A stretch of 34,406 bases of DNA. Origin: Acidobacteriota bacterium. Lineage in GTDB: Bacteria > Acidobacteriota > Terriglobia > Acidiferrales > UBA7541. The stretch lies in contig JAKASX010000033.1 in the NCBI GenBank assembly GCA_021818865.1, positions 1-34,406 on the forward strand, in the 5' to 3' direction. The position numbers and the translations under genes are program-made. Shown in pieces: positions 1 through 34,406 of the stretch. A model generated the notes under the pieces. That model saw only the letters and a list, made by a program, of their open reading frames with translations, made no database searches and had not been told where the DNA came from. How positions within the stretch are numbered: the stretch's first letter is position 1; each line of letters opens with the position of its first letter.

Positions 1-305
1 CCGAAGATATCGATAGCGTCGCCACCTTCTACAACCTCATCTTCCGCAAGCCGGTCGGCCGCCACGTCATCATGATTTGCGATAGCGTCAGCTGCTGGGT
101 GATGGGCTACGACAAAATGCGCGACCACCTGAAATCGCGCCTCGGCGTCGATATGGGCCAGACCACCCCCGACGGCCGCTTCACCCTGCTCCCGGTCGTT
201 TGTTTGGGCGCCTGCGATCGCGCGCCGACGATGATCGTGGATGGCCAGCTCCACGCCAATCTCGATCCGGCCAAAATCGATCAGATTCTCGAAAGGTACA
301 AGTAG
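1..305 (+). CDS. nuoE: NADH-quinone oxidoreductase subunit E, 3' part
   Basis: C-terminal about 100 residues of the thioredoxin-like [2Fe-2S] subunit of complex I; the start lies outside the window and the readable frame begins at base 3. The segment opens with VATFYNLIFRKPVGRH, the conserved block of NuoE. Four cysteines are placed as expected for cluster N1a: a C-x4-C pair (CDSVSC) and a C-x3-C pair (CLGAC). The protein ends LLERYK-like (ILERYK), as in the E. coli subunit. NuoE sits with NuoF and NuoG in the cytoplasmic NADH-oxidising arm; N1a is known to lie off the main electron path. The stop TAG at 303-305 is 7 nt upstream of nuoF, so the two are co-transcribed. Identity is secure; only the N-terminal helical part is unseen. 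Confidence 0.96.
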   Translation, partial: EDIDSVATFYNLIFRKPVGRHVIMICDSVSCWVMGYDKMRDHLKSRLGVDMGQTTPDGRFTLLPVVCLGACDRAPTMIVDGQLHANLDPAKIDQILERYK

Positions 306-312
306 CCAGGAC

Positions 313-1593
313 ATGGAAACTCCGCTCACCGCCAAAATCCGGCCCGACGGCGAAATGATCGATCTCGCCGCCTACGAGCGCGCCGGCGGCTATCAGGCCG
401 CGCGCAAGGCGATGCAGATGGCTCCGGCGGACATCGTCGACGTGGTGAAAAAATCCAACCTTCGCGGACGCGGCGGCGCCGGTTTCCCCACCGGCCAGAA
501 ATGGAGTTTCGTTCCCTCCGGCCCCGATGCCCCGCGGCCGAAATACCTGGTCGCCAACGGCGACGAAATGGAGCCGGGAACGTTCAAGGATCGCGTCCTG
601 CTCGAAGGCGATCCGCACGAGCTGATCGAAGGCATGATCATCTCCGCTCGCGCCATCGGCGCCGATCGCGGCTACGTCTTCCTCCGCGGCGAATATACCG
701 ACGCCGGCGAGCGCATCGAGCGCGCCCTCCACGAAGCAAAATCGAAGGGTTATCTGGGGCAGAATATTTTCGGCTCGGGAACCGATTTCGATCTTCGCCT
801 CCACATGAGCGGCGGCCGCTACATGTGCGGCGAGGAAACCGGCCTGCTCAACGCGCTCGAAGGCAAGCGCGCCAATCCCCGCGCCAAACCACCGTTTCCG
901 CAGGTTTCCGGCCTGTTCGGCAAGCCGACCATCGTGCAGAACATCGAAACCCTCTGCAACGTTCCGCACATCGTCGAAAAGGGCCCTGAGTGGTTCCAGA
1001 AGCTCAGCCTCACCGGCGACGCCGGTACGAAGCTCTACGGCGCCAGCGGCAAGGTGAAAAAGCCCGGCTGCTGGGAACTGCCCATGGGCACCACGCTGCG
1101 CGAACTGCTGGAAAAGCACGCCGGCGGCATGCAGGATGGCGTCCAGTTCCGCGGCGTTCTGCCCGGCGGCGCTTCCACCGATTTCCTCACCGCCGACCAC
1201 ATGGACGTGCCCATGGATTTCACCGCCGTCGCCAAGGCTGGCAGCCGCCTCGGCACCGGCACGATGATCGTGCTCGATGATAAAACCTGCCCGGTCGGCA
1301 TGGTCTGGAATCTCGAACACTTTTTCGCCCAGGAATCTTGCGGCTGGTGTACGCCCTGCTGGAGCGGCCTGCATTGGGCGGAAGAAATCCTCGCCGCGAT
1401 CGAAGCGGGCCGCGGCACGCCCGAACACCTCGCCCGGCTCGAGCACATCTGCAAAATGATCGCGCCCGGCAATACGTTCTGCGCCCTGGCGCCCGGCGCG
1501 GCCGAGCCGCTGCAGAGCGCGCTCAAATATTTCCGCGAGGACTTCGAGCGCCACATCCGCGAAAAGCGGTGCCCGTGGAGAGATGGCCGATGA
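313..1593 (+). CDS. nuoF: NADH-quinone oxidoreductase subunit F (NADH- and FMN-binding)
   Basis: The 426-residue subunit oxidises NADH, holds FMN and passes electrons to the [4Fe-4S] cluster N3. The glycine-rich GRGGAGFPTG block at about residues 52-61 is the FMN/NADH-binding signature. The N3 ligands are C343, C346 and C349 (SCGWCTPC) plus C390 (NTFCALAPG). The C-terminal LQSALKYFREDFE closely matches other NuoF proteins. I chose ATG 313 over the in-frame ATG at 241, because 241 lies inside nuoE and 313 gives the normal family length with an AGG just upstream. The stop TGA (1591-1593) overlaps the nuoG ATG (1590-1592), which implies translational coupling. Confidence 0.97.
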   Translation: METPLTAKIRPDGEMIDLAAYERAGGYQAARKAMQMAPADIVDVVKKSNLRGRGGAGFPTGQKWSFVPSGPDAPRPKYLVANGDEMEPGTFKDRVLLEGDPHELIEGMIISARAIGADRGYVFLRGEYTDAGERIERALHEAKSKGYLGQNIFGSGTDFDLRLHMSGGRYMCGEETGLLNALEGKRANPRAKPPFPQVSGLFGKPTIVQNIETLCNVPHIVEKGPEWFQKLSLTGDAGTKLYGASGKVKKPGCWELPMGTTLRELLEKHAGGMQDGVQFRGVLPGGASTDFLTADHMDVPMDFTAVAKAGSRLGTGTMIVLDDKTCPVGMVWNLEHFFAQESCGWCTPCWSGLHWAEEILAAIEAGRGTPEHLARLEHICKMIAPGNTFCALAPGAAEPLQSALKYFREDFERHIREKRCPWRDGR

Positions 1594-4286
1594 TCCGGAT
1601 TTTCGTTGACGGCAAGCCATACGAGATCAACCCGAAACAGAATCTCCTCGAGGCCTGCCTCGGCCACGGCCTCGATCTCCCCTATTTCTGCTGGCATCCC
1701 GCGCTCGGCTCGGTTGGCGCGTGCCGCCAGTGTGCCGTCAAGATCTTCCGCGACGAAAAGGACACCCGCGGCCGCATCATGATGGCCTGCATGACCGTTC
1801 CCACGCCCGATATGCTCGTCTCGATCGCCGATCCCGAGGTCCGCGATTTCCGCGCCGGCATCGTCGAAGGCCTGATGATGAGCCATCCGCACGATTGCCC
1901 GGTCTGCGACGAAGGCGGCCAGTGCCATCTGCAGGATATGACGGTGATGACCGGCCACAACTATCGCCGGTACGAATTCCCCAAGCGCACTTTCCGCAAT
2001 CAAAACCTCGGTCCGCTGCTCAATCACGAAATGAACCGCTGCATCCAGTGCTACCGCTGTACGCGGTTCTACACCGAATACGCCGGCGGCAAGGATTTCT
2101 CCGTTTCCAAGCTGCGCAATCTGGTCTATTTCGGCCGCACCGAGGATGGCCCATTCGAAAGCGAATTTTCCGGTAATCTCGACGAAGTTTGCCCCACCGG
2201 CGTCTTCACCGACAAAACCGCCAAGCAGCATTACACCCGGAAATGGGACCTGACGTTCGCCCCATCCGTCTGCCCGCATTGCGCGCTCGGCTGCAATATC
2301 AGCCCGGGTGAGCGCTACGGCACGCTCCGCCGCGTGGTGAATCGCTACAACGGTGAAATCAACGGCTATTTCCTTTGCGATCGCGGCCGCTTCGGCTACG
2401 AACACGTCAATAGCGGCCGGCGCATCCGTTCGCCGCGCGCGCGTCGCGATTCGCAAACGGCCGAAATCTCAAAAACCGAAGCGCTCGATCGTTTCTCCAC
2501 GCTCGCCGCTGCCGGAAAGCTGATTGGAATCGGCTCGCCGCGCGCCTCGCTCGAATCCAATTTCGCCCTCCGCGCTTTGGTCGGCCCGGAAAATTTCTAC
2601 GCCGGCGTTTCCGACGCCGAGCACAAACTGCTCGGTGAAATGCTCGCCATTCTGCGCGAAGGCCCCGCACCGGCGTCGCTCCGCCAGATCGAGCATGCCG
2701 ATGCCGCCTTCGTTCTGGGCGAGGACGTGACGAATGTCGCCCCGCGCCTCGCGCTCACCTTGCGCCAGACGGTGCGCCAGGTCCTGCTCGACAGGGCGGA
2801 GAAGATCGGCGTGCCGCGCTGGCAGGATCACGCCATTCGCGAGCTCGCGCAAAAGGATCATGGCCCGCTCTTCATCGCCAGTCCCTACGCCACCAAGCTC
2901 GATGACGTAGCCACGGAAACCCGCCGCGCCGCGCCGGATGATATCGCGCGTCTCGGTTTCGCCGTTGCTCGCATTCTCGATCCCGCTTCGCCCGAGGTTC
3001 CCGGCCTTGCAGACGACGTTCGCGCGCAGGCCGAGCGCATCGCCCAGACGCTCAAATCCTCCGCGCGCCCGGCGATGATCAGCGGCGTGAGCACATTGAA
3101 TATCGCGGTCGTGCGTGCCGCTGCCGATGTCGCCCGCGCCCTGGCCAAGGCCGGAAAACAGGTCTCCTTCGCGCTCGCCATGGAAGAGGCGAACAGCCTC
3201 GGCCTCGCCATGCTCGACCCGAAGCCGCTCGGCCAGGCCTTTGCCGCCGCCTCGCGCGGCGAAGCGCAGGTGATCGTCGTCCTCGAAAACGATCTCTATC
3301 GCCGCGCTCCCGCCGCCGCCGTGGATGCGTTCCTCGGCTCGGCTCGCGTGGTCGTTCTCGATTCGCTCGAATCGCCCACCGCGGAAAAAGCCGAGTTGGT
3401 GCTTCCCTCGACGCCTTTTTCCGAAGCCGATGGCACGCTCGTTTCAAGCGAAGGCCGCGCCCAGCGCTTCTTCCGCGTCTATCCGCCCGCGGAAGAGATT
3501 CAGGATGCTTGGCACTGGCTGCGCGACGTTCTCGGTTTGCTCGCCCGGCCCGAGGGCCTCAGCTGGTCGAAGCTCGACGATGTGGTTGAGGGTATCGCCC
3601 GCGCCGTTCCCGCGCTCGCCCGCATTCGCGACGCCGCTCCGGGCTCGAGCTTCCGCATCGCCGGCGCCAAGATCCCGCGCGAGCCTCACCGCTTTAGCGG
3701 CCGCACTTCGATGCTCGCCAATATCGCCGTCAGCGAGCCCAAGCCGCCCGAGGATCCCGACTCTCCGCTTTCTTTCACGATGGAAGGCGCGCCCATCGAG
3801 CCTCCCGCTTCGCTCCTTCCGTTCTTCTGGACCGGCGGTTGGAATTCAATTCAGTCGGTGAACAAATTCCAGGAAGAAATCGCCGGGCCGCTCCGTGGCG
3901 GCGACGCCGGCGTCCTCCTGATCGAGCCCGCGGCTGCGTCGCCGGCGTATCGGAATTCGGTGCCGGCCGCGTTTTCGCCGCGCCAAGGCGAATGGCTCAT
4001 GGTTTCTCGCCATCACATTTTCGGTTCGGAGGAATTGAGCGCGCAGTCGCCCGCGATCGCCCAGCTTTCGCCCCAGCCGTACGTCGCGCTCGGTGCGGAA
4101 GACGCCGACGCGCTCGGCGCAGCCGCCGGCGCTTCCGTCGAAGTGAAACTGGAAGGAGCGGCGGCGCGCCTGCCGCTTCGCATCGAGCCCGGCTTGCCGC
4201 GCGGCGTCGCCGCGCTTCCCGCGGGATTCGGCCCGCTCGCCGGCATTCCACTGCCCCTCTGGGGCCGGATTGAGTTGACGCGATGA
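1590..4286 (+). CDS. nuoG: NADH-quinone oxidoreductase subunit G, with N7 cluster ligands
   Basis: The 898-residue large Fe-S subunit of the peripheral arm. The [2Fe-2S] N1b ligands are C34, C45, C48 and C67. The His-Cys motif for N5 is H99, C103, C106 and C112. N4 is bound by C151, C154, C157 and C201. A further CxxCxxxCx27C set (C228, C231, C235, C263) matches the N7 cluster that only some bacteria keep. The rest is the molybdopterin-oxidoreductase-like domain, which in complex I carries no Mo cofactor; it is Ala/Arg-rich and diverged here. The ATG at 1590 overlaps the nuoF stop, and the TGA at 4284-4286 overlaps the nuoH ATG. A longer frame runs upstream to 1338 but only as a shadow of nuoF, so the start at 1590 is firm. 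Confidence 0.96.
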
Positions 4287-5239
4287 ACCCGGTGCTGCTC
4301 AAAATCATCGTTCTGCTCGGCATCCTGATCGTCGTCTTGACGCTCGCTTCCGGCCTCATCTGGCTCGAGCGACGCTTGCTCGCCCTCTGGCAGGACCGCT
4401 ACGGCCCCAATCGCGTCGGCCCGTTCGGCCTGCTCCAGGTGCTGGCGGACATGATCAAGATTTTCTTCAAGGAAGACTGGATTCCGCCATTCGCCGATAA
4501 GCCCGTCTTCGTTCTCGCCCCGGCCATCATCGTGATCACCGTGCTGCTCACGTTTGCGGTGATTCCGTTCACCCCGCTCGTTCAGATCGCCGATACGAAT
4601 ATCGCTCTATTGTTCTTCCTCGGCATGAGTTCGCTCGGCGTCTACAGTGTGGTGCTCGGCGGCTGGGCCTCGAACAACAAATATTCGCTCCTCGGCGGCA
4701 TGCGCGCCGCGTCCCAGATGCTCAGCTACGAAGTTTTCATGGGCCTTTCGATGATGGGCACGGTGATGCTCGCCGGCTCTTTCAGCCTGCGCTCGATCGT
4801 CGAAGCGCAGCGCCACATGTGGTTCGTCGTGCCGCAATTCCTGGGTTTCGTACTGTTTCTGATCGCCGGCATCGCCGAAACGCGCCGCCTGCCGTTCGAC
4901 TTGCCCGAGGCGGAAAGCGAACTCGTCGCCGGCTTCCACTCCGAATATTCCGGCATGAAATTCGGCATGTTTTTCGTCGGCGAATATCTGGGCGTGATTC
5001 TGATTTCGGTGCTGCTCTCGGTGCTCTACTTCGGAGGCTGGCAGGGACCGTTCTTGCCGCCGATCGTCTGGATCGTTCTGAAGACGCTGTTTTTCATCTG
5101 CTTCTTTATTCTGCTGCGGGCGGCGATGCCGCGGCCGCGGTTCGACCAGTTGATGTCGTGGGGCTGGAAGTGGATGCTCCCGCTCAGCCTGTTGAATCTC
5201 GCGGTCACCGGCGCCGTCGTTCTGGCGATGCGAAGGTAG
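4283..5239 (+). CDS. nuoH: NADH-quinone oxidoreductase subunit H (membrane, quinone site)
   Basis: The 318-residue integral membrane subunit that joins the peripheral and membrane arms and helps form the quinone chamber and its proton path. Conserved blocks are visible: [12 protein letters not shown] followed by [11 protein letters not shown] (about residues 45-70), and the loop [20 protein letters not shown] followed by [11 protein letters not shown] (about residues 195-225), whose acidic residues line the quinone site. Around eight hydrophobic spans are present, as expected, and the length is typical. The ATG overlaps the nuoG stop by 4 nt. The TAG stop is 6 nt before nuoI. Confidence 0.97.
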
Positions 5240-5245
5240 GGAGCG

Positions 5246-5761
5246 ATGTGGAGCATACTCCAATCTTTGTGGCTGGTCCTGCTGCACATGTTCCAGCCGC
5301 GCTTCACCGTCCAGTATCCGGACGAGAGGCCGTACCTCGCGCCGCGCTACCGTGGCCGCATCGTGCTCTCGCGCGATCCCGATGGCGAGGAACGCTGCGT
5401 CGCCTGCTACCTCTGTGCCGTCGCCTGCCCGGTCGATTGCATTTCTCTGCAAGCCACCGAGGATCCGCACGGCCGCCGCTATCCCGAATGGTTCCGTATC
5501 AATTTTTCGCGCTGCATTTTCTGCGGCCTGTGCGAGGAAGCGTGTCCGACTTACGCCATCCAGCTCACTCCCGATATCGAAATGGGCGAGTACAACCGGC
5601 AGAACCTGGTCTATGAAAAGGCAAATCTGCTGATCGATGGCCCCGGCAAATATCCCGGCTACAATTTCTGGCGCGTCGCCGGCGTTCGCATCAAGGACAA
5701 GGACAAGGGTCAGGCGGAAAACGAGGCGCCTCCGGCCGATCTGCACGCGCTGACCCCCTGA
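5246..5761 (+). CDS. nuoI: NADH-quinone oxidoreductase subunit I (two [4Fe-4S] clusters)
   Basis: The 171-residue ferredoxin-like subunit that carries clusters N6a and N6b and relays electrons toward N2 and quinone. Two CxxCxxCxxxCP motifs are present: C51, C54, C57, C61 and C90, C93, C96, C100. An extra cysteine, C65, follows the first motif. The N-terminus ([15 protein letters not shown]) is the usual amphipathic helix that lies on the membrane. A GGGAG sequence lies just upstream of the ATG. The next gene starts 9 nt after the stop. Confidence 0.97.
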
Positions 5762-5770
5762 GGAAACGGA

Positions 5771-6361
5771 ATGGAAGCGATTTTCTACATTGCGGCGATC
5801 GTTGCGGTGCTGGCGACGGTGCTCACCGTCACGCGGCTGAATCCGGTGCACGCGCTGCTCTATCTCACCGTTTCGCTGCTCGCCGTCGCCGTCGTTTTCT
5901 ACACGCTCGGCGCGCCGTTCATGGCCGCGCTCGAGGTCGTTATCTACGCCGGCGCGATCATGGTTTTATTCGTTTTCGTCGTCATGCTGCTGAATCTCGG
6001 CCGGCACACCGTCGAAATCGAGCGCTCCTGGCTCTCGCCCGGCGCGTTCGTCGGCCCCGCGATTCTGGCGGCGATTCTCGTTGGCGAAGTTTCCTATTTG
6101 CTGGCGCGGTCGGGCACGCTCACGCCCCCGGTCGCGGAAGTCAGCCCTCATCAGGTCGCGCTCTCGCTCTACGGGCCCTACCTGCTGGGGGTCGAGTTGG
6201 CGTCATTTTTGCTGCTGGGCGCCCTGGTGGGCGCTTATCACGTGGGCTCGCGTCGAGCCCAAGGGAGGACCACCGTTGGCAGCCGTTCCGACCGAACAGG
6301 GCTTGCTTCTGGCGGGGATCTTGTTCGCACTGGGGCTGATCGGCCTTCTGGTGCGGCGTAA
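5771..6361 (+). CDS. nuoJ: NADH-quinone oxidoreductase subunit J
   Basis: Membrane-arm subunit of 196 residues. The third transmembrane helix region [20 protein letters not shown] (about residues 57-76) is the characteristic NuoJ segment with the pi-bulge that moves during turnover. About five membrane spans end at ALVGAYHVG (about residue 158). The last 28 or so residues are polar, Arg/Gly-rich and unlike the family. They are encoded where the frame runs 86 bases into nuoK, so the natural family C-terminus seems to be extended by readthrough into the overlap, or a base is missing near 6240-6275. The ATG at 5771 follows GAGGAAACGGA. Identity is firm; the exact C-terminus is less sure. Confidence 0.93.
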
Positions 6362-6584
6362 TCTGCTCTTCATCCTGATGGCGATCGAGGTGATGCTCAA
6401 CGCCTCGGGACTGGCTTTCGTGTCCGCCGGCGCCCGCTGGGGCCAGGCGGATGGCCAGGTGATGTTCCTGTTTATTTTGACGGTCGCGGCGGCTGAGGTC
6501 GCGGTCGGCCTGGCGCTGCTCCTGCGCCTCTACCACCGCTTCCATTCGCTCGACGTCGATGCCGCAAGTGAGATGAGAGGCTGA
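6276..6584 (+). CDS. nuoK: NADH-quinone oxidoreductase subunit K, TTG start
   Basis: Small membrane-arm subunit, 102 residues with three transmembrane helices, close to the family's usual 100. The two glutamates that act in proton transfer are present, in [11 protein letters not shown] and [11 protein letters not shown] (E36 and E72 in E. coli). No ATG or GTG lies suitably upstream. I chose TTG 6276 because a strong GGGAGG (6263-6268) sits 7 nt before it and it gives the family's N-terminus ([13 protein letters not shown]). The gene starts inside the end of nuoJ, in a different frame. Its TGA overlaps the nuoL ATG by one base (TGATG). Confidence 0.92.
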
Positions 6585-8473
6585 TGTTTCATCTTCTCTG
6601 GTTGGTTCCCGCAATTCCATTTGCCGGCGCGGCCCTGCTGATGATTTTCGGGCCGCGGATGGCCCATCGCACGGCGGCCTGGATCGGCTGCTGCTCGATC
6701 GGCATTTCGGCGGTCATTTCGATGCTGATCGCCTGGCAATTCCTCCACCAGCCGCCTGCCGGTGGCAGCTACACCCAGCATTTGTGGACGTGGATGAGCG
6801 TCGCGAATTTCCATCTCGGAATTTCGTTCTATCTCGACGCTCTCTCGCTCATCTTCATGCTGGTCGTCACCTTCGTCAGCTTCTTCATCCACGTCTACTC
6901 GTCCGAGTACATGCGCGGCGATGAAGGCTTCAGCCGTTTCTTCGCCTACATGAACCTCTTCGTCGCCTCGATGCTCGTCCTCCTGCTCGGTAGCAACCTC
7001 CTCCTCCTCTACCTCGGCTGGGAGGGCGTCGGCGTTTGCAGCTACCTGCTGATCGGTTTCTGGTACACCGATCCGAAAAACGGTCTCGCCGCGCAAAAAG
7101 CCTTCATCACCACGCGCGTCGGCGACACCGCCATGGCCGTCGGCCTCTACCTCCTCTTCCGGCAGCTTGGCACCCTCAACATCCAGTCGCTGATGCAGGC
7201 CGCGCAGCACCAATGGCCGCACGGCTCCGTCTACGCCACCGCCGCCGGCCTGCTCCTGCTCGGCGGCGCTTGCGGCAAATCGGCCCAGCTTCCGCTCCAA
7301 ACCTGGCTGCCCGACGCGATGGCCGGCCCCACGCCTACGAGCGCCTTGATTCACGCGGCCACCATGGTCACCGCCGGCGTCTACTTGATCGCGCGCACCC
7401 ACGTCCTTTATTCGCTTGCGCCCACGGCTCAGCTCGCCGTCGCCGTCGTTGGCGCGGCCACGCTGATTGCTGCGGGTTTCGCCGCTCTGGTCCAGGACGA
7501 TATCAAGCGCATCCTCGCCTATTCCACCGTCAGCCAGATCGGCTACATGTTCCTCGGCCTGGGCGTCGGCGCGTGGACCGCCGCGATTTTCCACTTCATG
7601 ACCCACGCCTTCTTCAAGGCCCTCCTTTTCCTCGCTTCTGGCATGGTTATCACCTCCATGCACCACGAGCAGAACATCTTCAAGATGGGCGGCTTGCGCA
7701 AGGAACTCCCGCTCGCCTATTGGGCCTTCGTGATTGGCGGCTGTTCTCTCGCCGGCTTGCCGCTCGTCACCGCCGGCTTTTACAGCAAGGGACTGATCCT
7801 GTGGGGCGCGCTCAGTTCGCCTGTCGGCAGCGCCACGCTGTGGTTCTTCGGCGTCATCGGCGTCCTGATGACCTCGCTCTACACGTTCCGCCTGATTTTC
7901 ATCACGTTCCACGGCCCCTGCCATCACAAGCCGAGCCAGAAAACCGGTTGGCTGATGGGCGTGCCGGTCATCGTGCTGATGACGCTCTCGGTCGTCGGCG
8001 GCTTCGTCGAACTGCCCTCCTATCTCGGCAACCATCCCTGGTTCACCAATTTCCTCCAATCCGCGCTTCCGGCAACCGCCGAGGGCCACGCGCCGCTCAC
8101 CGAACTGGGCGCCGAGGGCATCGTCGTCCTCGCGTTTTTCCTGGGACTTGGCGCGGCCTGGTTTTTCTTCCTCCAGCGCCGCGAACTCTCGGAATCCATG
8201 GCTGGCTCCGGTCTGGGCCGCGCGCTGCACCGCTGGTGGTACACCGATTGGGGCATGGACTGGCTCTACGATCGCCTCTTCGTTCGTCCGGTCGGCTGGT
8301 TCAGCCGCACGAATAAGAAAGACGCTGTGGATCTCATCTACACCGGAACGGCCGCCGTCACCCGCTCCGGCTGGAGTTCGCTGCGGCTGACGGAAACCGG
8401 CCGCGTTCGCTGGTACGCCACGGCTCTGGTCGTTGGAACCGTGATCTTCGTCTTGATTGTGGCGCTGCTATGA
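6584..8473 (+). CDS. nuoL: NADH-quinone oxidoreductase subunit L (antiporter-like)
   Basis: The 629-residue distal proton-pumping subunit of the membrane arm, related to Mrp antiporters. Characteristic segments are LGWEGVGVCSYLLIGFWY (TM5 glutamate region, about residues 144-161), GKSAQLPLQTWLPDAMAGPT (lysine and TM7-8 loop, about 230-249) and DDIKRILAYSTVSQIGYM (about 305-322). The C-terminal part, with RWWYTDWGMDWLYDRLF and a final hydrophobic helix, fits the long lateral helix and its membrane anchor in this subunit. The ATG overlaps the nuoK TGA, and the stop overlaps nuoM by 4 nt. Confidence 0.97.
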   Translation: MFHLLWLVPAIPFAGAALLMIFGPRMAHRTAAWIGCCSIGISAVISMLIAWQFLHQPPAGGSYTQHLWTWMSVANFHLGISFYLDALSLIFMLVVTFVSFFIHVYSSEYMRGDEGFSRFFAYMNLFVASMLVLLLGSNLLLLYLGWEGVGVCSYLLIGFWYTDPKNGLAAQKAFITTRVGDTAMAVGLYLLFRQLGTLNIQSLMQAAQHQWPHGSVYATAAGLLLLGGACGKSAQLPLQTWLPDAMAGPTPTSALIHAATMVTAGVYLIARTHVLYSLAPTAQLAVAVVGAATLIAAGFAALVQDDIKRILAYSTVSQIGYMFLGLGVGAWTAAIFHFMTHAFFKALLFLASGMVITSMHHEQNIFKMGGLRKELPLAYWAFVIGGCSLAGLPLVTAGFYSKGLILWGALSSPVGSATLWFFGVIGVLMTSLYTFRLIFITFHGPCHHKPSQKTGWLMGVPVIVLMTLSVVGGFVELPSYLGNHPWFTNFLQSALPATAEGHAPLTELGAEGIVVLAFFLGLGAAWFFFLQRRELSESMAGSGLGRALHRWWYTDWGMDWLYDRLFVRPVGWFSRTNKKDAVDLIYTGTAAVTRSGWSSLRLTETGRVRWYATALVVGTVIFVLIVALL

Positions 8474-10149
8474 TCCTCGTCTGGCTCATCGTCATTCCGC
8501 TCGCCACCGGCCTCATTGCCGGGCTGGTCGCGCGCAAAAACGCGCTCTTGTGCCGCTGGCTCTCGCTCTTCGCCACGGTGGCCGGTTTCCTGATCTCGGT
8601 TGACCTCTGGGTCCGCTACTATCCGCACATCTCGCTCCTCACGCAGGAGCAATGGATCGCCCAGATCAACGTCCCGTGGATCTCGGGTTTTGGCATCCGG
8701 TTCCATCTGGCGATGGACGGCATGAGCCTTCTGCTCGTCACGCTCACCTTCCTGCTCGGGATCGTCAGCGTCATGATCAGCTGGCGCGAAATCCACGACG
8801 GCGTCGGCTTCTTCCATTTCAATCTGCTCTGGGTGCTGGCGGGGATCGTCGGCGTTTTCCTGGCGATGGATCTATTCCTTTTCTACTTCGCCTGGGAACT
8901 GATGCTGATCCCGATGTATTTCCTGATCGCGATCTGGGGCCACGAGCGCCGCGTCTACGCTTCGGTGAAGTTCTTCCTCTTCACCCAGCTCAGCGGCCTG
9001 CTCATGCTCGTCGCCATCCTGGCGCTCTATTTCGCGCACCACGCCGCCACCGGCGTCTACACCTTTGAATACGACGCGCTGATGCACACGCCGCTCGCGC
9101 CGGGCACGGAAATGCTCATTATGCTGGGCTTTTTCGTCGCCTTCGCCGTCAAGCTGCCGATGTTCCCGTTTCACACCTGGCTGCCGGACGCTCACACCGA
9201 AGCGCCCACCGCCGGCAGCGTCATCCTGGCCGGCCTGCTCCTGAAAACCGGCGCGTACGGCTTGATTCGTTTCGTTCTGCCTCTGTTTCCCGCCGCCGCG
9301 CACCGTTTCGCGCCCATCGCCACGGCCCTCGCCGTCGCCGGCATTCTTTACGGCGCGGTGCTCGCCTACGGCCAGACCGACGTGAAGCGCCTCGTCGCCT
9401 ATACCAGCGTCAGCCACTTGGGTTTCGTCCTGCTCGGCATTTTCATCGGCACCCCGCTCGCCATCGCCGGCGCGTTCATTACGATGATCGCGCACGGCAT
9501 CAGCACCGGCTCCATGTTCATGATTTGCGGCATGGTGCAGGAGCGCACCCACACCCGCGATATGGATCGCCTGGGCGGCTTATGGGAAACGATTCCGCGC
9601 CTCAGCGGCTCGGCCATGTTCTTCATGCTCGCTTCGGTCGGCCTTCCCGGCATAGGCGATTTCGTCGGCGAGTTCCTGGTCTTGCTGGGAACGTATCAGG
9701 TGAGCCACATGCTGGCCGCGCTCGCCACCATCGGCGTGCTCTGTTCCACCTTCTACGGACTGAAATTCATCGCGCGCGGGTTCCACGGCCCCAATCGCAA
9801 CCAGTGGAAGCTGGCCGATCTTTCCGCCCGAGAAATCCTGCTCATGGGCGCGATGATCGTCGTCGCGCTTTGGCTCGGCCTCTATCCGCAGCCGGTTCTG
9901 AACACGTTCGCGCCCACGGGACAGCGCGTGGATCAGGCGTTCAACGGCCCCACGATGGCGAAGCTCCAGGGCGGGGTAAAGATGGTCCCGGCCAGCGTCG
10001 CCGGCCCCGCCGAGTTCGCCGTTTCCGCGCCGATGCTTTCCCAAACACCGCGCGGCCCGTATCGTCAGGATCGGGCCGCTTCGCCCGCCGGCGCGCCGGC
10101 TGTTGCGCTGGCCCTCACCCACACTGGCTCCGCCGGAGGTAAGCGTTGA
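8470..10149 (+). CDS. nuoM: NADH-quinone oxidoreductase subunit M (antiporter-like)
   Basis: The 559-residue proton-pumping subunit. The glutamate-bearing helix LFYFAWELMLIPMYFLIA (about residues 137-154) and the loop KLPMFPFHTWLPDAHTEAPT (about 227-246) are diagnostic, as is DVKRLVAYTSVSHLGFVL. The hydrophobic core ends near LWLGLYPQPVLNTFAPTG (about residue 483). A further 60 or so residues are Ala/Pro/Gly-rich, without hydrophobic helices, and make the protein longer than the roughly 500 residues usual in the family. The start overlaps the nuoL stop (ATGA). The TGA overlaps the nuoN TTG start. Confidence 0.96.
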   Translation: MILVWLIVIPLATGLIAGLVARKNALLCRWLSLFATVAGFLISVDLWVRYYPHISLLTQEQWIAQINVPWISGFGIRFHLAMDGMSLLLVTLTFLLGIVSVMISWREIHDGVGFFHFNLLWVLAGIVGVFLAMDLFLFYFAWELMLIPMYFLIAIWGHERRVYASVKFFLFTQLSGLLMLVAILALYFAHHAATGVYTFEYDALMHTPLAPGTEMLIMLGFFVAFAVKLPMFPFHTWLPDAHTEAPTAGSVILAGLLLKTGAYGLIRFVLPLFPAAAHRFAPIATALAVAGILYGAVLAYGQTDVKRLVAYTSVSHLGFVLLGIFIGTPLAIAGAFITMIAHGISTGSMFMICGMVQERTHTRDMDRLGGLWETIPRLSGSAMFFMLASVGLPGIGDFVGEFLVLLGTYQVSHMLAALATIGVLCSTFYGLKFIARGFHGPNRNQWKLADLSAREILLMGAMIVVALWLGLYPQPVLNTFAPTGQRVDQAFNGPTMAKLQGGVKMVPASVAGPAEFAVSAPMLSQTPRGPYRQDRAASPAGAPAVALALTHTGSAGGKR

Positions 10150-11588
10150 GTTCGGCTGATTTCACCGCTCTTCTGCCGCTGATAGTCCTGAGCGCCACGT
10201 CCGTCGTTGTGATGATGGCGATCGCGTTCCATCGCAATCATCGGCTCACCGTTTTCCTGAGCTTCGCCGGCCTCGCGCTTTCGTTCTGGGCGCTCTGGCC
10301 CGCCGCTTCGGTCGTTCCGCTCCAGGTCACGCCGCTGCTCGTGATCGATCGCTTCTCGCTCTATTATTTCGGGCTGATTTTCGCCGCCACTGCCGCCATC
10401 GTCCTGATGAGCTACGGCTATCTCGAGCGCCACGACGTTCGCCGCGAGGAATTCTACATTCTGGTTCTCGTCGCCGCGCTTGGCTGCTGCGTTCTCGTCG
10501 CCGCCGACCACTTCATCTCGTTTTTCCTCGGCCTCGAAATCCTCAGCGTCACGCTCTACGCCCTTTCCGCCTATCTCACCGAGCGCGAAATCGCCCTCGA
10601 AGCGGGCATGAAATATCTGGTTCTCGCCGCCGCCTCCGCCGCGTTCCTTCTCTTCGGCATGGCGCTCGTCTACGCCTCCACCGGCACGATGTCGTTTCCG
10701 CAAATCGCCAACGATCTGCTCTCGGGTGGCGCGGCGCACATCTGGGTTCTCGCCGGCGTCGCCTTCATGGTCACCGGCTTCGGATTCAAACTCGCCGTCG
10801 TTCCGTTCCACCTCTGGACGCCCGATGTTTATCAGGGCGCGCCCGCTCCGGTCACCGCTCTCATCGCCAGCATTTCCAAGGGTGCGATGTTCGCCGTCCT
10901 TCTCCGCTTCTTCTATCAATCCGGCGCCCGCGACCTGCATTCCACGCTGCTGATTTTCGCCATCATCGCGATCTCTTCGATGCTGGTCGGCAACCTGCTC
11001 GCCCTCTTCCAGAGCAACGTCAAGCGCATCCTCGCCTACAGTTCCATCGCCCATCTCGGCTATCTGCTCGTCGCGTTCGAGGCTGGCGGCAAAATGGGCG
11101 CTGCCGCGGGCACCTTTTACCTCACCGCCTACGTCATCACCACGCTCGGCGCGTTTGGCGTCATCACCGCGCTCTCCTCTTCCGGCCGCGACGCCGAGGA
11201 TATCGAGGATTACCGCGGCCTCTTCTGGCGGCGTCCCATCATCGCCACCATTTTCACCGCGATGCTCTTTTCGCTCGCCGGCATTCCGCTCACCGCCGGC
11301 TTTCTCGGCAAGTTCTATACGGTCGCCGCCGGCGCCAATTCTTCCTTGTGGTCCATGATTTTTGTCCTCGTCGTCGCCAGCGTGATCGGCGTCTTCTATT
11401 ATCTGCGCGTCGTCGTCGCCATCTTCGCCACCGAAAACGTTCCTTCCGACGCCGAGCGCCCACTGCCCGCCGTTCACGCGGTGGGTGGATTCACGCTCTG
11501 CGCGCTGGCCGTCGTCCTCATCTGGCTCGGCGTCTTCCCGCATCCCGTCCTCGACGCCATCCACAGAGCCATGTCCGGCCTGTTCTGA
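10146..11588 (+). CDS. nuoN: NADH-quinone oxidoreductase subunit N (antiporter-like), TTG start
   Basis: The 480-residue proton-pumping subunit and last gene of the complex I operon. Diagnostic parts are FLGLEILSVTLYALSAY (TM5 glutamate region, about residues 120-136), KLAVVPFHLWTPDVYQGAP (about 217-235) and NVKRILAYSSIAHLGYLL (about 290-307). The start is TTG 10146, preceded by GGAGG at 10135-10139 with about 6 nt spacing and overlapping the nuoM stop; no ATG gives the conserved N-terminus. No clear rho-independent terminator follows the TGA at 11586-11588. Confidence 0.96.
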   Translation: MSSADFTALLPLIVLSATSVVVMMAIAFHRNHRLTVFLSFAGLALSFWALWPAASVVPLQVTPLLVIDRFSLYYFGLIFAATAAIVLMSYGYLERHDVRREEFYILVLVAALGCCVLVAADHFISFFLGLEILSVTLYALSAYLTEREIALEAGMKYLVLAAASAAFLLFGMALVYASTGTMSFPQIANDLLSGGAAHIWVLAGVAFMVTGFGFKLAVVPFHLWTPDVYQGAPAPVTALIASISKGAMFAVLLRFFYQSGARDLHSTLLIFAIIAISSMLVGNLLALFQSNVKRILAYSSIAHLGYLLVAFEAGGKMGAAAGTFYLTAYVITTLGAFGVITALSSSGRDAEDIEDYRGLFWRRPIIATIFTAMLFSLAGIPLTAGFLGKFYTVAAGANSSLWSMIFVLVVASVIGVFYYLRVVVAIFATENVPSDAERPLPAVHAVGGFTLCALAVVLIWLGVFPHPVLDAIHRAMSGLF

Positions 11589-11638
11589 CCGGAACCGGGC
11601 CGCGGAGCTGAAACCCTGCAGAGATGTCCGCTGCTCCA

Positions 11639-11666
11639 TTGACTTGTTGACCTCCTGGGGTATACA
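11639..11666 (+). promoter_or_regulatory. candidate sigma-70 promoter downstream of nuoN
   Basis: TTGACT (11639-11644) and TATACA (11661-11666) are separated by 16 nt, a good match to -35 and -10 boxes. It would give the exported-protein gene at 11821 its own transcript with a leader of about 150 nt. It is a sequence match only. Confidence 0.45.
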
Positions 11667-11820
11667 CACGTAAGTGTCGTCGCAGTGTCTGGCCGCGGTC
11701 GTTTGTGGCTTGACCGCGCAATGGAACGTCACTTTGCGCCACCCCGCACAATTTGTGACGCGGGACTTGCCCTTAGGGGTCACGAAGCTGCTGGGTCCGG
11801 CGCACCCGGAGGGCCACCCC

Positions 11821-12309
11821 ATGTCCAGAGTTTTGCCCCTCGCACTTCTGGTGCTTTTTTCGTCTCTTCTTGTTTTTCTCGGCCGGGACCCGGCTGCGGC
11901 GCACCCGCCCTCGGCTAGTGCCGCGGCTCAGGCGACACCCCAGAGTCGCGGCCCGCAGAACCAGTCCCGGGCCGTGCAGCAGTGGCAAGCGATCGGCCTG
12001 TCGTTCACCCGCGCGCTCGACGCCCAGGAGAAGGCCTACCACGAGGTGCACGGAAGCTACGAGGCAACCATGGATCTATACCGCTCGGGAGCAATGAACG
12101 GCGCAATGCGGGGGCTGGCCAGAAGATTTGGGATTGGCGAAATCAGGAACTGGCGATGGAATTTCTACGTCGATACCTCACCCGATGGAAAGGAATACCA
12201 GGCATCCGTGCACGGCGCCAGTACCTCGACCGAGATGAAGTGCCTGCCCGTCTTCTTCAGCGACCAGACTGGCAAGGTTTACGAGGGAAAGGCGATCGGC
12301 TGCAGATGA
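11821..12309 (+). CDS. exported protein of unknown function with a C-terminal cysteine pair
   Basis: I do not recognise a named family. The 162-residue product begins MSRVLPLALLVLFSSLLVFL, a clear signal peptide or N-terminal anchor, followed by an Ala/Gln/Ser-rich linker to about residue 50. A polar globular part (about 52-162) ends with two cysteines, C141 and C161, around PVFFSDQTGKVYEGKAIG. That spacing and the FxxDQTGxxY core resemble the disulfide-closed C-terminal region of pilin-like periplasmic proteins, but there is no prepilin cleavage site of the usual kind. ATG 11821 is preferred over an in-frame start at 11674, because GGAGGG at 11808-11813 lies 7 nt upstream and it puts the signal peptide first. 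The coding sequence is less GC-biased than the nuo genes. Confidence 0.75.
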   Translation: MSRVLPLALLVLFSSLLVFLGRDPAAAHPPSASAAAQATPQSRGPQNQSRAVQQWQAIGLSFTRALDAQEKAYHEVHGSYEATMDLYRSGAMNGAMRGLARRFGIGEIRNWRWNFYVDTSPDGKEYQASVHGASTSTEMKCLPVFFSDQTGKVYEGKAIGCR

Positions 12310-12361
12310 CGCAGCCGTCCGTAAAGCAGCTGTCACGGCGCGACCCGGAGACGGCTGCGTC
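12308..12361 (+). terminator. 12-bp perfect inverted repeat at the end of the exported-protein gene
   Basis: GACGCAGCCGTC (12308-12319) is repeated as its exact reverse complement at 12350-12361, with a 30-nt loop. It begins in the stop codon of the preceding gene. There is no run of T after it, so a role as terminator or transcript-end stabiliser is only suggested. Confidence 0.5.
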
Positions 12362-12424
12362 GCGCGAGTCGGCCGCGCCGGCCTCTGTATGTGATTACTC
12401 GCCGCTGTCCTACAATAGGCGGCG

Positions 12425-13123
12425 ATGAACCAGACTGCTTCCGCTCTCGAAACGCTCCGCCGCGTTCCTCTTTTCGCCGATCTTTCCGCTTCGGAACTGG
12501 AATTTCTTGCGCAGCGCGCTGTTGCTCGCCGCTGCGATGCCGGCGAAATGATTTTCTCGGAAGGCGAGCCCTGCCGTGGTCTCTACATCGTCCAATCCGG
12601 CCAGGTAAAGGTCTTCAAAACGTCCGCCGACGGCCGCGAGCAGGTCCTGCTGATCGCCGGCCCGGGAAGCACGGTCGCTGAGCTCCCCGTTTTCGATGGC
12701 GGCCCGTATCCCGCTTCGGGCTCAGCCGTCGCGGAATCGTCCGTTCTCGAAGTGCGCAAGGACGACGTTCGCCAGCTCTGCCTCGATCATCCGGAAGTCG
12801 CGCTGAAATTGCTCCGCGTCGTTGGCGCGCGCCTGCGGCGCCTCGTGGCCATGGTCGAGGAGCTTTCCTTCACCACCGTTCGCCAGCGCCTGGCCGCCCT
12901 CCTGCTCCGCGAAGCGCAATCGCGCGGCCGCGCGACGCCGCGCGGAGTGGAATTCGATCTCCCGTGGACGCATCAGGAACTGGCTTCGCAGATCGGCACC
13001 GTGCGCGAACTCGTTTCGCGTAACCTCAGCCGTTTCCAATCCACCGGCGTGATTCGCGTCGAAGGCCGCAAAATCCTCGTTACCGACCGCCGCGCCCTCG
13101 AAGAAGAATCCCAAACCGCCTAG
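12425..13123 (+). CDS. Crp/Fnr family transcriptional regulator
   Basis: 232 residues. The N-terminal cyclic-nucleotide-binding-like beta-roll covers about residues 15-125 (LRRVPLFADLSASELEFLA, then GEMIFSEGEPCRGLYIVQSG). A long dimerisation helix and a C-terminal winged helix-turn-helix follow (about 182-210, THQELASQIGTVRELVSRNL, then a GVI wing). The spaced N-terminal cysteine cluster of the oxygen sensor FNR is absent, so it is not a classical FNR; the ligand cannot be told from sequence. A TACAAT box at 12411-12416 lies only 8 nt before the ATG, so the transcript may be nearly leaderless. It converges on the hemerythrin gene. A TGA-N6-TCA palindrome upstream of that gene suggests a possible target. 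Confidence 0.93.
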   Translation: MNQTASALETLRRVPLFADLSASELEFLAQRAVARRCDAGEMIFSEGEPCRGLYIVQSGQVKVFKTSADGREQVLLIAGPGSTVAELPVFDGGPYPASGSAVAESSVLEVRKDDVRQLCLDHPEVALKLLRVVGARLRRLVAMVEELSFTTVRQRLAALLLREAQSRGRATPRGVEFDLPWTHQELASQIGTVRELVSRNLSRFQSTGVIRVEGRKILVTDRRALEEESQTA

Positions 13124-13172
13124 CCTGAAAGCCCGTCCTCCTGCGCGAAGCCTTAGCGACGCCCGGCGGGAG

Positions 13173-13193
13173 TCCCGACGCTTTCAGTCGGGA
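13173..13193. terminator. short hairpin after the Crp/Fnr gene
   Basis: TCCCGAC and GTCGGGA form a perfect 7-bp stem around a 7-nt loop, 50 nt after the regulator's stop codon. There is no T run on either strand, so termination is possible but unproven. It may simply be part of the neighbouring repeat cluster. Confidence 0.4.
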
Positions 13194-13220
13194 GGGATCC
13201 CGATCGCTTCAACAAGAGGC

Positions 13221-13246
13221 TGTCATCCTGAGCGAAGCGAAGGATC
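13221..13246. repeat. small palindromic intergenic repeat
   Basis: The sequence starts GTCATCCT and ends AGGATC around the near-palindromic core GAGCGAAGCGA. I recall this kind of short element from many bacterial intergenic regions, including acidobacteria. Its outer ends match those of the inverted repeat inside the radical SAM gene at 29379-29419. Confidence 0.55.
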
Positions 13247-13447
13247 CCGCTGCTACGAAGGGGTTCTCGCCCGTTCCGCCTCAGCCAGGGCCAATCTACT
13301 TCTGCCACGAACCACCGTTACCGGACACAATCCACTCACGCTTTCCATGTCGCAGCGCTGGCATCTGCGCTCTCTGCAGTCCGATGCCTTTCATCGGAGC
13401 AGCCGGCAGCCCGCAACGCGCCGATCCGTCAAGACCGGAAGCACCCT

Positions 13448-14023
13448 TTACGCCCCGCGCGCCGCTGCTCCCGCCGCTTCCTTCACGATTTCCCCCATCC
13501 GCGCGTGCAACCGTTCGTGCGTTCCGTGGCCGATTTTTTCCTCTTCCATCCGCTCGAAATTCGCCGTCATCGCGTCCTCTTCCGCCGGCGAAAGCAATCC
13601 TTCGGCCATCGGAAACAGCACGATATTTTCCTTCTGTATGTGCTCGCGGAGCAGCCTCGCGTGCCGCCGAGCCGCCGCGGCCCATTCTTTTCCCGCAGCC
13701 GCGTCGCCCGCGCCATAAGCTTTCGCCCGTTCCGCCAGCCGCCGCGCCAATGCTCGTCCCTCTTCATGCTCGTGGAGCATCACGCCGATCGGCCCTCCAT
13801 CCACCGGCATCCCTTTTTTCTCGAGCGTGGGAAACAGGAATTCCTCTTCCTTCCCGTGATGGCATTTATCCACGAAAACCGCGAAGAATTCGCTGATTTC
13901 TTCGAGCAATGGCCCGCGCACCGTTTCTCCCCGCTCCAGTTTCCCGGCCAGTTGTTCCGCCGCGGCGAGCATCCGCTCGATCGCCTCATGTTCTTTCCGC
14001 AAAATCGCTGTCGGTTGCGCCAT
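13448..14023 (-). CDS. hemerythrin HHE cation-binding domain protein
   Basis: 191-residue cytoplasmic protein with a single hemerythrin-like four-helix bundle, which in this family binds a diiron site used for oxygen, nitric oxide or iron handling. Candidate iron ligands are H12 (KEHEAIE), H55 or H56 with E60 (HHGKEEEFLFP), H84 or H86 (LHEHEEGR), and H128 with E132 (EHIQKENIVLFP). It lacks the N-terminal domain found in the iron-centre repair protein RIC/YtfE. About 40 residues after the bundle are Ala/Glu-rich and helical. The ATG at 14023 follows an excellent AAGGAGGT, about 7 nt upstream. A perfect palindrome of the Crp/Fnr type lies 51-62 bases before the start codon. Confidence 0.92.
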   Translation of the reverse strand: MAQPTAILRKEHEAIERMLAAAEQLAGKLERGETVRGPLLEEISEFFAVFVDKCHHGKEEEFLFPTLEKKGMPVDGGPIGVMLHEHEEGRALARRLAERAKAYGAGDAAAGKEWAAAARRHARLLREHIQKENIVLFPMAEGLLSPAEEDAMTANFERMEEEKIGHGTHERLHARMGEIVKEAAGAAARGA

Positions 14024-14475
14024 TTCCGCACCTCCTTCTTACGCAGTCTGGCGCGACGTCCATCCCCTGCCGATGACCTAGGTCACACCCCGCTCGCCCA
14101 GCCCACACGCGGAAAACTCGCGGCTCCGCCCTCGCAACCGCCCCACCTTCGGACAAGGGTACTTCCCGGCCCACTATGGCTACCTCTTGTTCCTCCGTTC
14201 GCTCTTACGGCCACTCTTTTGGCGCTGCGCCTGGCGCAATGCCTCGCCGGCTTGAACTGCGCTCTGTCTTGTTTCCACAATGATCGAATGCTACGCCTTC
14301 AAATCGCGATTCACCTCGGCATCATCCGCAAGCCGGAAGATGGGACTCCCCTGTTTTTTGGACTGGGTGTGAAAACCTGAGGAAGCGCCGGACTGCCTGT
14401 CGCTGTCAGTGCTGGAAACCGCCCGGGCCTCGTCGCGTTTCCCGGTCGAGCATGATTTCTATTTTCCGCCGCCCA
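14024..14475. other. intergenic region upstream of the hemerythrin gene
   Basis: 452 bases between two - strand genes. Frames here are shadows with unnatural composition. The only structured element I can point to is the palindrome at 14074-14085. Confidence 0.6.
14074..14085. promoter_or_regulatory. candidate Crp/Fnr-type operator upstream of the hemerythrin gene
   Basis: TGACCTAGGTCA is a perfect 12-bp palindrome with the TGA-N6-TCA core shared by Crp and Fnr sites; on the + strand the right half reads TCACA, as in Crp sites. Its centre is about 56 bases upstream of the hemerythrin start codon. Binding by the nearby Crp/Fnr protein is an inference. Confidence 0.45.
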
Positions 14476-15930
14476 TCAGCCGTTGATCAGCTTTCGCACC
14501 ACGTCTGCGGCGGTATAGTTCTCTCCATCGGCTGGCAGAAACCGCGTCATTCCGCTCAAGTCGCTACCGGAGGTCACAAGTCCCTCCTCAACGTACTTCT
14601 TGTTTCGCACCTGCGGATGTCCGATGGTCGCCAGCAGCGCGTTGCACAAACATCTCCGCCCCACCGTGTTTTCCACCTTCCCGCCCTTTGCAACGTAGAG
14701 CGAAACAGGCTCCGCTGGACACCGGTAATCGATCGTCCCCTCGGCCGCCATGTACGCCTCGCGCAGATACCCCAGATCGCAGATGCGCGGCCTGGCCAGA
14801 TAGACTTCTTCCTCGGATATCGTGCCCTCCAAATGCGCGATCTTGAACGGGAAACCCGTAGGAGACGCCACCGGATCGTTCGATACTCGCGCGTCCCCAC
14901 GAACAATCTTCTTCAATAGCGCTCGCTTGTAGTCGTCCCGCAATCCCGATTCCGCACAGTAGGCGAACGCCGTTCCCACTTGAACTCCCGCGGCCCCGGC
15001 CGCCAGCGCCTCGCGCAGTTTTTCCGGCGACCCGCATCCTCCCGCCAGCCAGAAGGGCAACCCCAACTCTCGTATCTTCTCCAGGTCAACCCTGTCGCGT
15101 TCCCCATAGACCGGCTCGCCCGCTTCGTCCAGTTGCAGCTTCCCGCGCGGCGGGGCGTTGTGTCCCCCGGCGGTCGGTCCCTCGACGATAAATCCATCCA
15201 CCTTGCCACTGGCTCTTCGCACCATGGTTGTCGCCAGGGTATTCGACGAGATGATGGCCAAGAATTTCGGCCGTGTCAGCGCCGGCAGGTCACGCTCCAT
15301 GTATTCCCGCGGAACGAACCTCATCGTCGTATCCGCGTCTTCCCGCGCTCCCACCACGTGCAGCGGATAGACCGCCGGCCCATGATGGACGAACAGGTCC
15401 AGCACGCCCGGAATCTTCAGCGGAACCCCGGCGCCCATCATCACGTATCCCACTCCCCCCAGCATCGCCCCGTAGAGTGAAGGCAAGTGTGGAATCTGAA
15501 TTTTTTCCAGATAGTTGATTCCCACCGGATTCCCGTGCCCTTCGCGCGCCAGATATACCTCCACGAAGTTTGCGACGATGCAAAGCTCTGCTAATTCGCG
15601 AGGCCCGTCTTTCGCGTGCGTCGGCAGCGTCTTGTAGGACGCGTTCTCCGACTTGCCTCCGCAAGTGTAATAGGTCCGCCAGGCGCGTTCGGCCATCTCC
15701 GGGAAAGGAAAATGGTCCAGACCTCGCCGCATGTGGCCGCCCGGGTCGCCCTGTTCCAGCCGCCGGGCAAAAATCAGTTCCAGCGCCGTCCCGGAAACAA
15801 CGCCGAGTTGGCCCGCTTCCGACACCGCCCGAGCCAGCCGCCAATTCGAGACGCCTGCCCCCATGCCTCCCTGAATGATTATCGGATCTGTGGTCATAAA
15901 ATGAGTCCCAATGTCGCCTGCCTGAACCAT
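14476..15930 (-). CDS. nitronate monooxygenase-like FMN protein (long form)
   Basis: 484 residues; FMN-dependent TIM-barrel enzyme of the nitronate monooxygenase / 2-nitropropane dioxygenase superfamily. Near the N-terminus IIIQGGMGAGVSNWRLARAV is the typical first strand and phosphate loop. EGPTAGGHN (about residues 245-253) carries the conserved AGGH with the catalytic histidine. LAGGCGSPEKLREAL with GVQVGTAF is the second flavin phosphate-binding region. It is longer than classical forms of 320-370 residues; the extra C-terminal part resembles FabK/PfaD-type relatives, so the true substrate is open. The ATG at 15930 has AGAAGG 13 nt upstream and a TATACT box at 15956-15961. An in-frame ATG at 15897 could be the real start. 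Confidence 0.85.
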   Translation of the reverse strand: MVQAGDIGTHFMTTDPIIIQGGMGAGVSNWRLARAVSEAGQLGVVSGTALELIFARRLEQGDPGGHMRRGLDHFPFPEMAERAWRTYYTCGGKSENASYKTLPTHAKDGPRELAELCIVANFVEVYLAREGHGNPVGINYLEKIQIPHLPSLYGAMLGGVGYVMMGAGVPLKIPGVLDLFVHHGPAVYPLHVVGAREDADTTMRFVPREYMERDLPALTRPKFLAIISSNTLATTMVRRASGKVDGFIVEGPTAGGHNAPPRGKLQLDEAGEPVYGERDRVDLEKIRELGLPFWLAGGCGSPEKLREALAAGAAGVQVGTAFAYCAESGLRDDYKRALLKKIVRGDARVSNDPVASPTGFPFKIAHLEGTISEEEVYLARPRICDLGYLREAYMAAEGTIDYRCPAEPVSLYVAKGGKVENTVGRRCLCNALLATIGHPQVRNKKYVEEGLVTSGSDLSGMTRFLPADGENYTAADVVRKLING

Positions 15931-16620
15931 CCTGTCTGCAAAACCTTCTATTAACAGTATAGGCGGACGGAACGATCTCTGCTCAACGCCCCATGCAGGA
16001 TCCCAATTCCCTTTTTGAGCCCGCGCCCGAAAGCCTAATCTACCGTATCGTGAATATGTGAACGAATACTTTGAAGGGATGCATGCTGAGGCATGCCTCT
16101 TCCCGCCGCGCCCAAGCTGGTCCTTTCAGAGTGGGAGCGTAAGCAGCTCATGGCACTCAGCCGCTGTCGGAGCACGCCGCGAGGTTATTGTCGGTGCCGG
16201 TGCAAAAATCCCCATAGTTCCGGTTGAATTTTCCCCAGCGCTTGACGTGGTAAACCGGAGCCTACCCCGATCCGCCGGAATTTTTCTCGCCTCATTACGT
16301 AGAACCACCCCTCGCGCTCGCAATCGCATCGCGCGAAAATCCTATCGCACGCGGAAAAACAGCGGCCCTTTATCCGCGCGAAGGGGAACCACCACATGCC
16401 GAGGCTTGCATGGAGAGGAATCCGGTTCGCCCGCGCGAGGAGGGCCGCAACCCGCAATTCAGCCGCCGCCTCCCACCCAAAAGAGGCCCAAAAAATGACA
16501 CCCTGGAAAAGTTATCTCGCTGAAACAAAACCATTTACCGGATTTTTTGCTCGACCGGGTGTGACACCCTTCCACGCGAAACGATTTCGCCCGCAACGCA
16601 GCCGAACACGCCGGCGCGGG
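15931..16620. other. 690-base region without a recognisable gene
   Basis: It lies between two - strand genes and has a lower GC content than its surroundings. It contains a 12-bp perfect palindrome at 16088-16099 and a GGGTGT/ACACCC inverted repeat at 16557-16569, downstream of the permease gene. A 146-codon + strand frame at 16058-16498 starts with GTG, has no ribosome site and has an Arg/Pro/Ser-rich composition, so I do not call it. Confidence 0.55.
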
Positions 16621-19110
16621 TTACTGTTCGCGCAGCGCGGCGATGGGGTCCACGCGGGCGGCGCGCCGCGCGGGAACGTAGCACGCGGCAAGTCCCGCCA
16701 GCACCACGAGCCCAAGCGCGCCCAGGAACGTCACCGGATCGGCCGGGCTCACACCAAAGAGCAAGCTTCCGAGTACGCGGGCAAGCGCAAGAGCTGCTGC
16801 AACACCAGCTGCCGCGCCCACCAGAATCACGCGCAGTCCCTGCCCGGCGATCATCCGCACCACCGTGCCCGATTCCGCTCCGAGCGCCATTCGGATGCCG
16901 ATTTCCTTCGTTCGCTGCGAAACCAGATACGATCCCACGCCGTAAACGCCCAAAAGCGCCACCAGCAGCGCCATCAGCGCAAACGCGCCCAGCAAAACCA
17001 GATTGAACTTTCGATCCACCAGCGAAGCCGAAAGCGCCCGTTCGATCGTGCTGAACTGCGCCGGCACGTTGGGCCACAATCCGTGCTCGATCGCGCGGAT
17101 CGAGGGAACCAACTGGTTCGGCGTTTCGCGCGTTTCCACCACCACCGTGAAATCGTGGATGCCCAGCGGCCGCTGCCGGTAATCCACGTAGACGGTCGGG
17201 CTGGGTTTGACGTCGAGTCCGCGGTCGTGCACGTCACCCACGACTCCAACGATCGTAATCGGGTTCACGTCGGCATCGATGCCGCCGAAATTGATTATTT
17301 TCCCGATCGGATCCTTTCCCGGCCATTGCGAATCGGCGAGCGACTGGCTGATCACCGCGACTTCCGGCGCGCCCGGACCGTCCCGCTGCTCGAAGAGCCG
17401 CCCGCGTTCGAGCGGAATGCCCATCGCGCGAAAATAGCCCGCGCTCGCCACCGAATAATCCGCATGGCCCATCCGCGAGTGGTCTCCCTGGAGCGTATCC
17501 ATCGCTTTTGCCAGCTCCGCGAGGCTGGTAAATTTCTCGTTTCCGCTCATCACCAGAAATCCGCCGTCGCTGCCCGGACCGGTGAAGGGAGGCGCGTTGA
17601 CTGTGCCCACGTGCTCGACGCCCGGAATCGCGCGCAATCGCGCGAGCAACTGCTCGAACTTCTCCACCTGGTCGGCGATGAGCGCTTTGTCGCCGGGCTT
17701 CGGTTTCAGCGGGTTCACGTCCAGGCCGACGTTCGGCAGATCCATCGTGATGATGTGGCTCGTGCGGAAACCGGGATTCACATCGAGCAGCCGGAAAAAG
17801 CTGCGTGCCAGAAGCCCCGCGCCGATGAGCAGCATCAGCGTTACGCCCACCTGCGCGCCCATGAGCACCATCCTTGCGCGATGGCTCGACGCCGAGCCGG
17901 TCTGCGTTCTACCGCTGTCTTTCAGGCTTTCCTGCAATTCGCCGCGAAACGCCCGCAGCGCCGTGAATACTCCCAGCCCCACTGCTGTCACCGCCGCCAG
18001 CGCGCACGCAAACGCAATCACCGCCGGATGCACGCCTACCCCCTCGGCGCGCGGCAATCGTCCCGGCTCGAGCGCCAGCAGAGCTCGCACGCCCGAAAAC
18101 GCCAGCGGCAATCCGATCACGCCGCCGCCGAGCGCAAGCAGCAAGGTTTCCGCCACGAATTGTCCCGTCAGTCTTCCGCGGCTCGCTCCCAGCGCCACGC
18201 GCACCGCCAGTTCGCGTTGCCGCCCGGCCGCCTGTGCCAGCAGCAGGTTCGCCACGTTCGCGCATGCCACGAGAAGCAGCAATCCCACCGCGCCCAGCAG
18301 AATCAGCAGTGCTTGCCGCGCGTTGCTCACCATCTGTTCGGCCAGCGGCACGATCGCCGCGTTCACCATGTCCTCGTGGCCTCCGTATTTTTGCTTCAGC
18401 CGCTCGGCGATCGTCGTCGCCTGCGCCCGGGCCGCGTCCAGCGATACGCCGTCTTTCAGCCGCCCGATCACCGGCCAGTTGTGGCCGGTGCGATAAGGAT
18501 CCACCGGATATTGCTCGCGTGGCAGCCAGATTTGCGCCGTTCCGGGAAACGCGAATCCTCTCGGCATTACCCCGACGATCGAAACCAGATGGTTTTCGAG
18601 AATCAGATGTTTCGACGTGAAATCCGGCGTTCCGCCGAGCGCCTGTTTCCAGAACGCGTAGCTCACCAGCGCCACCGGCGCCCCGCCCACGTGCAATTGA
18701 TCGGCGGGAAATCCGCTGCCGGCAAACGGCCTCGTTCCCATCGTCCGGAAGAATCCGCGCGAAACCGTCGCGACCCACGCAAGGGCCGGCTCAACGTCCC
18801 CGCTCACCGGCTCCTGGTCGTAATTGAATTCCGCCAGATGCGCGAAACTGCCATCTTGCCGCTCGAGGTCTTCGAAATCGGGGTCGGAAAACGCGATGTG
18901 GTTGCCGCGCGCGGTGACTTCGTAAACCCGCACGATTTTTTCGGCGTTAGGGTAGGGAAGCGGTCGAAGCAGCACGCCATAGACCACGCTGAAGATCGCC
19001 GTCGAGCCGCCGATGCCCAGCGCCAGCGTCATCACCGCGAGCGCGGTGAATCCCGGGCTGCGCGCCAGCATTCGCGCGCCGTGACGCAGATCGTGCCAAA
19101 ACTTTTCCAT
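16621..19110 (-). CDS. ADOP-type MacB/FtsX permease (downstream copy)
   Basis: 829-residue membrane protein with two fused permease modules. Each has a MacB-like periplasmic core and an FtsX domain. TM1 is FTALAVMTLALGIGGSTAIF. The first FtsX unit contains VACANVANLLLAQAAGRQREL with VALGASR. The second ends with KEIGIRMALGAESGTVVRMI and VPARRAARVDPIAALREQ. This architecture is known from acidobacteria as duplicated orphan permeases, without a dedicated ATPase gene beside them, and none is seen here. MacB relatives act in export of peptides, lipids or lipoproteins by mechanotransmission. ATG 19110 is chosen over an upstream in-frame start at 19260, since it gives the MEKFWHDLRHGARML start shared with the neighbour and has GGAG about 8 nt upstream. 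Confidence 0.93.
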   Translation of the reverse strand: MEKFWHDLRHGARMLARSPGFTALAVMTLALGIGGSTAIFSVVYGVLLRPLPYPNAEKIVRVYEVTARGNHIAFSDPDFEDLERQDGSFAHLAEFNYDQEPVSGDVEPALAWVATVSRGFFRTMGTRPFAGSGFPADQLHVGGAPVALVSYAFWKQALGGTPDFTSKHLILENHLVSIVGVMPRGFAFPGTAQIWLPREQYPVDPYRTGHNWPVIGRLKDGVSLDAARAQATTIAERLKQKYGGHEDMVNAAIVPLAEQMVSNARQALLILLGAVGLLLLVACANVANLLLAQAAGRQRELAVRVALGASRGRLTGQFVAETLLLALGGGVIGLPLAFSGVRALLALEPGRLPRAEGVGVHPAVIAFACALAAVTAVGLGVFTALRAFRGELQESLKDSGRTQTGSASSHRARMVLMGAQVGVTLMLLIGAGLLARSFFRLLDVNPGFRTSHIITMDLPNVGLDVNPLKPKPGDKALIADQVEKFEQLLARLRAIPGVEHVGTVNAPPFTGPGSDGGFLVMSGNEKFTSLAELAKAMDTLQGDHSRMGHADYSVASAGYFRAMGIPLERGRLFEQRDGPGAPEVAVISQSLADSQWPGKDPIGKIINFGGIDADVNPITIVGVVGDVHDRGLDVKPSPTVYVDYRQRPLGIHDFTVVVETRETPNQLVPSIRAIEHGLWPNVPAQFSTIERALSASLVDRKFNLVLLGAFALMALLVALLGVYGVGSYLVSQRTKEIGIRMALGAESGTVVRMIAGQGLRVILVGAAAGVAAALALARVLGSLLFGVSPADPVTFLGALGLVVLAGLAACYVPARRAARVDPIAALREQ

Positions 19111-19327
19111 GATTCCGTCTCCACGTTGGGTAACGCTTCGTGCGCCATCCAGTCCCTGAAAGATACGTTTCCGGACGGTCGCGAGTTCCCGCGAAAGCGC
19201 GCAGGCGCCTATGCTTACGCGCATGCGGGGAATTTCATCGCATCCAGCTGGAATTTTCAACTGAAGAGCGGTCAGAAAGGAATCGAGAGAGAGGGAAGCC
19301 CTCGACCTGGCGCGCGTCGCGGCCCGG

Positions 19328-21787
19328 CTATTGTTCCCTTAGCGCCGCCACGGGATCCACGCGCGCAGCGCGCCGCGCCGGCACGTAGCACGCCGCCAAA
19401 CCCGCGGCCACCAGCAACAGCACCACCGCCCCGAGCGTCAGCGGATCGAACGGCCCGACGCCAAATAGAAGCGTTCGCAGCACGCGAGCGAAAGCAATTG
19501 CTCCCGCCGCGCCTACGGCCGCGCCCACCAGAATCACTCGCAATCCTTCGCCTGCGATCATTCGCACCACGTCCCGCGTTTCCGCTCCGAGCGCCATTCG
19601 TATGCCGATTTCCTTCGTTCGTTGCGAGACCAGATACGAGCCAACGCCGTAAACGCCCATCAACGCCACAATCAGCGCCGTCAGAGCAAACGCGGCCAGC
19701 AACAGCAGATTGAATTTCCGGCTCGATACCGATTGCGAAACGATCTGCTCCATCGTGCCGAACTGCACCGGCAGCCCCGGATCGATCGAATGCTCGATTT
19801 CGCGCGCCAGCGGTACGATTTCCGCCGTCGGCCGCGTCGTTTCCATCACCACGTGGAAATTGTTGGCCGCGCGTTGCCGGTAATCCGAATAAAAAATCGG
19901 CGTCACCGCCGAATCCAGGCTGCGGTCGTGGATATCGCCCACCACCCCAACGATGGTGAACGGCCGCAAATCGTCGTCCATATATCCGAATTCCACCATT
20001 TTCCCCAGCGGATTCTGCCCCGGCCATTGCCGTTCCGCAAAGGCCTGGCTGACCACCGCGACGCTCTGCGTGTTCGGACCATCGCTCGGCTGGAACAGCC
20101 GGCCTTCGAGCAGCGGTATGTTCATCGCATGGAAATAGCCCGCGCTCGTCACCAGATATTCGGCATAACCCACCCGCGAAGGATCGTGGCGCTCGGCCAT
20201 GTAGGTTTGTGTGAGTTGCTGAAAATTCGCGAACGTCTGCGTGCTGTCCACCACCAGGTAGTGCCCGCTCGGCCCCAGTCCCGTGAGCGGCAGCGCGCTC
20301 ACCAGGCCAACGTGCTCGATGCCGGGCACGGCGCGAAGCCGCTCGATCAGACCGTCGAGCACTTCGACCAGGTGCGTTTTTTCCCGCGGTGTTTCCGGCC
20401 ACACTTGCAAGAGGTCCATCGTCACGATGTTCCGCGTGCGAAAGCCCGGATGCACCTCGAGCAGTTCGAACAGGCTGCGCCCCAACAAACCGGCGCCTGC
20501 CAGCAACACCAGCGTCACCGCGATTTGCGCGCCCATCAGCACCAGCCGCAGCCGGTGACTTGACGTCCCGCCGCTTTGCGTCCGGTCGCTTCCTTTCAGA
20601 TTTTCCTGAATATCGGCCGAGCACGCGCGCAGCGCCGTGATGAGTCCGAGCGCCAGCGCGACCGCCAGCGCGACGCCCGCGGCAAAGGCCAAAACTTCTG
20701 GATGCAGCCCGACTTCGTTCGCGCGCGGCAGCCGCCCCGGCTCGAGCGTCACGAGTGCGCGCACGCCCGCAATCGCCACGGGAAGTCCCAGCAGGCTCCC
20801 CGTCACCGATAGCAACAGCGTTTCGGAGACGAACTGCGCGATGAGTTGCCTTCGGCTCGCTCCAATCGCTACGCGCACGGCTAATTCGCGCTGCCGCCTC
20901 GCCGCCTGCGCCAGCAGCAGGTTCGCCACGTTCGCGCACGCCACCAGCAGCAGCAATCCCACCGCGCCCAGCAGGATCAGCAGCGCCGGCCGCGTCGAGC
21001 CCACTAGCACCTGGGAGAGTTTCTCGAGTCGGATGTCGCGCACGTCCGTGCCATCGCCGTATCTTTGCTTCAGCCGCACGGCCACCGCGCTCGCTTGCGC
21101 CTGCGCCGCCTCCATCGAAGTCCCTTCGTTCACGCGCGCGATTCCTGCCCATAGGTGCGCCATGCGGTTTGTGGTTGTCGGGAAAATCTCCCGCGGAAAC
21201 CACAGGTCGGTATTTCCGGGAAAATTGAATCCGCGCGGCATCACTCCGACGATCGTCACCAAGTGCCCGGAAATGCTCAGATCCCGCGCGGAAAAATCGG
21301 TTCGGCCACCCAGGTACCGCTTCCAGAACCCGTAGCTCACCACCGTCACCGGATTCGCGCCCAGGTGAAGCTCGCTCGGCGCAAACTCGCGGCCGAGCAT
21401 CGGATGCACGCCCATCACCTGGAAAAAGCCGTGCGTCACCGCGGCCACCGTCACCATCGCCGGTTCGCTGCCGCCGATCACCGGTTCCAGATCGTCGTTG
21501 TATTCGGCGACGGCGTCGAAATCGCCGATCTGCCGCTGGTAATCCTGAAAATTGGGATCCGACAGCCGCACGTGGTCGCCGCGGTCCGTCACGTCGTAGA
21601 CGCGAACGATTTGGTTGGGATGGGGATAGGGAAGCGGACGCAGCAACACGCCATCCACCACGCTGAAAATGGCCGTGGAACCGCCGATTCCGAGCGCGAG
21701 CGTAACGACAGCAACGATCGCGAAACCCGGGTTTCGGCCCAGCAGCCTCGCCCCGTGTTTCAGATCATGCCAAAGCGTCCCCAACAC
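19328..21787 (-). CDS. ADOP-type MacB/FtsX permease (upstream copy)
   Basis: 819 residues with the same layout as the downstream permease: a short WHDLKHGARLL amphipathic start, TM1 with TLALGIGGSTAIFSVVDG, a periplasmic core, an FtsX unit (VACANVANLLLAQAARRQREL), a second periplasmic core, and a final FtsX unit ending VPARRAARVDPVAALREQ. The two copies match along their whole length and are clearly a tandem duplication that has since diverged, most in the periplasmic parts. The first codon shown is GTG 21787, but TTG 21784 fits better with GGAGGG at 21790-21795. The 217-base gap to the second copy leaves room for a separate promoter. The transported substrate is unknown. Confidence 0.93.
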   Translation of the reverse strand: MLGTLWHDLKHGARLLGRNPGFAIVAVVTLALGIGGSTAIFSVVDGVLLRPLPYPHPNQIVRVYDVTDRGDHVRLSDPNFQDYQRQIGDFDAVAEYNDDLEPVIGGSEPAMVTVAAVTHGFFQVMGVHPMLGREFAPSELHLGANPVTVVSYGFWKRYLGGRTDFSARDLSISGHLVTIVGVMPRGFNFPGNTDLWFPREIFPTTTNRMAHLWAGIARVNEGTSMEAAQAQASAVAVRLKQRYGDGTDVRDIRLEKLSQVLVGSTRPALLILLGAVGLLLLVACANVANLLLAQAARRQRELAVRVAIGASRRQLIAQFVSETLLLSVTGSLLGLPVAIAGVRALVTLEPGRLPRANEVGLHPEVLAFAAGVALAVALALGLITALRACSADIQENLKGSDRTQSGGTSSHRLRLVLMGAQIAVTLVLLAGAGLLGRSLFELLEVHPGFRTRNIVTMDLLQVWPETPREKTHLVEVLDGLIERLRAVPGIEHVGLVSALPLTGLGPSGHYLVVDSTQTFANFQQLTQTYMAERHDPSRVGYAEYLVTSAGYFHAMNIPLLEGRLFQPSDGPNTQSVAVVSQAFAERQWPGQNPLGKMVEFGYMDDDLRPFTIVGVVGDIHDRSLDSAVTPIFYSDYRQRAANNFHVVMETTRPTAEIVPLAREIEHSIDPGLPVQFGTMEQIVSQSVSSRKFNLLLLAAFALTALIVALMGVYGVGSYLVSQRTKEIGIRMALGAETRDVVRMIAGEGLRVILVGAAVGAAGAIAFARVLRTLLFGVGPFDPLTLGAVVLLLVAAGLAACYVPARRAARVDPVAALREQ

Positions 21788-22168
21788 CGCCCTCCGTTCC
21801 CACTGGGGCGGCCGTATGCACCGTGCGCCTGCGAAGCGCGCCCTTCCCGTCCTTCGGGTTCACCAACCGAGCGCTCTTCGTCTCCCCCGCATGGCCATGC
21901 CGCCTCATGACCTTACCTTCCGACTAACTGGATCTTGTTTCCTCTGCCCGCGAAAAGCCAACTCGCATTCTCTGGTCCGAGGCCAAGCCGTAGCGGATGA
22001 GTTCCGCTTTCCCCACATTCTTCTATCAAAAACAGAGGTCGGAGGGAATGGCCTCGTTCGTCCGGTGTCGCAAGAAACACGGTCCCACCGGGGGGCCTCT
22101 TGGTCTCTAATATTTGGCCGTCTTGCCTTTGGTTTGTGGCGATTCACGGCGCGCCAACGCCGACCGGT
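21788..22168. other. intergenic region without a recognisable gene
   Basis: 381 bases between two - strand genes. Open frames on the + strand here have random composition and no ribosome site. I see no tRNA, repeat or clear promoter. Confidence 0.55.
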
Positions 22169-22762
22169 TCAGCGCCGCCCATACCGGCCCATGTATTCCG
22201 CCTGGGCCAGAATATGTCCGGCAATTGCGCGGTTGAATTGCTCACGGCTCGCTCCTGGCGCCAACTCGAGTTTGCCATTGAGCGCGTACAGCCGGAAAAA
22301 GTAGCGATGCGCCGGACCCGGCGGCGGACAGGGCCCTCCATAGCCGACCTTACCGAAGCTGTTTCGCCCCTGTCGCGCCCCGTTCCCGAGTTCCTTCTGC
22401 CGCGGCTGATTTTCCGCGAGCGAAGTGGCGTTTGCCGGCAGATCGTAGATCATCCAATGCGTGAATAGGCCTGACGGCGCGTCGGGATCCTCCGCCACCA
22501 GGCTGAAACTCTGCGTTCCCGCCGGCGCCGATTTCCATTCCAGCGGCGGCGAAACGTCCGCCCCGTCGCAAGTGAATTTCTTCGGGATGGTTTCCCCCGC
22601 GCGCCACGCGGTGCTTTCGATCGCGAATCCCATTGCCGCTCCTTTCCGCGGTCCCGCGTCGCGGGCCGCCGATGTTTTTCCCCCGCACGCCAGAAAAATC
22701 GCCCCGGCGGCCGCTACCAACGTCACTGCGCCGCCGATGCGGGCCATTCGCTTCCTTTTCAC
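22169..22762 (-). CDS. YbhB/YbcL-type PEBP family protein, probably exported
   Basis: 197 residues. After a basic start and a hydrophobic stretch (GAVTLVAAAGAIFLACGG, about residues 10-27) comes a phosphatidylethanolamine-binding-like domain of the bacterial YbhB/YbcL branch. Motifs are FTCDGADVSPPLEW, DPDAPSGLFTHWMIYDLP and YGGPCPPPGPAHRYFFRLY; these line the conserved anion/ligand pocket. The cysteine after FLA suggests a lipoprotein, though the lipobox is imperfect, so plain secretion or a membrane anchor is also possible. The role of bacterial PEBPs is not settled. The start is GTG 22762, with AAAGGAA upstream; ATG 22747 is the alternative. It follows the radical SAM gene by 34 bases and is likely co-transcribed. 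Confidence 0.9.
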   Translation of the reverse strand: MKRKRMARIGGAVTLVAAAGAIFLACGGKTSAARDAGPRKGAAMGFAIESTAWRAGETIPKKFTCDGADVSPPLEWKSAPAGTQSFSLVAEDPDAPSGLFTHWMIYDLPANATSLAENQPRQKELGNGARQGRNSFGKVGYGGPCPPPGPAHRYFFRLYALNGKLELAPGASREQFNRAIAGHILAQAEYMGRYGRR

Positions 22763-22796
22763 TCAGGTTCCTTTCCCGGCCCCCATTCCGATGCCG

Positions 22797-23930
22797 TCAG
22801 GAAGAAAAAATGCGGAGCGCTCTGCTTCCCGCGCCCCACTGCGCCGCCATTGGCCGGTCGGTGATCTGTCCGCCAAATCTCGCGTCCCAGCGTCCCGCAA
22901 TGGCGGTGCCGCACCCGGGGCAGCGCCCGTCGGCCGAAAGGTGGTAACCGGCGATCCGGTATCCATGCCGCTCGACGAGCAGCGCCCGGCAATGCGGGCA
23001 ATGCGTATTTTCGCCTTCGCCCACGCAACCCGGCAGATTTCCCGCATAGACGTAGCGCAACCCCGATTTTCTCCCCATCTCCGCGGCGCGTAGCAAAGTT
23101 TCCGGTGGGGTATCCTTCGGGCTCGTCATCTTGTAGTCCTGATGAAATGCGGTGACGTGCCACGGAATATCCGGCGAAACGCTGGCCAGAAATTCCGCCA
23201 TCCGCCCCAGTTCCTGGTCTGAGTCGTTGAATCCGGGAATTACCAGCGTCACCACTTCCAGCCACAATCCGCGATTGTGGATTCCGCGAATTCCCTCCAG
23301 AATCGGTCCCAGCCGCCCGCCCAGTTCGCGGTAATGCCGCTCGTCGAAGCTCTTCAAATCCACCTTATAGAGATCCAGCCACGGCGCCAGGTAATCCAGC
23401 ACGCGCTCGGTGGCGTTGCCATTCGAAACGAACCCGGTGGCGAGTCCCGCCGCTCGCGCCTCCCGAAACACCGCAACCGCCCATTCGCTCGTGATGAGCG
23501 GTTCGTTGTACGTGCTCACCACCACCCGCGCGCCTCGCGCAACAGCCTCCGCCGCGATCGTTTCCGGCTCGATCCGTTCCGGCCGCGCCAGCGCCGCGGG
23601 ATCGCGCAGTGCCTGCGAAGTGACCCAGTTCTGGCAATAGCCGCAATGCAAATCGCAGCCCAGCATCCCGAAACTGAAGGCCAGCGACCCGGGCCAGGCG
23701 TGATGGAAGGGTTTTTTTTCGATGGGGTCGCATTGGAGCCCCGCCACGTACCCCCACGGCGCCATCAGCCGTCCTTCGCGGTTGAATCGGACCTTGCAAA
23801 CGCCCAATTGCCCGGACGGAATCCGGCACTGGTGCCCGCAGGCGTGGCAGCGCACCCAATCGCGTTCCAGCCGTTCGTACAGCTCCGCCTCTCGGGTTCT
23901 CTCCTCCAGGATGTCTTTCAAGGTGGGCAT
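22797..23930 (-). CDS. amrS: AmmeMemoRadiSam system radical SAM enzyme
   Basis: 377 residues. An N-terminal cysteine region (VRCHACGHQCRIPSGQLGVC) precedes the radical SAM cluster motif CDLHCGYC (CxxxCxxC) and QNW, an arrangement seen in pyruvate formate-lyase activase-like proteins of this family. The core continues with VVSTYNEPLITSEWAV and KVDLKSFDERHYRELGG. A C-terminal zinc-ribbon-like part has CPHC and CPGC. Family members are usually near AMMECR1- and MEMO1-like genes; none is in this window. Their reaction is not established. The reading frame is open up to GTG 23975, but a TACTAT box lies inside that extension, so I prefer ATG 23930 (MPTLKDILEERTREAEL). An in-frame ATG at 23939 is another option. 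Confidence 0.9.
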   Translation of the reverse strand: MPTLKDILEERTREAELYERLERDWVRCHACGHQCRIPSGQLGVCKVRFNREGRLMAPWGYVAGLQCDPIEKKPFHHAWPGSLAFSFGMLGCDLHCGYCQNWVTSQALRDPAALARPERIEPETIAAEAVARGARVVVSTYNEPLITSEWAVAVFREARAAGLATGFVSNGNATERVLDYLAPWLDLYKVDLKSFDERHYRELGGRLGPILEGIRGIHNRGLWLEVVTLVIPGFNDSDQELGRMAEFLASVSPDIPWHVTAFHQDYKMTSPKDTPPETLLRAAEMGRKSGLRYVYAGNLPGCVGEGENTHCPHCRALLVERHGYRIAGYHLSADGRCPGCGTAIAGRWDARFGGQITDRPMAAQWGAGSRALRIFSS

Positions 23931-24081
23931 CGCAACCATTTCCCCGTGGCCGTGTTTATAGTATGCCAGACTCACAACCCGCTGCTACTGGCTTGCATCT
24001 CATGGCGTAGCGTGCCTGCCGGACCTGGCGGCGGGGAGTGAATTTTCAGGGCGAGCACGTAGCAGGCGCCATGGCCTTCGA

Positions 24082-24112
24082 TTGGCGCCCATTCTTCCGG
24101 CTATCATAAAAT
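24082..24112 (+). promoter_or_regulatory. candidate promoter for the BNR-repeat protein gene
   Basis: TTGGCG at 24082-24087 and an AT-rich box (CATAAAAT, 24105-24112) are about 17 nt apart. The box is rare in this GC-rich sequence and would give a leader of about 55 nt to the GTG at 24173. Support is by position and composition only. Confidence 0.35.
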
Positions 24113-24172
24113 GGCTTGTTTTGCGGCGGGGACTCGGGTGATCGAAATTTGCCAGCAGTTCAGGAGGTCCAT

Positions 24173-27100
24173 GTGAAGTTCCGGCACATCGTGCTTTCTC
24201 TTTCCGCCCTTGCCGCATCGGCCTTGGTGCTGGTCGCCTACGCGCAAAAGCGCGGCATGTTTTCTTCGTCGTTTACCCGGAAGGGCAAACGCGGGGAAGA
24301 CGACGCCCAAATCATCCGCGCCCGCGAAAACTGGTTCTACCGCCAGCGCGCCTATCCTTTGCCACGCATCCCCGCCGGCGCCCGCCAGCGGGCTTGGCAG
24401 CAATTCCTCGCCGCAAGACAGCAACGCGACAGCCTTTTCCAGCAGAAATTCGGCGCCGATTACGTCAAGCGCGCCGCCGCCGCAGCCCTCGCCGCCGGCG
24501 TCGTGAATACCGCCGCCACGTGGGCGCCGATCGGCCCTCAGCCCTCGAACGACTACTTTTTCCAGCCTTACGTCTCCGGCCGCGTCACCGCGCTCGTGGT
24601 TGATCCCTGCGATTCCACCGGTCACACGGTTTTCCTCGGCGGCGCGCAGGGCGGCCTCTGGCTCACCACCAATGCCGGCACCACCTGGACCCCGCTCACC
24701 GACGGCGCGCCATCGCTGGCCATCGGTTCCCTCGCCGTTCCGCCCTCAACGCCTGGTGGCGCTGGGTGCGTTGGCACGGTTTCAAAGACCGTGTACGTAG
24801 GCACGGGCGAAGAAAATTTCTCCTACGACAGCTACTACGGCGCGGGCGTCCTGACCTGCACCACCACCAACGGCTCGACCTACTCCTGCACGCCGGACCA
24901 GACCCTCGGCGCCTTTAACGCCCAGTCCCAGCCGCTCACACCCGATTCCGGCGGTCCGTACATCGGCGGTCTGGCTGTGGATCCTCAAAATCCGTCTATC
25001 ATGCTCGCTGCCGTGCAAGGCTATCAGTCGGTCTTACCTTCAGGAATATGGTGTTCCCAGAATGCCGGCGTGAGTTGGACGCACGTCGCGCCCAGTGTCA
25101 CGCAGGAAGTGGCCACCGGCGTGGCCTTCGATAGCGCCGGCGTTGGCTACGCCGCCATCGGCAATACGGACGGCAGCGGTAACCTCAACGGCGTCTACTC
25201 GTCGTCGACCCCGATCAGTTCATGCACCAGCCCCGCGCCCACTTTCACCAACCTCGGCGGCCTGAACAATCTCGCCGGCGGGCAATCGGCGATGGGCCGC
25301 ATCTCGATTTCGGTCTATTCCGGTAGCAGCGCTTCGAGCGACGAGATTTTCGCCGCCATCGCCACTGCCTCCAACGACTCCAGCACCCTGCTCGGCGTCT
25401 TCAAGAGCACGAACGGCGGCAGCTCGTGGTCTCAGTCAGACCCAAACAGCTCGCTGGTAACCTCTTCCGGAGGATTCTGCAATAACCAGTGCTTCTACGA
25501 CATTCCGATCACCATCGACCCGCGCAACCAGAATGTGATTTACGCCGGTGGCGCCGCTCCCAACAGCAGCTACGGCGCAACCGTCATCGCCTCCACCAAC
25601 GGCGGCAGCACCTGGACCGACATTTCCAATAATTCCTGCACCAACTGCTTCACCGGCCTTCACGTGGACACCCACGCCTTCGCCTTCACCCCTCCCGGCG
25701 ATTCCAACGATATGGTGTACGTCGGCACCGACGGCGGCGCGTGGTACAACACCACCCCGGAATCGCCAACTTCCACACAGGTGTGGACCGATCTCAATTC
25801 GACCCTCGCGCTGACCCAGGTCTACCCAGGTGTCTCGAACGATCCCGGCGGCTGGACCTATCGAAGTTTCCTCGGCTCCCAGGACAACGGCACCCAGGTT
25901 TTCGGCCAGCAAAGCGTTTCCACGCTCCCGCTGAGTTGGGACAACACGCTCTCCTGCGGTGACGGCGCCGTGACGCTCGTGGACCCGCTGATTCCCAGCA
26001 CCGTCTACACCGAATGCGCCTACATTCCCGGCGTGATCGGCGGCGTGCTCGAATCGCTCCAGAATGGCAGCGCCGATGATTCGGCGACCGCTGGCACCAC
26101 CACCTTCTTCAGCGCTTCGAACGGAATCAATCTTTCCGACAACGGCAATTTCATCACCCCGCTCGCCATCGATCCCGAAGCCACCGGCTCGACCGGCGAC
26201 GCCCAGACCCTCTATTTCGGCACCATCTACGTCTATCAGACGACCGACGGCGCGGTGAGCTGGAACGAAATCTCGCCTGACCTTTCCGGCGACAACTCAA
26301 GCAACTCCGGGGTCAGCTCCTTCTGCGCCACGAACTCCGGCTATTGCGCCCTCACGACGATCGGTGTCGCGCCGAAGAATTCCAACGAAGTCGCGACGGG
26401 TAGCAACGCCGCTGACCTGTACCTGAGCACGAATGCGACTCAGGGCACCAGTTCCACCTGGACCGAAGTGGGGAATCCATCCACCACGGTCGTCGGTTCT
26501 TCGGGCTCCTCGACGCTTCCACCCTCCGCCGTCACTCAGGTCGCGATGGACGGCTCCGGCAACCTCTACGCCACCTATTCCGGTTTCTCCGGTAATTTCC
26601 AGGTCAACGGTAGCACCGTTCCGATCGCGCCCGGCCACGTCTTCTACGGCTTGGTTGCCAACGCTAGTGGAACGCCCACCGTCACGTGGACGGACGTCAG
26701 CTCGGCTGCGGCCTGCGTCACGGGCACCGGCAATCTGCCGAATATTCCCGTCAACTCCATCGTTGTGGATCCCGACAAACCCGGACAGCTTTTCGTCGGC
26801 ACCGACGTCGGCGTCTACGTTGGTGAATTGCAAGGCTCCGCGCCCGCCTACACCGGCGGCTGCTGGCAGCCGCTCGGCTCGGGTTTGCCCAATTCCGCCG
26901 TGCTTTCGCTTTCGCTCAACGACGCTTCGCGCACCCTCCTCGCCGGCACGCACGGCCGCAGCGTGTGGGCGCTCGCGCTCGGCGATCAGTCGGCGTTCTC
27001 GCTCGGTACGCTTTCACCCGCTTCCGCCAACGCCGGCGGTCCTGCCTTCACCATGAATCTGGTGGGCCAGGGCTTTACCTCCGGTTCGACCGTGAACTGG

Positions 27101-28762
27101 ACGGTCGGCGGTTCAACTCCTTCCGGCTGCACGGTGAGCGTCACGAGCGAAGGTTCGGAGACGACGATCATCGGCCAGTCCGCCACGCAGATCACCGCCA
27201 GCGTTCCCGCCGCCTGTATTGCGCTCGGAGGCGTCGCCGAGGTCAGCGTCTCCGATTCCACTCAGACGCCGAACACCACCAACACGCTCGAGTTCACCGT
27301 CACGTCAACTACACCCACCGTCAACACCATCAGTCCCGTCACCGGCACAGCCAATAATTCGCTCGCGATGACGCTCTCCGGCACGGGCTTCGCCTCGAAT
27401 TCGACGGTTGGCTTGCAAACCGAACTCGGCAATTACGCCTGCAACCCGATCGCCGCCGCCAGCGCTACGAGCGCCCAACTCACCGCCAATATCACCGCCG
27501 CTTGCCTGCAATATGGCGGCATATTCTTCGTCAACGCCATCAACCCCGCGCCCGGCGGCGGGTCCTCGAACCCGAACCTGATCGCGGCTGCGTCTCCTTA
27601 CGGCACCGCATGCGCCGGAATGACTACGCCCGGCTGCCTGCTCACCGTCACCGGCGCCACGCCATCCAACGCGAATTTCAGTACGGCGACCTCCATCAAT
27701 AGTTCCTCGTTCAGCGTCACCGAAGACACGGCGTACGCCAACGGCGGGTCGGCGCCCGGGCCCAACCTGGCGAATGTATCCACCGATAACTACTGTGGCG
27801 ATGGCGCGCCCCTCAGCAGTTCCGGTGTCCCGGATAATGGCGACGCCAATGCCGTCTGGTTTTCTTACACGCCGTCAGGCAGCGTGACCGCCGAATTCGA
27901 TACGATTGGCAGCACCTACGACACGATTCTCTCCGTCTGGTCGGGTTCTTCGATCAACAACCTGACCAGCGTCGCCTGCAACGACGATATTTCTCTCGGC
28001 GTGAACCGCGTTTCCCAGATTTCCAATCTCAGCCTCAACGGCGGCACCACTTACTACATCATGGTCTCCACGTTCGGCGTGCCGATTCTCAATGGCAGCG
28101 GCAGCCTTACTAGTCTTCTGGCCGACGGTGGCAAGTTGGTGTTCAACGCGAGCGTTGGCGCCGTTTCAAACGTGGCGTTCACCGCCAGCGCCTCGACTCC
28201 CAATCCCGCTTCCGTTTCTCCCGGTTCGTCCTCTTCGGACACGCTCACGCTCACGCCGCAATCCGGCAGCCCCAGCGGAACGGTCACGATGCAGCCGTGC
28301 ACCAATTCGGCAAACAATTCGACCATCACCTGCACCTATTCCTCGAGCAGCGTTAACCTGAGCGGAAGCAGCTCGGCCTCGGTGGCCGTAACCATCAATA
28401 CCGTCTCGAATGGCGCGTTGCCGCCTGGCGCGCCGTTCGGTGCCCCGCCCATCGGTTGGCTCGCGGTGCTGATTGCCGCCGCGTCAGTCGGCGTTTTCCT
28501 GCTGATGCGGCGTAACGTCGCGCGTCGCGCGCGAGCCGGCGCGGCTACGGGCCTCAGCCCGGTGCCGCTCCGCGCCAGCGTCCTAGCCGCGCTCGGCTTC
28601 GCTTTGCTCGCCGGCATGCTGATCTTCCAAAGCGCCTGCGGCGGTGGAGGCTCGGCCCCTCCCACGACCACGGGCACGCCGGCTGGCAACTACACGGTCA
28701 CGATCCCCACGTCGCCCGCGGCGGCAAACGGCAACCAGTCGGTCACGGTGACGGTGCTATAG
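24173..28762 (+). CDS. large exported BNR/sortilin-like beta-propeller protein
   Basis: 1529 residues. A signal peptide (HIVLSLSALAASALVLVAYA) is followed by a charged helix (about residues 30-105). Then come about 800 residues of BNR/sortilin-like repeats, with Asp-box-like motifs such as TNAGTTWTPLTDG (about 161), STNGGSTWTDISN (about 478) and TTDGAVSWNEISPD (about 690), closing at GTHGRSVWALALG (about 925). Two IPT/TIG-like Ig folds (about 940-1150) and a PPC-like domain (about 1190-1320) follow, then an Ig-like strand region. The end is unusual: a membrane helix (about 1427-1444), a basic stretch, a second hydrophobic stretch ending SACGGGGS (about 1470-1490) and a tail containing PAGNYTVTIP. 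It is probably surface-exposed, but its ligand or enzyme activity is unknown. I chose GTG 24173 because AGGAGGT lies just upstream and it puts the signal peptide first. Confidence 0.88.
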   Translation: MKFRHIVLSLSALAASALVLVAYAQKRGMFSSSFTRKGKRGEDDAQIIRARENWFYRQRAYPLPRIPAGARQRAWQQFLAARQQRDSLFQQKFGADYVKRAAAAALAAGVVNTAATWAPIGPQPSNDYFFQPYVSGRVTALVVDPCDSTGHTVFLGGAQGGLWLTTNAGTTWTPLTDGAPSLAIGSLAVPPSTPGGAGCVGTVSKTVYVGTGEENFSYDSYYGAGVLTCTTTNGSTYSCTPDQTLGAFNAQSQPLTPDSGGPYIGGLAVDPQNPSIMLAAVQGYQSVLPSGIWCSQNAGVSWTHVAPSVTQEVATGVAFDSAGVGYAAIGNTDGSGNLNGVYSSSTPISSCTSPAPTFTNLGGLNNLAGGQSAMGRISISVYSGSSASSDEIFAAIATASNDSSTLLGVFKSTNGGSSWSQSDPNSSLVTSSGGFCNNQCFYDIPITIDPRNQNVIYAGGAAPNSSYGATVIASTNGGSTWTDISNNSCTNCFTGLHVDTHAFAFTPPGDSNDMVYVGTDGGAWYNTTPESPTSTQVWTDLNSTLALTQVYPGVSNDPGGWTYRSFLGSQDNGTQVFGQQSVSTLPLSWDNTLSCGDGAVTLVDPLIPSTVYTECAYIPGVIGGVLESLQNGSADDSATAGTTTFFSASNGINLSDNGNFITPLAIDPEATGSTGDAQTLYFGTIYVYQTTDGAVSWNEISPDLSGDNSSNSGVSSFCATNSGYCALTTIGVAPKNSNEVATGSNAADLYLSTNATQGTSSTWTEVGNPSTTVVGSSGSSTLPPSAVTQVAMDGSGNLYATYSGFSGNFQVNGSTVPIAPGHVFYGLVANASGTPTVTWTDVSSAAACVTGTGNLPNIPVNSIVVDPDKPGQLFVGTDVGVYVGELQGSAPAYTGGCWQPLGSGLPNSAVLSLSLNDASRTLLAGTHGRSVWALALGDQSAFSLGTLSPASANAGGPAFTMNLVGQGFTSGSTVNWTVGGSTPSGCTVSVTSEGSETTIIGQSATQITASVPAACIALGGVAEVSVSDSTQTPNTTNTLEFTVTSTTPTVNTISPVTGTANNSLAMTLSGTGFASNSTVGLQTELGNYACNPIAAASATSAQLTANITAACLQYGGIFFVNAINPAPGGGSSNPNLIAAASPYGTACAGMTTPGCLLTVTGATPSNANFSTATSINSSSFSVTEDTAYANGGSAPGPNLANVSTDNYCGDGAPLSSSGVPDNGDANAVWFSYTPSGSVTAEFDTIGSTYDTILSVWSGSSINNLTSVACNDDISLGVNRVSQISNLSLNGGTTYYIMVSTFGVPILNGSGSLTSLLADGGKLVFNASVGAVSNVAFTASASTPNPASVSPGSSSSDTLTLTPQSGSPSGTVTMQPCTNSANNSTITCTYSSSSVNLSGSSSASVAVTINTVSNGALPPGAPFGAPPIGWLAVLIAAASVGVFLLMRRNVARRARAGAATGLSPVPLRASVLAALGFALLAGMLIFQSACGGGGSAPPTTTGTPAGNYTVTIPTSPAAANGNQSVTVTVL

Positions 28763-28786
28763 CGCAGGCCGCATCTTATCTAGGCT

Positions 28787-28840
28787 GGCAGGGGCACGCC
28801 CGGCTTGCCGCTGATTGGCGGCATGCACCGTGCCCCTGCC
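28787..28840. repeat. compound inverted repeat after the BNR gene
   Basis: GGCAGGGGCACG (28787-28798) pairs perfectly with CGTGCCCCTGCC (28829-28840). A second 6-bp hairpin (TGCCGC/GCGGCA, 28806-28811 and 28818-28823) lies inside the 30-nt loop. It may be a REP-like element and may also help end the BNR transcript. Confidence 0.55.
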
Positions 28841-28865
28841 GTTCCTCCGTGCTGTTTGTTGTAGC

Positions 28866-28889
28866 GCCGCCTTCCAGGCGGCCGTTTTT
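28866..28889 (+). terminator. rho-independent terminator candidate
   Basis: GCCGCC-TTCCA-GGCGGC forms a 6-bp GC stem with a 5-nt loop, followed by CGTTTTT. It lies 104 bases after the BNR gene and before the radical SAM gene, where a terminator is expected. It is the clearest such signal in the window. Confidence 0.6.
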
Positions 28890-28940
28890 CGGTTGTTCCA
28901 CGGCCGCGAGCGATCGTGCGCCATTTCCATGGCCCGTTGC

Positions 28941-28946
28941 TAAAAT
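28941..28946 (+). promoter_or_regulatory. candidate -10 box for the radical SAM gene
   Basis: TAAAAT ends 12 nt before the ATG at 28959, preceded by TTGC. If used, the transcript would start about 6 nt before the ATG and be nearly leaderless. No Shine-Dalgarno sequence is seen at this start, which agrees. No clear -35 box is found. Confidence 0.35.
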
Positions 28947-28958
28947 GGGCTCTCGCCC

Positions 28959-30542
28959 ATGAATGTTCTCCTCATTTCCACGTACGAACTGGGCCGCCAA
29001 CCGTTCGGCTTGGCTTCTCCCGCGGCGTGGCTGTGCCAGGCCGGCCACGCAGTCCGCTGCCTGGATCTTTCGCGGGAACCGTTCGACGAATCAGCGGCGG
29101 GGTGGGCGGATCTCATCGCTTTCTACGTTCCCATGCACACGGCCACGCGACTGGCCGCCGGACTCGTCGAGCCGGTACGCCGCGCGAATCCGGCCGCGCA
29201 CATCTGTTTCTACGGTCTTTACGCCCCGGTCAACGAACCCTGGCTGCGCCGTCTCGGCGCCCAGACCATCCTTGGCGGCGAATTCGAATCCGCTCTGGTC
29301 CATCTCGCCGATCGGCTCGGCAATTCACAATCCGGCTCGATTTCACGCGAGGCGCATGATGCGAGTGGCACCGCTGTCATCCTTCGGGCCCCGATGCACC
29401 CCATCGGGGCCCGAAGGATCTCGGCGTCGGAAGCATCCACGTCGGTGGCCATTCGGAAACCGCCGGAGCAACCCAATGCCGTTCAGTCCGAGCCGCTGAT
29501 TTCTCTCGCTCGCCAGCAATTTCACGTCCCCGATCGTTCTCTTCTCGTTCCGCTCGATCGTTACGCCCACCTTCGTTTGCCCGACGGCCGCGAACTCGTC
29601 TCGGGCTACACGGAAGCCAGCCGCGGCTGCAAGCATCGCTGTCGCCATTGCCCGATCGTTCCCGTCTACGACGGCGTGTTTCGCATCGTGCAGCCGGAAA
29701 TCGTTTTGGAAGACGTTCGCCGCCAGGTGCGCGCCGGCGCCCGCCACGTCACGTTCGGCGATCCCGATTTTTTCAACGGCCCGCGCCACGCGCTCGAAAT
29801 CGTGCGCGCGCTTCACGCCGAATTTCCCGAACTCAGCTACGACGTCACGATCAAGGTCGAGCATCTGCTCGCCCGTGCTTCGAATCTCGCCGTTCTCCGC
29901 GATACCGGCTGCCTTTTCGTCACCACGGCCGTCGAATCGCTCGACGACCAGGTGCTGGCAAAACTCGAAAAAGGGCACACGCGCGCGGATTTTCTCGATG
30001 TCGTCGCGCTCATGCGCCGCGTCGGCCTCGCGATCCAGCCGACTTTTATCCCTTTCACCCCATGGACCACGCTCGATTCCTATCTCGATCTGCTCGATAC
30101 GCTCGCCTCGCTCGATTTGGCCGAAACCATCGCGCCCGTCCAACTTGCGATTCGCCTGCTCGTTCCCGCCGGCTCGCGCCTGCTCGAACTCGAAGAAATG
30201 CGGCAGCTGCTCGATCCGTTCGATCCCGCAATGCTCACCCATCCCTGGCGCCACGCCGATCCTCGCGTGGATCGCTTGCAACAGGAAATCGCCGCCGTCG
30301 TGGAAAATTCCCGCTCGCAAAATGTATCGCGATCGGAAATTGTCGTTCGCGCGCATGGCGCCGCGCTCGCTGCCGCTGGCCGCGCGCCCGTTTCGTCCGC
30401 GTTCGAATCGCCGCGTCTCTCGCGCGCCGCCATCCCTTTCCTCACCGAACCCTGGTACTGTTGAGCCGAGCCGACCGGCGAGCAGTTGGCTCCCATCCGC
30501 AAAGCGCGACAGAGTCTCCATCACGCCGATTCCTTCGTGTGA
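28959..30542 (+). CDS. CUAEP-tail radical SAM selenoprotein (UGA at 30462-30464 read as Sec)
   Basis: With UGA read as selenocysteine the product has 527 residues; with an ordinary stop it would end at 30464 after 501. Residues 1-120 (MNVLLISTYELGRQPFGLAS onward) form a B12-binding-like fold without DxHxxG. The radical SAM cluster is C224, C228 and C231 (GCKHRCRHC). VTFGDPDFFNGP and FVTTAVESL belong to the barrel. The apparent C-terminus PFLTEPWYC is followed by TGA and then codons for Ala-Glu-Pro, giving C501-U502-A-E-P and 22 more residues. This matches the CUAEP/CCAEP-tail radical SAM (seleno)protein family as I remember its NCBI name; its reaction is not known to me. A 50-residue linker holds a palindromic insertion (29379-29419). 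The extended frame ends 3 nt before the ATP-grasp gene. Radical SAM identity is firm; Sec insertion is a strong inference. Confidence 0.88.
29379..29419. repeat. perfect 18-bp inverted repeat inside the radical SAM gene
   Basis: The arm at 29379-29396 (ATCCTTCGGGCCCCGATG) is the exact reverse complement of 29402-29419, with a 5-nt loop. It is in frame (residues 141-154) in a poorly structured linker between the two domains. Its ends (GTCATCCT and AGGATC) match the intergenic repeat at 13221-13246. Confidence 0.85.
30462..30492 (+). promoter_or_regulatory. Sec UGA codon and candidate bacterial SECIS hairpin
   Basis: After the UGA (30462-30464), GAGCCGA (30468-30474) pairs with TTGGCTC (30486-30492) in a 7-bp stem with one G-U pair. 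The 11-nt loop (CCGGCGAGCAG) lies 11-21 nt after the UGA. Bacterial SECIS elements, recognised by SelB, sit directly behind the UGA and expose G residues in the apical loop, which this one does. Confidence 0.6.
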
Positions 30543-30545
30543 CCG

Positions 30546-31877
30546 ATGTCCGCGTGCTACGCTGGAATTCGCGCCGCCATGACCGCTTCCGCCCAGCCGA
30601 AACGCCTGCTGCTGCTTTCGAGCAAATTCGGCTATCAAACGAAGGCCTTCGCCGATGCCGCCGTCCGCGTTGGCGCGGAAGTCCTTTTCGGCACTGACCG
30701 TTGCCGCCGCCTCGACGATCCCTGGGGTGACGCCGCGCTTCCGCTTCATTTCGAAGATCCGGAAAATTCAGCCGAAAAAATCGTTCGTCTCTCAGCGAAA
30801 TTGCCGTTTGACGCCATTCTGGCGCTGGGCGACCACCCCGCGCTCGCCGCGGCACACGCTGCGCGCCGGCTCGGGCTGCGTGGAAATCCCGTTTCGGCGG
30901 TGGAAAATTGCGCGACGAAACTCCGCCAGCGCCAGACGCTCGCTGCCGCCGGACTTCCCGTTCCGTCTTTTTTCGATTTCCGGCTCGACGATCCGCTCTC
31001 GGCAGTTCTCTCTCGCGTCCGTTTCCCCTGCGTCCTGAAACCGCTCGTTCTCGCGGCGAGTCAGGGGGTCATTCGCGCCGACGATCCCGCGGGCTTCGAC
31101 CGCGCCCTGAATCGCATTCGCGCGCTGGTGGAATCGCCGCCGGTACGCGCCGGCCATCGCGAGGGACTCGATCGGCTGCTCGTCGAATCCTACGTTCCGG
31201 GCAGGGAAGTGGCCGTCGAGGGTTTGCTGGTGGATGGAAATCTGCGCGTGCTCGCGATTTTCGATAAACCCGATCCGCTCGAAGGCCCGTTTTTCGAGGA
31301 AACGATATACGTCACGCCTTCGCGCCTTCCGCTCGCGGCGCAAAACGCGATTCGCGATTGCGCCCAGGATGCCGTGCGCGCGCTCGGACTCACCGACGGC
31401 CCGCTCCACGCCGAATTCCGCGTCGAAGGTGATCGTCCTTGGGCGCTTGAGCTTCAACCGCGCCCGATCGGCGGCCTGTGTGCCCGCGCGCTGCGTTTCG
31501 GCCCCGCGCGCATCGGCCTCGAAGAATTGCTCGTTCGCCGCGCGCTTGACATCCCCGGCTGGCAGGACGAACGCGAGCCGGAGGCGTCAGGCGTGATGAT
31601 GATTCCCGTTCCGCACAGCGGAATTTTGGAGGGTGTCGCGGGCGTCGAAGAAGCTCAAGCCACGCCGGGAATCGTCGGCCTGGAAATCACCGCGCGCCTG
31701 CGCGATCCGCTCATCGCGTGGCCCGAAGGTTCCAGCTACCCAGGTTTCCTCTTCGCCCGCGCCGATTCTCCCGCCGCGGTCGAATCGGCCCTGCGCAAAG
31801 CCCATGCCTGCTTGCGCTTCGAAATCTCCGACGAATTGCCAGTCGAGCATCCCGCGGCGCACGAGCGTTCCGCCTGA
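30546..31877 (+). CDS. ATP-grasp domain protein paired with the radical SAM selenoprotein
   Basis: 443 residues. The N-terminus (KRLLLLSSKFGYQTKAFADA) is the preATP-grasp Rossmann-like part. ATP-grasp elements follow: NCATKLRQRQTLAAAGLPVPSF, PCVLKPL with ASQGVIRA (nucleotide lysine and glycine-rich loop), LLVESYVPGREVAVEGLLV, and ELQPRPIGGL (metal-binding Glu and Asn/Gln region). This fold activates a carboxylate as acyl-phosphate and joins it to an amine or thiol, as in carboxylate-amine ligases; the substrate cannot be inferred. About 80 C-terminal residues resemble the extra domain of biotin carboxylase-type members. It starts 3 nt after the extended selenoprotein frame. ATG 30546 gives the tight spacing; ATG 30579 (MTASAQPKRLLLL) is an equally plausible start. 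Confidence 0.88.
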   Translation: MSACYAGIRAAMTASAQPKRLLLLSSKFGYQTKAFADAAVRVGAEVLFGTDRCRRLDDPWGDAALPLHFEDPENSAEKIVRLSAKLPFDAILALGDHPALAAAHAARRLGLRGNPVSAVENCATKLRQRQTLAAAGLPVPSFFDFRLDDPLSAVLSRVRFPCVLKPLVLAASQGVIRADDPAGFDRALNRIRALVESPPVRAGHREGLDRLLVESYVPGREVAVEGLLVDGNLRVLAIFDKPDPLEGPFFEETIYVTPSRLPLAAQNAIRDCAQDAVRALGLTDGPLHAEFRVEGDRPWALELQPRPIGGLCARALRFGPARIGLEELLVRRALDIPGWQDEREPEASGVMMIPVPHSGILEGVAGVEEAQATPGIVGLEITARLRDPLIAWPEGSSYPGFLFARADSPAAVESALRKAHACLRFEISDELPVEHPAAHERSA

Positions 31878-31949
31878 AGCGCAAACGCGCGGCCGGAAGG
31901 GTGTCTTTTTCGGAAGAAATTCTGGAATCCTGCGGTCAGCCGGCCTGAA

Positions 31950-32279
31950 TCAGCTTTTCGCTTTCGGCGGAACGTACCCTTCCGGCAATTTCGCACCCTC
32001 GCCGAAAAAGAACGCTTCCATCTGTTCTTCGATGAATTTCTGCGAATTGGGATCGAGCGGGTTCAGCCGGTACTCGTTGATGAGCATCTTCGAGTATTCA
32101 ATCCACATCCGCCACGCTTCTTTCGAAACGTTCTCGTAAATCCGTTTTCCCAGTTCGCCCTTCCATGGAGGCCGGTCGAGTCCGGGCATTTCCCGCCCGA
32201 ACTTCACGCAATTCACCATCCGCTGTCCCGGCTTGGCCGGTTCAGCCGCCGGCGGGGTCGAGCAAGGTTCATCGGCCAT
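31950..32279 (-). CDS. YggX-like Fe(II)-trafficking / oxidative damage protection protein
   Basis: 109 residues. The family core is easy to read: VNCVKFGREMPGLDRPPWKG, ELGKRIYENVSKEAWRMW, NEYRLNPLDPNSQKFIEEQM, FFFGEG. The cysteine of VNCVKF is the conserved one linked to iron-sulfur protection in YggX. The usual protein is near 90 residues. Here about 20 extra residues (MADEPCSTPPAAEPAKPGQR) precede the family's start; a methionine at residue 21 could be an internal start. ATG 32279 is favoured by GGGAGG 6-7 nt upstream. It is divergent from the glucokinase gene and convergent with the ATP-grasp gene. Confidence 0.93.
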   Translation of the reverse strand: MADEPCSTPPAAEPAKPGQRMVNCVKFGREMPGLDRPPWKGELGKRIYENVSKEAWRMWIEYSKMLINEYRLNPLDPNSQKFIEEQMEAFFFGEGAKLPEGYVPPKAKS

Positions 32280-32304
32280 CAGATTCCTCCCTTTCGCATT
32301 CCCC

Positions 32305-32334
32305 AAGATACTCTAAACCGCGCGCGTTTCCCAA
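32305..32334 (-). promoter_or_regulatory. candidate promoter of the yggX-like gene
   Basis: On the - strand TTGGGA (32329-32334) and TATCTT (32305-32310) are 18 nt apart, followed by a leader of about 20-25 nt with GGGAGG before the ATG at 32279. Spacing and placement are good; the boxes are imperfect. Confidence 0.45.
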
Positions 32335-32401
32335 GTCCCGCGGCTTGCCAATCCCACAGGGTTGAGGAAAGATGATTCCGGCTTTCATACAGGAGAATTT
32401 C

Positions 32402-33379
32402 ATGATCCTCGGCGGGGATATCGGCGGCACGAAAAGCAATCTGGCGGCATTCGAGCGCAGCGGCAAGCGCCTGCGCAAAATTTACGGGCGTCAATTCCCC
32501 AGCCGCGAAGTCGGTTCTTTCGAGGAAATGCTGCGCGCCTTCCTCGCCGATCTCGGCTCACGCGCGCGCTGCGAAGCCGCCTGTTTTGGCGTCGCCGGTC
32601 CCGTGATCGGCCGTTCGGTCCATCCGACGAATCTTTCCTGGCCCGTTGATGCCGACGTTGCGGGCGAAATCCTCGGCACCAGCCGCGTCGGCCTGCTCAA
32701 CGATATGGGCGCCACCTTCGCCGGCATCGATGCGCTCGAGCCCGAGGAACTCGTTTCCCTCCAAAAAGGCTCGCCCGCGCCCGGCGCGGCGCAATCGCTC
32801 ATCGCCGCGGGCACCGGGCTCGGCGAAAGTTTTCGCGTTCCCGTTCCCGGCGGCTACCAGGTGGTGCCGAGCGAAGGCGGCCATTCCGATTTCGCGCCGC
32901 GCACCGAAGAGGAAATCGAGTTCCTGCGCTTTCTCCGGAAAACGCAGACCTGGGTGGATGTCGAAAGTGTCGTTTCCGGCCGCGGTTTCCTGCTGCTCCA
33001 CCGTTTCCTCGGCCCGAGCGTCGACCACCCCGATTTCCACGACGACACCGAAGATCCCGCCGCGGAAATCACGCGCCGCGCGCTCGACGGCGCCTGCTCC
33101 ATCTGCGCCCAAGCCGTGGATTTGTGGGTTTCTCTTTACGGCGCCGAAGCCGGCAACCTTGCGCTCAAAACTCTCTCGCTCGGCGGCGTCTTCGTCGCCG
33201 GCGGCATCGCGGCAAAAATTCTGCCGAAATTTACCTCCGGTCGCTTCGTCGAGGCGTTTCTTCAGAAAGCAGCGCTCGCACGCCTGCTCGAAGCCATCCC
33301 CATCACCGTGGTTCTGAATCCCGAAACGCCGCTCGTCGGCGCCGCTGCGACTGCCGCCGCACTGCTCGATTCTGCCTGA
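32402..33379 (+). CDS. glk: glucokinase (bacterial Glk family)
   Basis: 325 residues; ATP-dependent phosphorylation of glucose to glucose 6-phosphate in the cytoplasm, feeding glycolysis. The phosphate-1 loop GGDIGGTKSNLA opens the protein. LLNDMGATFAGI carries the catalytic aspartate. AAGTGLGES, PSEGGHSDFAPRTEEE (with the EGGH glucose-binding region), SVVSGRGFLLLHRFL and GGVFVAGGIAAKILPKF follow in the order of the family, and the length is typical. ATG 32402 is preferred because AGGAG lies 6 nt upstream and it starts directly at the phosphate loop. ATG 32372, ten codons earlier, also has GAGGAAAG and cannot be excluded. Confidence 0.94.
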   Translation: MILGGDIGGTKSNLAAFERSGKRLRKIYGRQFPSREVGSFEEMLRAFLADLGSRARCEAACFGVAGPVIGRSVHPTNLSWPVDADVAGEILGTSRVGLLNDMGATFAGIDALEPEELVSLQKGSPAPGAAQSLIAAGTGLGESFRVPVPGGYQVVPSEGGHSDFAPRTEEEIEFLRFLRKTQTWVDVESVVSGRGFLLLHRFLGPSVDHPDFHDDTEDPAAEITRRALDGACSICAQAVDLWVSLYGAEAGNLALKTLSLGGVFVAGGIAAKILPKFTSGRFVEAFLQKAALARLLEAIPITVVLNPETPLVGAAATAAALLDSA

Positions 33380-33422
33380 TTTCCGCCCGCGCCGTTCGAA
33401 TTAGGGGCATTGACTGACGCCA

Positions 33423-34403
33423 TCAAAAGCGGGCGGATGCCGGCTCGATCTCGCTTTTCGGCTTGGGGTTTCGCCGCAGATAGAGCACGAGCGCCGTTCC
33501 CAGCGTCGCCGACGTCAGGAATTTCACCGGCGCCGGCAGATTCGATGGCGAAACGAATCCCTCCATCGTTCCCGCCACCAATAGCAGCGGAATCGTTCCC
33601 AGCACCATCCGCACGCCCAGCCTGCCCGCCCGCGCCAGCGAAACCTTCCGCGGTAATTCGCCCGGAAACAGCAGCCCACGTCCGATCGCGAGCCCCGCTC
33701 CGCCCGCGATGAAAATCGCCGGCAATTCGAGCACGCCGTGCGCCGCAACGAAGCTCACCAGCGAAAAAAGCAGTCCCGCGCCCCAGCACGCCGTTCCCAC
33801 GGTTCCCAGCAGCAGCCCGTTCAGAAACAGCATCCAAATCGTGCCCGCCGCGGCGGTGATACCCAGCGCAAACGTGGTGAAGCAGACGGTAATGTTGTTC
33901 GTCATGATCGCGCTCGAAGCGAGCGGCTTGACCGTCACGATCGACTCGGTCCACATTTGGTGATGCGCGATCGTTTCCGTCATCTTCCCGCCGAGAAGGA
34001 AACGCGGGAATGCCGGATTTCCCAGGCTCAGCAGGACGCCGGCGAGCGCGCCCACGACGAAGATGACGAACGCGGCGAACGTGTACGGAAACGTCTCCCG
34101 AAAAATCCTTGGATATTCGTTCGCGTAAAAATGCAGAATGCCTCGAGGGCCCGCGCGCCGGCCCATGTAGATCAGGTTGTGCGCCCGGCCCAGCAGTTGG
34201 TTCAGGTACCGCGCCAGTTCGCCTCCGGTCGGGTCCTCGCGCACGCGCGCCAGATCGGAAGCCGCCTGCCGGTACAATAGAGCGAGTTCCTGGAGTTCCC
34301 GGTGCGAGAGCGTTCGGACATGGCCGTTGCCCGCCGAGCTGACCAGTTGCTCGAGCCGTTGCCAGTGCGGTTTCCGCTTTTCCAGCCAATAGGCGGAAAT
34401 CAT
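33423..34403 (-). CDS. SpoIIM-family (stage II sporulation protein M-like) membrane protein
   Basis: 326 residues. A soluble N-terminal helical part (about residues 1-100; WLEKRKPHWQRLEQL, then LYRQAASDLARVREDP) precedes five or so transmembrane helices, including FPYTFAAFVIFVVGALAGVLL and FVAAHGVLELPAIFIAGGAGL. The HGVLELPA block and the NNITVCFTTFALGI segment are typical of the DUF95/SpoIIM family. In Bacillus SpoIIM acts in engulfment, but many non-sporulating bacteria carry homologues of unknown role. The ATG at 34401-34403 is 3 bases from the window edge. The frame stays open beyond it, so the true start is probable but not proven. The gene lies tail to tail with glucokinase. Confidence 0.88.
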   Translation of the reverse strand: MISAYWLEKRKPHWQRLEQLVSSAGNGHVRTLSHRELQELALLYRQAASDLARVREDPTGGELARYLNQLLGRAHNLIYMGRRAGPRGILHFYANEYPRIFRETFPYTFAAFVIFVVGALAGVLLSLGNPAFPRFLLGGKMTETIAHHQMWTESIVTVKPLASSAIMTNNITVCFTTFALGITAAAGTIWMLFLNGLLLGTVGTACWGAGLLFSLVSFVAAHGVLELPAIFIAGGAGLAIGRGLLFPGELPRKVSLARAGRLGVRMVLGTIPLLLVAGTMEGFVSPSNLPAPVKFLTSATLGTALVLYLRRNPKPKSEIEPASARF

Positions 34404-34406
34404 GGA

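Follow-up and report, generated by a model that had tools for sequence, protein, structure and literature searches.

Radical SAM proteins with a CUAEP or CCAEP tail are already named as a family in NCBIfam (NF040546) and in RefSeq, and the gene described in this study is a further member of that catalogued family. The accession NF040546 is absent from the 2026 review of prokaryotic selenoproteins (PMC13188914), and no paper using the word CUAEP or CCAEP was found in a search made without the full texts of two likely source papers (Haft). Judged by sequence, the closest characterised relative of the protein is the arsenic enzyme ArsL, which makes hydroxyarsinothricin, and for which a transfer of the 3-amino-3-carboxypropyl group of SAM to As(III) has been proposed (PMC8552651). 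In this study, a window of 34,406 nucleotides, meaning the whole stretch of Acidobacteriota DNA that was analysed, was investigated together with the homologues of its radical SAM gene. What is added to the family name is an ATP-grasp neighbour in about two thirds of the loci, the kinship to ArsL, and the repeated exchange of Sec and Cys. The name NF040546 is now testable, as there are a covarying hairpin linked to UGA, natural Cys variants as controls, a ligase partner and the ArsL kinship to work with. Once the reaction is assigned, it would become clear what role selenium has in a radical SAM enzyme found in many uncultivated members of the Acidobacteriota and among their relatives.

The in-frame UGA and its homologues

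The features of the locus, in window coordinates, are as follows.

28959..30542, plus strand: radical SAM gene read through UGA, 527 aa plus stop; the annotated form would end at 30464
28995..29306, plus strand: N-terminal B12-binding-like (Rossmann) domain, residues 13-116 (PF02310, 22.3 bits, below the cut-off of 32.1)
29628..29651, plus strand: CxxxCxxC of the radical SAM [4Fe-4S] cluster, Cys224/Cys228/Cys231, invariant in the alignment
30462..30464, plus strand: UGA, predicted selenocysteine 502, right after the invariant Cys501 (from the frame and homologue tails)
30465..30539, plus strand: predicted coding tail after Sec, AEPTGEQLAPIRKARQSLHHADSFV, with A-E-P conserved in the family (from the frame and homologue alignment)
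30477..30494, plus strand: predicted bacterial SECIS hairpin, GG(C)GAGC-AGUUG-GCUCCC (from folding and covariation; criteria of PMC13188914)
30540..30542, plus strand: stop (UGA) of the read-through frame, from translation
30546..31877, plus strand: ATP-grasp gene with ATP-grasp_4 and L-amino-acid-ligase C-terminal (LAL_C2) Pfam domains

Standard gene calling gives the radical SAM ORF 501 amino acids (28959-30464, plus strand), with the end ...TEPWYC-UGA. The codons TGT-TGA-GCC-GAG-CCG lie at 30459-30473, and when the TGA is read as Sec the frame continues as AEPTGEQLAP... and yields 527 residues, with U at residue 502, before a second in-frame TGA closes it; since the ATP-grasp gene starts at 30546, only 3 nt separate the two genes. 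The codons and their spacing, the standard stop, the frame open to 30542 and the 527-residue product had all been reported by a sequence-only reading of the window, and our retranslation reproduced them exactly. That reading had also given the family name and proposed a search of the full product against NCBIfam, in which we observed a score of 628.9 bits against NF040546, whose cut-off is 500, so that the name was right. The tail is worth 21 bits of this score (608.0 without it), and the protein carries the C-terminal C-[U/C]-A-E-P motif of the family as TEPWYCUAEP. Compared with most members, its tail beyond AEP is longer, as it is in near relatives.

Out of 396 genomes of the phylum, 61, with the window's own counted, lay above the family cut-off, and most of these 61 loci contained exactly one in-frame UGA. 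Read from DNA, their tails gave 47 UGA and 10 Cys codons after the invariant Cys, always followed by [AS]EP, while four loci had no readable tail. A second set was drawn from named genomes of Acidobacteriota, Methylomirabilota, Chloroflexota, Latescibacterota, Calditrichota and others, as well as one Thermomicrobium plasmid, and may share genomes with the first. It gave 52 UGA and 22 Cys codons in 74 of 81 loci, the other 7 having no readable tail, and its Cys share may be inflated because one of its two search patterns used Cys codons. The motif W[FY]C-[UGA/Cys]-[AS]EP was thus found in 57/61 and 74/81 family loci, which upholds the earlier argument that the AEP codons after the UGA are not a chance match. 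The sequence-only reading had suggested looking for Cys or Sec at residue 502 in homologues; over both sets the codon was UGA in 99 and Cys in 32 of the 131 readable tails. Neither UAA nor UAG occurred there in any of the 131, so that homologues ending at such a stop without a conserved AEP, which it had named as counter-evidence, were not seen, and Trp never occupied the position. A quick tree of these 131 rows, from which the tail was left out, shows at least 16 changes between Sec and Cys; support is weak for one third of its inner branches. The exchange appears to have happened repeatedly in the family.

In an alignment of 34 rows with UGA read as Cys, Glu497, Trp499, Cys501, residue 502, Glu504 and Pro505 were invariant, and A-E-P is kept after codon 502 in sequences of many phyla. 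A relative from Thermomicrobium roseum (L111 5935-7371) is named CUAEP/CCAEP-tail in RefSeq, yet it is ended there at WFC*, with UGA-AEP next in the DNA and the AEP tail lost. The conserved C-terminal motif of these proteins is split by gene callers, so that databases lack a Cys-Sec pair which is seemingly part of an active site.

The hairpin, the selenocysteine machinery and alternative readings

The predicted hairpin of the window has 6 bp, one bulged C, a 5-nt loop AGUUG with G in second place, and 19 nt from the UGA to the loop, and in isolation its energy is -7.9 to -8.1 kcal/mol. It agrees with the published bSECIS criteria, which are a loop of 3-9 nt, an upper stem of 4-16 bp, a G in the first two loop positions, a distance of 16-37 nt from the UGA and an MFE <= -7.5 (PMC13188914). 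In the family, the hairpin begins 13 nt past the UGA, and its loop is of the AGUUG or AGGUG type. Among the 47 UGA genes of the first set, 287 of 329 pairs were formed, against 215 +/- 7 when the 3' arms were shuffled (0 of 10,000 as high) and at most 223 in 2,000 rounds of synonymous recoding. Comparatively, the 10 Cys genes formed 30 of 70 pairs, the same as under synonymous recoding. The position-constrained energy was -9.96 kcal/mol in 98 UGA genes against -2.65 in 32 Cys genes, with a p value (4e-14) which is optimistic because the sequences are related. These comparisons indicate a covarying hairpin which UGA genes maintain and Cys genes mostly lack.

Compared with others in the family, the hairpin of the window is rather weak: 12% of its synonymous recodings are equally stable. 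Folded unconstrained, the 36-nt RNA of the window prefers another structure, at -13.2 kcal/mol; as the 5' arm of this competing fold starts 3 nt past the UGA, a ribosome standing at the UGA would probably open it. A generic scan for any hairpin under the bSECIS rules was passed by 38/47 UGA and 8/10 Cys genes and did not discriminate between them, hence the use of fixed-position pair counts and position-constrained energy. In near relatives of the window (L114, L117-L119 and others) the register of the hairpin is shifted by one base and the loop is AGUU, not AGUUG. In two Cys genes (L140 and L177) the hairpin at the SECIS position is still stable, which would fit a recent change from Sec to Cys.

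The sequence-only reading had further pointed to selA, selB, selC (tRNA-Sec) and selD as genes to look for in the same genome, and had held that a genome without selB or selC would speak against Sec. All four were found in the window's genome, which is 95% complete: selA (568.9 bits), selB (377.7 bits), tRNA-Sec (67.4 bits, anticodon UCA), and selD as the following fragment.

L194 2-316, minus strand, at the edge of genome contig C116: selD fragment, cut by the contig end

This fragment contains an in-frame UGA, read as MAENVRLTSMAKAAG-U-AAKLSP, which is probably the Sec position of SelD, and the hairpin after it also contains CAGUU. SelD itself is often a selenoprotein (PMC13188914). A selD with its own in-frame UGA makes a second selenoprotein gene likely in this genome. 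Formate dehydrogenase is a common selenoprotein of Sec-using bacteria; its best match here was below the cut-off and contained no internal stop. Across the family, selB was detected in 45/47 UGA genomes versus 5/10 Cys genomes (p = 0.001), and tRNA-Sec in 42/47 versus 5/10. A few UGA genomes have no detectable selB or tRNA-Sec, several of them being incomplete assemblies.

We consider it highly probable that the gene product is a radical SAM selenoprotein of NF040546 with 527 residues, in which the UGA at 30462-30464 is decoded as Sec, and we infer that Sec is inserted at residue 502 in vivo. SelB and tRNA-Sec would decode this codon under the direction of the SECIS hairpin at 30477-30494. It may be argued that the UGA is an ordinary stop, with the protein ending at Cys501 and the later AEP codons being a decayed or non-coding remnant, and gene calling does halt there, as does the RefSeq record of the T. 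roseum relative. Such a remnant fits poorly with an A-E-P that is conserved past the codon in many phyla, with Cys in place of UGA in 32 loci, with a hairpin held in UGA genes and mostly lost from Cys genes, and with the presence of the Sec machinery in the window's own genome, which together make this reading very improbable. Conservation of the tail would by itself also follow if the UGA were read as Trp or by a near-cognate tRNA, or if the organism recoded UGA generally. Homologues, however, have Cys and never Trp at the position, the read-through frame itself stops at UGA, a tRNA-Sec with anticodon UCA is present, and the hairpin is tied to the UGA genes, so that read-through other than by Sec is scarcely credible.

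Predicted fold, ArsL and the ATP-grasp neighbour

The radical SAM domain (PF04055) covers residues 221-364 with 56.3 bits. A sequence search of solved structures returned weak matches only, the best being 9ccb (E = 0.0073). The AlphaFold2 model (pLDDT 87.4) resembles the B12-type radical SAM enzymes AprD4, MgmA and OxsB, with Z scores of 26.6, 25.2 and 24.8, respectively, and rmsd values of 3.0-3.6 A over 350-418 residues, but the identities are only 16-19% and the reactions of these enzymes differ. To our knowledge, none of the three has been described with a Cys-Sec tail, and AprD4-like enzymes may retain the B12-binding domain without using B12. Between about residues 125 and 178, the window protein carries an insert, some 50 residues long, that most of the other aligned NF040546 members lack, and residues 128-165 within it are of low confidence in the model. 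Inside the insert, a perfect 18-bp inverted repeat with a 5-nt spacer lies in the coding frame (window 29379-29419), with no second copy in the genome at <=2 mismatches.

The second-best model for the window protein was that of ArsL (NF040542), at 275.4 bits. The protein was not assigned to ArsL, as this score is below the cut-off of 450 and its tail is CUAEP rather than RCCLKC. An ArsL-family protein on the Alicyclobacillus plasmid pAACI01, which scores 705 bits against the ArsL model, shares 31% identity with the window protein along most of the sequence. It also has a vicinal Cys pair at its C-terminus, in the tail RCCLKC where the window protein has CUAEP, and an ATP-grasp gene near its locus is 24% identical in product to the window's ATP-grasp. 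No ars genes were found among the annotated conserved neighbours of the family, and, unlike the setting of ArsL, no arsM was seen beside the window gene; the arsenic link of the window enzyme is an analogy.

An ATP-grasp homologue adjoins the family gene in 41/61 loci of the phylum and 48/73 of the others, usually on the same strand and directly downstream, and is the most frequent conserved neighbour, while about one third of the family loci have no such neighbour in the sequence examined. The downstream gene of the window combines ATP-grasp_4 and LAL_C2 domains as L-amino-acid ligases of the BacD / DdaF type do, but it scores far below the cut-offs of the named ligase equivalogs (58 against 850 bits for BacD). 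NfuA, YggX and, in some lineages, a POT-type peptide transporter also recur as neighbours of the family gene, a recurrence which may be simply local synteny.

Proposed function and the remainder of the window

The C-terminal Cys501-Sec502 may act as a catalytic or substrate-binding dithiol/selenolthiol that is presented to the SAM/Fe-S site, most likely as a redox couple or by binding a soft atom, for instance As(III). By analogy with ArsL, a SAM-derived group, either 3-amino-3-carboxypropyl or a one-carbon unit, would be attached to the soft atom or to a substrate, and the unusual amino acid thus produced would be coupled to a partner by the adjacent ATP-grasp ligase. ArsL-like chemistry of the window enzyme is a rather doubtful proposal, and ligation of the product by the ATP-grasp neighbour is somewhat easier to entertain, as a tentative possibility. 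Taken further, the selenoprotein and the ATP-grasp could form an undescribed and widespread two-gene pathway of mostly uncultivated bacteria, in which a soft element held by Cys-Sec (arsenic, selenium or other) acquires a bond to a carbon chain from SAM and the amino acid so made is joined to a second one; we regard this as unlikely and put it forward as speculation.

With the selenoprotein reading accepted, the Cys-Sec tail may instead only regenerate the enzyme or guard it against oxidation, with the ATP-grasp serving in another pathway. Cys-Sec pairs are often redox couples, NfuA (Fe-S biogenesis) and YggX (oxidative damage) frequently neighbour the family genes, and the loci without an ATP-grasp neighbour point in the same direction. 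It is harder to reconcile such a helper role with the standing of the ATP-grasp gene as the leading conserved neighbour, often immediately downstream on the same strand, and with the C-terminal Cys pair of the ArsL-family relative, given that the characterised ArsL acts on As(III). A tail confined to regeneration or protection is thus a possible account, though one we hold with less than even confidence.

As to the remainder of the window, a YggX-like (oxidative damage protection) gene lies on the minus strand at 31950-32306, convergent to the ATP-grasp gene, and the same neighbour was noticed in about 22 family loci. An ORF of 1,548 residues (24116-28762) immediately precedes the radical SAM gene; it has choice-of-anchor Z repeats and, at the C-terminus, a putative lipo-anchoring domain. 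The NADH-quinone oxidoreductase genes NuoH, NuoL and NuoM were found at 4283-10149.
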